Origin: Lysobacterales bacterium
Lineage (GTDB): Bacteria > Pseudomonadota > Gammaproteobacteria > Xanthomonadales > Xanthomonadaceae
NCBI GenBank assembly: GCA_019510195.1
Contig: JAEKKW010000068.1
Coordinates: 1-64,000, forward strand
Length of the DNA: 64,000 bases
Direction of reading: 5' to 3'
Part shown: positions 1 to 64,000 of the stretch, one piece after another
Layout of the letters: the number at the start of each line of letters is the position of its first letter
Numbering within the stretch: the stretch's first letter is position 1
Program-made: the position numbers and the translations under genes
Notes under the pieces: model-generated
What the model saw: only the letters and a program-made list of their open reading frames with translations
What the model was told of the DNA's origin: nothing
The model's database searches: none

Positions 1-2932
1 GGAAGCTGGAATCGCCGGAGAACCCGAGCGCCAGCGGCAGCATGCCGGCGCCCATCGCGATCGTTGTCATCAGCACCGGGCGGGCGCGCTTGTGGCAGGC
101 ATCGACCACCGCATCGTGCTGGCTCATGCCGTGTTCGTCCTCGGCCATCACCGCGTAGTCGACCAGCAGGATCGAATTCTTGGTGGCGATGCCGATCAGC
201 ATCAGCAGGCCGATCAACGCCGGCAGCGACAGCATGTTCTGGGTGATCAGCAACGCGCCGAAGGCACCACCCGCGCACAACGGGATCGCGGCGAGGATGG
301 TCAGTGGCTGCGTGGCGTGGTTGAACAGCAGCAACAGCACCATGTAGATGCAGACGATGCCGGCGATCATCGCCAGCAGGAAGCCGGTGAACAGTTCGAC
401 GAAGATTTCGGCGTCACCGGTATTCTGGAACTGCACGCCCGCCGGCAATTTCTTCACCGATGGCAACGCCTGCACTTCCTTCATCACGTCGCCCAGCGGA
501 CGGCCGTTGAGTTCGGCGGTGAGGGTGACATTGCGCTGGCGCTTGTAGCGCGAGATTACCGACGGGCCGCTGCCCGGGCGAATGTCGGCCACCGCATCCA
601 GCGGCACCGGCCCGGATTTTCCGCGCACTTTCATGCGACTGATGGTGGCGGGATCCTGCAACTGGTCGAGGGCGAAACCGACGCGGATCGGGATCTGGCG
701 ATCGGCGAGGTTGAGCTTGGGCAGGCGCTGCACGTAATCGCCGGCAGTCGCGATGCGCGCGGCCTCGGCGATCGCCGCAGTCGAGACGCCGAGATCGGCG
801 GCGCGCGCGGAATCGGGACGGATCTGCAACTCCGGGCGCAGCAGCGACGCCGAGGAGGAAATGCTGCCGATGCCCTTGATGGTGTGCAGGTCGCGTTCGA
901 CCGCGGATGCCGCGCTTTCCAGTTTCTCGGGGTCGTCGCCGGCCAGCACCAGCATCATCTGCTGGCCGGGTTCGCTGCTGATGTAGCTGATCTTCACGCC
1001 GGGCAGGTCGGCCAGCGCCACCCGCGCCGCCTGTTCCAGCTGTTCCTGCGAACGCTTGCGATCCCCTTTCGCGCCCCAGTCGAGCACCAGCGTGGCGCGA
1101 CGCGGATCGGCCACGCCCGACTTCGCGGGGTCGCCGACGTCGGGCACGCTGCCGACCATGGTGAACACCTGCTTGAGTTCGGGAATCCCCGACTCCAATT
1201 TGCCGCGCGCGATTTCGGCAATGCGCGTGGTGTCCTCGATGCGTGCGCCGGGTGCGAGTTCGACACTGAGATTGCTCAGGCCGCGGTCGCCCGGTGGAAT
1301 GAAGGTCGCGGGGATGAACGGAATGATCGCCAGCGATGCGAAGAACAACACCGTCGCCATCGCCAGCGTCTTCCAGCGATTGTTCAACACCCAGTCGACC
1401 AGCCTGAGATAGCGCGTCATCAGCTTGCCGTCGGGCTGCTCGTGGCCGTGCGCGCCCTTCAGCGTGTAGGCCGCCATCATCGGCGTCAGCAGGCGCGCCA
1501 CCAGCAGCGAAAACAGCACCGCGGTCGCCGCGGTCCAGCCGAATTCGCGGAAGAACTTGCCGGCGATGCCGGGCATGAAGGCGACCGGCACGAACACCGC
1601 CGCCAGCGTCATCGACGTCGCGATCACCGCAGTGCCGATTTCGTCGGCGGCTTCGCGCGCGGCATCGAGCGGCGATTTGCCGTTGCCGAGATGGCGCACG
1701 ATGTTCTCGATCTCGACGATGGCATCGTCCACCAGGATGCCGACCACCACCGACATCGCCAGCAGCGTGATCATGTTGAGGGTGAAGCCGAGGAAATGGA
1801 TCACCGCGAACGTGGGGATGATCGACAACGGCAACGCCACCGCCGACACCCACGTCGCGCGCCAGTCGCGCAGGAACAGCCACACCACCAGCAACGCCAG
1901 CAACGCACCTTCGACCAGCATTTCCATCGAGGAGGAATAGCTGTTCCAGGTCTCGACGGTATTGTCGGTGACGAGATTGAAATGGATCGCCGGATGCGCC
2001 TTGTGCAATTCGGCCAGCGCCGCTTCGACGCCCGCCTTCACCTTGAGTTCGTCGGAACCGCGGGTGCGCGACATCGAGAAGCCGACTACCGGCTTGCCAT
2101 CGAGGAACGCCGCCTGGGTCGGATCGGCGGCGGCATCACTGATCGTCGCGATCGACGACAACCGCACCGCGCGACCATCGCTCAGAGCGATGCTGTAGTC
2201 GCGCAACTGCTGCGCATCCTTCACCGTGCCGATGGTGCGAATGGTCTGTTCGGCGCCACCGAGTTCTGCCTTGCCGCCGGGGCGTTCGACCTGCATCGCC
2301 AGCAATTGCTGGCTGACATCGCCGGCGGTGACGCCATAGGCTTCCAGCGCCTGCGGATCAAGATCGACGCGCACCTGGCGATCGATGCCACCGATGCGAT
2401 TGACCGCGGCCACGCCTTCCACGCCGTAAACCGCGCGTGCGACGTCGCGATCGACGAACCACGACAGTTCGTCCGCCGTCATCCCCGGCGACGACACCGA
2501 GAAGGTCAGCAGCGATCCGCCGATTTCCACCTTGGAGACGATCGGTTCCTGGATGTCCTGTGGCAGGTTGGTGCGCACGCGCGTCACCGCATCCTTGGTG
2601 TCGTTGAGCGCCACCATCAGGTCGGTGTCGAGGTTGAACTCGATCGCGGTGGTCGAAGTGCCCTCGACCACGGTCGAGGTCACGCGCTTGATGTGCGGGA
2701 TGGTCGCGACCGAATCCTCGATCTTGCGCGTGACTTCGGTTTCCAGTTGCGATGGCGATGCACCCGGCTGGATCACCGTCACCACCGTCATCGGGAAGGC
2801 GATGTCGGGGAAGCGCGCCACCGGCAGCTTGTGATAGCCCCACAAGCCGGCGACGCACAACACGAAGAACACCATCAGCGCCGGTAGCGGCCGCTTGATC
2901 GCCCACGACGAAACGCTGCCGCCACCACTCAC
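1..2932 (-). CDS. RND efflux transporter permease subunit (AcrB/MexB/HAE1 family), C-terminus beyond window
   Basis: Own minus-strand translation from GTG at 2932: VSGGGSVSSWAIKRPLPALMVFFVLCVAGLWGYHKLPVARFPDIAFPMTVVTVIQPGASPSQLETEVTRKIEDSV..., ...VVVGILVDDAIVEIENIVRHL...; overlaps the adaptor stop (GTGA). Confidence 0.93.
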   Translation of the reverse strand, partial: MSGGGSVSSWAIKRPLPALMVFFVLCVAGLWGYHKLPVARFPDIAFPMTVVTVIQPGASPSQLETEVTRKIEDSVATIPHIKRVTSTVVEGTSTTAIEFNLDTDLMVALNDTKDAVTRVRTNLPQDIQEPIVSKVEIGGSLLTFSVSSPGMTADELSWFVDRDVARAVYGVEGVAAVNRIGGIDRQVRVDLDPQALEAYGVTAGDVSQQLLAMQVERPGGKAELGGAEQTIRTIGTVKDAQQLRDYSIALSDGRAVRLSSIATISDAAADPTQAAFLDGKPVVGFSMSRTRGSDELKVKAGVEAALAELHKAHPAIHFNLVTDNTVETWNSYSSSMEMLVEGALLALLVVWLFLRDWRATWVSAVALPLSIIPTFAVIHFLGFTLNMITLLAMSVVVGILVDDAIVEIENIVRHLGNGKSPLDAAREAADEIGTAVIATSMTLAAVFVPVAFMPGIAGKFFREFGWTAATAVLFSLLVARLLTPMMAAYTLKGAHGHEQPDGKLMTRYLRLVDWVLNNRWKTLAMATVLFFASLAIIPFIPATFIPPGDRGLSNLSVELAPGARIEDTTRIAEIARGKLESGIPELKQVFTMVGSVPDVGDPAKSGVADPRRATLVLDWGAKGDRKRSQEQLEQAARVALADLPGVKISYISSEPGQQMMLVLAGDDPEKLESAASAVERDLHTIKGIGSISSSASLLRPELQIRPDSARAADLGVSTAAIAEAARIATAGDYVQRLPKLNLADRQIPIRVGFALDQLQDPATISRMKVRGKSGPVPLDAVADIRPGSGPSVISRYKRQRNVTLTAELNGRPLGDVMKEVQALPSVKKLPAGVQFQNTGDAEIFVELFTGFLLAMIAGIVCIYMVLLLLFNHATQPLTILAAIPLCAGGAFGALLITQNMLSLPALIGLLMLIGIATKNSILLVDYAVMAEDEHGMSQHDAVVDACHKRARPVLMTTIAMGAGMLPLALGFSGDSSF

Positions 2933-4050
2933 GGTGTCGTGCCCGTCTTCGCGTTCGCGGCGTTGGCGGTACTTGGCGCGACGATCTTCACCACGTCGCC
3001 ATCGGCGAGGAAGCCGGTGCCTTCGATCACCACGCGATCGCCGGCCTTGAGGCCGCGCAGCACCTGGACCTGGCCCGCATCCTTGTTTCCGGTCTCGATC
3101 CGCGTCGCGTGCACCTTGTTCTGCACATCGACCACGAACACGGTCTGGAAGCCGTCCCGCAACACGATCGCCGCGGCCGGCACCACCGGCGAATCGGCGA
3201 GGCCGGTGTCGATGCGGCCCTCGAGATAGCTGCCCGGATGCAAGCCTTCGGGATTCGGCAGGTCGGCATAGATGGTGCCGGTGCGGGTGCCGGCATCGAC
3301 GCCGGGACTCACCGCGCGCACGCGGCCTTCCACGGTTTCGCCATCACGCCCGCGCAGGGCGATGCGATCGCCGGGCTTGACCAGCGACAGCTGCGACGAC
3401 GGCAGTTCCGCGCGCCATTCCAATTTGCCATCGCGGATCAGGCGCATCAGCTCGGTGCCGCCAGCGACGATCTGGCCCGGCTGTACCAGCCGCTTCGAAA
3501 TCTGTCCATTCGCCGGCGCGCGCAATTCGGCGAAGCTGCGTTGCAGCGCCGAAGTGTCGCGCGCGGCTTGCGCGGTGGCGAGCTGGGCGTCGGCCTGCTG
3601 TTTCTCCGCGCGCAACTGGTCGAGCTGCGACGCGCTGATGAATTTGTCCTTGGCCAAGCCTTCGCCACGCACCAGATTGGACCTGGCGAGCGCTGCACCG
3701 GCCTGCGCCTGCCTGAGGTTGGCATTCGCCTGCGCAAGCCCGGCATCGAGCGTGCGGTGATCGAGCGTGAGCAGTACCTGTCCCGCCTTCACCCACTGGC
3801 CGACATCGACCTTGAGTGCGGTGACGCGTTGTCCGCTGACTTCCACGCCCAGCTGCATTTCCTCGACCGGCGACACCGGCCCGGACACGGTGATGCCGTT
3901 GGCGACCTGTTGCTGCAACACCGGAACGACACTGACGGTGAGCGCGGGCTCATTGGCTTTCGCGGCGGCATCGTCCTTCTTCCTGCAACCGGGCAATACG
4001 AGGACGAACAGGCAGGCGGCACAGGCGAGCCTGCGAATCGAGAGCAACAT
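2929..4050 (-). CDS. RND efflux periplasmic adaptor (membrane fusion protein)
   Basis: 373 aa, lipoprotein-like N-terminus, GQWVKAGQVLLTLD lipoyl-like motif, coiled coil, directly upstream of the RND permease. Confidence 0.92.
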   Translation of the reverse strand: MLLSIRRLACAACLFVLVLPGCRKKDDAAAKANEPALTVSVVPVLQQQVANGITVSGPVSPVEEMQLGVEVSGQRVTALKVDVGQWVKAGQVLLTLDHRTLDAGLAQANANLRQAQAGAALARSNLVRGEGLAKDKFISASQLDQLRAEKQQADAQLATAQAARDTSALQRSFAELRAPANGQISKRLVQPGQIVAGGTELMRLIRDGKLEWRAELPSSQLSLVKPGDRIALRGRDGETVEGRVRAVSPGVDAGTRTGTIYADLPNPEGLHPGSYLEGRIDTGLADSPVVPAAAIVLRDGFQTVFVVDVQNKVHATRIETGNKDAGQVQVLRGLKAGDRVVIEGTGFLADGDVVKIVAPSTANAANAKTGTTP

Positions 4051-4097
4051 GAAACGCTTCCGGAAAAGAATCTTCCGCGAAGTTTAACCAGTTAACA

Positions 4098-4925
4098 TTA
4101 ACCCTGCATGGCGTCCGGCAGGCGGAAAAACGCACGTGCGGCGTCCGTGCTCGCGCGCGCGGCTTCCTGCATCGGGACGCCGCGATCGCGCGCCAATTCC
4201 TCGACGATATGGGCAAGGAAAGCCGGTTCGTTGCGGCGATCCTTCGGCACCGGCTGCAGCGTGCGCGGCAGCAGATAGGGCGCGTCGGTTTCGATCATCA
4301 GGCGATTGGCCGGAATATGCTTCACCAGTTCGCGCAGGTGCGCGCCGCGGCGCTCGTCGCACAGCCAGCCGGTGATGCCGATATGCCAATCGCGATCGAG
4401 ATAATCGAACAGCTCCTCGCGGGTGCCGGTGAAGCAATGCACCACCGCCGGCCCGAGCCTGCCATCGAAGTTCTTCATCATCGCCATGAAGTCGGCATGG
4501 GCATCGCGCTGGTGCAGGAACAACGGCTTGCCCACGCCGTCAACGGCAAGGTCGACCGCGATCTGCAACTGGCGTTCGAAGGCCTTGCGCTGGCTCGGGC
4601 GCGGCGAGAAATCGCGGAAATAGTCGAGGCCGCATTCACCGACCGCCACCACTTCCGGGTACGCATGCAGCGCGCGCATCTCGGCATCGCATTCGTCGGT
4701 GTATTCGCTGGCGTGGTGCGGATGGACGCCCGCGGTCGCGAACAGCACGCCCGGATGTGCCTGCGCGAGTTCCAATGCCTTCGGCGAATGCTCGCGGCTG
4801 GCGCCGGTGACCACCAATTGCGCCACGCCCGCGGCACGCGCGCGTTCGAGCACGGCCTCGCGGTCGCGATCGAAGCTGTCGTGGGTGAGGTTGGCGCCGA
4901 TGTCGATCAGTTGGTCAATCTGCAT
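4098..4925 (-). CDS. tatD: TatD family metal-dependent hydrolase/DNase
   Basis: 275 aa; IDIGANLTHDSFDRDR, GECGLDYFRDFSPR, FLHQRDAH, VVHCFTGT, ETDAPYLLPR. Confidence 0.9.
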   Translation of the reverse strand: MQIDQLIDIGANLTHDSFDRDREAVLERARAAGVAQLVVTGASREHSPKALELAQAHPGVLFATAGVHPHHASEYTDECDAEMRALHAYPEVVAVGECGLDYFRDFSPRPSQRKAFERQLQIAVDLAVDGVGKPLFLHQRDAHADFMAMMKNFDGRLGPAVVHCFTGTREELFDYLDRDWHIGITGWLCDERRGAHLRELVKHIPANRLMIETDAPYLLPRTLQPVPKDRRNEPAFLAHIVEELARDRGVPMQEAARASTDAARAFFRLPDAMQG

Positions 4926-4963
4926 CGGGCGATTTTACCGGGCCGCGCTCCTACAATGCGCCG

Positions 4964-7453
4964 ATGCAGTTTCCCATCGCCGCCATCCTGCCCGAGTTGT
5001 GCGCCGTCCTGGCGACGCAGACGCGCCTGGTGCTGGAAGCGCCGCCCGGCGCCGGCAAGACCACGCAGCTGCCGCTCGCGTTGCTCGGCGAAGCCTGGCT
5101 CGCCGGCCGCAAGATCCTGATGCTGGAGCCGCGCCGCGTCGCCGCGCGTGCCGCCGCCGGCTTCATGGCCGCGCAACTGGGTGAACGCGTCGGCGACACC
5201 GTCGGCTACCGCATCCGCTTCGACAACAAGGTGTCCGCGCGCACTCGCATCGAGGTCGTCACCGAAGGCATCCTCACCCGCATGCTCCAGGACGATCCGC
5301 TGCTCGAGGGCATCGGCGCGATCCTGTTCGACGAATTCCACGAACGCCACCTCGCCAGCGATCTTGGCCTCGCCCTCGCACTCGACGTCCAGGCGTCGGT
5401 GCGCGAGGACCTGCGCATCGTGGTGATGTCGGCCACGCTCGATGGCGAAGCGCTCGCGCGCTGGCTCGATGCCCCGCGCGTCAGCAGCGCCGGCCGCAGC
5501 TTCCCGGTCCACGTCGGGCATTTCCCCGCGCGTCGCGACGAAGCGCTTGAACATCAGGTCAAGCGCGCGGTGGAAGACGCCATCGCCCTGCATCCCGGCG
5601 ACGTCCTGGTCTTCCTGCCGGGCCTGCGCGAGATCAACAAGACACAACGCCTGCTCGGCGATGCCCTGCGCGATGTCGACGTGCTCGCCCTGCATGGCGA
5701 ATTGCCGGTCGATCAGCAAGCAAAACTGTTGCAGCCGGGCGATGACGGACGCCGTCGCGTGGTGCTGGCAACCAATGTCGCCGAATCGAGCCTGACCCTG
5801 CCCGGCGTGCGCGTGGTGATCGACAGCGGCCTCGCCCGCGAACCGCGTTTCGATCCCAACAGCGGTTTCTCGCGACTGGACACGGTGGCGATCGCGCAAT
5901 CCTCCGCCGACCAGCGCGCCGGTCGCGCCGGTCGTGTCGCCGAAGGCCACGCCTATCGCCTGTGGCCGGAATCGAAGCGGCTCGATCCGCAACGCCGGCC
6001 CGAACTGGCGCAGGTCGATCTCGCCAGCCTGGTGCTGGAACTCGCGGCCTGGGGCGGCAGCGAACTGCGTTTCGTCGATGCACCGCCGCCGGGCCATCTC
6101 GCTTCCGCGCGCGACCTGCTGCAACGCCTCGATGCGATCACGGCCGATGGACACATCACGGGGCGCGGCCGGCGCATGCTCGCGCTCGGCACCCATCCGC
6201 GCCTGGCGGCGATGCTGCTATCGGCGCATGACGCGACAACCCGCGCGCTGGCCTGCGATCTCGCCGCCTTGCTGGAAGCACGCGATCCGCTGCGCAGCCG
6301 CAGCGACGCACTTGCCGGGCGCTGGCAGGCGTTGGTGGCGTTCCGCAATGGCCGCACATCGGTCGATGCCAATCGCTCCGCACTCGCCGCCATCGATGCC
6401 GCCGCCACGCAGTGGCGCCGTCGCTTGCGCGTCGATGCGACATCCCCAGCCCAGGTTCCCGCGCACGAACTCGGCATCCTGCTGGCGCACGCCTACCCCG
6501 ATCGCATCGCCCGCCAGCATTCGACGGATTCGCGTCGCTACCAGTTGAGCAACGGCCGCAGCGCGCGCCTGTTCGACGACAGCGCGCTCTACGGCGAACC
6601 GTGGCTGGTGGTCGGCGAATTGCGCCATGAAGCGCGCGATGCATTGATCCTGCGTGCATTGCCGGTCGACGAAAAACGCCTGCGCGAAGATTTTGCCGCG
6701 CATTGGCGCGAGGCCGACGAGGTGCGCTGGGATGCGGCGAAGCAGGCGCTGGTCAGCGAACGCATCGAACGCTTCGACGGCATCGTGCTGTCGGCGCGAC
6801 CGGCGGGCAAAATCGATCCGGAACTGGCCGCGACCGCGCTCACCACCGCCGTGCGCGCCGGCGGGCTCGAGTTGTTGCCATGGAGCGATGCGCTTTCGCA
6901 ATGGCGCATCCGCGTGCAGTGCCTGCGCGCGTGGATGCCGGAACTCGGTTTGCCCGATGTGTCCGACGCCGCGTTGCTGGCAACGCTTGACGACTGGCTG
7001 CGTCCCGCCTTCGCCGGCCTGCGCCGGATCGATGCACTGGACTCCTCTGCGTTGTCCGATGCATTGCGCGGATTGGCCGAGTGGTCGCTGCGGCAACGCA
7101 TCGACGCGCTGGCGCCGACGCGCATCCTGGTACCCTCGGGGCTCGAACGCGCGGTCGCATACGCCCTGCACGCTGACGGCGCGCCGGCATCGCCCGTTCT
7201 TGCCGTCAAGCTTCAGGAACTGTTCGGATTGGCCGAAACGCCACGCATCGCCGATGGCCGCATCGCGCTCACGCTGCACCTGCTGTCGCCGGGCGGACGC
7301 CCGTTGCAGGTGACCCAGGATCTGCGCGGGTTCTGGGACCGCACGTACCCGGAAGTGAAAAAGGAGATGAAGGGACGCTACCCCCGGCATCCATGGCCGG
7401 ATGATCCGTGGAACGCCGCCGCGACGCATCGGGCGAAACCGCGCGGGACCTGA
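4964..7453 (+). CDS. hrpB: ATP-dependent helicase HrpB
   Basis: 829 aa; APPGAGKTTQLPLALL, LFDEFHERHL, VVMSATLDGE, QRAGRAGRVAEGHAYRLW, C-terminal MKGRYPRHPWPDDPWNA typical of HrpB. Confidence 0.95.
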   Translation: MQFPIAAILPELCAVLATQTRLVLEAPPGAGKTTQLPLALLGEAWLAGRKILMLEPRRVAARAAAGFMAAQLGERVGDTVGYRIRFDNKVSARTRIEVVTEGILTRMLQDDPLLEGIGAILFDEFHERHLASDLGLALALDVQASVREDLRIVVMSATLDGEALARWLDAPRVSSAGRSFPVHVGHFPARRDEALEHQVKRAVEDAIALHPGDVLVFLPGLREINKTQRLLGDALRDVDVLALHGELPVDQQAKLLQPGDDGRRRVVLATNVAESSLTLPGVRVVIDSGLAREPRFDPNSGFSRLDTVAIAQSSADQRAGRAGRVAEGHAYRLWPESKRLDPQRRPELAQVDLASLVLELAAWGGSELRFVDAPPPGHLASARDLLQRLDAITADGHITGRGRRMLALGTHPRLAAMLLSAHDATTRALACDLAALLEARDPLRSRSDALAGRWQALVAFRNGRTSVDANRSALAAIDAAATQWRRRLRVDATSPAQVPAHELGILLAHAYPDRIARQHSTDSRRYQLSNGRSARLFDDSALYGEPWLVVGELRHEARDALILRALPVDEKRLREDFAAHWREADEVRWDAAKQALVSERIERFDGIVLSARPAGKIDPELAATALTTAVRAGGLELLPWSDALSQWRIRVQCLRAWMPELGLPDVSDAALLATLDDWLRPAFAGLRRIDALDSSALSDALRGLAEWSLRQRIDALAPTRILVPSGLERAVAYALHADGAPASPVLAVKLQELFGLAETPRIADGRIALTLHLLSPGGRPLQVTQDLRGFWDRTYPEVKKEMKGRYPRHPWPDDPWNAAATHRAKPRGT

Positions 7454-7526
7454 ACTTTTGCGTGCGCGTCACGCCGCCACAACATCGTGCGTCCGACACT
7501 GTCCGCAAGCCCGCAGGACATTCGTC

Positions 7527-7838
7527 ATGAGCAAATTCGACGCCTATACCGATCGCGTGGTCGATCTCGCCGGCAAGGTTGGCGGCGCGGTCAAGGATCA
7601 CATCCCCGATCACGCCATGCGCTGGTTCGAAACCGGCGCCGCCATCGGTGCGGTCAAGACCGGCTCGCGTGTCGCCGGCAAGTTCGTCAGGCGCAATCCC
7701 GCGATCGCCGCAGCGGCGGTCGCAGGTGCCGGGTTGCTGTGGTACGCCGCGCATCGCCGTGCCAAGCGCATCAAGGCCGGGGAAGGCGAAACCATCGACG
7801 GCGAATCCACCCGCGTCGCCAGCATCCGCCACGGCTGA
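7527..7838 (+). CDS. small conserved hypothetical protein with one hydrophobic segment
   Basis: 103 aa from ATG 7527 (MSKFDAYTDRVVDLAGKVGGAVKDHIPDH...); hydrophobic segment NPAIAAAAVAGAGLLWYAAHRRAKR. Confidence 0.65.
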   Translation: MSKFDAYTDRVVDLAGKVGGAVKDHIPDHAMRWFETGAAIGAVKTGSRVAGKFVRRNPAIAAAAVAGAGLLWYAAHRRAKRIKAGEGETIDGESTRVASIRHG

Positions 7839-7839
7839 C

Positions 7840-8937
7840 TCAGGCGCCGGGCAGCTCGATCACGAAGCGCGCGCCGCCGCCCTCGCGATCCTCGTAGAAC
7901 AACTGGCCGCCGGCACGCATCACGATGTGCCGCGCCAGTGACAGGCCAAGCCCGCTCGACAGTCCGTCGAGCGGATCGATCTCGGTCAGGCGCACGAATG
8001 GCTTGAACAATCTGCGCCGCTGGTCGGTGGTGATGCCGGGCCCGCGATCCTCCGCGACCAGGCGCCAGAATCCGGGCGCACCGGCCTGCGCGGCAAGATG
8101 CAGCTCGCCGCCCATGTCGGCGTATTTCAGCGCGTTGGTGACGAGGTTTTCCGCGACCTGGCGCAACACCAGCGGTTCGATCCGCACGCGCGGATCGCCG
8201 GCGGCACGACTGATGCGCAACACCAGTCCCTTGCCCTCGCATTGCAGTTCGTAGCGTTCGTTCAACCAGTCGAGCGTGGCATCGAGATCGGCAACGGCAT
8301 CGGCAATCACGCCGTCCTCGCCCGGCGCCTGCGATTCCAGGTAACGGCGAATGTAGCCGAGCGCATCTCCCGCACTCTCGTGGATCATCTGCTGGTAGCG
8401 CGGCACCCGCTCCGGCTTGACGCCGTTGTTCACCAGGATGTCGCTGGCGAACATGATGCTGGTCAGGGGATTCTTGAGATCGTGCGCAACCAGGTTGACC
8501 AGGTCCTGGCGTTCGTTGGCGACGCGCTCGAGGCGATCGCGCGTCAGTTTCAAGCCGATATGGACGCCGACGCGCGCCAGCAACTCCTCCGCGATGAAGG
8601 GCTTGGTGACGTAGTCCACCGCACCGGCTTCGAAGGCCTGCACCAGCAGGTCGCGATCCTGCACCGAGGTCAGGCAGATCACCGGCACCCGCATCAGGGC
8701 CGTGTCGCCACGAATCGTCTTGAGCAGGGTGAATCCATCCATGCCCGGCATCATCATGTCGAGCAGGATCAGGTCGGGGATGAATTCACGGCAGGCGTCG
8801 AGCGCCGCCTCGCCACCACCGGCCCCGGTCACCTGGTAACCGTGTCGTTCCAGCAGCGATGACACCACGCGCAGATTGATCGCCTGATCATCCACCACAA
8901 GGATGCGGCCGGCATGCGTGACGACTGGCAAACCCAT
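7840..8937 (-). CDS. hybrid protein: N-terminal response-regulator receiver domain + histidine kinase (HisKA/HATPase)
   Basis: 365 aa; ILVVDDQAINLRVVSSLLERHGY, LILLDMMMPGMDG, VAHDLKNPLTSI, LVTNALKYAD, DRGPGI, GLGLSLARHIV. Confidence 0.92.
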   Translation of the reverse strand: MGLPVVTHAGRILVVDDQAINLRVVSSLLERHGYQVTGAGGGEAALDACREFIPDLILLDMMMPGMDGFTLLKTIRGDTALMRVPVICLTSVQDRDLLVQAFEAGAVDYVTKPFIAEELLARVGVHIGLKLTRDRLERVANERQDLVNLVAHDLKNPLTSIMFASDILVNNGVKPERVPRYQQMIHESAGDALGYIRRYLESQAPGEDGVIADAVADLDATLDWLNERYELQCEGKGLVLRISRAAGDPRVRIEPLVLRQVAENLVTNALKYADMGGELHLAAQAGAPGFWRLVAEDRGPGITTDQRRRLFKPFVRLTEIDPLDGLSSGLGLSLARHIVMRAGGQLFYEDREGGGARFVIELPGA

Positions 8938-8971
8938 CCCCTCCTGCCTTCCACGTCGACTATACGTGGCG

Positions 8972-9517
8972 TTATTCTCGCACGGGAATCTCGCGCCACT
9001 CTCCCGGCTGCAGATCCTCCAGCCGCCAGCGCCCGATGGCGTGGCGCACCAGTCGCAATGTCGGCAACCCGACGGCGGCGGTCATGCGCCGCACCTGGCG
9101 ATTGCGTCCTTCGTGGATGCCGAGGTCGAGCCAGGCGTCCGGCACAGTCCTGCGCACCCGGATCGGCGGATCGCGCGGCCAGAGCGGCGGCGGATCGATC
9201 CGCAGAGCGTCGGCCGGCAAGGTGATTCCGTCATTGAGTTTCACGCCCGCGCGCAGGCGGTGCAGGTGGTCCTCGTCGGGATCGCCCTCCACCTGCACCC
9301 AATAGCGCTTGCCCAGCGAATGGCGGGGATCGGTGATGCGATGTGCGAGCGCGCCATCGTCAGTCAGCAGCAGCAGGCCCTCGCTGTCGTGATCCAGCCG
9401 CCCGGCGGCATAGACCCGCGACGGCAGGCCGAACATCGCCAGCGTCGGCCGCGGTGGCGTGCTGCGATCGGTGAACTGGCACAGCACGCCATATGGCTTG
9501 TTGAATGCGATGAGCAT
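8972..9517 (-). CDS. rluE: 23S rRNA pseudouridine synthase (RluE/RsuA family)
   Basis: [47 protein letters not shown]; start placed by resemblance to RluE N-termini (ORF itself extends to 9592). Confidence 0.88.
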
Positions 9518-9734
9518 CGCGGTTTCGCATGCGACGGCACGCGCAGACGTCTGAATGGGGAAGGCATGCACCATACCCGATTGCATGTCCATTAACGGTT
9601 CATGTACATTCCGCTGAACCTGTTCAGCTTTGCGAAATTCGCGATCGGTCGTCGTCCATGGGCGTCCGGAACAGCCGGTTTCCGACGGCGACGGGGGCGT
9701 CGGTTCGCAATAGCAACGGTCTGGGAGCCTGGGG

Positions 9735-10526
9735 ATGATCGAGGTCGAATTGCGGGTCGTGTCGAGCTACAAGGAAGGGCTGCTCATCGCGTTGAGCGAC
9801 ATCCTGCTCGCCAACCAGTTCACTTTGCTGCGCCATCGCCGCGCCAATACCGACAACGGCGTAATGATGTCACTGATGGTCAAGGGACCGGAAGCCAATC
9901 TGCTGAAGCTGGAAGAGCAGCTCGGTTCGCACCACATGGTGAGCAGTCTCGAGGCCGGCGTCTTCGATCCGGCTGCCGGCAACGCGCCGATGATCCCGAC
10001 CGCGACCGCGGCGACTCCGGCCGCCGCATCCGCGCCCGCATCCACCGACGGGCCGCCGCCCCAGAGCACCGTGGCCGACCAGAAGCGCATCGACCAGATG
10101 CTGCCGCAGGTCGCACGCGACTATCCGCAGATCTTCGGCACCGTGCTGGCGCTCGAGCGCAGCGTCGATCCCGCGCAACGCGAAGCCACCATGCGCCACA
10201 TCGGCGCACGTGTCGGCGCCTGGGTCTTCAAGCGCGATTTCGCCCTCGGTGCGCGCCAGTCGCTGGCTGGCTCGATCACCCATCTCGCCCTGCCGGCACT
10301 CAAGCAGATGATCCCGGTCAAGCAGGAAGGCGACTCCCTCACCACGACCAGCAGTCCGTTCTGCACGCCGGGACAGAAATCGTTGCCGACGCCGCAATGC
10401 CATTTCTTCCGCGGCTTCCTCGAAGGCCTGCTCAAGGAATCGGGCCATCTGGGCACCATCCGCGTCAGCGAGTCCACCTGCTGCGCGCACGGGGACGACT
10501 GCTGCAGGTTCGAGTTCCACGCCTGA
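9735..10526 (+). CDS. V4R (4-vinyl reductase-like) domain protein with separate N-terminal alpha/beta domain
   Basis: 263 aa; C-terminal half ends with the V4R-type Cys pattern [13 protein letters not shown]...[18 protein letters not shown]. Confidence 0.7.
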
Positions 10527-10586
10527 GCGCATCACGCGGCAGCGTCACTGCGCTGCTCCACCACCAACGAGGAAAGGGGAATCACC

Positions 10587-11333
10587 ATGCATGACCATGC
10601 GATCCAATGCGTCCACGATCCACTGCTCGTCGCTCTGTCCTACCTGGTTTCGGTGCTCGGTTCGTTCACCGCGTTGCAGCTGGCGGTATCGATCCCGGCC
10701 GCGCGCGGCAGCGGGCAACGCCTGCAATCGGTGCTCGGCTCGGCGGCCGCGCTCGGCGTCGGCGGAATCTGGGCCATGCACTTCATCGCCATGCTCGCCT
10801 GCAAGATGGACATGGCGGTCACCTATGACCTGCCGCTGACCGTGTTGTCGGCCATCATCGGGCTGGCTGCAGTCGCGATCGGACTGGCCATCGTCGGCAC
10901 CGGCCAGTTCAACATGGGCAAGCTGGTCCTCGCCGGCATCCTCACCGGCCTCGGCGTGTCCGGGATGCACTACACCGGGATGGCGGCGATGCGCATGCCC
11001 GCGGAAATCCAGTACGACGGGACGCTGGTCATCGCCTCGGTGGCGATCGCGATCGTCGCGTCTTGCGTGGCACTGTGGCTCGCCTTCAACCTGCGCGGCT
11101 GGGTGCAGATGCTGGGCAGCGCGCTGGTGATGGGCATCGCCGTGTGCGGCATGCACTACACCGGGATGGCTGCAGCCAGGTTCCTCCCCGTCGATGCCGG
11201 CAGCGCCACCAATGGCACCCTCGGCGGCGCCTGGCTCGGCATGGGCATCTTCGCGGTGGCAACGGTCCTGCTCTCGATCACGCTGGTGACCACCATGCTG
11301 CGCCGCCAGCAGCGCGCCGATATCGCGATCTGA
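10587..11333 (+). CDS. MHYT-domain integral membrane sensor protein (no GGDEF/EAL/kinase output)
   Basis: 248 aa; three repeated motifs MHFIAMLACKM, MHYTGMAAMRM, MHYTGMAAARF; ~7 TM segments. Confidence 0.92.
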   Translation: MHDHAIQCVHDPLLVALSYLVSVLGSFTALQLAVSIPAARGSGQRLQSVLGSAAALGVGGIWAMHFIAMLACKMDMAVTYDLPLTVLSAIIGLAAVAIGLAIVGTGQFNMGKLVLAGILTGLGVSGMHYTGMAAMRMPAEIQYDGTLVIASVAIAIVASCVALWLAFNLRGWVQMLGSALVMGIAVCGMHYTGMAAARFLPVDAGSATNGTLGGAWLGMGIFAVATVLLSITLVTTMLRRQQRADIAI

Positions 11334-11357
11334 GTCATACGCATCGCCTGATGCAGG

Positions 11358-11385
11358 ACGGGGCGCCAGTGGCGCCCCGTTTTCG
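11358..11385 (+). terminator. Rho-independent terminator downstream of the MHYT gene
   Basis: cggggcgcc-agt-ggcgccccg followed by ttttc; 9-bp perfect GC stem. Confidence 0.85.
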
Positions 11386-11404
11386 TTTCATCGCGTGGAA
11401 AAAA

Positions 11405-13780
<2,376 letters not shown>

Positions 13781-13796
13781 TCAGGCGATCACGAAG

Positions 13797-14288
13797 TCAC
13801 TTGACCTCGAATTCCTTGGTCTGGACCACGGCGCCGTCGAGCGAAACTTCGACCTTGTACTTGCCGGTCGGGAAACCGTCGGGCTTGCTGATCTTGAAGT
13901 CGGTGACACCCGTACTGGTGAAGCTGACTTCCTTGGCTTCCTCGTTGACGGTCATTGGCGTGCCGTTGTGGTCATAGGTCCACTTCGCGCTCAGCTTGCC
14001 CGGCACGGTGGCGGCGGGATCGCTGGTCGTGGTGGAGACCGCGGCATAGATGGAATCCTTCGGCTTGAAGGTGGTGGCCGGCGCGCTCACCTTGAAATCG
14101 TCGCCTACGGCGCTGCCGAGATCGACCGAGGCAACGGAAGCGGTGGCGGCGGCCGGGGCGGGCGCCGGTGCCGGCGTCGACGTGGCGGCCGGGGCGGGCG
14201 GCGTCTCTTCCTTCTTCTTGCAACCGACGATGGCGACGCTGGCGATCAGCGCCGAAGTGAGGATCAGCGGTAGACGGTTCTGCTTCAT
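13797..14288 (-). CDS. putative lipoprotein, unknown function
   Basis: 163 aa; LTSALIASVAIVGC lipobox followed by KKKEETPPAP and an Ala/Pro-rich linker. Confidence 0.75.
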   Translation of the reverse strand: MKQNRLPLILTSALIASVAIVGCKKKEETPPAPAATSTPAPAPAPAAATASVASVDLGSAVGDDFKVSAPATTFKPKDSIYAAVSTTTSDPAATVPGKLSAKWTYDHNGTPMTVNEEAKEVSFTSTGVTDFKISKPDGFPTGKYKVEVSLDGAVVQTKEFEVK

Positions 14289-14335
14289 GGCAATCCTTCT
14301 CTGGATGAATAATGGGCGTAAGAAAAACGTCGCGC

Positions 14336-14587
14336 TTATTCCGCGGCGGGAATCTTGAGAACCTGGCCCGGCTTGATCTTGTCGGGATCATCGAGGATGT
14401 CGCGATTCGCCTCGAAGATCACGTTGTACTTGTTGGCATGGCCATAGAACTGCTTGGCGATCGCCGACAGCGTATCGCCCGACTTGACCGTGTAACTCTG
14501 TTCACCGGTCCCGCCGCCGTCGCCGGTAATCTGTTCGGTGGAGGTCACGCTGGACTGGACGTTGCTGAAATCGGGTTCGTTGCTCAT
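14336..14587 (-). CDS. small LysM domain protein
   Basis: 83 aa from the internal ATG at 14587 with SD-like [56 protein letters not shown]. Confidence 0.88.
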
Positions 14588-14678
14588 GATGGACTCCTTG
14601 GCCCTCGGAAAGATGAGGCGAGCCGACGATGCCACGGCCGATGTTAAGGGATCATCACGTCCGTATTCATTTTGTGCG

Positions 14679-15491
14679 TCACTGGCGTGGCGTTCTCCAC
14701 ACTTCCAGTGCTTCGCCATTCGCGGTCGCGCGCCAGGGATTGATGTCCAGCCCGCCGCGACGGGTATAGCGCGCCTCCACCGACAGCATCTGCGGCCGGC
14801 AACGCGCCAATACGTCGACGAAAATCCGCTCGACGCATTGTTCGTGGAATTCGCGCTGGTCGCGGAAGCCGACGACGTAGCGCAGCAGGCCTTCGCGATC
14901 GATGCGCGGGCCGTTGTAACGAATCAGCAATGTTGCCCAGTCGGGCTGGCCGGTCACCGGGCAATTCGATTTCAACAGGTGCGAGACCAGGGTTTCCTCG
15001 ACATCATCCCCATTCCCCGCCAACAATGACGGATCGGGCGGCCCGTAGTGGTCGATGGCGATGTCGAGTCCGTCGATGCACGCGCCGCCCTCGTCTTCGT
15101 GGACTGGCGGCAGCCCGAAGCGCATCCGCACCGGCGCGGCGGCGGCATTCGACAAGTCGCGCTCGATGATGGCGCGCAAGGCATCCGGCGAAGCGACGCG
15201 GCGGGCATTGAAGGAGTTGAGGTAGAGTTTGAACGATTTCGATTCGACCAGGTTCGGCGACGTCGCCGGCACCTCGAAGATCGCCGTCGCCACCTGCGGC
15301 TTGCCGCGGCCATCGAGCCAACCCAATTCATACCCCTGCCAGCGATCGTGGCCGATGAAGGGCAAGGCATCGGCGCGGATGCCGATTTCGTCGCGGCCCT
15401 GCGCGCGCGAGATCGGGAACAGCAGCGACGGGTCGTAGTGTTGCGGGTAGGCGACTTCGCGGCCGAGCAGGCTGTCTTCGGGGGTATGCAT
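14679..15491 (-). CDS. queF: NADPH-dependent 7-cyano-7-deazaguanine reductase QueF
   Basis: [80 protein letters not shown]. Confidence 0.95.
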
Positions 15492-15547
15492 GGGGGAATT
15501 ATCGCCCGGCACGGGCCTACACCGCATAATGACCACCGGAGGTCCCA

Positions 15548-17371
15548 ATGCCCGACAGTGGTTTGCAACTCGCCCTCGTGTTCCTGCTGGCCGCGGTCGT
15601 CGCGGTGCCGGTGTTCAAGCGTTTTGGCCTGGGTGCGGTGCTCGGCTATCTCGCCGCTGGCGTATTGCTCGGGCCGCATGCGCTGAAAGTGGTCTCCGAC
15701 CCCGAACGTGTGCTCACCGCCAGCGAAATCGGCGTGGTGATGATGCTGTTCGTGATCGGCCTCGAATTGTCGCTGCCGCGACTCAAGGTGATGCGCGGCG
15801 CGGTGTTTGGCGTCGGCGCGTTGCAGGTCGCGTTGACCGCGCTGGTGCTGGGCGCGATCTGCCTCTTCCGTGGTTCCGACTTCAACTCCGCGCTGGTGAT
15901 CGGCGTCGCGCTCGCGCTGTCGTCGACCGCGGTCGGGCTGCAACTGCTGTCGGAACGTGGCGAACTCAACAGCGACCACGGCCGCCTCGCCTTCGCCATC
16001 CTGCTGTTCCAGGACATCGCGGCGATCCCGCTGCTGGCCGCGATCCCGCTGCTCGGCAACGTGCAGCATGCGGATGTTTCGCCATGGCTCGCGGTCAGCA
16101 AGGCGATCGGCGCGATCGCGGTACTGCTGCTCGGCGGTCGCCTGCTGTTGCGCCAGCTGTTCAAGATCGTTGCCCGCACCGGCATGCCGGAAGTGTTCAC
16201 CGCCGCCGCGTTGCTGGTGGTGCTGGGCAGCGCGTGGTTCCTGGAGCTCGCGGGCCTGAGCGCCGGCCTCGGCGCCTTCATCGCCGGCGTCATCCTCGCC
16301 GATTCCGAATTCCGCCACGAACTGGAATCGCAGATCCAGCCGTTCGAAGGCCTGTTGCTCGGCCTGTTCTTCATGGCGGTCGGCATGAGCATCGACCTGC
16401 GCGAAGTCGCCGCGCATCCGGCGCTGATCGCGTCGGGCGTCGCCGTGCTGATGATGGTGAAATTCATCCTCCTGTTCGCGATCGGGCGCGCGCCCGGCAA
16501 GCTCGACACCCGCGGCGCGTTGCTGCTGGCCTCGGTGTTGTCGCTCGGCGGCGAATTCGCCTTCGTGGTGTTCAACGAAGCCCAGCGCGTGCGCCTGCTG
16601 CCGGCAGAAATGCGCGACCAGCTGGCCGCGATCGTCGGCCTGTCGATGGCGGTGACGCCGTTGCTGGTGATTGGCGTGAGCAGACTGGTGGGGCGCAAGC
16701 GCAAGAAGCCCGACGATCGTCCGTTCGACGACATCCCGGACGACCAGCCGCAGGTGATGATTGCCGGTTTCGGCCGCTTCGGCCAGATCGTCGCGCGCCT
16801 GCTGTTCACCCAGAACATCCGCTTCGTCGCCATCGATTCCGATGTCGAACAGGTGGAATTCTTCCGCCGCTTCGGCAATCCCATCTATTACGGTGATCCC
16901 AGCAAGCCGGAACTGCTGCGTTCGGCCGGCGCCGAACACGTCCGCCTGTTCGTGGTGGCGATGGGCAGCGTCGAGGACAGCCTGCGCACGGTGCGCCTGA
17001 TTCGCCGTTTCAACCCCGGTGCGACCATTCTTGCCCGTGCCCGCGATCGCAGGCACGCCTGGCAATTGATGGATTTCGGCGTCACCCCGATCCGCGAGAC
17101 GTTCTTCTCCGCGCTCAAGACCGGACGCGAAGCCCTGATCGCACTGGGCATGCCGGCGGACATGGCCGACGACCGCATGCGCCGCTTCAAGGCCGCCGAC
17201 GAACGCATGCTGGCCGCGCAACACCTGGTGTACGACGACGAGGAAGCGCTGAAGCAGACCTCGGCCGAAGCGCGCAAGGAACTGGAACAACTGTTCGCCG
17301 CCGACAAGGGCGAAGGCCTGCTGGGATCGGTGGTGCGGGAAGCGGTGACGTCGGAAGAACAACCGGACTAG
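15548..17371 (+). CDS. CPA2 family monovalent cation:proton antiporter (KefB/KefC-like) with TrkA-N domain
   Basis: 607 aa; multi-TM N-terminus, [33 protein letters not shown]. Confidence 0.93.
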
Positions 17372-18084
17372 CGCAGCAGATCGAAAACGACCTGAACGCT
17401 TTCGTTGAACTCGATGGTGGGCGCGATGTACTGTCCGGCAGACACGACTCCGGGGGCGTTCATGGCGGTCACGGTCACCGTAGCGAGCTCTCCCCTGCCA
17501 TAACGGCTTGCCAGAGAAGATGCGACGCTGTTGATGCTGTAGATCTTGCCGAGCGTCGCGCCATACGCCATCGCGAGTTCTGTCGCGCGTTCGCGACTCT
17601 GCGCCGCCGCCTTGCGTCGCGCTTCCTGCCGCAACGCATCTTCATTGCTGGATTCGAAGGTGACCGAATCGATTTCGTTCATGCCGGCGGCAAGCCCTGC
17701 ATCCATCAGTGCATTGAGCTTGGAAACATCGCGCAGATGCACGCTGACATTGCGCGATCCGCGGAATCCACGCGACACCTTGCGGTTGTTCTGCCACTCG
17801 AAATCCTCGCCCAGAGAAATCGCCGAGGCGGAGACGTCCGCTTCGGAAATCCTGTTTCGCTTCAGCACTTCGAGATAGCCGTTGACCGCGGCATCGACCG
17901 CCTGTTTCGCGTTTGCCGCGACGGCATCGCGCTTCGACACCGACAGCACGATCCGCGCCATGTCCGGCGCCACCGACACCTTGCCCTCGCCGCTCGTCAC
18001 CACGTGCGGGCCATCCGGCAATGGCGTGCCGGCGTTCGCTGCTCCAGCCAGTGCCAGCAATCCGGACATCACGATCATGCGCAT
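17368..18084 (-). CDS. SIMPL domain-containing (DUF541) secreted protein
   Basis: 238 aa with signal peptide; VVTSGEGKVSVAPDMARIVLSVSKRD. Confidence 0.88.
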   Translation of the reverse strand: MRMIVMSGLLALAGAANAGTPLPDGPHVVTSGEGKVSVAPDMARIVLSVSKRDAVAANAKQAVDAAVNGYLEVLKRNRISEADVSASAISLGEDFEWQNNRKVSRGFRGSRNVSVHLRDVSKLNALMDAGLAAGMNEIDSVTFESSNEDALRQEARRKAAAQSRERATELAMAYGATLGKIYSINSVASSLASRYGRGELATVTVTAMNAPGVVSAGQYIAPTIEFNESVQVVFDLLR

Positions 18085-18119
18085 CGGCTTCTCCCCTGAA
18101 GTGTCTGCCCGATCCTACC

Positions 18120-19229
18120 TCAGCCGAGGTGATGCAGCCCGAGGTATTCCGCCGACTGCATCTCGACCAGGCGCGAAGTGGTGCGTTCGAACATCGCCGC
18201 CAGGCGCGCGCCGCGATAGAGATAGACCGACACGGCATCCGCGGTGCACACCAGCTTGACGCGGCGATCGTAGAACTCGTCGATGGCATTGATGAAGCGT
18301 CGCGCGGGATCGTCGTTGCCGCCGTCGAACACCGGGATGCCACCGACCAGCACGGTATGGAATTCCTGCGCGATCTCGATGTAATCACCGGTGCCGCGCG
18401 GTCCGTCGCACAACGCGGCGAAATCGAACCAGACCATGCCCTTGCTGCGCGCGCGCACCGGAATGCGCCGGCCTTCGATGATGAGCCCGGCGTCGAGGTG
18501 GGCATCGTCGCCGCCGAGTTCGTGCCAGCGCTGTTCCAGCCACGCGTCCGATTGAGCATCCAGTGGTGCGCGATATACCGGCGATCGCGTCAGCGCGCGC
18601 AGGCGGTAATCGGTTTCGCTGGGGATCTCCAGCACGTGGCAATGGCGTTCCAGCAGGTCGATCGCCGGCAGGAAGCTCGCGCGCTGCAGGCCATCACGAT
18701 AGAGATTGGCCGGCGCGGTGTTCGATGTCGTCACCAGGGTCACGCCGCCATCGAACAATCCACGCAACAGCCGCGACAGCAGCATCGCGTCGCCGATGTC
18801 GGTGACGACGAATTCATCGAGCACGAGTACCTGCAAGGTCTCGCGCCATTCGCGCGCGACGATGGCGAGCGGATCGGCTTCACCGGCGTGATCGCGCAGG
18901 CGCGCGTGCAATTCGCGCATGAACCGATGGAAATGCGTGCGTTGCTTGCGCGCGACCGGCAGGCCATCGTAGAAGAGATCGACCAGGAAGGTCTTGCCGC
19001 GGCCGACACCGCCCCACAGGTAGAGCCCGGCCACTTCGCGCGGCGCGCCATCGCCGCCGAACAGGCGCGAGAACAGGCCTGCCGCCTGCGCCGGTTCGGC
19101 GACGAGTTCGCGATGGATGCGATCGAGTTCGACCAATACCGCGCGCTGGGCGGGATCGTCCTGCCAGTCGCCGCGCGCCGCGCCTTCGGCATAACGCTGG
19201 CTTGGCAGCGGCGCCGCTTCCGCACTCAT
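18120..19229 (-). CDS. zapE: AFG1-family ATPase, cell division protein ZapE
   Basis: GLYLWGGVGRGKTFLVDLFYDGLP, HFHRFMRELHARL, LDEFVVTDIGDAMLL; start at 19229 gives ATGA overlap with the upstream hydrolase. Confidence 0.92.
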   Translation of the reverse strand: MSAEAAPLPSQRYAEGAARGDWQDDPAQRAVLVELDRIHRELVAEPAQAAGLFSRLFGGDGAPREVAGLYLWGGVGRGKTFLVDLFYDGLPVARKQRTHFHRFMRELHARLRDHAGEADPLAIVAREWRETLQVLVLDEFVVTDIGDAMLLSRLLRGLFDGGVTLVTTSNTAPANLYRDGLQRASFLPAIDLLERHCHVLEIPSETDYRLRALTRSPVYRAPLDAQSDAWLEQRWHELGGDDAHLDAGLIIEGRRIPVRARSKGMVWFDFAALCDGPRGTGDYIEIAQEFHTVLVGGIPVFDGGNDDPARRFINAIDEFYDRRVKLVCTADAVSVYLYRGARLAAMFERTTSRLVEMQSAEYLGLHHLG

Positions 19230-19876
19230 GCCGCGGGCGGCAGCAACGGTTGCGCCCACTGCTGGATCACCTGGCGCAGGTCGATCAATTTGCGATGGAA
19301 GAAGTGCGAGGTCTCGGGCATGCGCACCAGCGTCGGCGGTTTCGGCAGCGCGGCGATCCAGTCGAATACCGCCTTGGGCTCGACGATCTCGTCAGCCTCG
19401 CCCATCACCACCAGCCACGGCACCTGCGGCAGTTCGATCCGGCTGAAGTCCCAGCCGCGGCCCGCAACCGGCGGCGCGATCGAGATCACCGCATCGGCAC
19501 GCAGCTCGACCGCGTTCTTCAGTGTCACGAAGGAACCGAAACTGAAACCGGCCAGCCATACCGCATCCGCGGGACGCTCGGCGCGTAGCCAGGCGGCGAC
19601 GGCGCGGAGGTCGTCGCTTTCGCCGACGCCATGGTCGAATTCGCCTGCGCTGTTGCCGGTGCCGCGGAAGTTGAAACGCAGCGTGGTGATGCCGAGCTCG
19701 CGCAGCGCGCGCGCCGTCGTCGTCACCACCTTGTTGTCCATGGTGCCGCCGTCGGTCGGCAACGGATGGCAGACGATGGCACAGACGCCGCGAGGGGCGA
19801 CGCCGTCATCGGGAAATTCGAGTTTCGCTTCCAGTACGCCGACCGGGCCCTGCAGCTGCAAGGCGGTATCGGCCAC
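19226..19876 (-). CDS. alpha/beta hydrolase (dienelactone hydrolase-like)
   Basis: 216 aa; CHPLPTDGGTMDNKVV, FNFRGTGNSAGEFDHG, WLAGFSFGSFV. Confidence 0.9.
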   Translation of the reverse strand: MADTALQLQGPVGVLEAKLEFPDDGVAPRGVCAIVCHPLPTDGGTMDNKVVTTTARALRELGITTLRFNFRGTGNSAGEFDHGVGESDDLRAVAAWLRAERPADAVWLAGFSFGSFVTLKNAVELRADAVISIAPPVAGRGWDFSRIELPQVPWLVVMGEADEIVEPKAVFDWIAALPKPPTLVRMPETSHFFHRKLIDLRQVIQQWAQPLLPPAA

Positions 19877-20401
19877 TTACTTGCCGGTGGCCTGCGCCAC
19901 CATCCAGTCCACCGTCGCCTTGACCTGGTCGTCGGTCAGCGCCGGGTTGCCGCCCTTGGCCGGCATCGCGCCGGAGTTGCCGGTGAAGCCTTCGATCGCA
20001 TGCTTGTACAAGGTGTCCTTGCCTTCGGCCGCGCGTGCCGCCCAGTGCGAGGCGTCGAGCGTCGGCGCGCCGCCAGCGCCGCTGGTGTGGCAGCCGGTGC
20101 AGAGGTTGCCGAAGATGGTCTTGCCGTCGGTGGTGCCGCCGTAGGCGACTTGCGAGGCGGCGCGCTTCTTCGCGGCTTCGTCGGCGGCGGCCTGTTCGAT
20201 CTTGCCTTCTTCGCCGGCATAGACCGCGCCGACCGGCGCGATGCGCGCTTCGGTCTGCGCCGCGGCCTGCGGCGTCACTTCGTACGTGTGGTACTTGGCC
20301 GCCAGATGGCTGCCGAGAATGATCAGGATGATCGTGGTCGCCAGCAGGAAGGCAATCACCATCGAGAATTTCTTCAGGAAGTCGAGATCGGATCGATTCA
20401 C
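19877..20401 (-). CDS. membrane-anchored cytochrome c5-type protein
   Basis: VNRSDLDFLKKFSMVIAFLLATTIILIILGSHLA anchor; CTGCH heme motif; GAMPAKGGNPALTDDQVKATVDWMV. GTG 20401 start inferred (ORF to 20437). Confidence 0.87.
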   Translation of the reverse strand: MNRSDLDFLKKFSMVIAFLLATTIILIILGSHLAAKYHTYEVTPQAAAQTEARIAPVGAVYAGEEGKIEQAAADEAAKKRAASQVAYGGTTDGKTIFGNLCTGCHTSGAGGAPTLDASHWAARAAEGKDTLYKHAIEGFTGNSGAMPAKGGNPALTDDQVKATVDWMVAQATGK

Positions 20402-20542
20402 GCGCGTGCACCCGGGGCTGTGCAGCCCCGGCCGCACTCAGCTATTCAGTATACGGAAAGCCCCGATCCCGAGCCAGCCAAGGCATCTTGACGCGGCCAT
20501 GCGATATTTCGCCGGCGCCAATCGGGCGCAGGTGGAGTCCCG

Positions 20543-21262
20543 GTGATGAAGAAACTTGCGGCGGAGTTCCTCGGTACCTTCTGGCTGGTCCTGGGCGGTT
20601 GTGGCAGCGCAGTGCTGGCCGCCAAGTTCGGCGGCGACGGCAATCCCCTCGGCATCGGCTTCGTCGGCGTGGCCCTGGCCTTCGGCCTGACCGTACTGAC
20701 CGGTGCCTATGCCTTCGGCCACATCTCGGGCGCCCACTTCAATCCCGCGGTCAGCATCGGCCTGGTCGCGGGCGGACGCTTCCCCGCGAAGGACCTGCCC
20801 GGCTACGTGATCGCCCAGGTCCTGGGTGGTGCGCTGGCGGCTTTCATCCTTTACCAGATCGCCAGCGGCAGGGACGGCTTCGCGATCGATCCCGCCTCGG
20901 CTGGCGCCTTTGCCAGCAATGGTTATGGCGCGCTGTCGCCCGGAGGCTATTCGCTCGGCGCGGCCTTCCTGTGCGAAGTGGTGATGACCGCGGTCTTCCT
21001 GATCGTGATCATGGGTTCGACCCACGGCAAGGCACCGGCCGGCTTTGCGCCGATCGCGATAGGCCTGGCGCTGACCCTGATCCACCTCATCAGCATTCCG
21101 GTCACCAACACTTCGGTGAACCCGGCGCGTTCGACCGCGGTGGCGCTGTTCGCCGGCAGCGGCACGATCGGCCAGTTGTGGCTGTTCTGGGTGGCGCCGG
21201 CGATCGGCGGCATCCTCGGCGGCGTGATCTACCGCTGGCTGGGCAGCGACAAGGCTGCCTGA
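20543..21262 (+). CDS. aqpZ: aquaporin Z
   Basis: 239 aa; two NPA boxes ([25 protein letters not shown]). Confidence 0.95.
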
Positions 21263-21270
21263 AGTCGCCA

Positions 21271-21395
21271 CCGGCGGCGCCGGAGCGGTTCGTCCGCATG
21301 ACCGACCATACGAGGCATGGATGCCGAGTCGAGCCTACATGGACGTACTTGCGGCGTGTCGGGCATGTGGACAACCGCGGAAGGCGCTCAGCCGG
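21271..21395 (+). repeat. Dispersed structured palindromic element, copy A
   Basis: ccggc..gcgcc..GCGGTTcGTCCGCATG..CCGAC..GGCATGGATGCC..CTACATGGACGTA..GTCGG..CATGTGGACAACCGC..ggcgc..gccgg; same order of inverted arms as copies B and C. Confidence 0.88.
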
Positions 21396-21415
21396 GCGAT
21401 ACGCACTCCGGCAAC

Positions 21416-21838
21416 TCAGCTTCGGCGCCGGATCACCGCCAGCGTCAAACGCGAAATGCAGACGAGTTCGCCTGCCTCGTTCTCGATCTTCATTTCCCAG
21501 ACCTGGGTCGATCGTCCGACATGCAGCGGCCGGGCGGTGCCGGTGACCACGCCCTCGCGCACGCCGCGCAAATGATTGGCGTTGATCTCGATGCCGACCA
21601 CGCCTTCGTCCTCCCCCACGCACAGGCCGGCGGCCGTGCTGCCGAGGGTTTCCGCCAGCGCCGCCGAGGCGCCGCCATGCAGCAAGCCGTAGGGCTGGTG
21701 GGTGCGGGCATCCACCGGCATCGTCGCGCGCACGTAGTCGGCGCCCAGTTCGGTGAAGACGATGCCGAGTGGTTCCATCAGGGTGTTGCGGGATAAAGCA
21801 TTCAGCTGGTCGAGCGTGACCTGGCGACGGAACGGCAT
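21416..21838 (-). CDS. hotdog-fold thioesterase (PaaI/YdiI-like)
   Basis: 140 aa; MPVDARTHQPYGLLHGGASAALAETLGSTAA. Confidence 0.9.
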   Translation of the reverse strand: MPFRRQVTLDQLNALSRNTLMEPLGIVFTELGADYVRATMPVDARTHQPYGLLHGGASAALAETLGSTAAGLCVGEDEGVVGIEINANHLRGVREGVVTGTARPLHVGRSTQVWEMKIENEAGELVCISRLTLAVIRRRS

Positions 21839-21904
21839 GCGGGCGTTCTTTGGTGACGGGGACGACGCCAGACTAACCGACTCAGCTGGTCAGGCCAGGG
21901 TGGA

Positions 21905-22093
21905 TCAGCGCAGGGTGAAGCGTGCCGGGGCCCAGTCGCGGGTATAGCGGGGGCGCTGGACGTAACCGCTGCTGCGGCCATATCCGGTGCCGAAGGGAGC
22001 GGCTTCCTGGCGTTCGTAGGTGGACGGATTGGCGTGCGCGACCTGCGGGCTCATCGGGCGGCGAACGGTCTTGGGGGCGGCGTAGGCATACAT
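21905..22093 (-). CDS. hypothetical 62-aa Arg/Tyr/Pro-rich basic protein
   Basis: MYAYAAPKTVRRPMSPQVAHANPSTYERQEAAPFGTGYGRSSGYVQRPRYTRDWAPARFTLR, preceded by AAGGAG SD. Confidence 0.55.
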   Translation of the reverse strand: MYAYAAPKTVRRPMSPQVAHANPSTYERQEAAPFGTGYGRSSGYVQRPRYTRDWAPARFTLR

Positions 22094-22204
22094 GGCGGAC
22101 TCCTTGTTGGTGTGATGTTGTTTCGGTGTGTTGGTAAAGTACAACACCAAATCGACTTTGGCCCCTGCCAGAAGTCACACAACTGGAGTCATGGATCGAA
22201 GGGT

Positions 22205-23884
22205 TCAGAGAAAGGGCGTCATCCCGGCCCCGAAGGCCGTCACCAGCCGGGTCAGCCACCATTTCACCCCGAGGACGGAGACCCCCGGGAAGTCGCCGAC
22301 CGCCCGGTAGCAACGATGGAAATCGGGATCGCGGATCGACAACGGCCGCGGACAGTCGGGACCGGCGCGGAACTCGAAGGCGGTGGCGTAGCGGCTCGGC
22401 CACAGGTCGAAGATCGGCAGGCGTTCGCTGGCGCGGACGATGGTGTCGTCGACATCGGCGATGCCGGGTTCGCGCGGCGCGATCACCCAGGCATTCGCCG
22501 GCTGGGTGTCGCGCTCGATGCTGTCGGCCACGCGCGCCGCGAAGGCCGGATCTCGGATGATCAGCGCGCTCTCGGTGTTGTAGTTGACACCGCGCGGATC
22601 AAAGTTGTGGGTGCCGACCACGGCGATGCTGCGGTCGACCACCAGCGATTTCGCGTGCAGGCCGACGCGCGGGCGATCGGATTCCGGCGGTAGTGGCCGG
22701 TTGAGGCCATACAGCAGCACGCCGCGCCGCGAGGCGTCCTCGCCACTGGCGGGCAACGGGCGACGGCCAGCCCCGCTTCCGCGCACGATGCTTCCGGCGC
22801 CCTCTTCGCCTGCCACGTCTTCGGCGGTCACCAGTTCTCCGACGCGCATCGGCACGTCCTGCGGAAACGGCTTGAGTTCATACATCTCGAAACCGAAGCG
22901 CTTGAGAAAGCGCCGGCGGTATTTGTAGGCCATTGCATAGGTGAGCGCGTTGTCGATGCCCGCCAGGCTGCTGGTCGACACGATCACCCGCGGCGGATCG
23001 GCACGCCGGTGCAGCGCCTGGAACAGCCGCTGCGCACCGTGGGTCAGCACCAGATAGGGCGTCTGCACCAGGACTTCGTGCTGCGCCGATTGCACCACCG
23101 CGCCGACCACGCTGGACGCGGGCGCAACGGTGCGTCGCTTGGCGCCATCGTCATGCTTGCCGGGCGGATCGGCGACGAACTCGACATCGGCGACGGCAAC
23201 CAGCGCATCGCCAAGCCGTTTGCGCAGCAACGCCGGATCGGCGGAAGCATCCTGCATCGCTTGCACGCGTTCCGGCATCTCGTAGCGCTTCGCCGACAAC
23301 GCCGGCACGCCATGGGCGAGCAGGATCTTCGCGACGTCATTCAATTGCTCGACCGGAACGCTCTGCGGCGCTGCCCAGAACGCGTCGAAATTGGTCTGCA
23401 TCGCCTTCGCCGCAGGCCCCGATACCAGCACGTCGCGGTCGAGGAAATTGTAGGCCTGCGACCAGTCGTAATAATCGTCGCTGTAGTTGCGACCGCCGGT
23501 GACACCGACTTCGCCATCCACTACCAGCACCTTGGTGTGCATGCGTTGGTTGAGCTGGCGGAAGCGCAGGAAACTGGCGAGCACGTAATCGACGTAGTTC
23601 GGCCGCCCGAGGTTGAACAGCGGGCTGTAGATGCGCAGCTGGAAGTTGCGATGGATGCCGGAGAGTGCCGCCAGGGTTTCCGGCGACTCCATCGCCGACA
23701 GCTGGTCGATCAACACGCGCACCTGCACGCCGCGCCGCGCCGCCGCCAGCAATTCGCGCAGGATCATGCGCCCGGCATCGTCTTCCTTGTAGATATAGGT
23801 CTGGAGGTCGATGCGTTCGCGCGCACTGCGGATCATGTGCATGCGCGCCAGCAGCGCATCCTGGCCGTCATCCAGCAGCAGCAT
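22205..23884 (-). CDS. phospholipase D/cardiolipin synthase-like protein; N-terminus probably extends upstream
   Basis: 559 aa; two HKD motifs MHTKVLVVDGEVGVTGGRNYSDDY and LHAKSLVVDRSIAVVGTHNFDPRG; the frame stays open upstream of the first ATG with protein-like sequence (see finding). Confidence 0.88.
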   Translation of the reverse strand: MLLLDDGQDALLARMHMIRSARERIDLQTYIYKEDDAGRMILRELLAAARRGVQVRVLIDQLSAMESPETLAALSGIHRNFQLRIYSPLFNLGRPNYVDYVLASFLRFRQLNQRMHTKVLVVDGEVGVTGGRNYSDDYYDWSQAYNFLDRDVLVSGPAAKAMQTNFDAFWAAPQSVPVEQLNDVAKILLAHGVPALSAKRYEMPERVQAMQDASADPALLRKRLGDALVAVADVEFVADPPGKHDDGAKRRTVAPASSVVGAVVQSAQHEVLVQTPYLVLTHGAQRLFQALHRRADPPRVIVSTSSLAGIDNALTYAMAYKYRRRFLKRFGFEMYELKPFPQDVPMRVGELVTAEDVAGEEGAGSIVRGSGAGRRPLPASGEDASRRGVLLYGLNRPLPPESDRPRVGLHAKSLVVDRSIAVVGTHNFDPRGVNYNTESALIIRDPAFAARVADSIERDTQPANAWVIAPREPGIADVDDTIVRASERLPIFDLWPSRYATAFEFRAGPDCPRPLSIRDPDFHRCYRAVGDFPGVSVLGVKWWLTRLVTAFGAGMTPFL

Positions 23885-24456
23885 GCGGTTGCCCGCCCGC
23901 GGATTGGCGCTTTCGAATACCGATGGATCGGCGCAATGGTCGGCGCGCTGGCAGTCGACGCCATCGCTGCGGGCGGCGATCGCGATCGCCTCGGCATGGG
24001 TTCGGCCACGCCGGGTTCGATCGCGGCATCGTCGGGCAGGCGCAGCACCACCGTGCCCGACGGCGGCATCCCGCGCGCTTCACCGCTGCGCCCTTCCGAC
24101 AGGAAGGCCGCCAGTTGTTCCAGCGCCGGGTTGTGCCCGACCAGCCACAGGACATGGGCATCGCGGGCATTTTCGATCAGTCCGATCAGCGTTCCGACAC
24201 CGGCTTCGTAGATCGCGGCTTCCTCGCGCACCGGCAAGTCGCCGGTGGCCTTCATCACTTCCTGCAGCGTTTCACGGGTGCGTTGCGCCGGTGAACACAA
24301 CACCAGATCGGGCGGTTGTGCATGCACCTTCAACCACACGCCGGCTTCCGTCGCTTCCTTGCGGCCGATCGTCGACAGCACGCGGTCCATGTCGGACTGC
24401 CCGGGCCCGTGCGGCTCGGCGTGTGCGTGGCGGATCAGCACCAGTTCTTTGGGCAT
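23833..24456 (-). CDS. sixA: phosphohistidine phosphatase SixA-like, C-terminus probably aberrant
   Basis: MPKELVLIRHAHAEPHGPGQSDMDRVLSTIGRKEATEAG, HVLWLVGHNPALEQLA; sequence after ...EPGVAEP is low-quality and overlaps the PLD frame. Confidence 0.82.
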   Translation of the reverse strand: MPKELVLIRHAHAEPHGPGQSDMDRVLSTIGRKEATEAGVWLKVHAQPPDLVLCSPAQRTRETLQEVMKATGDLPVREEAAIYEAGVGTLIGLIENARDAHVLWLVGHNPALEQLAAFLSEGRSGEARGMPPSGTVVLRLPDDAAIEPGVAEPMPRRSRSPPAAMASTASAPTIAPIHRYSKAPIRGRATACCCWMTARMRCWRACT

Positions 24457-24531
24457 GAGGGGTGTCCGTGATTCGGGAGAAGACAGGTTATCGTTCAGGA
24501 TGCAAGCCGGCGTCAAGGCCGAATCGACACA

Positions 24532-26847
24532 TCAGCGCGGCACCAGCGTCACCCGATCGAGCACCCACATCGTCGGCCGGGTATCCCCGGTGAAGCGGAT
24601 GCACAGGTCGCTGGTGCCCGGCGCGTTCTGCAACCGCGCGCGCAGGGTGATGAACCCGTCGGCATCCGGTTGTTCCGGCATCGGCACCGCCGCCAGCAAT
24701 GGTCCGTCGCAACCTGCATGCACCTCGAGTTCACCATGGGCAGTCTTCGCCGGCTTGAACGCGCGACTGGGTTCGTCGTGCGCCAGCTGGAAGAAATAAG
24801 GGATGCGGCCAGCACGGACTTCCACTGCTCCAATGTCGGCCAGTGGCGCGCGCTTCCACGTCCAGCACGGATCGAAGATGTCCACATTGAAGATCGCGCG
24901 ATCGCCGGTGCGCGGGCCGTCATCCTCCAGCCGCAGGACAAGCTTGCGGGCGCAGGTCGCCAGTTCCTCGTCGCTGCGGCTGCGCAGCGAGGCGGCAGTG
25001 AATGTGCGCGTGACTGCTGCACCCAATGGTTTGCCGTCGAAGAACGCCTGCGCGCTGAGCGTGGCCGGCAATGGCAAGCCGAGGCTCGTGTAGTACGTCG
25101 GCGATATCGCCGTCGGTGCACTGCCATCGGTGGTGTAACGCATGGTGTAGCCCAGCGGTTCGCGCAACGCGATCTCCACGCCGCCATCCTGCGCTTCGGC
25201 CGACACGATCGGCTGGAACGGCGTCGCGGCATAGGCGATGCCCAGCGCGCGCCAGCGCGGCAACATCGCCGGCAGCCTCTGCAGGAATTCGCCGTAGTCG
25301 CGTGCCGATTTCGGCGACCATGCCACTTCGGCCAGCGCGGCGATGCGCGGGAACAGGGCGTGCTGCACGCGCGCGATGGTACGCATGTGCTCGGTCCAGA
25401 CATTGGCCTGCACGCCGAGGATGTGCGTCGCCTGTTGCGCATCCAGCACCTTCGGCACCGGTTCGAAATCGTAGACCTGCTTCAGCGTGACCAGCGTGGG
25501 GCGCCCCGGTATTTCATCGGGCGAATCGGTCTGCAGATAGTCGAGGTAGAGGTCGCCGGCCGGCGCCATCACCACGTCATGGCCTTGTTTCGCGGCGTCG
25601 ATGCCGCCCTCCGCGCCGCGCCAGCTCATCACCGTCGCTGATGGCGGCAGCTTGCCGGCGAGAATCTCGTCCCAGCCGATCAGGCGCTTGCCGTGCGCGG
25701 ACAGATGGCGTTCCAGTCGCGCGATCATCCACGCCTGCAGGCCTTCCTCGCCGTTGACGCCGAGTTCGCGGATGCGCGCCTGCATCTTCGCCGACGCCTT
25801 CCATTGATCCTTGACCGCCTCGTCGCCACCGATGTGCACGTAGCGACCGGGGAACAGTTTCGTCACCTGCCCCATCACGTCTTCGAGGAAGCGCATTGTC
25901 GCTTCGTCGGCATTGAACAGGTTGACGTTGACGCCCCACTCGCTGGAGACCGCAACCGGTTGGCCGGACACGCCGAGTTGCGGATAGGCAGCGATCGCCG
26001 CGGTGGCGTGGCCGGGAATGTCGACTTCCGGCACCACGTCGATATGTCGCGCAGCGGCGTAGGCCACCACGTCGCGGATCTGTGCCTCGCTGTAGAAACC
26101 GCAGTACGGCACCGGCTCGCGCGTGGCCTCATTGATGCCGGCATCGCCTGCGGGCACGCGACAAGCACCCGTCGTCGTCAGCTTCGGCCAACCCGGCACC
26201 GGGAAGCGCCAGCCCTGGTCATCGGTCAGGTGCCAGTGGAAGACATCGAGCTTGAGTTGCGCCATCGCGTCGAGCAGGCGCTTGATGTCGTCGACCGACT
26301 GGAAATGGCGCGCCGAATCCAGCATCAGCCCACGCCAGCCGAAACGCGGCGCGTCATCGACATGCAGTGCCGGCAATTCCACGCGAGGAGCGGGCTCGCC
26401 CGAAGTCAGCAACTGCGCCAGCGTCACTGCACCGTAGTACAGGCCCTTGTCGTCACCGGCACGCACGCGCACGCCATCCGCATCGATGTCGATGGCATAG
26501 GCGTCGGGCGACGGCCACGCCTGCGACGCATCGATGGCGAACGCGATGCCGCCCTTCGCCTTGCCCGCAACCGGCTTTGCTTGCAGTGGCACGGACGCCG
26601 GCAGCATCGCCGCGAATTGCGTGGCCACCGTGCGCGCGACGGCACCATCGGCATGGACGCGGATATTGCCGCCGACCACGAAGCTGCCCGGCTTCCGCAC
26701 CATGTGCGCCGGTTGCGGCAACAGTTTCGGAATGACGATGCCGGCATCTCCTGCCCATGCGCCGGGTGCGCAAAACAGGCCCAGGCAGAAAGCGACGATT
26801 GTCGGGACGACGGCGCGTGGCTTCATCTCGGATTCCTTGTTCGACAT
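24532..26847 (-). CDS. beta-N-acetylhexosaminidase (glycoside hydrolase family 20), secreted
   Basis: 771 aa; signal peptide; GWRGLMLDSARHFQ, WHLTDDQGWRFP, HIGGDEAVKDQW, CTERM chitobiase-like domain YTTDGSAPT. Confidence 0.94.
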   Translation of the reverse strand: MSNKESEMKPRAVVPTIVAFCLGLFCAPGAWAGDAGIVIPKLLPQPAHMVRKPGSFVVGGNIRVHADGAVARTVATQFAAMLPASVPLQAKPVAGKAKGGIAFAIDASQAWPSPDAYAIDIDADGVRVRAGDDKGLYYGAVTLAQLLTSGEPAPRVELPALHVDDAPRFGWRGLMLDSARHFQSVDDIKRLLDAMAQLKLDVFHWHLTDDQGWRFPVPGWPKLTTTGACRVPAGDAGINEATREPVPYCGFYSEAQIRDVVAYAAARHIDVVPEVDIPGHATAAIAAYPQLGVSGQPVAVSSEWGVNVNLFNADEATMRFLEDVMGQVTKLFPGRYVHIGGDEAVKDQWKASAKMQARIRELGVNGEEGLQAWMIARLERHLSAHGKRLIGWDEILAGKLPPSATVMSWRGAEGGIDAAKQGHDVVMAPAGDLYLDYLQTDSPDEIPGRPTLVTLKQVYDFEPVPKVLDAQQATHILGVQANVWTEHMRTIARVQHALFPRIAALAEVAWSPKSARDYGEFLQRLPAMLPRWRALGIAYAATPFQPIVSAEAQDGGVEIALREPLGYTMRYTTDGSAPTAISPTYYTSLGLPLPATLSAQAFFDGKPLGAAVTRTFTAASLRSRSDEELATCARKLVLRLEDDGPRTGDRAIFNVDIFDPCWTWKRAPLADIGAVEVRAGRIPYFFQLAHDEPSRAFKPAKTAHGELEVHAGCDGPLLAAVPMPEQPDADGFITLRARLQNAPGTSDLCIRFTGDTRPTMWVLDRVTLVPR

Positions 26848-26865
26848 GGCGATTCTCCCACTTCG

Positions 26866-26893
26866 AAAAAAACGGGGCCCGGAAAGGGCCCCG
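26866..26893 (-). terminator. Rho-independent terminator downstream of the TonB receptor
   Basis: aaaaaaacggggccc-ggaaa-gggccccg; on the minus strand a perfect 8-bp GC hairpin followed by a T run. Confidence 0.88.
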
Positions 26894-26929
26894 AGGTGGG
26901 GTAGGTCAATGGAACGGTTGCCGTTGCGA

Positions 26930-29620
26930 TCAGAACTTGAAGTGCAGGTTGAGGTAGTACTGGCGGCCGTTGCTGTAGAACGAGGTCGGGATGGTCGCGG
27001 TCTGGTAGTACTTGATCACCGGGTCGTTGAGGTTCAGCGCATCCAGGCTGACGCTCAGCCACTTGGTGGCCTTGTAGCTCAACGACGCCGACAACGTGCC
27101 GAAGCTGTCCTGGTAGTACGGGTTCGCCGCCTTCAGCCCGATCAGGAACGAGGAACGGCGGGTATAGCTGACGCGCGCGCCGAAGGTGTCGTTCTCGAAG
27201 TAGGCACCGATGTTGTAGGTGTTCTTCGAGGTACCCAGCAGGTTGTGGCTGCCGTCCGTCCAGGTGTGCGACGACGAACCGTCGGCGTAGGTGTAGTTGG
27301 CGTTGATGCCGAAGTTCTTGCCGATCGGCTGTTCGTACACCAGTTCCACGCCCTTGACCTTGGCATCGGCATTGATCGGCATCGCGATCTGGTAGGCCTC
27401 GAGCTGGTGCGTCAGTTCACTGAACAGCATCTGGGTCTGGGTGCCGTAGGCGACGTAGTCCTTCATGTTCATCGAATACACGCCGGCCGACAGCAGGCCG
27501 CGCGGCATGAAGTACCACTCGAGGTTGGCATCGAAGTTGGTCGACAACACCGGCTTCAGCTTCGGGTTGCCGCCACCGCCGGTCTTGTCGAGATCCGAAC
27601 CCCAGGACGACGCGCCCAGCGCGGAATAATCCGGCAGGGTCTGCGTCTGCGAACCGGCAAGGCGCAGCACCAGGTTGCTGGCCAGGTCGTACTTGAAGTT
27701 GGCGCTCGGCAGGATGTGATTGATCTTGTTGCTCTGGTACACCCGCTTCCAGGAACCGAACAGGCTGCTGACGTCGGGATTCACCGTGTCGGCGAAATAG
27801 GTGTAGATGCCCTGCTTGATGTTGACCGAACGCAGGCCGAAGTTGCCGTTCCAGTGGGCACCCTCGAAGTTGGCCTGGGCGTAGAACGCCGTGCTCTTCT
27901 CGCGGACGGTGAACTCGCCGCCGTAGTTGTGGCGGCCGTTCGGGCCATCGTTGTTGGACAGCCATGTCGAGTTGTTGAGGATGGCGTTCTTCAGCGCATC
28001 CGGCGTGTAGTACCAGATGTTGCGCGGGAAGCTGCCGCCGATGTTGCTGGCGAAGCCGCCCGGGTAGTAGTCCACCGCAGCACCGTTCAGTGCGGATGCG
28101 ATATCGCCTGGGCTGGCGCCTTCCGGCGACACCGCGCGACGGGTATGGCTGGCCATGCGCACGCCGAAATCCAGCGAGGAGAACGCGCCGGCATTGAAGT
28201 AACGGGTGAAGTCGGCGGTCGCCCACTTCTCGCGATCGATCGCCTTCACCTCCTGGTTGCCCCAGGTACCGAAACCGGTGGTGGCCGGGCCGGTATTGCC
28301 GCCGACATTCCAGTCCACCGGCGAACCGGTGCCGTGTGTCTGCCAGCTGGCGCCGCCACCGACCGCACTGGTCACCTCCGCGATGAACTGGCGCGCGGTT
28401 TCGCCCTGGCCATAGCTCGAACCCAACTGGAACTTGGCGGAAAGATTTTCGGATGCCTGCCAGTCGCCATCAATGGTGAAGTAGCCGCTCTTGGCGGTGG
28501 CTTCGCGCGAGATCATGTCGTAGACGGCATAGGCCGTGCCGGCCTGTCCCGTGTAATTGGCCTTGGTCAGCACGCCGTTCTGCACCACGTACCCGGCGTC
28601 GGGCGATTGCGTGTTGGCGAAGTTTCCGCCCCACAGCATGTAGTTGCGGTTGTAGTTGTTGGCCTTCATGTTCGACACGAAGCCAGTCACGCCGAGGGTG
28701 AAGCTGTCGCTGGTCTTGACCTGCACCGAAACCAGGCCACCCCTGCGGTCACGTTCCTGTTCGAACAGGGTCGAGCCCAGCAGGCTCGGGTAATAGACGT
28801 TGGCGAGATCGGGATGCGCCAAGGCAACGGCCGAAGTCGGACTGATCTGCGCGAAACCGCCCGGCAGTTCCTGCGCCTGGCGACTCAGGTGGCGCTTCTG
28901 CGAGAAGGCCTGGACCATGAAAGCGAAGTTGCCGGCATTGTTCTTGTAGTTGAACAGCGCCGACAGCTGCGGATCGTACTTCTTGGCCTGGTCGGAATAG
29001 ACCGCGCCGATCGAGCCTTCACCGGTGATGCCCTTGGCGAACTGCAGCGGCTTGCGGGTGATGATGTTGACAGTGCCGGTGGTGCCACCGTCGGCCAACT
29101 TGGCCTGCGAGGTCTTGTTCACTTCCACCGAATAGACGAGTTCGGACGGCAGCAGGGTGTAGCTGACGCTGCGGCCCATGTTGCCGCCCTGGCTGAGCAC
29201 GAACCAGTCGGCCGACGCCACGGAATGGCCGTCGATCATGGTCTGGGTCAGGCTCGGGCTGGTGCCGCGCAGGCTGACGCGATCGGCTTCGTCGAAGCCG
29301 CCTTCATCGGCGCTGGACGAGCTGATGTTGACGCCCGGCAGGCGCTGCAGGGTGTCGGCGACGTTGTGCGCCGGCAGCTTGCCGACATCTTCGGCGGTCA
29401 CGACCTCGATGTGCGACTTGGCGTTGCGCTTGGTGTCGAGCGACTTTTCCTGCGCGCCGCGGATGCCGGTGACGACGATCGAGTCGAGTTCGCCGGGTTT
29501 CTGCTGCACGGTCTTCGCCGGCTGTTGTTGTGCCTGTTGCGCGTCCTGGGCCATCGCATTGCCGGCGGCACCGAGCGCCGCGAGAATGCTGATCGACAGC
29601 AGTGTCTTGTGAAGTTGCAT
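26930..29620 (-). CDS. TonB-dependent receptor (Xanthomonas/Caulobacter type), likely GlcNAc/chitooligosaccharide uptake
   Basis: 896 aa from MQLHKTLLSISILAALGAAGNAMAQD; TonB box-like LDSIVVTGIRGAQEKSLDTKR; plug PGVNISSSSADEGGFDEADRVSLRG; C-terminal YYLNLHFKF. Confidence 0.93.
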   Translation of the reverse strand: MQLHKTLLSISILAALGAAGNAMAQDAQQAQQQPAKTVQQKPGELDSIVVTGIRGAQEKSLDTKRNAKSHIEVVTAEDVGKLPAHNVADTLQRLPGVNISSSSADEGGFDEADRVSLRGTSPSLTQTMIDGHSVASADWFVLSQGGNMGRSVSYTLLPSELVYSVEVNKTSQAKLADGGTTGTVNIITRKPLQFAKGITGEGSIGAVYSDQAKKYDPQLSALFNYKNNAGNFAFMVQAFSQKRHLSRQAQELPGGFAQISPTSAVALAHPDLANVYYPSLLGSTLFEQERDRRGGLVSVQVKTSDSFTLGVTGFVSNMKANNYNRNYMLWGGNFANTQSPDAGYVVQNGVLTKANYTGQAGTAYAVYDMISREATAKSGYFTIDGDWQASENLSAKFQLGSSYGQGETARQFIAEVTSAVGGGASWQTHGTGSPVDWNVGGNTGPATTGFGTWGNQEVKAIDREKWATADFTRYFNAGAFSSLDFGVRMASHTRRAVSPEGASPGDIASALNGAAVDYYPGGFASNIGGSFPRNIWYYTPDALKNAILNNSTWLSNNDGPNGRHNYGGEFTVREKSTAFYAQANFEGAHWNGNFGLRSVNIKQGIYTYFADTVNPDVSSLFGSWKRVYQSNKINHILPSANFKYDLASNLVLRLAGSQTQTLPDYSALGASSWGSDLDKTGGGGNPKLKPVLSTNFDANLEWYFMPRGLLSAGVYSMNMKDYVAYGTQTQMLFSELTHQLEAYQIAMPINADAKVKGVELVYEQPIGKNFGINANYTYADGSSSHTWTDGSHNLLGTSKNTYNIGAYFENDTFGARVSYTRRSSFLIGLKAANPYYQDSFGTLSASLSYKATKWLSVSLDALNLNDPVIKYYQTATIPTSFYSNGRQYYLNLHFKF

Positions 29621-29645
29621 TTTGGTTCTCCGGTCAGTGGATGAC

Positions 29646-29678
29646 CCAGGCCCGTACTCGCGGGACCGTCGGGCCTGG
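29646..29678 (-). other. Intergenic stem-loop between glk and TonB receptor genes
   Basis: ccaggcccg-N15-cgggcctgg, 9-bp perfect stem with no adjacent T run on the minus strand. Confidence 0.65.
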
Positions 29679-29684
29679 TTGTTG

Positions 29685-30716
29685 TTATGCGTTGCCAGCC
29701 CACTCCCGCCGGGCTGTCGTTTCTTGCGGGTGCTCTTCCAGGTGCTGCTGGTACCAGCTCGCCGCGCCGAGCACGCCGAGTCGTTCGTTTTCGACAAGCC
29801 AGACCGGCACGCGCTCGAGCAGGGGTCGCATCGCGCCCTTGTCGACCAGTCGTTCGCGGAAGTCGCTGTGCGCCAGGAAATCCACCAGTTGCGGCAGCAC
29901 GCCACCGGCGACATGGACGCTGCCGGCGCAGATGATCGCGGCGAGATCGCCGATCGCGCTGCCAAGCAATGCGCAGAACGACAACACGGTATCGCGCGCG
30001 CGCGGGTCGCCGTCGCGGGCGCCACGCGTGACTTCGGCAGGCGAGGCAAAACGTGGAGTCACGCCTTCGATCGCACAGATGGCGCGATAGAGATTGCCAA
30101 GACCGGGGCCGGAGACCAGATGTTCGATCGCGACATGGCGCCCGCCGCGCTGCATCCAGCGCAGGATCTCGATTTCACGCGGCGTCACCGGCGCGAACGC
30201 CGGCCAGCCGGCCTCGGTCGGCAGCACCACGTTGCCGTGCGCGGTCGTGATGCAGACCGCCGCGCCCAATCCGGTGCCGGGGCCGACCACCAGCATCGGT
30301 CCCGGCGCCGCCTTGTCCACGCCCGGCGTGAGCAGGCGCCGGTCGTCCGCCGTCAGGCGCCCGGCGCCGTAAGCGGCGGCGGCGAAATCGTTGATGACGT
30401 GCAGGTCGCTCAGGCCGAGTTCGCGGCGCATCTCCGGCAACGACACGTCCCACGGCAGGTTGGAATTGACCAGCTGGCCATCCAGCATCAGCCCGGCGCT
30501 GGCGATCGCCATGCGGTCGGTGCCATCGCGCTGGCCGGCGACGAAGTCGGCAAGGATCGCGGTCAGGCTGGGGAATTCGGCGCAACTGTATTTGCGATAG
30601 GCCTGGACCTCGATGACGCGATCGCGATCGGTCTGCACCAGGGCGACGCGCGCATGCGTGCCGCCAATGTCGGCGGCGACGAAGCGTTCGGCGTTGGACC
30701 CCAGACTGCCTTGCAT
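29685..30716 (-). CDS. glk: glucokinase-family sugar kinase (probable GlcNAc kinase by context)
   Basis: 343 aa; FVAADIGGTHARVALVQ, VINDFAAAAYGAG, GPGTGLGAAVCI. Confidence 0.88.
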   Translation of the reverse strand: MQGSLGSNAERFVAADIGGTHARVALVQTDRDRVIEVQAYRKYSCAEFPSLTAILADFVAGQRDGTDRMAIASAGLMLDGQLVNSNLPWDVSLPEMRRELGLSDLHVINDFAAAAYGAGRLTADDRRLLTPGVDKAAPGPMLVVGPGTGLGAAVCITTAHGNVVLPTEAGWPAFAPVTPREIEILRWMQRGGRHVAIEHLVSGPGLGNLYRAICAIEGVTPRFASPAEVTRGARDGDPRARDTVLSFCALLGSAIGDLAAIICAGSVHVAGGVLPQLVDFLAHSDFRERLVDKGAMRPLLERVPVWLVENERLGVLGAASWYQQHLEEHPQETTARREWAGNA

Positions 30717-30760
30717 GACAGGCCCCCGGCCTCATGTGACGGCGCGACATTGACCGGGGA

Positions 30761-30776
30761 TTGACAACGTTGTCAA
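30761..30776. promoter_or_regulatory. Perfect 16-bp palindrome TTGACAACGTTGTCAA, candidate LacI-family (NagR-like) operator
   Basis: Exact inverted repeat with central CG in the divergent glk/nagP intergenic region; related TGACAACGTTG at 30924-30934. Confidence 0.75.
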
Positions 30777-30923
30777 CAAACTGCCGCATTCACCTTCCAG
30801 AATGGCGCTTTTGCCTCGTTTAACCGGATTTTTCTGCTGCATAGCAGCATGCACCTGGTGATCGCTCCAGTCTTTCCAAGGCAATCCTCGGCCATGACGA
30901 ATGGCAGTTTCCGCGTCAACGGA

Positions 30924-30934
30924 TGACAACGTTG
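30924..30934. promoter_or_regulatory. Second operator-like site TGACAACGTTG upstream of nagP
   Basis: Shares 11 bp with the 30761 palindrome; ~80 bp upstream of the nagP start. Confidence 0.55.
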
Positions 30935-31011
30935 CGCCGATTCCTGTCTTGTGTCTCAATCGGGTCATTCGTCATCACGCCGCCTGATTGGCGCACCGGG
31001 AGCCGCAGCGC

Positions 31012-32298
31012 ATGTCCACCTCCGCTATCCCCGCCGGCAGCACGCGCGGCAATACCGGCTCGATCGCCATCGTCGGCGCGCTGTTCTTCATCTTCGGATT
31101 CGTCACCTGGCTCAACGGCCCCCTTATCTCGTTCGCCAGGCTCGCGTTCGACGTCAGCGAAACACTGGCCTTCCTCATCCCCAGCGCCTTCTACATTTCC
31201 TACTTCTGCCTGGCGCTGCCGTCATCGCTGATCCTGCGCCGCACCGGCATGAAGAAAGGCATGGCGCTCGGCCTGTTCCTGATGGCAATCGGCGCACTGG
31301 TCTTCGGCCAGTTCACGACACAGCGCGTGTATCCGGGCGCGGTCGCCGGCGTCTTCGTCATTGGTGCCGGCCTCGCGATCCTGCAGACCGCGTCCAATCC
31401 CTACATCAGCATCCTCGGGCCGATCGAAGGCGCGGCACAGCGCATCGCGGTGATGGGGATCTGCAACAAACTCGCCGGCATGCTCGCACCGCTGGCGATC
31501 GGTGCACTGGTAATGCACGGCATGGGCGATCTTTCGGCCCAGGTCGCGACCGCCGATGCCGCCACCAAGGCGCAATTGCTCGATGCCTTCGCCGCCCGCA
31601 TCCACGGTCCGTACATGATCATGGCCTGCCTGCTGGCCCTGCTCGCCGTCGGCATCCTGTTCTCGCCGCTGCCGGAAATCCGCGCCGAGGAAGTGAACAG
31701 CAGCGGCAGCAGTCGTACCAGCCTGTTCCAGTATCCGCATGTGTGGCTGGGCGCGTTGTGCATCTTCGTCTACGTCGGCGTGGAAGTGATGGCCGGCGAC
31801 GCCATCGGTACCTATGGCGCCGGCTTCGGCCTGCCGCTGGATGAAACCAAATTCTTCACCTCGTTCACGCTGTTCGGAATGCTGCTCGGCTACGTGGTCG
31901 GCCTGATCGCGATCCCGCGCTTCATTTCGCAGCAACGCTATCTGGCGCTCTCGGCCATCCTCGGCGTGTTGCTCGTCATCGGTGCCTACCTGACCAGGGG
32001 ATATGCCTCGGTGGGATTCGTCGCCGCGCTCGGTTTCGCCAACGCGATGATGTGGCCGGCGATCTTCCCGCTCGGGATCCAGGGGCTCGGCCGCTTCACC
32101 GAATACGGCTCGGCGCTGCTGATCATGGGGATCGCCGGGGGCGCGGTGATCCCGCAGCTGTTCGTGCACCTGAAGCAGACGCACGATTTCCAGCTGGTAT
32201 TCCTGCTGCTGATGGTGCCGTGCTACCTCTACATCCTGTACTTCGGTGTACGCGGCCACGACGCCGGGCGTGAGAAGATGTCCGCTTCGCGTCATTGA
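31012..32298 (+). CDS. nagP: sugar MFS transporter, FucP family (N-acetylglucosamine permease NagP-like)
   Basis: GALFFIFGFVTWLNGPLISFARLAFDVSETLAF; within GlcNAc cluster. Confidence 0.9.
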   Translation: MSTSAIPAGSTRGNTGSIAIVGALFFIFGFVTWLNGPLISFARLAFDVSETLAFLIPSAFYISYFCLALPSSLILRRTGMKKGMALGLFLMAIGALVFGQFTTQRVYPGAVAGVFVIGAGLAILQTASNPYISILGPIEGAAQRIAVMGICNKLAGMLAPLAIGALVMHGMGDLSAQVATADAATKAQLLDAFAARIHGPYMIMACLLALLAVGILFSPLPEIRAEEVNSSGSSRTSLFQYPHVWLGALCIFVYVGVEVMAGDAIGTYGAGFGLPLDETKFFTSFTLFGMLLGYVVGLIAIPRFISQQRYLALSAILGVLLVIGAYLTRGYASVGFVAALGFANAMMWPAIFPLGIQGLGRFTEYGSALLIMGIAGGAVIPQLFVHLKQTHDFQLVFLLLMVPCYLYILYFGVRGHDAGREKMSASRH

Positions 32299-32313
32299 GG
32301 GGTCGAATCGTCC

Positions 32314-33354
32314 GTGGCACTGCGCAGATCCACCATCCGGGATGTCGCGGAACGCGCGCAGGTGTCGTTGAAGACGGTGTCGCGCGTGATCAACAACGAG
32401 GCCGGCGTCCAGGCGCGCACGCGCGATCGCGTGCAGATCGCCATCGCCGAACTCGACTACCTCCCCGATCCTTCCGCGCGCAGCCTGCGCAGCGCGCAGT
32501 CGTACGCGATCGGCCTGATGTACGACAACCCCAACCCGTACTACGTGATCGCGGTGCAGAACGGCGTGCTCTCGGTCTGCCGCGAGAACGGCTACGGCCT
32601 GCAGATCCATCCCTGCGATTCGTCGTCGCCCAGCCTCGCCCAGGAACTGATCGCCACCGCGCAACACGCGCGGCTCGCCGGAATCGTGCTGGCGCCGCCG
32701 ATGTCGGAACGCCACGAACTGGTGAAGGAACTGGTCGCCCACGGCATCCGCCTGGTGCGCATCGTGTCCGCCGCCGCCGATCCGCAGGATGGCAGCGCCT
32801 GCGTGTTCGTGGACGACCGCGACGCCGCGTACGAGATCACCGAGTACCTGATCCAGCTCGGGCATACCCGCATCGGTTTCCTGTGGGGCGGCAAGTCGCA
32901 TGGTTCGTCGTGGGAACGCTACAAGGGCTACGAGGACGCGTTGCACGATTACGGCATCGCCCTCGACGACGCGCTGGTGATCGAAGGCGACTACTCCTTC
33001 GACGACGGTTTCCGCGGCGCGCGCCGCCTGCTGGCGCTGGCCGATCGTCCGACCGCGGTCTTCGGCAGCAATGACGAAATCGCCGCCGGCGTGCTCGCCG
33101 CCGCGCGCTCGAGCGGCATGAACGTTCCTTACGACTTGTCGATTGCCGGTTTCGAGGACAGCCCGTTCTCGAAGCAGAGCTGGCCGGCGCTCACCACCGC
33201 ACGCCAGGCGACGGAAGACATTGCGCGCCACGCCGCGCAACGCCTGCTGCAGGAATTGCGCGACGACGCCCCGGTGCCGACTTCATTGAACGAAGGCTTC
33301 AGCCCGGAACTGGTGGTCCGCGGGTCGACCGCGCCACCGCGACCGAAGTCGTAG
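32314..33354 (+). CDS. LacI family transcriptional regulator
   Basis: 346 aa; STIRDVAERAQVSLKTVSRVINNEAGVQARTRDRVQIAIAELDYLPDPSARSLRS. Confidence 0.95.
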   Translation: MALRRSTIRDVAERAQVSLKTVSRVINNEAGVQARTRDRVQIAIAELDYLPDPSARSLRSAQSYAIGLMYDNPNPYYVIAVQNGVLSVCRENGYGLQIHPCDSSSPSLAQELIATAQHARLAGIVLAPPMSERHELVKELVAHGIRLVRIVSAAADPQDGSACVFVDDRDAAYEITEYLIQLGHTRIGFLWGGKSHGSSWERYKGYEDALHDYGIALDDALVIEGDYSFDDGFRGARRLLALADRPTAVFGSNDEIAAGVLAAARSSGMNVPYDLSIAGFEDSPFSKQSWPALTTARQATEDIARHAAQRLLQELRDDAPVPTSLNEGFSPELVVRGSTAPPRPKS

Positions 33355-33358
33355 CGGC

Positions 33359-34036
33359 TCAAGGCCGCGAGCACACCTCGTCGACGTGGTGCAGCAGGTC
33401 GGCGGGATCGTCGTAGACGCGGAAGCCGCCGGCGCGTTCCAGTTCTTCGCGGCCGTAACCACCGCTCAGCAGGCCGATGCCGAGCGCGTTCGCGCGCTGC
33501 GCCGCCAGCAGATCCCAGATGCTGTCGCCGACCACCAATGCATTGCGGATATCGACATCGAGGCGATCCGCCGCAGCCAGGAACAGATCGGGATCGGGCT
33601 TGGCATGCTTGACCAGATCGCGGGTGATGACGGGCACCTTGCCGGGATCGACGCCGAGCGCATCGAGATTGACCTTGGCCGTTTCCATGCGCCCGCTGGT
33701 CGCGATCGCCCAGGCGATGCCGGCCTCGTCGAGATAGCGCAGCAATTCCACCGCACCGGGCAACGGCCGTACCGCGACCGGCTGGCGCACATAGGCGGCG
33801 GCATGCAAATGGCGCAGGCGGTCGAGGCGTGCCTCGTCGAGTTCGAGACCGGTCTCGCGCAACAGCATGCGCGCGAACAGTCCGCCACTCATGCCGATCT
33901 TGCGGTGGATGCGCCAGATCGACAGCGGGATACCTTCGGCGTCGAGCGCCTCCTTCCACGCCAGCACGTGCTGGTAAACGCTGTCAACGAGGGTGCCGTC
34001 GAGGTCGAACAGGAAACTGGTCCGGGCGACGCGCAT
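33359..34036 (-). CDS. HAD family hydrolase (phosphoglycolate phosphatase/beta-PGM-like)
   Basis: 225 aa; FLFDLDGTLVDSV, ATSGRMETAK, AKPDPDLFLAAADRL, VVGDSIWDLLAA. Confidence 0.92.
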   Translation of the reverse strand: MRVARTSFLFDLDGTLVDSVYQHVLAWKEALDAEGIPLSIWRIHRKIGMSGGLFARMLLRETGLELDEARLDRLRHLHAAAYVRQPVAVRPLPGAVELLRYLDEAGIAWAIATSGRMETAKVNLDALGVDPGKVPVITRDLVKHAKPDPDLFLAAADRLDVDIRNALVVGDSIWDLLAAQRANALGIGLLSGGYGREELERAGGFRVYDDPADLLHHVDEVCSRP

Positions 34037-34092
34037 CTGGACTCCTGCGGGCTTGCGATGACCGGCAGTCTAGCACGAAACAGACCAATCAA

Positions 34093-34136
34093 ATACCAAT
34101 CGTGGTGTATTTGCCATTTTGGTATCTTATTGGTAT
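34093..34136. promoter_or_regulatory. Cluster of TGGTAT-type half sites, candidate GntR/HutC (NagQ-like) operator
   Basis: ATACCAAT (34093-34100), TGGTGTAT (34103-34110), TTGGTAT (34119-34125), TTGGTAT (34130-34136), immediately upstream of the GntR start. Confidence 0.7.
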
Positions 34137-34145
34137 TGTTTTCGG

Positions 34146-34889
34146 ATGGAACTCTATCTCGCCGCCGAATTCCAGCGCCAGCGCGATACCCGTCGTGCGC
34201 CGGCCTACCAGCATCTGCGGCGGACCCTGCAGCACGCGATCGAGAATGGCGAACTGGAACCGCAGCAAGCCCTGCCGGGCGAACGCGATCTGGCGAAGCT
34301 GCTCGATGTCTCGCGCGTCACCGTGCGCAAGGCGATCTCGGGCCTCGTCGCCGAGGGCCTGCTGGTACAACGCCAGGGCGCCGGCACCTTCGTCGCCGAA
34401 CGCATCGTCAAATCGTTTTCGCTGCTCACCAGTTTCACCAATGACCTGCGCGCGCGCGGCCTCGATCCGCAGTCGGTCGTGCTCGAGCACGGCAGCGGCG
34501 AAGTGACGCCGGAAGAAGCCATGGCGCTGAACCTCTCGCCCGGCGCGCTGGTGGTGCGCAGTTACCGCCTGCGTACCGCCTCCGGGCAACCACTGGCGCT
34601 GGAACGCACCACGGTTCCGCGGTCGGTGTTGCCGGATTCCGGCGAGATCGGCCTGTCCTTGTACGAAGCGTTCGCGGCGCGCGGCATCCGTCCACTGCGC
34701 GCGTTGCAGCGCCTGCGCGCGATCGCCTTCGATGCCGAACAGGCACGGTTGATGCAGTTGCCGGAAGGCAGCCCGGGATTGTTCATCGAACGCCGCGCCT
34801 TCCTCGCCGATGGCCGCGTGGTCGAGTTCACCCGTTCGTTTTATCGCGGCGATGCCTACGACTTCGTCGCCGAACTGCACGCCGAGTGA
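34146..34889 (+). CDS. GntR family transcriptional regulator (HutC-type, NagQ-like)
   Basis: HLRRTLQHAIENGELEPQQALPGERDLAKLLDVSRVTVRKAISGLVAEGLLVQRQGAGTFVA plus UTRA domain. Confidence 0.93.
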   Translation: MELYLAAEFQRQRDTRRAPAYQHLRRTLQHAIENGELEPQQALPGERDLAKLLDVSRVTVRKAISGLVAEGLLVQRQGAGTFVAERIVKSFSLLTSFTNDLRARGLDPQSVVLEHGSGEVTPEEAMALNLSPGALVVRSYRLRTASGQPLALERTTVPRSVLPDSGEIGLSLYEAFAARGIRPLRALQRLRAIAFDAEQARLMQLPEGSPGLFIERRAFLADGRVVEFTRSFYRGDAYDFVAELHAE

Positions 34890-34919
34890 TTTCCCATTCC
34901 TGTTACCGAATCGAACCCG

Positions 34920-35963
34920 ATGACCCGACTGCCTGATCCCAACGCCACCAAGATGCACGCCGAAGCCGCGGAAACCGCCGACGCCATCATCCGCCAGTTC
35001 GCCGCCAATGCGCCGGCGATCGAGGCATTGGCATCGCGCTTGCGCGCACAACCACCGCGCTTCATCGTCACCTGCGCGCGCGGCAGTTCCGATCACGCCG
35101 CCACTTACGGCAAATACCTGTTCGAGACCACGTTGGGACTCGTCACCGCGTCGGCCTCTCCATCGGTGGGATCGGTGTACGCGATCGCACCGAAACTCGA
35201 GGGCGCACTGTTCATCGCCATCTCGCAGTCGGGCAAGAGTCCCGACCTGCTGCGCAATGCCGAGATCGCCAAGGCCGCCGGCGCGATGGTGATCGCACTG
35301 GTCAATGTCGCCGACTCGCCGCTGGCCAGGCTCGCCGATACCGTGATCCCGCTGCATGCCGGACCGGAAAACAGCGTGGCCGCGACCAAGAGCTATCTGT
35401 GTTCGCTGGCGGCATTGCTGCAACTCACCGCGCACTGGAGTGGCGATGTCGATCTGCTTGCCGCGACGCGATCGCTGCCGGATGCACTGCGCAGTGCATG
35501 GGATGAAGACTGGTCGTCGCTGGTCGGCGGCTTGCGACTGGCGCGCGGCCTGTTCGTGATCGGGCGCGGACTCGGACTTGCCGCCGCGCAGGAAGCCGCA
35601 TTGAAGTTCAAGGAAACCTGCGGACTGCACGCCGAGGCATTCTCGTCGGCGGAAGTGAAGCACGGACCGATGGCGATCGTCGGCCCCGATTTCCCGGTGC
35701 TGGTGTTCGCGCAGGACGACGACACCGGTGCCAGCACCGCGGCGGTCGCCGAGGAATTCCGTTTGCGTGGTGCGCCGGTGTGGCTGGCGCGACCGGGCGC
35801 GAGCGGCGACGGCGTGTTGCCGCTGCCGGAATCGCCACATCCGGCGGTCACCCCGCTGCTGACCGTGCAGGCGTTCTATCGCGCGGCGAATGCGCTGGCG
35901 ATCGCGCGCGGACATGATCCCGACGTGCCGCCGCATCTCAACAAGGTCACGGAGACGGTGTGA
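34920..35963 (+). CDS. SIS-domain glucosamine-6-phosphate deaminase (NagB-II)
   Basis: 347 aa; tandem SIS domains: CARGSSDHAATYGKYLFE, AISQSGKSPDLL, ATKSYLCSLAALLQL, SSAEVKHGPMAIV. Confidence 0.9.
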   Translation: MTRLPDPNATKMHAEAAETADAIIRQFAANAPAIEALASRLRAQPPRFIVTCARGSSDHAATYGKYLFETTLGLVTASASPSVGSVYAIAPKLEGALFIAISQSGKSPDLLRNAEIAKAAGAMVIALVNVADSPLARLADTVIPLHAGPENSVAATKSYLCSLAALLQLTAHWSGDVDLLAATRSLPDALRSAWDEDWSSLVGGLRLARGLFVIGRGLGLAAAQEAALKFKETCGLHAEAFSSAEVKHGPMAIVGPDFPVLVFAQDDDTGASTAAVAEEFRLRGAPVWLARPGASGDGVLPLPESPHPAVTPLLTVQAFYRAANALAIARGHDPDVPPHLNKVTETV

Positions 35964-37090
35964 TGACGACGCTCTTCCGCAATGGACAAGTCCTGACTCC
36001 GCATGGTTTCGAACGCGGCCTCGACGTGCTGGTCGAAGACGGTCGCATCGCCACGATCGCGTCGGATATCCATGCCGATGGCGCAGCGATCATCGATCTC
36101 GAGGACGGCCTGCTGGTGCCCGGCTTCATCGATACCCAGGTCAATGGTGGCGGCGATGTGTTGTTGAACGACACGCCGACCGTCGCGGGCGTGCGCCGGA
36201 TCGCCGAGGCCCATCGCAAGTTCGGCACCACCGGCCTGATGCCGACGTTGATCAGCGACGACGTCCCGGTAATGCGTGAAGCGCTCGCTGCCGTGCGTGA
36301 TGCCATCGCGCAGGGCGTGCCCGGCGTGCTCGGCATCCATCTCGAAGGCCCGTGGCTGGCCGAAGCGCGCAAGGGCGTGCACGATCCGCACAAATTCCAT
36401 ACGCCGGATGCTTCGGAACTCGACCTGGTGGCCTCGCTCGACAACGGCGCCACCATGGTCACGCTGGGGCCGGAACGTTTCGCGCCGGAAACGCTGCATG
36501 CGTTGGCCGAACGCGGTGTGCTGGTCTGCGCCGGACACACCGCGGCAAGCTACGAACAATTGCGCGAGGCCTTCGCCGCCGGTGTTCGCGGTGTCACCCA
36601 TCTGTTCAACGCGATGACGCCGATGGGCAGTCGCGCGCCGGGCGGCGTCGGTGCGGCGATCGACGATCCCGACAGCTGGTGCGGGATCATCGTCGATGGC
36701 CACCATGTCGATGACGCGCCATTGCGCATCGCCATCGCCGCCAAACCGCGCGGCAAGATGATGCTGGTCACCGATGCGATGCCGCCGGTCGGCGGCGAAC
36801 GCGAGGGCTTCACGCTCTACGGCATCGCCATGACCTGCCGCGACGGCAAGTGCGCCACCACCGAAGGTGCGCTCGCCGGTTCGGCGCTCGACATGGCGAG
36901 CGCAGTGCGCAATACCGTGCAGCGCCTTGGCCTGCCGCTGGACGAAGCCTGCCGCATGGCGTCGCAATATCCGGCGGAATTCCTGCGGCTGGGCGACGAA
37001 CTCGGCAAGATCGCGCCGGGTTATCGCGCCGACCTGGCCTGGCTCGATCGCGACCTCAATGTGCGTGGGACATGGATCGGCGGGCGTTGA
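35963..37090 (+). CDS. nagA: N-acetylglucosamine-6-phosphate deacetylase
   Basis: LVPGFIDTQVNGGGDVLLND, GIHLEGPWLAEARKGVHDP, CAGHTAASYEQL, VTHLFNAMTPMGSR, VTDAMPPVG. ORF track gives 35960; ATG either 35960 or 35963. Confidence 0.95.
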   Translation: MTTLFRNGQVLTPHGFERGLDVLVEDGRIATIASDIHADGAAIIDLEDGLLVPGFIDTQVNGGGDVLLNDTPTVAGVRRIAEAHRKFGTTGLMPTLISDDVPVMREALAAVRDAIAQGVPGVLGIHLEGPWLAEARKGVHDPHKFHTPDASELDLVASLDNGATMVTLGPERFAPETLHALAERGVLVCAGHTAASYEQLREAFAAGVRGVTHLFNAMTPMGSRAPGGVGAAIDDPDSWCGIIVDGHHVDDAPLRIAIAAKPRGKMMLVTDAMPPVGGEREGFTLYGIAMTCRDGKCATTEGALAGSALDMASAVRNTVQRLGLPLDEACRMASQYPAEFLRLGDELGKIAPGYRADLAWLDRDLNVRGTWIGGR

Positions 37091-37111
37091 ACGCGCGGCC
37101 ACTCGCTACCA

Positions 37112-37238
37112 CCGGCAGCGCCTATGCGGTTCGTCTGCAGAGCCGACCATACGCAGGATGGATGCTGCGTATGAGCCTACATGGACGTATTCACGGCGTG
37201 TCGGCGGCTGCAGACAACCGCGATAGGCGCACAGCCGG
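37112..37238 (+). repeat. Dispersed structured palindromic element, copy B
   Basis: GCGGTTcGTCTGCAG...CATACGCAG gatggatg CTGCGTATG...CTACATGGACGTA...CTGCAGACaACCGC, flanked by ccggc/gccgg and gcgcc/ggcgc. Confidence 0.9.
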
Positions 37239-37249
37239 GCGATAACGCC

Positions 37250-37882
37250 TCAGCGCGCGCGATTCAACCACTGCAACAGCGGCGTCCAATCGGCCTGGTG
37301 CTCGCGGATCTGCGCCGAGTTGTAGTCGAAGATGCTGCGACCCAACCCGGCCATCATCACGTAGCCCTGGCTGTCGCGCAGCTGCCCGACCACCGGGATC
37401 GACCAGCCCTGCATCACCTCGACCGCCTGCTGGGACGCGTTGGTCCACGGCCGCAAGCGGTTGGCGACGACGCCGACCGGCACCTTGCCCTTCTTGATCT
37501 GCGGATGGCCGGCAAGATCGTTGAGGAAGTGCACGGTCGCTTCGATGTCGAGCGCGGACGGGCCGATCGGCACGACAACGGCGTCGGCGGATTCAAGGAA
37601 TTCGTCGAGCAGGTCGCGATGGGAACCGGCCGGGGTGTCCACCACCACGCGCTGGGTGTCCTCGGGAATCCGCTTGATCCACTGCTTGCGGGTGCCGTCG
37701 ACCGGCAGCACGGCGTGGTCATGATGGGCGCGGCGTTCGGCCCAGCGCATCCCGGAATGCTGCGGATCGGCGTCGATCAACACGGCGTGTTTGCCGTGCA
37801 CGGCCGCGTGGGCGGCCAGGTTCGTTGCGAGTGTCGTCTTGCCGACGCCACCCTTGGAGCTTGCCACCAGTACGGTCTTCAT
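37250..37882 (-). CDS. ParA-family ATPase (orphan, MipZ/ParA-like)
   Basis: 210 aa; VLVASSKGGVGKTTLATNLAAHAA, LIDADPQHSGMRWAERR, VVVDTPAG. Confidence 0.92.
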   Translation of the reverse strand: MKTVLVASSKGGVGKTTLATNLAAHAAVHGKHAVLIDADPQHSGMRWAERRAHHDHAVLPVDGTRKQWIKRIPEDTQRVVVDTPAGSHRDLLDEFLESADAVVVPIGPSALDIEATVHFLNDLAGHPQIKKGKVPVGVVANRLRPWTNASQQAVEVMQGWSIPVVGQLRDSQGYVMMAGLGRSIFDYNSAQIREHQADWTPLLQWLNRAR

Positions 37883-38033
37883 CCACCAACACCTGTTTTG
37901 GGCTCTGCCCGGAGCTTAGCATCGGCCCCGGCCGGCTCGCCCGGGCCGAATGGCCACACTGGTAAAATTGCCGTTTCCCTGACGGTCCGGCCCCGCCACC
38001 ACGGCGCGTCCGGGCCTGCGCGAGGCCGCACGC

Positions 38034-41000
38034 ATGACCAGTACCGCAGAGCTTTCCTCCCCCGAATCCGCCAAGGGCACCCTGACCCACGGCGTGAGCG
38101 ACCGCGACTACACCCTCGACGACAAGTACACGCGTACCGAAGGGCGCATCTACCTGTCGGGCGTCCAGGCCCTGGTGCGCCTGCCGATGATGCAGCGCCT
38201 GCGCGATGCCGCGGCCGGGCTCGACACCGCCGGGTTCGTCAGCGGCTATCGCGGTTCGCCGCTGGGCGGCTTCGACCTCGAGCTGTGGCGCGCCCGCAAG
38301 TATCTCGACCGCAACGACGTGCGCTTTCAGCCGGGCCTGAACGAGGATCTTGGCGCGACGATGGTCTGGGGCACCCAGCAGACCAACCTGTTCCCGGGCG
38401 CCAAGGTCGATGGCGTGTTCGGCATGTGGTACGGCAAGGGTCCGGGCGTCGATCGCTGCGGCGACGTGTTCAAGCATGCCAATGCCGCCGGCACGTCGAA
38501 GCATGGTGGCGTGCTGGCGCTGGCTGCCGATGACCACGCCTGTCGTTCGTCGACATTGCCGCACGGTTCGGAACACGAATTCGTCAGCGCGATGATGCCG
38601 GTGCTCAACCCCGCCGGCGTGCAGGACATCCTCGAGATGGGCCTGTTGGGATTTGCGATGTCGCGCTTCACCGGCCGCTGGGTCGGCTTCAAGACCATCG
38701 CCGAAACGGTGGAATCCTCGGCCTCGGTCGACGTCAATCCGTTCGCGCAGCAGATCATCGTGCCCGGCGACGACGAATTCGAGATGCCGCCGGGCGGATT
38801 GAACATCCGCTGGCCGGATCCGCCGCTGGACCAGGAAATGCGCCTGCACCGTTACGCGGTGAAGGCCGCGCAGGCATTCGCGCGGGCGAACCGGCTCGAT
38901 CGCGTCGTCATCGATTCGCCCAACGCCCGCCTCGGCATCGTCACCACCGGCAAGAGCTATCTCGACGTGCTGCAGGCGCTCGAATACCTCGGCCTCGATG
39001 CACGCGCCTGCGCGGATCTCGGCATCCGCATCTACAAGGTGGCGATGACCTGGCCGCTGGAACCGCAGGGCATCCGCGCGTTTGCACGCGGCCTGCAGGA
39101 CATCCTGGTGGTCGAGGAGAAGCACAGCTTCATCGAGTCGCAGATGAAGGAGCTGTTCTACAACTTCGAAGGACAACGTCCCAGCATCGTCGGCAAGTTC
39201 GACGAATCCGGCGAGTGGATCCTGCCCTCGACCGGCGAACTCACGCCCGCGCGCATCGCCGGCGTCATTGCCAAGCGCATCCAGCGTTTCCATGACTCCG
39301 AACAGATCCGCAACGTGCTGGCGTGGATGGAAGGCAAGGAAGGCGAGCTCGCCCTGCCGCGCGCCAACTTCCCGCGCGTGCCGCACTACTGCTCGGGTTG
39401 CCCGCACAACACCTCGACCAAGGTGCCGGAAGGATCGCGCGCCTCGGCCGGCATCGGCTGTCACTACATGGTGACGTGGATGGATCGCAACACCGATACC
39501 TTCACCCACATGGGCGGCGAAGGCGTGACGTGGGCGGGACAGGCGGCTTTCACCGACACGCCGCACATCTTCCAGAACCTCGGCGACGGCACCTATTTCC
39601 ACAGCGGCTCGCTGGCGATCCGCCAGTCGATCGCGGCCGGCGTCAACATCACCTACAAGATCCTCTACAACGATGCGGTGGCGATGACCGGCGGCCAGCC
39701 GGTCGACGGCACGCTGACCGTTCCGCAGATCGCCCACCAGATGCTGGCGGAAGGCGTGCACACCATCGCGCTGGTGTCCGACGACATCACCAAGTGGACG
39801 CGCCAGCGTTATCTCTTCCCGAAGGAAGTCGAATTCCACGATCGCCGCGAGCTCGAGGCGGTGCAGGAACAGCTGCGCACGGTCAAGGGCACGTCGGTGC
39901 TGATCTACGACCAGACCTGCGCCACCGAGAAGCGTCGTCGTCGCAAGCGCGGCAAGATGGTCGATCCCAACAAGCGCGTCGTCATCAACTCGCTGGTCTG
40001 CGAAGGCTGCGGCGACTGCGGCGAGAAATCGTTCTGCGTGTCGGTGTTGCCGAAGGAAACCGAATTCGGTCGCAAGCGCGACATCGACCAGTCGAACTGC
40101 AACAAGGATTTCAGTTGCGTCGAAGGCTTCTGCCCGAGCTTCGTCACCGTCGAAGGCGGCCAGCTGAAGAAGGGCAAGCGCGCCAATGTCGCCCATCGCC
40201 TCGAAGACCTGCCGGCACCGATCTTCGCGACTTCGCTCGACAAACCGTGGAACATCCTGATCACCGGCGTCGGCGGTACCGGCGTGGTGACGATCGGTGC
40301 GTTGCTCGGCATGGCCGGACATCTCGAAGCCAAAGGCTCGAGCGTGCTCGATCAAACCGGCCTCGCGCAGAAGGGCGGCGCGGTCACGACACACATCCGC
40401 ATCGCGCGCACACCGGACGACATCCACGCCGTGCGCATCGCTGCCGGTGAAGCCGACCTCGTGCTCGGTTGCGACATGGTGGTGGTGAACGATTACTGGG
40501 CACTGTCGAAGATCCGTGCCGGTCGCACCTCGGTGGTGCTCAATACTTACGAGGCAATGCCGGGCACCTTCACCACCCGCCCCGACATGCAGTTCCCGGC
40601 CGCCGACATCGTCGCCGCCGTGCGTACCGCCCTCGATGGCGGCGCGCCGCTGACGGTCGACGCCACCGAACTCGCCACCGCGCTGATGGGCGACGCCATC
40701 GCCGCCAACCTCTTCATCCTCGGCTATGCCTGGCAGAAGGGACTGGTGCCGATCTCGTTCGAGGCGCTAATGCGCGCGGTCGAATTGAACGGCGCCGCCG
40801 TCGCGATGAACAAGACCGCGTTCGCGTGGGGTCGCCTTGCCGCGATCGACATGCCCGCAGTGGTCGAAGCCGCCGGCATCGTGCGCAACGCGCCGACCAA
40901 GGCCGAGGCGACGCCGCACAAGTTGCCGATGCTGGCCGCGACCGCCAACGAAGGCCACGAGTCCGGCCTGTCGCCGACGGCTACGCACGACGAAAGCGAG

Positions 41001-41726
41001 ATCCGTCGCGTGCCCGCCCACTTCGACGAAGGCGTCGCCTTCCTGCCGCTGGACGACGCCCGCCTGTCGCGCTCGCTCGACGAAGTGATCGCGCGCCGCG
41101 TCGGTTTCCTCGTCGACTACCAGGACGGCGCCTACGCCGAGCGTTATCGCGGTTTCGTCAACAACGTCCGCGATTTCGAGCATCGCCACGCGCCGGGCTC
41201 GACCGTGCTCACCGAGGCGGTCGCGCGCTACCTGTTCAAGCTGATGGCGTACAAGGACGAATACGAAGTCGCGCGCCTATACACCAATGGCGAATTCCAG
41301 CGACGCATCGCCCAGCAGTTCGAAGGCGACGTCACCCTGAAGTTCCACCTCGCGCCGCCGCTGTTCGCGAAGAAGGACGCCAAGGGTCGCCTGGTCAAGA
41401 AGCAGTACGGCCCATGGATGATGAAGGCGTTCAAGCAGCTGGCGAAGCTGAAGTCGCTGCGTGGCGGCACCTTCGACGTATTCGGCTACACCGAAGAACG
41501 CAAGATGGAGCGCAAGCTGATCGAGGATTACCGCGCGACCATCGAAACGCTGCTGAAGACGCTGGACGCCGGCAATGTCGGACTCGCCGCGGAAATCGCC
41601 AGTGTGCCGGAACATATCCGCGGCTATGGCCACGTCAAGGAAGCGAACTACGCCAAGGCCAAGGCGCGCGAAGCCGAATTGCTGCGGGAATGGAATAACC
41701 CGCTGCGCGTTGTGCAGGTGGCGTAA
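38034..41726 (+). CDS. indolepyruvate ferredoxin oxidoreductase, fused IorA-IorB type
   Basis: 1230 aa; VCEGCGDCGEKSFCVSV...SNCNKDFSCVEGFCPSF 4Fe-4S region, GIGCHYMVTWM TPP region, ITGVGGTGVVTIGALLGMAGHLE. Confidence 0.94.
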   Translation: MTSTAELSSPESAKGTLTHGVSDRDYTLDDKYTRTEGRIYLSGVQALVRLPMMQRLRDAAAGLDTAGFVSGYRGSPLGGFDLELWRARKYLDRNDVRFQPGLNEDLGATMVWGTQQTNLFPGAKVDGVFGMWYGKGPGVDRCGDVFKHANAAGTSKHGGVLALAADDHACRSSTLPHGSEHEFVSAMMPVLNPAGVQDILEMGLLGFAMSRFTGRWVGFKTIAETVESSASVDVNPFAQQIIVPGDDEFEMPPGGLNIRWPDPPLDQEMRLHRYAVKAAQAFARANRLDRVVIDSPNARLGIVTTGKSYLDVLQALEYLGLDARACADLGIRIYKVAMTWPLEPQGIRAFARGLQDILVVEEKHSFIESQMKELFYNFEGQRPSIVGKFDESGEWILPSTGELTPARIAGVIAKRIQRFHDSEQIRNVLAWMEGKEGELALPRANFPRVPHYCSGCPHNTSTKVPEGSRASAGIGCHYMVTWMDRNTDTFTHMGGEGVTWAGQAAFTDTPHIFQNLGDGTYFHSGSLAIRQSIAAGVNITYKILYNDAVAMTGGQPVDGTLTVPQIAHQMLAEGVHTIALVSDDITKWTRQRYLFPKEVEFHDRRELEAVQEQLRTVKGTSVLIYDQTCATEKRRRRKRGKMVDPNKRVVINSLVCEGCGDCGEKSFCVSVLPKETEFGRKRDIDQSNCNKDFSCVEGFCPSFVTVEGGQLKKGKRANVAHRLEDLPAPIFATSLDKPWNILITGVGGTGVVTIGALLGMAGHLEAKGSSVLDQTGLAQKGGAVTTHIRIARTPDDIHAVRIAAGEADLVLGCDMVVVNDYWALSKIRAGRTSVVLNTYEAMPGTFTTRPDMQFPAADIVAAVRTALDGGAPLTVDATELATALMGDAIAANLFILGYAWQKGLVPISFEALMRAVELNGAAVAMNKTAFAWGRLAAIDMPAVVEAAGIVRNAPTKAEATPHKLPMLAATANEGHESGLSPTATHDESEIRRVPAHFDEGVAFLPLDDARLSRSLDEVIARRVGFLVDYQDGAYAERYRGFVNNVRDFEHRHAPGSTVLTEAVARYLFKLMAYKDEYEVARLYTNGEFQRRIAQQFEGDVTLKFHLAPPLFAKKDAKGRLVKKQYGPWMMKAFKQLAKLKSLRGGTFDVFGYTEERKMERKLIEDYRATIETLLKTLDAGNVGLAAEIASVPEHIRGYGHVKEANYAKAKAREAELLREWNNPLRVVQVA

Positions 41727-41734
41727 AGCTCCAT

Positions 41735-41750
41735 CGCACGCGCTCGTGCG
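41735..41750 (+). other. Hairpin just downstream of indolepyruvate oxidoreductase gene
   Basis: CGCACG-cgct-CGTGCG, no T run. Confidence 0.45.
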
Positions 41751-41769
41751 TGGTGCGGCGGTCAAGCTT

Positions 41770-41884
41770 GCGTCGTCCGCACCGGTGTACCTCCGCTTCC
41801 CGCGAACAGCACGTCCATGTGCTGGTCGCGGGCGCGCGGCATCCTGCCGCGCTGTGCGCTCCGGCACACCAGTGCGGACGACGC
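41770..41884 (-). repeat. Diverged, inverted copy D of the dispersed structured element
   Basis: Outer arms GCGTCGTCCGCACcGGTGT / ACACCaGTGCGGACGACGC (1 mismatch in 19); inner hairpins CCCGCGaaCAGCAC gtccat GTGCTGgtCGCGGG and GCGCGGCA tcc TGCCGCGC; read on the minus strand it has the same order of outer arm, GGATG hairpin, ACATGGACGT hairpin, outer arm as A-C. Confidence 0.78.
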
Positions 41885-41913
41885 TGCCAGCGTTATCGCC
41901 ATGCCGCGCGCGC

Positions 41914-41993
41914 GTTGTTGCTTTACGGAGCGAAAAGCTCGCAACCGGTAGATGCTGTTGCTTCTCCGAGACTCGAAAGCCTGCCACCGGCAG
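41914..41993. repeat. Degenerate ~40-bp tandem duplication abutting copy C
   Basis: gttgttgctttacggagcgaaaagctcgcaaccggtag vs gctgttgcttctccgagactcgaaagcctgccaccggcag. Confidence 0.5.
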
Positions 41994-42112
41994 CGCCAGC
42001 TCGGTTCGTCCGTATGGCCGACCGTACGCAGCATGGATGCTGCGTACGAGCCTACATGGACGTATTCACGGCGTGTCGGACATACGGACAACCGACGCCA
42101 GCGCTAGGCCGG
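41987..42112 (+). repeat. Dispersed structured palindromic element, copy C
   Basis: TCGGTTcGTCCGTATG...CGTACGCAGCAT GG ATGCTGCGTACG...CTACATGGACGTA...CATACGGACaACCGA, flanked by ccggc/gccgg. Confidence 0.92.
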
Positions 42113-42129
42113 GCGATGAGTTTTAGCGC

Positions 42130-42885
42130 TTACGGCGCCGAAGCCGCCGCCACGCGCTGCGCACCACCGCGCATCGCACGCGCCGCGGCGACGATCTGAT
42201 CGGCACTGCGGCCATCGCAGGCGAACGACTGTCCCTTGTGCAGCCACGCCGCATCGTTGGCGTAGGAGAACAGCAGCATCTCGGGATTCACGTACCACGC
42301 GCCATGCATGACGATCGCGCGCGATCGCGCGTTGTCGTTGAAGCCGCGATCGACGCCATCAAGCTTGAGCGAGTAACCGTTGTTGCCGATATAGGTTTCG
42401 GCGGTCAGGAACAGCCCGAGGCTGGTCTGGTGGCTGTTGTCCTGGTTGGAGAAGCGGGTGGCGTAGTTGTCGCCGCTGCCCTGGCCATGGGCCACCAGTT
42501 CTCGGAACAGCAGCTGGTCACGGGCGACGTCGAACACCCACAGGCGCTTGTCGGTCGACGGTCGCGAGTAATCGATCACCGCCAGCTTGGCATCCTGTTC
42601 GACCTCGCCGTTGCGGACCGCGCAGTTGCGCGCTTCCAGTGCCAGCGCCAGCACGCCGGGATCGGCTTCCGGCGCCAGCACTTCCAGGCGCGCCAGGGTG
42701 GCCGCACCGGGATCGAGTTGGGAGGCTGATGCACCGGATTGCTGTCCGGTTGCGGACGGGGCCGAGCGCGCCACGGGCGATACGACAACCGAGGACGACG
42801 CGGTCGTTCCATGGTCGGGCACAGTGGTGCAGCTCACCAACGTCGAAGCAGCCAGCGAGATGAAGACCGCGTGAAGTTTCCTCAT
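42130..42885 (-). CDS. murein L,D-transpeptidase catalytic domain family lipoprotein (YkuD_2 type)
   Basis: MRKLHAVFISLAASTLVSCTTVPDHG lipobox; AVIDYSRPSTDKRLWVFD, VAHGQGSGDNYATRFSN, IVMHGAWYV. Confidence 0.88.
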   Translation of the reverse strand: MRKLHAVFISLAASTLVSCTTVPDHGTTASSSVVVSPVARSAPSATGQQSGASASQLDPGAATLARLEVLAPEADPGVLALALEARNCAVRNGEVEQDAKLAVIDYSRPSTDKRLWVFDVARDQLLFRELVAHGQGSGDNYATRFSNQDNSHQTSLGLFLTAETYIGNNGYSLKLDGVDRGFNDNARSRAIVMHGAWYVNPEMLLFSYANDAAWLHKGQSFACDGRSADQIVAAARAMRGGAQRVAAASAP

Positions 42886-42976
42886 GTGCGTGACAATACA
42901 CGCACAAGCTCTTGATTTGTCTGAATGCGTTGCCCGGAGCAGCGCCCGGATCCGCATTCATGATGCTGGAACCGAC

Positions 42977-43903
42977 TCAGCGCGCGGGCTTGGCCGGAGC
43001 CTGGGCAGCCGGAACTTCCTGATTTTTGCCGTCCTCGACGGGCTTCTGGACCTTCAGGGCCGGATCATCGATCGGGGTTGGCAGCGGTTCAGATTTCGGC
43101 TCCGCAGCGGGGGCGGCTGCGGCATCGGCGGCCGTGGCGGCAGGCAGTGCATCGGTCGTGGCCGGATCGACACCCTCAGTGACCTTGGCCTTCTTCGATT
43201 TGGAATCGTCTTTCTTCGCCAATTGCTTCGGCGGCGGCAGCACGCCCGGTGCGGCATCGAGGATCGGCAGGCCGCTGAGCGCGTCGACCGGCGCTTCCGG
43301 ACCCGGATGCACGAGATTGTCGAGATCGCCGAGGCCACTGTCCTCGCTGATCAGCACGCGCGCACCCAGCCTGGTGATGCCGTACAACTTCTCGGCGAAG
43401 GCGCGCGGCAGGCGCACGCAACCGTGGCTGGCCGGATGGCCGGGCAGGCGGCCGGCGTGCAGGGCCAGGCCGTCCCAGGTGATGCGCTGCATGAAGGGCA
43501 TCGGCGCGTCGTCATACAGGTTGGAATGGTGCATCAACTGCTTTTGCAGGATTTCGTAGCTGCCGGGCGGGGTATCGCGGCCCTTGATGCCGGTGCTGAC
43601 GGTAGAGACGGCGATGCGCACGCCGTTGCGGTACACGTGCATGCGCTGTTCGGGCAGGCTGACCACCAGCACGATGGGCCCGCTCGGCGAACGTTCGGGT
43701 GCCCACGAAAAACTGCCGGGCTGCAGGATCGCGGCATCGGCGTCGATGTCCTGCTGGGTCGCCGGAACCGGCGCTGTCGCCATCTTGCCGGCCGTTGCCG
43801 CCGGTTTCGTCTTCGCCTTGGGCGCTGTCTTCTGGACGTCCGCCTGGGCACCGGCTGCAGCCAGTGCCAACGCGATCGCCAACCACCACGTACGCATTTT
43901 CAT
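42977..43903 (-). CDS. L,D-transpeptidase (YkuD family)
   Basis: Signal peptide MKMRTWWLAIALALAAAGAQA; IVLVVSLPEQRMHVYRNG, HAGRLPGHPASHGCVRLPRAFAEKLY (HX..SHGCVRL). Confidence 0.93.
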   Translation of the reverse strand: MKMRTWWLAIALALAAAGAQADVQKTAPKAKTKPAATAGKMATAPVPATQQDIDADAAILQPGSFSWAPERSPSGPIVLVVSLPEQRMHVYRNGVRIAVSTVSTGIKGRDTPPGSYEILQKQLMHHSNLYDDAPMPFMQRITWDGLALHAGRLPGHPASHGCVRLPRAFAEKLYGITRLGARVLISEDSGLGDLDNLVHPGPEAPVDALSGLPILDAAPGVLPPPKQLAKKDDSKSKKAKVTEGVDPATTDALPAATAADAAAAPAAEPKSEPLPTPIDDPALKVQKPVEDGKNQEVPAAQAPAKPAR

Positions 43904-43998
43904 ATCCCCGGATATTGCCGATTCCACGGTAGCAGTCCGTGCGTGAATGCTTCTTCAGCCTCGCGCACGGACCGCTGCGGTGGTCCCCTCCGGCAAGC

Positions 43999-45909
43999 TT
44001 ACTTCTTCGGCGAGAAGATGTCCGTCAGGTAATCCGGCGTGTTGGGGATGCGCTCCAGCGCCGGATAGCGCAGGCCGCCGTGGTAGTCGATGCTGACCGT
44101 GCGGAACTGGTTGAAATCCTTGACCAGCAGCTTGATCGGCGCCTTGTCGGTCTTGGCCGCCTTGATCGCGTCTTCCATCGCATCCTTGCTGTACTCGACA
44201 TCATTGACGGCGACGATGTTGTTGCCGGTGCCGATGCCGGCATTGAAGGCCGGGCCATCCCAACGCGCTTCGCCGACCTTGCCGTCCTTGTCCAGCATCA
44301 GGCCGATCGAATACACGAAGTCGCCACCGCCGCCGGCACCCGGACGACGCCCGCCGGCCTTGGCGGCGGCATTCGGCTCATCCTTGTAGACCAGCTTCCA
44401 GCCGGTCGACTCGATCGTGTTGGCGAACGGCACGCGGCCATCGAGGCGATCGCGCAGATAACTCGACCAGTCGTAGGGCACGACGCTGTTGAGGGTGGCG
44501 ACCACGTCCTCGAACTTGTAGGTGTTCTGCTTGCGCCATTCGCCGTCGTTGACGCCGAAGAAGGCCTTGGCGAAATCGTCCAGCGACTTCTGGTTGTTGG
44601 TCTTCTGGCGGATGATCGCATCGGCACCCAGCCAGATCAGCTGGCCGGCGGAGTAGTAGTCCTCGCTCATCTGGTAGCCGCGATACGACTTGGGGCGGCG
44701 CTGGGCGATGGTCGGGTCGTTGGTGGTGTCCTGCACGCTGCGCCACTGCAGGCCGGGACGGTTGTCCTGGTAGGTCGCCACGACCATTGCGAGCGTGTCG
44801 CGCGAGCGATCCAGCGGGCGCAGGCCGGAACGGGCGGCCAGCACATTGCCCCAGTACTGGGTCTGGCCTTCGTACACCCAAAGCAGCGAATCCTGCATCG
44901 GCGTGTTGAGATTCGGGACCCACAGGTCGGCGCCGCGACGGTACTTGCCGTTCCACGAATGCGTGTACTCGTGGGCAAGCAGGTCGGTGCTGCCGTCCTT
45001 CTCGCTCCAGTCCTTGAAGTAGCCGGGGCCGACGCCGTTCTCGCTGGAACGCTGGTGCTCCAGACCATTGCCGGTCAACTGGTTCGATATCGAGAACAGC
45101 AGGTTGTAATGATCGTAGTGCTGGGCGCCGTACAACTTGACGGCCTGGCGCACCAGCTCCTTGTGGCTTTCGAGGTGCTTGGGCTTGGCGACCAGTTCGT
45201 CGGCATCATCGGCGACGACGCTCAGGTGCACCGGCACCTTGCTACCGGCCGGCGTCAGGTCGTAATCCTTGGCGTAGCGACCGGCGAACACCGGCGAGTC
45301 GACCAGGATGTCGAAAGGCTCCTGCTTGTAGGTGACGACGTCACCGGCTTTCGATGCGACATCGAGCGCGGTGAACGCGGTCCAGCCGGTCGGATAGCGG
45401 ACCTTGGCGACATAGGGAATGCGCGCGCCGTAGTACCCGGCCGGATACAGCAGCACGGTGTTCCACTTCAGGTTGAGCAGCTTCGGCGTCATCTGCGCGC
45501 CGCCTTCGGCACTGGTGGCCGGCGACAGGTACTGGTACTCGGCGGTGACGCTCGACACGCCCGCCGGCACTTCGACCTGGAAGGCATAGACGTTGGCGGG
45601 ATCGCGCTTCCAGGCCAGGCGCTTGCCGTTCGCGGTGAAGACGAAACCGGCCATCTTGTCGATCGGGCCGCTCGGACTGTGCTGGCCGGGAATCCACTGC
45701 GAATACAGCAGGGTCAGCGTGCCCGGGCCGGCGGGAATGGTTTCCTTGACGCGGAAGATGCGCTGGGCCAGATCGGTGGCATCGACTTCGACGGTGACGG
45801 GACCACCGGGGAAATCGACGTCTTTCGGCTCGGGCACCTGCGCCTGCACGAGGGCGGATGCGAGCGCGAGGGGAAGAATGGCGAGGACGGGCAGGCTGCG
45901 ACGCAACAT
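43999..45909 (-). CDS. M61 family metallopeptidase (glycyl aminopeptidase-like, with PDZ)
   Basis: 636 aa; LLAHEYTHSWNGKYRRGADLW HExxH-type motif, LWVYEGQTQYWGNVLAARSG. Confidence 0.94.
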   Translation of the reverse strand: MLRRSLPVLAILPLALASALVQAQVPEPKDVDFPGGPVTVEVDATDLAQRIFRVKETIPAGPGTLTLLYSQWIPGQHSPSGPIDKMAGFVFTANGKRLAWKRDPANVYAFQVEVPAGVSSVTAEYQYLSPATSAEGGAQMTPKLLNLKWNTVLLYPAGYYGARIPYVAKVRYPTGWTAFTALDVASKAGDVVTYKQEPFDILVDSPVFAGRYAKDYDLTPAGSKVPVHLSVVADDADELVAKPKHLESHKELVRQAVKLYGAQHYDHYNLLFSISNQLTGNGLEHQRSSENGVGPGYFKDWSEKDGSTDLLAHEYTHSWNGKYRRGADLWVPNLNTPMQDSLLWVYEGQTQYWGNVLAARSGLRPLDRSRDTLAMVVATYQDNRPGLQWRSVQDTTNDPTIAQRRPKSYRGYQMSEDYYSAGQLIWLGADAIIRQKTNNQKSLDDFAKAFFGVNDGEWRKQNTYKFEDVVATLNSVVPYDWSSYLRDRLDGRVPFANTIESTGWKLVYKDEPNAAAKAGGRRPGAGGGGDFVYSIGLMLDKDGKVGEARWDGPAFNAGIGTGNNIVAVNDVEYSKDAMEDAIKAAKTDKAPIKLLVKDFNQFRTVSIDYHGGLRYPALERIPNTPDYLTDIFSPKK

Positions 45910-45988
45910 GATGGACGGACTCCGGCGGATAACCGTCCCATCCTACGCAGCCACCGCCACCGCACCCGTGCCGAAAGTCAGTGTTCCG

Positions 45989-47266
45989 TCAAGGCGGAAC
46001 GATTTCATCCGGCACCGGCGACATGGCCGTGACGGACTGCACGGCTTCATCTCGGGTATAGCGCCATGCCACCACCAGCGCCAGCCCGACCAGCACCGCC
46101 GACAGCAGGAACGGCGCGCCGGGAACCTGCAGCGGCGCCTTCGGGCTGATGAAGTAGGCGAACACGGAAGTGAACAGCAATGGGCCGATGATGCCGGCGA
46201 CACTTTGCAACGATGCCAGCGCACCCTGCAGGCGCCCCTGTTCGTGCGGATCGACGTGGCGCGTCATGATCGACTGCACCACCGGACCGGCCATGCCCAT
46301 CAACGCGCCCAACGGCATCAGCGCGAGGAACACCCATCCATGCGCGGCCAGTCCATACACGGTGAGCGCGATCAATCCGCACAGCGTGCCGACCAGCAGT
46401 GAGCGGCGTTCGCCCAGTTTCGGGATGATCTTGCCGACGAGGAAGCCCTGGACGATCGCGGTGAGCACGCCGACCAGCCCGAGCACGTAGCCAACCTGTT
46501 GTTCACCCCAGTGGAAGCGGTAATCGACGTTGAGCACGAAGGTGGCGTTGTAGGCGTATTGCGCCAGCGCGAACAGGAAGACCACGAAGGCCATCGTCAG
46601 CACCTGCGGATAACGCTTGAGCAGCATCAGCGAGCCGACCGGGTTCGCGCGCTTCCAGTCGGTGGCGACGCGGCGTTCCTTTGGCAACGATTCCGGCAGC
46701 ACGAACAGGCCGTAGCAGAAGTTCGCCAGCGAGAGGATGGCCGCGCCCCAGAACGGCACGCGCGGCCCCCAGTGCGAAAGCGTGCTGCCCAGCGCGGGCC
46801 CGACGATGAAACCGAGGCCGAATGCCGCGCCCATCATCCCGAACGCGGCGGCGCGTTTGTCGAACGGGGTGACGTCGGCGATGTAGGCGTTCGCGGTGCT
46901 GAAACTCGCGGAAGTGATGCCGGAAATGACGCGGCCGATGAACAGCAGTGGCAGCGTGTTGACCAGCGCCATCAGGATGAAATCGAGGCCAAGCCCTAGA
47001 TTCGACAGCAGGATGACCGGGCGCCGCCCGAAGTGGTCCGAGAGCGCACCCTGCACCGGCGTGAACAGGAATTGCATCACCATGAAGGCGGTGCCGAACA
47101 ATCCGCTCCAGTGCGTCGCCGCGATGAAACTGCCCCCCGCCATGTCCTTGATGATGTGCGGCAGCACCGGGATGATCACGCCGATCGCCAGGATGTCGAG
47201 CATCACGGTGATGAAGATGAAGATCACGGCGGCGCGCCGCGCCTGCGGTTGCGTGGTTGCGTCCAT
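45989..47266 (-). CDS. MFS transporter (TCR/Tet-like family)
   Basis: 425 aa, 12 TM pattern; IPVLPHIIKDMAGGSF, GALSDHFGRRPVILLSN. Confidence 0.9.
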   Translation of the reverse strand: MDATTQPQARRAAVIFIFITVMLDILAIGVIIPVLPHIIKDMAGGSFIAATHWSGLFGTAFMVMQFLFTPVQGALSDHFGRRPVILLSNLGLGLDFILMALVNTLPLLFIGRVISGITSASFSTANAYIADVTPFDKRAAAFGMMGAAFGLGFIVGPALGSTLSHWGPRVPFWGAAILSLANFCYGLFVLPESLPKERRVATDWKRANPVGSLMLLKRYPQVLTMAFVVFLFALAQYAYNATFVLNVDYRFHWGEQQVGYVLGLVGVLTAIVQGFLVGKIIPKLGERRSLLVGTLCGLIALTVYGLAAHGWVFLALMPLGALMGMAGPVVQSIMTRHVDPHEQGRLQGALASLQSVAGIIGPLLFTSVFAYFISPKAPLQVPGAPFLLSAVLVGLALVVAWRYTRDEAVQSVTAMSPVPDEIVPP

Positions 47267-47273
47267 GCGCGCC

Positions 47274-47870
47274 TCAGTGATGCAGTGCGTCGGCGGCGAG
47301 CATCAACGCGTGTTCGCGGATGTCGTCGGGCCAGCCGGCCATGTGCTGTTCGAGTCCGGCGACATCCTGCGCGAACAGCGCGCGCGTCGCCTCCTCGAAC
47401 CCCGGCAGGTCGCCGGCCATCGCATGCATGAAGCGATAGGCCGCTTCCTGGCAACCGCGCGCACGGTCGGATTGCGCACGATTGCGGCGGGCGTCCTCCA
47501 CCAGCTTGCGCAGGGCCACCGAAGCGCCGCCGGGCTGTGCGTTCAACCATTGCCAGTGGCGCGGCAACAACGTGACTTCGCGCGCGACCACGCCCAGGCG
47601 CGGGCGACCGCGGCCACGCCGCAACGGCGTTTCGTCCGGCGGCGGCGTGATCGGCGCCTCGCCGCTGAGACGCTGCATCAGGTCGGACATGCTGCCGCGC
47701 AGGTCGAGCTCGATCTGGCTGCCGTCGCGATCGTCGAACACCAGCAACCGCGCATTGGTGCGCACATCCACCGCCTGCTTGGCCTTGATGGCGACATGGC
47801 GCAGTTCGCCGGCGGCGACGCGGTGGCCATCGACGAAGGCGGTGCAGCGGGTGTGGGGGCTGTAAGACAT
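47274..47870 (-). CDS. DUF2239 family protein
   Basis: 198 aa; FVDGHRVAAGELRHVAIKAKQ, PRLGVVAREVTLLPRHWQWLNAQPGGASVALRKLVEDARR. Confidence 0.85.
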   Translation of the reverse strand: MSYSPHTRCTAFVDGHRVAAGELRHVAIKAKQAVDVRTNARLLVFDDRDGSQIELDLRGSMSDLMQRLSGEAPITPPPDETPLRRGRGRPRLGVVAREVTLLPRHWQWLNAQPGGASVALRKLVEDARRNRAQSDRARGCQEAAYRFMHAMAGDLPGFEEATRALFAQDVAGLEQHMAGWPDDIREHALMLAADALHH

Positions 47871-47904
47871 GCGCGGAGACAGGATCCTGGAATCCTGCGC
47901 ATTC

Positions 47905-47923
47905 TTTTATACCCGGATTAAAA
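47905..47923. promoter_or_regulatory. Imperfect 19-bp palindrome TTTTATACCCGGATTAAAA upstream of the DUF2239 gene
   Basis: TTTTA-NN-CCNGG-NN-TAAAA symmetry in the 106-bp folE/DUF2239 gap. Confidence 0.5.
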
Positions 47924-47976
47924 TGTCAAGGAGCGGCGCCATTCCTGCGTCTCTCCTTGGCATCCCCCGCTCGCCC

Positions 47977-48582
47977 TCAGCGTCGCGTCGACTGGATGAA
48001 GCCGAGGAATTCGTTGCGGGTGCGCGCATCCTCGCGGAAAGTGCCGAGCATGCTGGAAGTCAGCATGCTGACGCCGCGCTTGTGGATGCCGCGCGTGGTC
48101 ATGCATTCGTGCGCGCCCTCCACCACCACCGCGACGCCTTGCGGACGCAGCGCGCGCTGGATGCAATGGGCGATCTGCGCGGTCATTTTTTCCTGCACCT
48201 GGAAGCGGCGGGCATAGGCTTCAACCACGCGCGCGAGCTTGCTGATCCCGACCACCCGCCCGTTCGGCAGGTAGCCAACGTGGACGCGGCCGATGATCGG
48301 CGCCATGTGGTGTTCGCAATGGCTTTCGTACTCGATGTCGCGCAGGACGATCATCTCGTCGTAGCCCTCGACTTCCTCGAAGGTGCGCTGCAGGTAGTCG
48401 TCGGGATCGATGGCATAGCCACTGAACCAGTCGCCATAGGCCTTGACCACGCGCTTGGGGGTGTCGAGCAGGCCTTCGCGCGTCGGGTCGTCGCCGGCCC
48501 AGCGCAGCAGGGTACGCACGGCGGCTTCGGCATCGCCGCGGGCGACGCCGTTGCGGTTGTCGGGGGAGTCTGGTTCGTCCAT
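47977..48582 (-). CDS. folE: GTP cyclohydrolase I
   Basis: 201 aa; [57 protein letters not shown]. Confidence 0.96.
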
Positions 48583-48614
48583 GGCGGAATGGTACCGCGG
48601 CGACTGTTGGGCGA

Positions 48615-49424
48615 TCAGAACGAATTGTCACCGTCGATGAGGCGACCGAGGCTGCCCAGCACCGAGCCCTCGCCGCGCGACTGCCCGCCACCCTGGGGGG
48701 CCGCCGCGAACATGCGCCCGGCCAGGCGCGAAAACGGCAGCGACTGCAGCCAGATCTTGCCGGGACCGGTGAGCGTGGCCAGGAACACGCCTTCGCCGCC
48801 GAAGAACATGCTCTTCAGTCCGGGGACGCGGCGGATGTCCATGTCGACGCCGCCGGTATAGGCGACCACGCAGCCGGTATCGACGTCGATGCGTTCGCCC
48901 GCGGCCAGTTCACGCTCGACCAGGGTGCCGCCGGCGTGCACGAAGACCCAGCCGTCGCCTTCGAGCTTCTGCATCAGGAAGCCTTCGCCGCCGAACAGGC
49001 CGGTGAGGATCTTGCGCTGGAAGGCGATGCCTAGCGAGACGCCGCGCGCGCCAGCGAGGAAGCTGTCCTTCTGGCAGATCAGGCGACCACCGAGGTCGGA
49101 GAGTTTCAGCGCCAGCACCGTGCCCGGATACGGCGCGGCGAACGCCACCTTGGCCTTGCCATTGCCGGTGTGGGTGTAGACGGTGGTGAACATGCTTTCA
49201 CCGGTGATGACGCGCTTGCCCGCCGACAACAGCTTGTCCATCAGGCCACCACCACCCTGCGAACCATCGCCGAAGATGGTTTCCATCTGCACGCTGGAAT
49301 CCTTGAACATCAGCGCGCCGGCTTCGGCCACCGCGCTTTCGCCGGGATCGAGTTCCACTTCCACGAATTGCATGTCGTAGCCGACGATGCGGAAGTCGAT
49401 GTCGTCTGCGTTGCGCTGGCTCAT
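48615..49424 (-). CDS. TIGR00266/AIM24 family protein
   Basis: 269 aa; [45 protein letters not shown]. Confidence 0.9.
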
Positions 49425-51172
49425 TGCGGTTCCTGGTGCATGGGGAATGCGGAAAGTCTACGGCCCAATCCCGACACGCGGCTGGCATGGCGCGACAATG
49501 CCGCGGCAATCACCTCGGCGCTGCCCGCGATGTGCAGCACGTCGCGAGCGCGGGTGATCGCGGTATAGAGCAGTTCGCGACTGAGGACGCGGCTGTCGGC
49601 GCGCGGCAGTTGCAACCAGACTTCGTCGAATTCGCTGCCCTGGGCCTTGTGCACGGTCATCGCGAACGCCGATTCGTGTTCGGGCAGCGCCGCCGGATGG
49701 AAGGCGCGCACGCCGCCTTCGCCGGCGAACCACGCCAGCGGCACGCCGTGTTCGTCCGGCAGGCAGACGCCGACGTCGCCGTTGAACAGGTGTTGCGGGT
49801 GATGGTTGCGGGTGATCAGCAGCAGGCGCCCGGGGAACCATGCCGGCGGCGTGCCGATGCGACGGCCGGACAGCAGCGTCTCGATTCGCGCATTGAGGCC
49901 GCGCGCACCTTGCGGACCTTCGCGAAGCGCCGTGAGCAGGCGCAGGCGATTGGCCCGCTCCAGCGCTTCGGCGGGATCACGGATCGTGGCGAGTGCGTGC
50001 CAGTGTTCGAGCAGTTGAGGTCGCGCCCGCAGCGGATCGTCAACGCCTTCATGGAAGTGCACATTGGACAACGCATCGCCGCGCAGCAACGCCAATGCTT
50101 GGTCGGCCCTGCCCTCGCGCACGGCCGTCGCCAGCGGCGCAAGCCGCAACGTGTCGCTCTGGCGCCAGCCGCGCTGCAGGTGCACGCGGTGGTCACGCAG
50201 ATCGTCTGCAGAGAGGATCGCCGCCAGCACGTCGCCGGCTTCGACCGAAGGCAGCTGGTCGGCATCACCCAGCAGGATCAGTTGCGCGCCATCGGCGATC
50301 GCATCGACCAGCTTGCACATCAACGGCAGGTCGACCATCGAGGCTTCGTCCACCACCACGATGTCGTAGGGCAGCGGATTGTCGGCGTCGTGGCGGAATC
50401 GCGCGGTATCCGTGATGGTGCCGAGCAGTCGATGCAGGGTACTGGCGGTGGAAGGCAACGCCGCGATCAGGTCGGCATCGGTGCCCGACGTCTCCAATTG
50501 CCGTGTGGCGCGGTGCAGGCTTTCCGCCATGCGTTCGGCAGCGCGTCCAGTCGGCGCGGCGAGCGCGATGCGCGGCAGCGGACCGCCGGCAGCGATCGCC
50601 TGGGCGATGCGCATCAGCAGCAGTCGAGCAATCGTGGTGGTCTTGCCGGTGCCGGGACCACCGGTGATCAGCACCAGTGCGCGTTGCAATGCCAACGTGG
50701 CGGCACGGGCCTGGAGATCGCCATTTGCCGCGTCGGGAAAAAGTGTCGCGAACAACGGCGCGATCGCCGCGTCATCGTCCACCAGTGCTTGTGCCGCGAT
50801 GCGTTGCAGGCCGAGTGCAAGTCGCCGTTCGTATTCGCGATAACGGCGCAGATAGAGCAATCCATGTTCGAGCACGAGCGGCGCGGCGCCGGATTCCGTT
50901 TCCGCGGACTCCGGCGTGGCGACGAAGCGGGAGGCCTGCAATGCCTGCAGCCACCCGGCGGCATCTGGCCAGGGCAAGTTGGCATCGACGAATTGTCGCG
51001 GCTGCGCCGGAGCGAACGCAGCGTGACCCTGCGCAACCGCCAGCGATGCCAGCGCGGCTGCAGCCAGCACGCAGTCCGGTGTTGATGGATCGAGCCGGCG
51101 CAAACTCTGCGCCAATGCATCATCCAGCGTGCGCAGGACCTTGGCATCGCGCAACGCGCGCAACAGGCTCAT
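49421..51172 (-). CDS. recD: exodeoxyribonuclease V subunit alpha (RecD)
   Basis: 583 aa; LITGGPGTGKTTTIARLLL, VVDEASMVDLPLM, LLGDADQLPSVEAG, FAMTVHKAQGSEFDEV. Confidence 0.95.
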   Translation of the reverse strand: MSLLRALRDAKVLRTLDDALAQSLRRLDPSTPDCVLAAAALASLAVAQGHAAFAPAQPRQFVDANLPWPDAAGWLQALQASRFVATPESAETESGAAPLVLEHGLLYLRRYREYERRLALGLQRIAAQALVDDDAAIAPLFATLFPDAANGDLQARAATLALQRALVLITGGPGTGKTTTIARLLLMRIAQAIAAGGPLPRIALAAPTGRAAERMAESLHRATRQLETSGTDADLIAALPSTASTLHRLLGTITDTARFRHDADNPLPYDIVVVDEASMVDLPLMCKLVDAIADGAQLILLGDADQLPSVEAGDVLAAILSADDLRDHRVHLQRGWRQSDTLRLAPLATAVREGRADQALALLRGDALSNVHFHEGVDDPLRARPQLLEHWHALATIRDPAEALERANRLRLLTALREGPQGARGLNARIETLLSGRRIGTPPAWFPGRLLLITRNHHPQHLFNGDVGVCLPDEHGVPLAWFAGEGGVRAFHPAALPEHESAFAMTVHKAQGSEFDEVWLQLPRADSRVLSRELLYTAITRARDVLHIAGSAEVIAAALSRHASRVSGLGRRLSAFPMHQEPQ

Positions 51173-54100
51173 GCCACGGCTCCCGTAGCAACGTGACCGA
51201 ACAGGGCATCCAGCGCATGCACCAGTTCAGGCGCAAAACATTGGGCGAAGATGCCCGGAGAATCGTTGCGCGCGGCATCGAGGCCACGGCAGAACAGATA
51301 GCGGATGCCGCCGAAATCGCGGGCGTAGTCGTAGGCCGTCCCGATGCGGAAACGCAACCAGCGATGCAGGGCCAGGGTGTAGATCAAGGCCTGCAGGTCG
51401 TATTCGCTGTGCGCCATTGCACGCTGTAGTGATGCGTCGTCATAGGTCGGCAGGCGATTGGATTTGTAGTCGAGCACGTACCACTTGCCGTCGACGCAAT
51501 AGGTGAGATCGATCAGGCCGGTCATCAGGCCTTCGAGGCGTTGGCGCAAACCGAAGCCATGGCGATCACGCACCACGCCGTGGGCGTGCAACAATTCGAG
51601 CATGGCGTCGACGCGCACCGGCTGCAGCGCGAACTGGAATTCGATTTCCGGACGCCGCTGGTCCTCAGGCACGTCGCACAGGCGCACGCCTTCCGGCAAT
51701 CCAACCGTCAGCGTCTGGCCAACCAGCCGCGTCGTCAGCGCGATGCCATCGTCGAGCACATCGGCGCCATAGCCTTCATCGCGCAGGGCCTTGGCGATGA
51801 TCCCGGTTTCGTCATCGGGTGCGGCATCACCGGACTTCCAGCCCTGCCAGCTGACGAAATCGGCGTGTTCCAATGCGGCGTGCAAGGCCACGCCGTAGCG
51901 ATTGCCGGCGAAGCGCGGATCGAATCCGTCATCGACCAGGTCTTCCGTTGCATCGGGCTCGTCGTTGCCGCCGCTGGCCGGCAGCGTCGCCGTGCTGCTG
52001 GCATCGCCAGCATCCGCTTTCGCCAATTGGCTGAAGCTGTAGACCCACCAGTCGTTCGCCAGATGGCGCGTGGTCTTGCGTGCCATCGGCACGTCGGCAT
52101 CATTCTCCGGGGGAAGGCGTGGCAAATCCTTCCGCGGCGCGACGCTGTCGATCACGATGTCTGCGCGTCCGGCGAGCGCGCCGACATCGCGCAACATTTT
52201 CACCAGCGTGGTCTTGTCGTGGTTGTAGAACTGGCCGCAGGCGAGCCACAACGCATGTTCGGCGCGGGTCAGGCCGACATACAGCAGGCGCGCATCCTCG
52301 CCGCGCTGGTCCTCCTGCCACTGCTGCTTCGCATCGTCCCACCGTGCTTCCGGCAAATCGGACTTCCAGTGCAGACAGCGACGATTGCCATCTTCGTCGT
52401 GCACCACGCAATGGCGCCCCGGTGACGATTCCCTGCGGCCGATGCCGGCGAAGGGCAGGAACACCAGCGGATATTCCAGCCCCTTGCTCTTGTGCAGGGT
52501 GACGATCTGCACGCACCGCGCATCGGACTCCAGGCGCAGAAGTTGCGTCTCGTCATTGTGATCGGCATCGGCGATGCGCCATTCCAGCCAGTCGACCAAT
52601 CCGTGCAGGCCGAGCGCGTCCTGCTGTGCTTCCTGCAGCAGTTCGGCCAATTGCAGATAGTTGCTGAGCCGGCGCTCGCCATCGAGCAGCCCGAGCAGGC
52701 GCTTCGCGGCGTGCGCGCAGAGATCACCGACCAGGGCGAGCGTGCCGGCGCGATTCCAGCGTTCGCGCCACGCCTGCGCATCCTGCTGTCGCGCATGGCT
52801 GACGGCGACCTCGCGATCGAGCTGTTCGATCGCGGCGGCATCCGTGCCGACCAGCACCGTTGACAACGCAGTACGCAAACGACGGTCATCGCCAATGTGC
52901 AACAACGCCAGCAGCAACGCATGCAATTCACGGGCCTCCGCCGTGGCGAACAGGCTCAGCTTGCCGGCGGCAACGGCGGGAATGCCGGCCTCGGCCAGCG
53001 CCTGCCGGATCATCGTCGCCTCGAAATGCGAACGCACCAGCACTGCGATGTCGCCGGGCTGCACGGCGCGCATGTCGCCGCCATCTTTCAGCATCGCCTG
53101 GCCGCGGCGCGCATCGGACAACACACCATGGATCGCTGCAACACATGCGCGGGTGGCGAGATCGCGCGATTGGCTGGCGCTCCACGGTTTCGGCTTGCCC
53201 TTGGGGTCATCGGGCGGCGGTGGCGCCTGCCACAACGTCAGCGCCGGCGCGACAACTCCATCGCGGAGGAAATCGTCGTCGCTGACCGAACCCCCGGGTT
53301 CGACCGCATGGAACTCGATGCGATCATCGACGAAAGCGTCATCGCCAGCCTGTTGGTACAGCGCCGCGATCGCGCCCACCAGCGATGGCCGCGAACGGAA
53401 GTTTTCCGACAGCGTCGGTGCTTCTTCCGCGCTGTCACGCGCAGCAAGATAGGTGTGGACGTCGCCGCCGCGAAATCCGTAGATCGCCTGCTTGGGATCG
53501 CCGATCAGGAACAATGCGGACGTCGGGCTGCCACTGCCGAAGACGCGATCGAAAATCGCCCATTGGCGCGCATCGGTGTCCTGGAATTCGTCGACCAGCG
53601 CGACCCGGTATTGCGTCCGCAGCCGTGTCGCCAGCAACTCGCCATTCGGGCCGGAAAGCGCATCGGCGACGCCATCGATCAGATCGTCATGGGTCTGCAC
53701 CCGGCGCTGGCGCTTGAGGGTGGAGATGCGCGCCCTTGCATCATCACGAATGCGATGCAGCAGCGCGATGCGGCGCCGCGCCAGATAGTCGCGCTGCGCC
53801 TGCAGGGCATCGAGGTATGGCGGAATCGCCGCGCACAACGAAGAATCCGGCGTCCGCTCGAGCTGCCCCTTGTTGGTCCTCGCCAGCAGGACCTCGCGCT
53901 GCAAGTGGGCGAGCTTGTCGTGTTCGAAGGGAATGCCGCCATCGCCGGCCGACCACTGCATCGCCGCATCGAACAAGGCGTGGATCCATTCCGGCTTGTA
54001 GCTCTGTCCGTTGAGGATCTTGTCCGCGCACGCCGCCAGCAATGCCGCGCGGAATTCCTCGCCATGGCCACGGAACGCCTCGGCCAGTGCAGCTCCGGTC

Positions 54101-54777
54101 TCGCGCAGCAATGGCGCCGGATCCTCCGGCAAGGCGGCTTCGGGCGGCAACAGGATCGGTTCGCGCAGCAATGCCGGCAGGTCTTCCGCCAATGTCGCAT
54201 GGCCCGAACTCCACAGCGCAGCGAGATCCCCGGCGGCTGCGTCATCCAGTGCATGCGCGCGCCAGAGGTCGGCGGCGATTTCGTCGCGCAGATCGCGATC
54301 GCTGGCCAGCAGTTCCGGCGCATCGAAGGCGTGGCCCGCTTCCAGCGCATGTTCGCGCAATACCCGCAAACAGAAACCATGGATGGTGAAGATGGCGGCG
54401 AGATCGGTCTCGAGCACGGCCTGGCGCAGGCGCCGGCGCAGGGCGTCGCGGCTCTCCGCTTCGAATGCGAGATGCGCATCGAGGATGCGGCGTGTCAGCG
54501 CGGCTTCCGATGCTTCATCGTCGGTCGATGGCGCATCGAGGATATCGAGCGCGAGTTGCAGGCGTTCGCGGATTCGCTTGCGCAATTCCTGCGTCGCCGC
54601 TTCGGTGAACGTCACCGCCAGGATTTCGCCGATGCGCAGGCCGTGTTCGACCACCAGCCGCGTGACCAGCGTCGCCAGCGTGAACGTCTTGCCGGTACCG
54701 GCGCTGGCTTCGATCAGGCGCACGCCATCAAGCGGCAACGCCAGCCAGGGATCCTGCGCGGCATCGATGGCGCTCAT
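51169..54777 (-). CDS. recB: exodeoxyribonuclease V subunit beta (RecB)
   Basis: 1202 aa; IEASAGTGKTFTLATL, LVDEFQDTDARQWAIFDRVF, TLHKSKGLEYPLVFLPF, LDYKSN nuclease motif. Confidence 0.96.
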   Translation of the reverse strand: MSAIDAAQDPWLALPLDGVRLIEASAGTGKTFTLATLVTRLVVEHGLRIGEILAVTFTEAATQELRKRIRERLQLALDILDAPSTDDEASEAALTRRILDAHLAFEAESRDALRRRLRQAVLETDLAAIFTIHGFCLRVLREHALEAGHAFDAPELLASDRDLRDEIAADLWRAHALDDAAAGDLAALWSSGHATLAEDLPALLREPILLPPEAALPEDPAPLLRETGAALAEAFRGHGEEFRAALLAACADKILNGQSYKPEWIHALFDAAMQWSAGDGGIPFEHDKLAHLQREVLLARTNKGQLERTPDSSLCAAIPPYLDALQAQRDYLARRRIALLHRIRDDARARISTLKRQRRVQTHDDLIDGVADALSGPNGELLATRLRTQYRVALVDEFQDTDARQWAIFDRVFGSGSPTSALFLIGDPKQAIYGFRGGDVHTYLAARDSAEEAPTLSENFRSRPSLVGAIAALYQQAGDDAFVDDRIEFHAVEPGGSVSDDDFLRDGVVAPALTLWQAPPPPDDPKGKPKPWSASQSRDLATRACVAAIHGVLSDARRGQAMLKDGGDMRAVQPGDIAVLVRSHFEATMIRQALAEAGIPAVAAGKLSLFATAEARELHALLLALLHIGDDRRLRTALSTVLVGTDAAAIEQLDREVAVSHARQQDAQAWRERWNRAGTLALVGDLCAHAAKRLLGLLDGERRLSNYLQLAELLQEAQQDALGLHGLVDWLEWRIADADHNDETQLLRLESDARCVQIVTLHKSKGLEYPLVFLPFAGIGRRESSPGRHCVVHDEDGNRRCLHWKSDLPEARWDDAKQQWQEDQRGEDARLLYVGLTRAEHALWLACGQFYNHDKTTLVKMLRDVGALAGRADIVIDSVAPRKDLPRLPPENDADVPMARKTTRHLANDWWVYSFSQLAKADAGDASSTATLPASGGNDEPDATEDLVDDGFDPRFAGNRYGVALHAALEHADFVSWQGWKSGDAAPDDETGIIAKALRDEGYGADVLDDGIALTTRLVGQTLTVGLPEGVRLCDVPEDQRRPEIEFQFALQPVRVDAMLELLHAHGVVRDRHGFGLRQRLEGLMTGLIDLTYCVDGKWYVLDYKSNRLPTYDDASLQRAMAHSEYDLQALIYTLALHRWLRFRIGTAYDYARDFGGIRYLFCRGLDAARNDSPGIFAQCFAPELVHALDALFGHVATGAVA

Positions 54778-57700
54778 GCCGCATCCTCCGCATCGCCGTG
54801 TTCGGGCGGCATGATGCCGTCGATATCGATGGATCCGCTCGCACCAGACGCCAGTGCGCCATAGATATCGCCGGCCAGTTTCGCAAACGCCGAGCGCATG
54901 TCCTCGTCATCGAACAGATCGCGCCCGCGCAAGGCCAGCTGCCAGGCATCGCTGCCGCCTTCCGCCCATTGCCGCTCGCCGCCGCGCCATGTGCTCGCGG
55001 CGTTGCGCAGGCCAAGGGCGGGCGTCGGCGCGGAGTACAGCGCCCATGCACTGGATGGAGCGAACGGCAATGGTCGCCGCAATCCTTCCGTGCGGATCGC
55101 CAGCAGGATGCGCAGGGCTGCGATGGCAGCGTCGCGATCGATCGGTGTGCGCAGGTGCGGGCCAACGCCACCTTCCCTGGCCTGGTGGAATTCCACGAAT
55201 GGAAGTTCGATCCCGGCGGCCGTCGCCAGCAACCAGTCGAGGCCATTGCGAATAGCCGAGGGACCATTCGGCACGCCCAGGCGAATCCGCGCGATGCCTT
55301 GCGGCCAGACATCGGCGATGCGCCCATGCAAGCGGAGACCGTCGATGTCGACAGCCACCCGATGCATGGTTGCAGTCGCATCGCCACGCCAATTCCCGAA
55401 CGCGCGTGCATACGGATCGATTTCCGCCACCAGCGCGTCCAGCGCGAGTCGTCCCGACGCTCCCGACGGCAACAGGCCGCGCGCGCGCAGCGACGCCTGC
55501 AATGTCGAGGCGCTTGTGCCCGCGATCAAGCCGGCGAACACCGCGCGTTGCAGGCGACTGCGCTGCAATCCGCGCGCCGGGGCCTGCAGGGGTTCGATGT
55601 CCTCGCCCGCATCTTCGATCTCCGGCAGGCGCAGTTGCAGTCGCTGCTCCAGGAAGATCCTGGCCGGATCGAGCAGGAAGCGCCGCAAGGCATCCAGCGA
55701 CAATTCGCTTTCTTTCTCCGCCGCCGGCGCAAACGCTGCGGCCGCATCCATCCACGGCCGCAACCGCGCACGCGCGACCGAGAGGCCGGCCGCTGCCGGT
55801 TGCCAATCGCTGCGATAGCTGAAGAAACGATCATCGCCGCCGCCGAACGCCGCCGGTGAAAACGGTTGCAGGGCATGGTGCAGCACCCGCTGTTTCTGCG
55901 ACTGTCCGTCGTAGGCCCTCGCGGCGGCCAGCAATTCCGTCACCAGCACCGAAGGTTCGCGCGCGCTGCCGTCGCGCGGATCGGCGCCGAGCCAGCTCAG
56001 GTAGAACGCGTCCTGCGCGGACGCGAACAATTGCAGAAAGAGAAAACGGTCGTCATCGCGGGTCGAACGATCACCGCGCCGGCGCCGGTCGCTGCCGAGT
56101 TCGGCGGTAAGGCGATTGAGTCCGGCGGCGGAATCGCGGCGCGGGAAATCGCCGTCGTTCATGCCGAGCAGGCAGATCACCCGGAACGGCAGCAGGCGCA
56201 TCGGCACCATCCGCGCGAAGCTGACGCCACCGGTAAGCAACGGCGCGCGGGTGTCGGACGCACCCAGTTCCGCGGTGAAATGCGCGCGCACGACTTCGCC
56301 GGGAACCGGCGCGTTGTAACCGCCGCGTTCGGCCTGCTCCGCAAAGGCATTGATGGCCGTGCGCAGGCGATCCAGCGCGCGCTGTCCCGGCGCGGTCGCG
56401 GGCGGTCGCGGCAACAAGGCATCGAGCAGCGAAAGCAGGTGTTCGCGCCACTGCGCCGGCGTCATCGCCTCGCCGAACAGGCGCTCATGGCGGGCAAGCA
56501 CCCGCAACAGACGCAACACCACATCGAGCGCATCGAGCGCGCTGCCTTCCAGTTCCGTCCACGGCGCAACACCGGCGCCGCTTTCACCCGTGATGAAGTC
56601 CTCGCTGCCGCTGGCGTGGCCGAGCAACAGGCGATCGAGCGCGAACTGCCAAGTGTAGGCATCGTCGGCCGGTGCACCGTTGCGTGCGCGATGCGCGGCA
56701 TCGATGCCCCAGCGCGCGCCGGCATCCAGCAGCCACGCGTGCAGACGTTCGAAATCGCTGGCGTCGAGCCCGGCGGCTTCTGCCAGCGGTGCACTCGCCA
56801 GCAGGTCGAGGACCTCCTCCAGCCCGAAACGGGAAGTCGGCAATGCCAGCAGGCGCAGGAAGACTTCGGCCAGCGCTTCTTCCGCGAGCGGACTGGCATC
56901 GGCGACGGCATAGGGAATCGCATCGCCATGCGCCTGGCCACCAAACACGGCATCGAGATACGGCAGGTAGGGATCGATGTCGGGCGCCATCACCGCGATT
57001 TCGCGCGGCTGCAACGGCGGGTCGAAGCGCGGATCTTCCAGCAATGCACGCAAGCGGTCGTGCAGCACCTGCAGTTCGCGCAACCGCGTATGGCAGGCAT
57101 GGAACTGCAGGCTGGGATCGTTCTTGATGGGGTCGTCGACGACAGTCGCGGCACGACGATGGAAAAGATCGCCCTGCATCCGCCGCAACAGGCTGTCGTG
57201 CAGGGCACCGCCGCCCTGCGCGGGATCGGCCCAGGCGGTGATCTCGCCGGAGGGATGCACCACCTCGCCGCTGCCGAGCAGGGCCATGAAGTCGCGGCCA
57301 GCCGCGCCCCAGTCGCGCAGCAACGGATTTTCGTTGGCGTCGGCGAAGGGATCCTCGCCCGCGCGCAGACGCGTACCCGACGATTGCAGGTCGCCCCAGT
57401 ATTCCGCGCTCGGCGTCGGCAGATAAAAATGCAGCGTGCCGATCCGGGCCTGCGTCGCGATCACCCGCAATACGTCGGGCGAGACATTGAGTGTGGCGAA
57501 AACAAACAGACGCGATGGCAACCCGGATGGCAACGCATCACCGCTCGCATGCCGCGCGAGATAGTCCTGGATGCGCCGCGCGCGATGTGCATGCCCGGAC
57601 GCGACGGCGCGCCACAGGATCGCCTGCGGATCGTCGGGGTCGGCGCCGTCTTCCCAGCGCAGCAGCCAGTCGCGACGCCAGGCCTGGTATTTCTCGAAGA

Positions 57701-58145
57701 CATTGGCGAGTTCACCGGCCAGCGCCCACGGCTTCACCGCATCGCGCCCGCTCGCATCTTCCGCGAGATAGCCGGAAAGCTGCGCCAGCGCCGGCCGCGC
57801 CATCAACACGGGATCGCGCAGTGCCGCGTACAGCCGCCAGCGCAGGGTCGTCGCGTCAAGATCGTCGTCGATCGGACCGAGATTGGCCTCGAGCGCGCGC
57901 GCGACGAATTCGCCCGGCGTGAGGAATTCCAGGTTGGCCGCGATGCCATGGCGCTGGGCCAGGGTCGCCTGCAGCCAGCGTCGCATCGCGACCTGCGGGA
58001 TCAGGATGGTGTCCGGCGTCAGCAAGGATTGCCCTTCGGCCGGCGTCCGCAACGCGTCCGCCAGCAGTCCCGCCAGCACATCGAGCGCGTTCGAATGGTA
58101 GAGGCGGAAATCGGGTGCGTCGGCGTGGTTCATCGATGTCGGCAT
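54774..58145 (-). CDS. recC: exodeoxyribonuclease V subunit gamma (RecC)
   Basis: 1123 aa; FRLYHSNALDVLAGLLAD, FVFATLNVSPDVLRVIA, ICLLGMNDGDFPR; translationally coupled to recB. Confidence 0.95.
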   Translation of the reverse strand: MPTSMNHADAPDFRLYHSNALDVLAGLLADALRTPAEGQSLLTPDTILIPQVAMRRWLQATLAQRHGIAANLEFLTPGEFVARALEANLGPIDDDLDATTLRWRLYAALRDPVLMARPALAQLSGYLAEDASGRDAVKPWALAGELANVFEKYQAWRRDWLLRWEDGADPDDPQAILWRAVASGHAHRARRIQDYLARHASGDALPSGLPSRLFVFATLNVSPDVLRVIATQARIGTLHFYLPTPSAEYWGDLQSSGTRLRAGEDPFADANENPLLRDWGAAGRDFMALLGSGEVVHPSGEITAWADPAQGGGALHDSLLRRMQGDLFHRRAATVVDDPIKNDPSLQFHACHTRLRELQVLHDRLRALLEDPRFDPPLQPREIAVMAPDIDPYLPYLDAVFGGQAHGDAIPYAVADASPLAEEALAEVFLRLLALPTSRFGLEEVLDLLASAPLAEAAGLDASDFERLHAWLLDAGARWGIDAAHRARNGAPADDAYTWQFALDRLLLGHASGSEDFITGESGAGVAPWTELEGSALDALDVVLRLLRVLARHERLFGEAMTPAQWREHLLSLLDALLPRPPATAPGQRALDRLRTAINAFAEQAERGGYNAPVPGEVVRAHFTAELGASDTRAPLLTGGVSFARMVPMRLLPFRVICLLGMNDGDFPRRDSAAGLNRLTAELGSDRRRRGDRSTRDDDRFLFLQLFASAQDAFYLSWLGADPRDGSAREPSVLVTELLAAARAYDGQSQKQRVLHHALQPFSPAAFGGGDDRFFSYRSDWQPAAAGLSVARARLRPWMDAAAAFAPAAEKESELSLDALRRFLLDPARIFLEQRLQLRLPEIEDAGEDIEPLQAPARGLQRSRLQRAVFAGLIAGTSASTLQASLRARGLLPSGASGRLALDALVAEIDPYARAFGNWRGDATATMHRVAVDIDGLRLHGRIADVWPQGIARIRLGVPNGPSAIRNGLDWLLATAAGIELPFVEFHQAREGGVGPHLRTPIDRDAAIAALRILLAIRTEGLRRPLPFAPSSAWALYSAPTPALGLRNAASTWRGGERQWAEGGSDAWQLALRGRDLFDDEDMRSAFAKLAGDIYGALASGASGSIDIDGIMPPEHGDAEDAA

Positions 58146-58276
58146 TGTGCCGGAGCCAAATCGCAGCGATCGAGATCGTCGGCACGGTGGACATGCCCCC
58201 GCCCATGGATCGGCCGGGTTCCATTCAGCTACGCCGACGCACTCTGTAGCGTCCGGGGAATTCCATCTATATACGC

Positions 58277-59065
58277 GTGCGCGAACTTGCCGCCCCTGCC
58301 GTCCGACTGACCGACCTGCGCCTGATGCGCGGCGGTCGCGTGGTGCTGGACGACATCAACCTGGTCGTGCCGCGCGGCAGCGTCACCGCCGTGCTGGGAC
58401 CGTCGGGCAGCGGCAAGTCGACCATGCTCGCCGCGCTGACCGGTGAACTCGCGCCCAGCGCCGGTTCGGTCGAGCTGTTCGGCCAGCCGGTGCCGCAGGA
58501 TCGCCGCGCCCTGCTGGAACTGCGCAAGCAGGTCGGCGTGCTGTTGCAGGGCAACGGCCTGCTCACCGATCTCACCGCCGCCGACAATGTCGCGTTGCCG
58601 CTGCAGGCGCATACCGGTCTTCCCGTGCCGATCCTCGCGCGACTGGTGGCGATGAAGCTGCAGGCGGTCGGATTGCGCCACGCCGCAGACCTCTACCCGC
58701 GCGAACTTTCGGGCGGCATGGCCCGCCGCGTCGCGCTCGCACGCGCGATCGCACTCGATCCGCCTCTGATGATCTACGACGAACCGCTGACCGGTCTCGA
58801 TCCGATCGCGTCCGGCGTGATCATGAGCCTGATCGCCCGCCTCAACGCCACGCTCGGACTGACCAGCATCATCGTCAGCCACCACGTCCACGAAACGCTG
58901 CCGATCACCGACCAGGCGGTGGTGATCGCCGATGGCCGCATCGTCTTCACCGGCACGCCGGCGGAACTGCAGGCCAGCCACGATCCCTTCGTCCGCCAGT
59001 TCCTCGACGGCGCGCCGGATGGCCCCATTCCCTTCGATGCCGCGGCGCGGGCGGTGGCGGCATGA
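58277..59065 (+). CDS. mlaF: Mla phospholipid transport ATP-binding protein
   Basis: 262 aa ABC ATPase; LGPSGSGKSTMLAALTGEL, ELSGGMARRVALARAI, YDEPLTGLDPI. Confidence 0.93.
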   Translation: MRELAAPAVRLTDLRLMRGGRVVLDDINLVVPRGSVTAVLGPSGSGKSTMLAALTGELAPSAGSVELFGQPVPQDRRALLELRKQVGVLLQGNGLLTDLTAADNVALPLQAHTGLPVPILARLVAMKLQAVGLRHAADLYPRELSGGMARRVALARAIALDPPLMIYDEPLTGLDPIASGVIMSLIARLNATLGLTSIIVSHHVHETLPITDQAVVIADGRIVFTGTPAELQASHDPFVRQFLDGAPDGPIPFDAAARAVAA

Positions 59066-59817
59066 CGCCGGTGATCGACATCCTGCGTTCGCTCGGCCAG
59101 GCGGGCCTGTTCGCCGCCAGCGTGCTGCGCGCGTCGTTTCCGCCGACCCGCGACATGTTCACGGAATTCGTGCGCGAGCTCTACAAGATCGGCGCGCGCT
59201 CGCTGCCGATCATCTTGGTCGGCGGCGCCTTCGTCGGCCTCTCGGTGACCCTGCTCGGCTATCGCGCGCTCGATACCTACGGCGCCAGCAACCAGGTCAG
59301 CGCGATGCTCGGCCTCGGCCTCTATCGCGAACTGGCGCCGGTGCTCACCGCGCTGCTGTTCATCGGTCGTGCCGGTTCGTCGATCGCCGCCGAACTCGGA
59401 CTGATGCGCGCCACCGACCAGATCACCGCGCTCGGCCTGATGGCGATCGATCCGATCGCGAAGGTCGTGGTGCCGCGCTTCTGGGCGGCGGTGCTGGCGG
59501 TGCCGCTGCTGGTCGCGTTCTTCTGCTCGGCGGCCATCGCCGCCGGCTGGTTCGAATCGGTGAAAGTGATCGGCCTCGATGGCGGCACCTTCTGGCAGGT
59601 GATGAAGGATGCGGTCGATGTCCGCCACGATTTCCTGCCCGCCTTTCTCAAGGCCGCGGTGTTCGGCGCGACTGCCGCACTGGTCTCGGCCCACGTCGGC
59701 TTCCACGCCGAACCCACCATCGAAGGCACCTCGGTAGCGACCACCCGCGCGGTGGTCAATGCCTCGCTACTGGTGCTGATGTTCAACTTCGTGCTCTCGG
59801 CGCTGATGTTCCGATGA
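59062..59817 (+). CDS. mlaE: Mla permease MlaE
   Basis: 251 aa; GGAFVGLSVTLLGYRALDTYGASNQ, LGLYRELAPVLTALLFIGRAGSSIAAELG. Confidence 0.95.
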   Translation: MTPVIDILRSLGQAGLFAASVLRASFPPTRDMFTEFVRELYKIGARSLPIILVGGAFVGLSVTLLGYRALDTYGASNQVSAMLGLGLYRELAPVLTALLFIGRAGSSIAAELGLMRATDQITALGLMAIDPIAKVVVPRFWAAVLAVPLLVAFFCSAAIAAGWFESVKVIGLDGGTFWQVMKDAVDVRHDFLPAFLKAAVFGATAALVSAHVGFHAEPTIEGTSVATTRAVVNASLLVLMFNFVLSALMFR

Positions 59818-59851
59818 GCGCTCCTACTTCATATTCCACGGAGATCCGGCC

Positions 59852-60382
59852 ATGAGCATTCGCGGCCCGCGCCTCGAATTCGCCGTCGGCGCCTTCCTGC
59901 TGCTTGCCCTGGGCACGTTGCTGGTGCTGGCGTTCGCCTCCACCAACGGCAAGTTCGGCTTCGGCGGCAGCGCCACCTACCCGCTGAAGGCGCACTTCTC
60001 CGCCATCGGCCAACTGCGCCCGCAGGCGCCGGTGAAAATCGGCGGCGTCACCGTCGGCAGCATTTCCGACATCCAGCTCGATCCGCAGAAGTACGACGCG
60101 GTGGTCACGATCGCCATGCAGTCGAAGTACAAGGACCTCCCGGCCGATACCACCGCCGGCGTGTTCACCAGCGGCCTGCTCGGCGAGTCCTACATCGGCC
60201 TGACCCCGGGCGGCGACCCCAATGTGCTGAAGCCGGGCGACGAGATCGCCTTCACCCAGCCGGCGGTCGATCTGCTCCAGCTGGTCGGCAAATACATGTT
60301 CAGCGGCGGTGCTGCCAAGCCGGGCAATGATGCGCCGGCTGCGTCTACCGACGCCAAATCCACACAGGAATCCAAGCCATGA
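59852..60382 (+). CDS. mlaD: MlaD (MCE domain) protein
   Basis: 176 aa; YPLKAHFSAIGQLRPQAPVKIGGVTVGSI. Confidence 0.95.
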   Translation: MSIRGPRLEFAVGAFLLLALGTLLVLAFASTNGKFGFGGSATYPLKAHFSAIGQLRPQAPVKIGGVTVGSISDIQLDPQKYDAVVTIAMQSKYKDLPADTTAGVFTSGLLGESYIGLTPGGDPNVLKPGDEIAFTQPAVDLLQLVGKYMFSGGAAKPGNDAPAASTDAKSTQESKP

Positions 60383-61038
60383 TCCGCAATGTCCTTGCCG
60401 CCGCCATCGCCGCGACGCTGGCCCTTGCCGCACACCCGATCGATGCTTCCGCTGCCCAGCCCGCCGCCGCTGCCAGCGCGCAGCTCGGCGTCCCCAGCCA
60501 GCTGGTGCTGTCCAACAGCCAGCGCATCATCACCACGCTGGAAAAACGCCGCGCCGAGTTCACCAGGAATCGCACCGCGCTGCGCACGTTCGTCAACGGC
60601 GAATTCAACCAGATGTTCGACCGCGACTATGCCGCGCGACTGGTGCTGGGCCGCCATGCCCGCGGCGCCGCGCCGGCCGACATCAGCGCGTTCTCGACCG
60701 CGCTCGGCGACAACCTGATGCAGCGCTACGGCTCCTCGCTGCTCGACTTCAACACCAGGCTGACCCCGCGCGTGAAGTCGGAAACGGCGCTGCCGAACGG
60801 TCTCGGCGTGCGCGTCAACAGCGAACTGGTGCGCGGCGGCGGCGATCCGGTGCCGGTGACCTACTTCATGCACCAGGTCGGTGGCCAGTGGAAGGTGTTT
60901 GACGTCCAGGTGGAAGGCGTCTCGTTCGTGCAGACCTTCCGCAACCAGTTCGATGCGCCGCTGGCGCAGAAGGGCATCAAGGCGGTGGCGGCGGATCTTG
61001 CCAGCGGCCAGATGCAGGCCAGCACCAAGTCGAAATGA
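60379..61038 (+). CDS. mlaC: MlaC family periplasmic phospholipid-binding protein
   Basis: 219 aa; signal peptide; VTYFMHQVGGQWKVFDVQVEGVSFVQTFRNQFDAPLAQKG. Confidence 0.94.
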   Translation: MIRNVLAAAIAATLALAAHPIDASAAQPAAAASAQLGVPSQLVLSNSQRIITTLEKRRAEFTRNRTALRTFVNGEFNQMFDRDYAARLVLGRHARGAAPADISAFSTALGDNLMQRYGSSLLDFNTRLTPRVKSETALPNGLGVRVNSELVRGGGDPVPVTYFMHQVGGQWKVFDVQVEGVSFVQTFRNQFDAPLAQKGIKAVAADLASGQMQASTKSK

Positions 61039-61319
61039 GCGAACGCACGTCCAGTGTCGAACTGCAGGAGGGGCGCCTCGTCTTCGACGGGGCGTTGCTG
61101 CGTCCGGCGCTGGCGGTGTTGTGGCCGCGCCTGGAGAACACCGGCGCCATCTCCGCGATCGACCTGGCCCATGTCGCACGCATCGACAGCGCCGGCATCG
61201 CCTTGATCGGCTGGCTGGCGGACAAGCATCCGCAGGCCGTGATCACCGGGTCTCCGGCAGGTTATGAAGACCTGCGCAACGCCTACCGGCTCGATGCACA
61301 TCTCGGCTTCACCGGCTGA
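61035..61319 (+). CDS. mlaB: STAS domain protein MlaB
   Basis: 94 aa; AISAIDLAHVARIDSAGIALIGWLAD; position in mla operon. Confidence 0.9.
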   Translation: MSERTSSVELQEGRLVFDGALLRPALAVLWPRLENTGAISAIDLAHVARIDSAGIALIGWLADKHPQAVITGSPAGYEDLRNAYRLDAHLGFTG

Positions 61320-61325
61320 TCCGCC

Positions 61326-63608
61326 TTAAACTGCGCCCCCATGATCGTGTTCCGCACTCTGCCCCGACTCCTTGCCGCCGCATTCGCGCTGGCGTTGGCC
61401 GCTTGCGCACAGCAAGGCGGCACCCGCGCCGACGCCGCATCTGCCGGCATCGTGGTTCCCGCGGATACGACCACCGCCACGCCACAGGCACCGACCGCCA
61501 CCCCCGCCATCGATGCCGACTATCAGGCGCTGTATGGCGATGCCGGCGGCACCACTGCAGGCGCGGCACAGGGAACACTGCAGCCCTGGGATCCCTGGGA
61601 AAAATTCAACCGCAAGATGCACGCGATCAACAGCACGGTCGATCACGCGATGATCCACCCGGTGGCGGTGACCTACGTGCACGTGGTACCGCGCCCGTTG
61701 CGCACCGGCGTCAGCAACTTCTTCCACAACACCGGCGGTCCCAGCAACATCATCAATTCGCTGCTGCAGGGCAAACCGTCGCAGGCCGGCAACTCGCTGT
61801 TTCGTTTCCTCGTCAACAGCACCTTCGGGATCGGCGGGCTGATCGACGTCGCCACCGCGATCCACATCCCCGACAAAAGCAACGATTTCGGCCGGACGTT
61901 CGCGACCTGGGGCTGGAAGAACTCGCGCTATCTCGAACTGCCGGTATTCGGCCCGCGCACCGTGCGCGATGCCGTCGGCGGACTTGGCGACATCCCGCTG
62001 AATCCCTTGCCTGCCAGCCACAGCCTGACCGGACAGGTGGCATTGCGCACCATCAACGTGATCAACATCCGCGCCCAGTTGTTGTCCACCGATGCGTTGC
62101 GCGAAGGCGCGGTCGACGATTACCGCCTGCTCCGTGACGCCTGGTGGCAGCGCCGCAATTACCAGCTGTGGGGCGAGGACAACGCCGATGCCGGATCGCA
62201 GCTGCCGGACTACCTGCAGACGACGCCCGCGCCGACGACCAAGCCGGACTGATCTATCCATCCCGAGCAAGGGTTGATCCTCGCCACCGTCCTGCGGCAA
62301 GGTTTCGACACCACGCAATTTACGTTCGATCGCGCGGCTGCGTATGCCGGTTTCCTCGATCTTGTTGCTGGCTTCGGCGAGTTTCTTCTTCACCGCATCG
62401 AGTGACGCGCCGAACTTGCCGAACTCGCTCTTGATCGCTGCGAGCGTCTGCCACACCTCGCTTGAACGCTTCTCGATCGCCAGCGTGCGGAAGCCCATCT
62501 GCAGGCTGTTGAGCACCGCGAGCAACGTGGTCGGCCCGACCGGGGTGACGCGCAACTCGCGTTGCAGCTGGTCGAACAAGCCGGGGCGACGCAGCACTTC
62601 CGCGTACAGGCCCTCGGTCGGCAGGAACAGCAGCGCGAAGTCGGTGGTGTGCGGCGGTTCGATGTATTTGTCGCGGATCTTCTTCGCCTCGTCGCGGATG
62701 GTCCGTTCCAACGCGGTCGCGGCTGTATTCGCCGCATCGATGTCGGCGCGTTCCTGCGCATCCAGCAAGCGCTCGTAATCCTCTCGCGGGAACTTGGCAT
62801 CGATCGGCAGCCAGATCGTGCCGCCTTCCTGTCCGCCCGGCAGGCGCACCGCGTATTCCACCCGCTCATTGCTGCCCGGACGCGTCACCACGTTGCCGGC
62901 GTACTGCTCCAGCGTCAGCACCTGTTCCAGCAATGCGCCCAGCTGCACTTCGCCGAAGGTGCCGCGCGTCTTGACGTTGGTGAGCACGCGCTTGAGATCG
63001 CCGACGCCGGTGGCCAGTTGCTGCATCTCGCCGAGGCCGCGCTGCACCGCCTCCAGTCGTTCCGACACCAGCCGGAACGATTCTCCCAGGCGCGTTTCCA
63101 GCGTGTTCTGCAGTTTCTCGTCGACGGTCGCGCGCATCTGTTCCAGCTTCTGCGCGTTGTCGGCTTGCAGCGATTTCAGCTGCGTTTCCAGCGTCGCGCG
63201 CAGTTCGCCCAGTGTTTGCGTATTGCGATCACCAAGTTCGCGCAGGCGCTGGCCGAGCGCATCGGCGAACTGTTGCTGCTGGCCACGCTGTTCCTCGCGA
63301 CTCTTGCGTCCGTCTTCGGCGATGGCGATGCGGAATTCGTCGAGGCGACGGTCGGTACGCTCGGTCAGATCGCCGACCTTCTGCGACAGCGCCTGTTGGT
63401 GGCGTGACTGCGCGCCATCCAATCCCTGCAGCGACTCGCGCAATTCACCGCGGCCCTCGCGCTGCTCATCGCGCAGCGCGCGTTCCAGACCGTCGCGCAG
63501 GCTGGCGAGGCCGGCGTCTGGCTTGCGCAACAGCAACACGACCAGCAGGACGATCGCGATCGCCACCACGGCCAGAAGGATGAGGACGAGCGTGGAGACT
63601 TCGGGCAT
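61326..63608 (-). CDS. rmuC: DNA recombination protein RmuC; ORF reads through antisense to mlaA (conserved part ends near 62260)
   Basis: 760 aa ORF; VKTRGTFGEVQLGALLEQVLTLEQYAGNVVTRPGSNERVEYAVRLPGG, IDAKFPREDYERLLDAQERAD, then ...RAIERKLRGVETLP; the remaining ~310 aa lies opposite mlaA. Confidence 0.85.
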   Translation of the reverse strand: MPEVSTLVLILLAVVAIAIVLLVVLLLRKPDAGLASLRDGLERALRDEQREGRGELRESLQGLDGAQSRHQQALSQKVGDLTERTDRRLDEFRIAIAEDGRKSREEQRGQQQQFADALGQRLRELGDRNTQTLGELRATLETQLKSLQADNAQKLEQMRATVDEKLQNTLETRLGESFRLVSERLEAVQRGLGEMQQLATGVGDLKRVLTNVKTRGTFGEVQLGALLEQVLTLEQYAGNVVTRPGSNERVEYAVRLPGGQEGGTIWLPIDAKFPREDYERLLDAQERADIDAANTAATALERTIRDEAKKIRDKYIEPPHTTDFALLFLPTEGLYAEVLRRPGLFDQLQRELRVTPVGPTTLLAVLNSLQMGFRTLAIEKRSSEVWQTLAAIKSEFGKFGASLDAVKKKLAEASNKIEETGIRSRAIERKLRGVETLPQDGGEDQPLLGMDRSVRLGRRRGRRLQVVRQLRSGIGVVLAPQLVIAALPPGVTEQAVIVDRAFAQRIGGQQLGADVDHVDGAQCHLSGQAVAGRQGIQRDVAKSADGIAHGARAEYRQFEIARVLPAPGRERPAEIVAFVGDVDRGGDVDQPADPEGAVDEETKQRVAGLRRFALQQRIDDVAGTAGVVEEVADAGAQRARYHVHVGHRHRVDHRVIDRAVDRVHLAVEFFPGIPGLQCSLCRACSGAAGIAIQRLIVGIDGGGGGRCLWRGGGRIRGNHDAGRCGVGAGAALLCASGQRQRECGGKESGQSAEHDHGGAV
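61341..62252 (+). CDS. mlaA: MlaA (VacJ) lipoprotein
   Basis: 303 aa; ALAACAQQGG lipobox; DPWEKFNRKMHAINSTVDHAMIHPVAVTYVHVVPRPLRTGVSNFFHN. Confidence 0.95.
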   Translation: MIVFRTLPRLLAAAFALALAACAQQGGTRADAASAGIVVPADTTTATPQAPTATPAIDADYQALYGDAGGTTAGAAQGTLQPWDPWEKFNRKMHAINSTVDHAMIHPVAVTYVHVVPRPLRTGVSNFFHNTGGPSNIINSLLQGKPSQAGNSLFRFLVNSTFGIGGLIDVATAIHIPDKSNDFGRTFATWGWKNSRYLELPVFGPRTVRDAVGGLGDIPLNPLPASHSLTGQVALRTINVINIRAQLLSTDALREGAVDDYRLLRDAWWQRRNYQLWGEDNADAGSQLPDYLQTTPAPTTKPD

Positions 63609-63645
63609 GCCGGCAGTGTAGCCGTCGCCGTCTCAGTCGCCGAGA

Positions 63646-64000
63646 TCAGTTCGCGGCAACACCGAACAGATGGCCGATGGCGGCAGTCGCGGCCATCGCC
63701 GCGGCACCCCAGAACAGCACGCGCAGCGCGCCCTTCCATTTCGATGCACCGCCAAGCCAGCCGGCCAGCGCGCCCAGCACCGTCAGCAACACCAGTGTCG
63801 CGATGGTGAGGATCCAAGCGAAGCTGTCCTGTCCCGCGAACAGCCAAGCCGCCACGATCGGCGACAGCGCGCCCACCGAAAATGCCGCCGCCGAGGCCAG
63901 CGCCGCCTGCACCGGATTCGCCGACAGATGCCCGACGATGCCGAGCTCGTCGCGCAGGTGGGTGCCCAGCGCATCGTGCGCGGTCATCTCCTCCGCCACC
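63646..64000 (-). CDS. VIT1/CCC1-family membrane transporter (partial, C-terminal part in window)
   Basis: AEEMTAHDALGTHLRDELGI...NPVQAALASAAAFSVGALSPIVAAWLF...VLGALAGWLGGASKWKGALRVLFWGAAAMAATAAIGHLFG. Confidence 0.85.
   Translation of the reverse strand, partial: VAEEMTAHDALGTHLRDELGIVGHLSANPVQAALASAAAFSVGALSPIVAAWLFAGQDSFAWILTIATLVLLTVLGALAGWLGGASKWKGALRVLFWGAAAMAATAAIGHLFGVAAN

Follow-up and report, generated by a model that had tools for sequence, protein, structure and literature searches.

Palindromic repeats at gene ends in a Lysobacterales genome

The window analyzed here, a 64,000-nucleotide stretch of a 2.19-Mb draft Lysobacterales genome (G000), contains three dispersed palindromic elements of ~135 bp that lie between genes (copies A, B and C; Table 1). 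Copies A and B nearly fill their intergenic gaps, and copy C is preceded by an inverted fourth element, copy D, and a linker. As originally predicted from the window, copies A, B and C can be aligned end to end, with a mean column identity of 82%, and their nested arms are present in the sequence: the outer arms read GTCCGTATG/CATACGGAC in copy C, GTCTGCAG/CTGCAGAC in copy B and GTCCGCATG/CATGTGGAC in copy A, and a further arm pair reads TCGGTT/AACCGA in copy C versus GCGGTT/AACCGC in copies A and B. A 17-nt core, GAGCCTACAnGGAYGTA, occurs three times in the window, compared with 0.07 occurrences expected from shuffled sequences. On both strands the elements fold well below shuffled controls, with z-scores of -4.0 (A), -7.4 (B) and -6.6 (C).

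Table 1. Repeat elements of the window, with the two hairpins of copy C and the flanking genes
Feature	Position	Strand	Description
Copy A (type 1)	21268..21401	+	R1 72.7 bits over 21290-21370; convergent flanks 20546-21262(+), aquaporin-type MIP, and 21416-21838(-), 4HBT thioesterase
Copy B (type 1)	37109..37243	+	R1 67.5 bits; convergent flanks 35963-37090(+), amidohydrolase, and 37250-37882(-), ParA-like
Copy D (inverted; another, diverged family)	41755..41905 (about)	-	Folding z-score -7.9; retains GGA loops CAGGATG and CACATGGACGTG
Linker, D to C	41905..41980		Resembles the linker of the genome's type-2(-)/type-1(+) pairs, GCGCGCGTTGTTGCTTT...
Copy C (type 1)	41981..42117	+	R1 89.1 bits over 42006-42087; flanks 38034-41726(+), 2-oxoacid oxidoreductase-like, and 42130-42774(-), YkuD_2
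Hairpin 1 of copy C	42023..42048	+	CGTACGCAGC-ATGGAT-GCTGCGTACG; loop 42033-42038 is ANGGAY, C-G closed
Hairpin 2 of copy C	42050..42072	+	GCC-TAC-ATGGAC-GTA-ttcac-GGC; ACA and GGA agree with the CsrA SELEX consensus, RUACARGGAUGU

Copy D had been taken for an inverted member of the same family. The element is real and lies on the minus strand, but it belongs to a diverged family in which the GAGCCTAC core is replaced and just the two GGA loops are shared. Its core reads AGCAC-ATGGAC-GTGCT instead of CCTAC-ATGGAC-GTA, and a covariance model of the shared core (R1, described below) recognizes no more than 14 nt of the element, scoring 8.2 bits. Relatives of copy D were found in three other genomes (G383, G370 and G376). 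The D-type family occurs at loci L280, L281 and L284-L287, where two hairpins with AGGA and ANGGA loops are retained; in the L285 variant the N position of the loop is altered again, and L283 holds a further relative (GGAGCAGGATGCGCAGCC).

Covariation and the strand under selection

We collected 55 diverse cores from many genera, chosen by their hairpin-2 motif, and built the covariance model R1 from them. Across these cores the covariation score was 0.555, compared with 0.155 +/- 0.011 after shuffling and at most 0.211 when pairing partners were slid. Two-sided changes occurred in 19 of the 26 pairs, and paired cells amounted to 84.2%, versus 60.9% in shuffled alignments. Covariation is free in the outer stem and in hairpin 1, and hairpin 2 (GCC.TAC ANGGAY GTA..GGC) is invariant among the 55 cores, an invariance that is partly by construction because the cores were selected through this hairpin. 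Hairpin 1 was not a search requirement, and its loop still reads ANGGA in 108 of 125 independent copies, against ~15 in shuffles. This loop is mostly C-G closed on fully diverged arms, and the N position is free in both loops. Overall, the arms diverge with compensatory change and both loops remain C-ANGGAY-G.

A G.T pair tolerated on the folded strand appears as A.C on its complement, so mismatch polarity reports which strand folds. Across 141 non-redundant copies, treated as independent, the stems contain 248 G.T and 94 A.C pairs on the GGA strand (ratio CI 2.0-3.4; 93 copies versus 18). The corresponding counts at random places were 1158 and 1259; a gapped version of the test gave 382:247, and G000 alone was flat (21:22). 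Since G.T pairs far outnumber A.C pairs, it is the GGA strand that folds, and its fold, as RNA or single-stranded DNA, is under selection. The earlier proposal of selection on a folded strand is thereby supported, with the strand now assigned.

Palindrome homogenization by template switching mimics covariation and could have done so here, in which case the repeats would be palindromes acting at the DNA level only, for supercoiling or nucleoid protein binding, with slippage-corrected arms and no strand selected. We regard this as improbable: the excess of G.T over A.C is found on one strand only, and the loops and bulge are asymmetric and strictly conserved.

Copy number and mobility across the genus

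An R1 search of G000 identified 28 strong copies. The original prediction had staked itself on covariation and on further copies elsewhere in the genome, and both were found. Among 17 genomes of the genus, copy number varies widely: seven genomes (G369, G371, G374 and G378-G381) have none, and the others have 1, 1, 5, 19, 19, 28, 56, 61, 75 and 77. The copies fall into two subtypes, which often form an inverted pair of ~300 bp with constant spacing, consisting of a minus-strand type 2 copy, the linker AGCAACAACrCGCGCG and a plus-strand type 1 copy. This pair can be aligned as one unit over loci and species.

At the locus of copy B, the orthologous junctions of G376 and G383 are empty, with flanks ~91% identical. 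The empty site of G376 is a perfect dyad, GCGCTGA-TTCC-TCAGCGC. At the same locus G375 retains only a 5' remnant, and G370 carries a separate type-2 insertion. A short target duplication, AACGC, is possible but ambiguous, since the flanks of this single empty site also differ. Its absence from this locus in two congeners indicates that the element is either mobile or recently spread. The range from 0 to 77 copies within the genus and the empty orthologous site support the suggestion that it is a non-autonomous mobile element.

Two kinds of rearranged locus were also seen. End-only remnants at L261 (G370; ATCGCCCGGC joined to GCCGCCGGTGG) and L264 (G375) fit a deletion across the hairpin. At several gene junctions shared between species, among them L140/L346 (atpC-glmU) and L148/L243, the element or the pair lies in opposite orientations, for which we propose either re-insertion at a hot spot or inversion in place.

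Position and orientation relative to genes

With genes called by a home-made codon-usage finder, the copies lie just downstream of stop codons and mostly between convergent genes. The convergent setting accounts for 18 of the 28 copies in G000, versus 8 of the 49 gene junctions in the window, and for about 70% of copies in a sample from the genus. Orientation was counted in samples picked by score: codirectional contexts outside G083 gave ~30 sense and 25 antisense copies, and single copies in the genus gave 3 sense and 8 antisense. G083 (L167-L216) is strongly antisense, with 4 sense and 26 antisense copies relative to the adjacent upstream gene; in this sample the 3' end of the element adjoins the stop codon and no context is convergent. 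An earlier reading of the repeats as a structured 3'-end RNA module is only partly supported: their position past stop codons, chiefly at convergent junctions, agrees with it, and their orientation shows no bias toward sense.

The same position just past the stop codons of convergent genes, together with the stable folds, would suit fixed, immobile cis-acting elements of the host that terminate transcription or stabilize mRNA. We find this account quite unlikely, given that 7 of the 17 congeners have no copy, that orthologous junctions are empty, that orientation is reversed between species, and that no U-tract was seen at the element end. A secondary role at 3' ends is possible.

Relationship to YPAL/RU-2, Ysr224 and ERIC

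The repeats share their core with the RU-2/YPAL repeats, whose printed sequence has GAGCCTACATGGATGTATTTACGGCGTC after a GGATGG hairpin (Delihas 2007, PMC2759123). Among the literature searched, this paper alone contained the core strings. YPAL, the Yersinia palindromic sequences, are 168 bp long with target duplications of 3-26 bp (De Gregorio 2006, as given in PMC2229807); they have long internal inverted repeats, an intergenic location, a composition that is not AT-rich, empty and filled sites, and a dyad-symmetric target. Proximity to stop codons and joint transcription with the gene upstream are further traits by which YPAL membership is judged. Our elements resemble YPAL/RU-2 in the core and the two-hairpin structure (an NGGATGG-type loop and GAGCCTACATGGATGTATTTACGGCGTC), in their intergenic position near stop codons, in their internal inverted repeats, in not being AT-rich and, at one site (locus B), in having empty and filled states and a dyad target. 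They differ in that the arms have no evident similarity, so that likeness does not extend to the whole element, in their length of ~135 bp rather than 168 bp, in forming an inverted ~300-bp pair of two subtypes, and in ranging across the Gammaproteobacteria.

The Y. similis repeat at L077 scored 126.5 bits against the Rfam family RF02770 (Ysr224, Yersinia sRNA 224). Copy C aligned with the same family end to end, on the minus strand, at 31 bits (E 3e-5), which is below the gathering score of 70, and a scan of the window against Rfam at the gathering score was empty. Ysr224 covers the YPAL core but is annotated on the opposite, TCC strand; the family filed as a Yersinia sRNA corresponds to the TCC strand of the YPAL repeat (L077 7888-7994, minus strand).

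ERIC (IRU/RU-1) is likewise an intergenic, ~127-bp palindromic mobile repeat, and its centre, GAGCTTACAT, resembles GAGCCTACAT, but it has neither the GGA loops nor hairpin 1. On these sequence likenesses, ERIC and YPAL may have a common ancestry. In Methylotuvimicrobium buryatense (G249; L170, L172, L174 and L188-L196), the core lies inside a MITE with ERIC-like ends, TATACCY...GGTATA.

In a collection-wide pattern scan, the named carriers among the matches listed were only Gammaproteobacteria or unresolved Proteobacteria MAGs; they include Xanthomonas, Stenotrophomonas, Luteimonas, Thermomonas, Halopseudomonas, Marinobacter, Rheinheimera, Methylotuvimicrobium, Cellvibrio, Yersinia and others. 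The exact core occurs in 23 of the 369 genomes of a class-wide sample, with 280 occurrences in M. buryatense, and the element had no match in plasmids or phages. The original prediction left it open whether the repeats had been described before and likened them to dispersed palindromic repeats common in Xanthomonadales. The elements are not confined to that order, and described relatives exist in YPAL/RU-2 and Ysr224. The repeats are best regarded as a variant of the YPAL-type miniature element in which the arms are unrelated, the core being already known from YPAL/RU-2.

Candidate mobilizing enzymes and a model for spread

The original prediction also likened the repeats to REP/BIME elements. 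REP, BIME and REPIN sequences are likewise dispersed and palindromic and form inverted pairs, but a REP is a single hairpin of 20-40 bp with a GTAG or CGTC tag, in contrast to the two hairpins and ~135 bp found here. If the pairs were REPINs, they would be moved by a RAYT transposase (Y1, HUH). The constant spacing of the inverted pairs, the intergenic dispersal and a GTAGG ahead of hairpin 1 on the minus strand fit such a system, and units 3 to 5 times the length of a REP, with two hairpins, do not. In searches at the level of Pfam, Y1_Tnp (PF01797) was undetected in six genomes with 19-77 copies (G000, G370, G373, G376, G377 and G383), and it was present in the element-free genomes G371 and G380; G375, with 56 copies, had one partial match. 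The search was therefore negative in most element-rich genomes, and on this result we rejected a RAYT-type REP, which we now consider highly improbable. A RAYT/Y1 enzyme is accordingly disfavoured as the mobilizer.

An all-against-all comparison of the ORFs around copies yielded no recurring family apart from ORFs that consist of the repeat itself or shared loci. As no gene family recurs beside the copies, we infer mobilization in trans. The repeats are probably a non-autonomous YPAL-type miniature element, mobilized in trans via a folded single strand and tolerated between convergent genes. The GGA strand folds into a long stem capped by the two hairpins, and the element would spread in trans through this folded single strand, as RNA or single-stranded DNA. 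A protein may recognize the two ANGGA loops and the GCC/GGC-bulged hairpin, with an enzyme apparently other than a RAYT/Y1 transposase carrying out mobilization. Landing spots would be dyad-symmetric, terminator-like sequences at the ends of genes, places that tolerate insertion, and any transcript reading into an inserted element would then carry a stable hairpin at its 3' end.

YPAL repeats were reportedly described nearly twenty years ago in Yersinia and Erwinia; the literature we searched contains no YPAL mobilizer and no account of the conserved core. Our analysis ties YPAL to a widespread gammaproteobacterial family with hundreds of copies in one methanotroph, assigns the folded strand, argues against RAYT by comparison within a genus, and points to a CsrA-consensus signature exposed in both loops. 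A genus with 0 to 77 copies per genome offers a comparative system for finding the mobilizing gene.

The GGA loops as candidate CsrA/RsmA sites

In the CsrA SELEX consensus RUACARGGAUGU, conservation is 100% at ACA and at GGA, with GGA located in a hairpin loop (PMC4347634). Apical ANGGA loops closed by C-G, a feature of CsrA/RsmA sites, are present in both hairpins of our elements. Once transcribed, the two C-ANGGAY-G hairpins could bind one RsmA dimer, the copies serving as 3'UTR CsrA sites or as a distributed sponge and the loops being retained for this purpose. Hairpin 2 (CUACANGGAYGUA) fits the SELEX consensus (PMC4347634), and the hairpin-1 loop, despite its fully diverged arms, persists in 108 of 125 copies where 15 would be expected. 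The unrelated family D retains both loops on a different stem, with the N position varied in L285, and the folded strand is the GGA strand. G000 has one csrA, and in Xanthomonas a 3'UTR-derived RsmA-binding RNA, RsmU, provides a precedent (PMC7694677).

Other observations count against this function. Sense orientation is not favored (~30 versus 25 in codirectional contexts, 4 versus 26 in G083, and 3 versus 8 among single copies). CsrA does not account for the conserved GAGCC and CGGCGT flanks, and the annotation of Ysr224 lies on the other strand. The presence of csrA in 21 of 23 carriers is uninformative because the base rate is too high, with 316 of 369 genomes having the gene overall. The gene was undetected in two carriers, G196 and G343, both fragmented MAGs; G343, in which searches used Pfam and TIGR00202, is an 85%-complete draft with more than 60 copies. 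On balance, we hold CsrA/RsmA binding by the loops as a tentative possibility. We first favored an account in which the repeats function solely as sense-oriented CsrA sites in 3'UTRs, and the orientation counts weakened it.

CsrB, RsmY/Z and RsmU also carry GGA in hairpin loops, and RsmU is likewise 3'UTR-derived; our elements differ in having two candidate sites per copy, in being mobile and in not being an sRNA gene. On the motif matches, one could imagine the whole YPAL-type superfamily as a mobile element built on a dual CsrA/RsmA site, which would exploit CsrA for RNA stability or movement or would seed CsrA-binding 3'UTRs; we think this doubtful. If it were true, lineages without CsrB-like sponges would gain a distributed sponge. 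The literature searched contains no paper that treats CsrA and YPAL together.

Direct tandem copies spaced ~140-240 nt apart occur at L099 (2914-3242, minus strand) and L182 and in G348 and G318. Up to three copies lie in tandem at L099, an arrangement that would give six GGA loops on a single strand.
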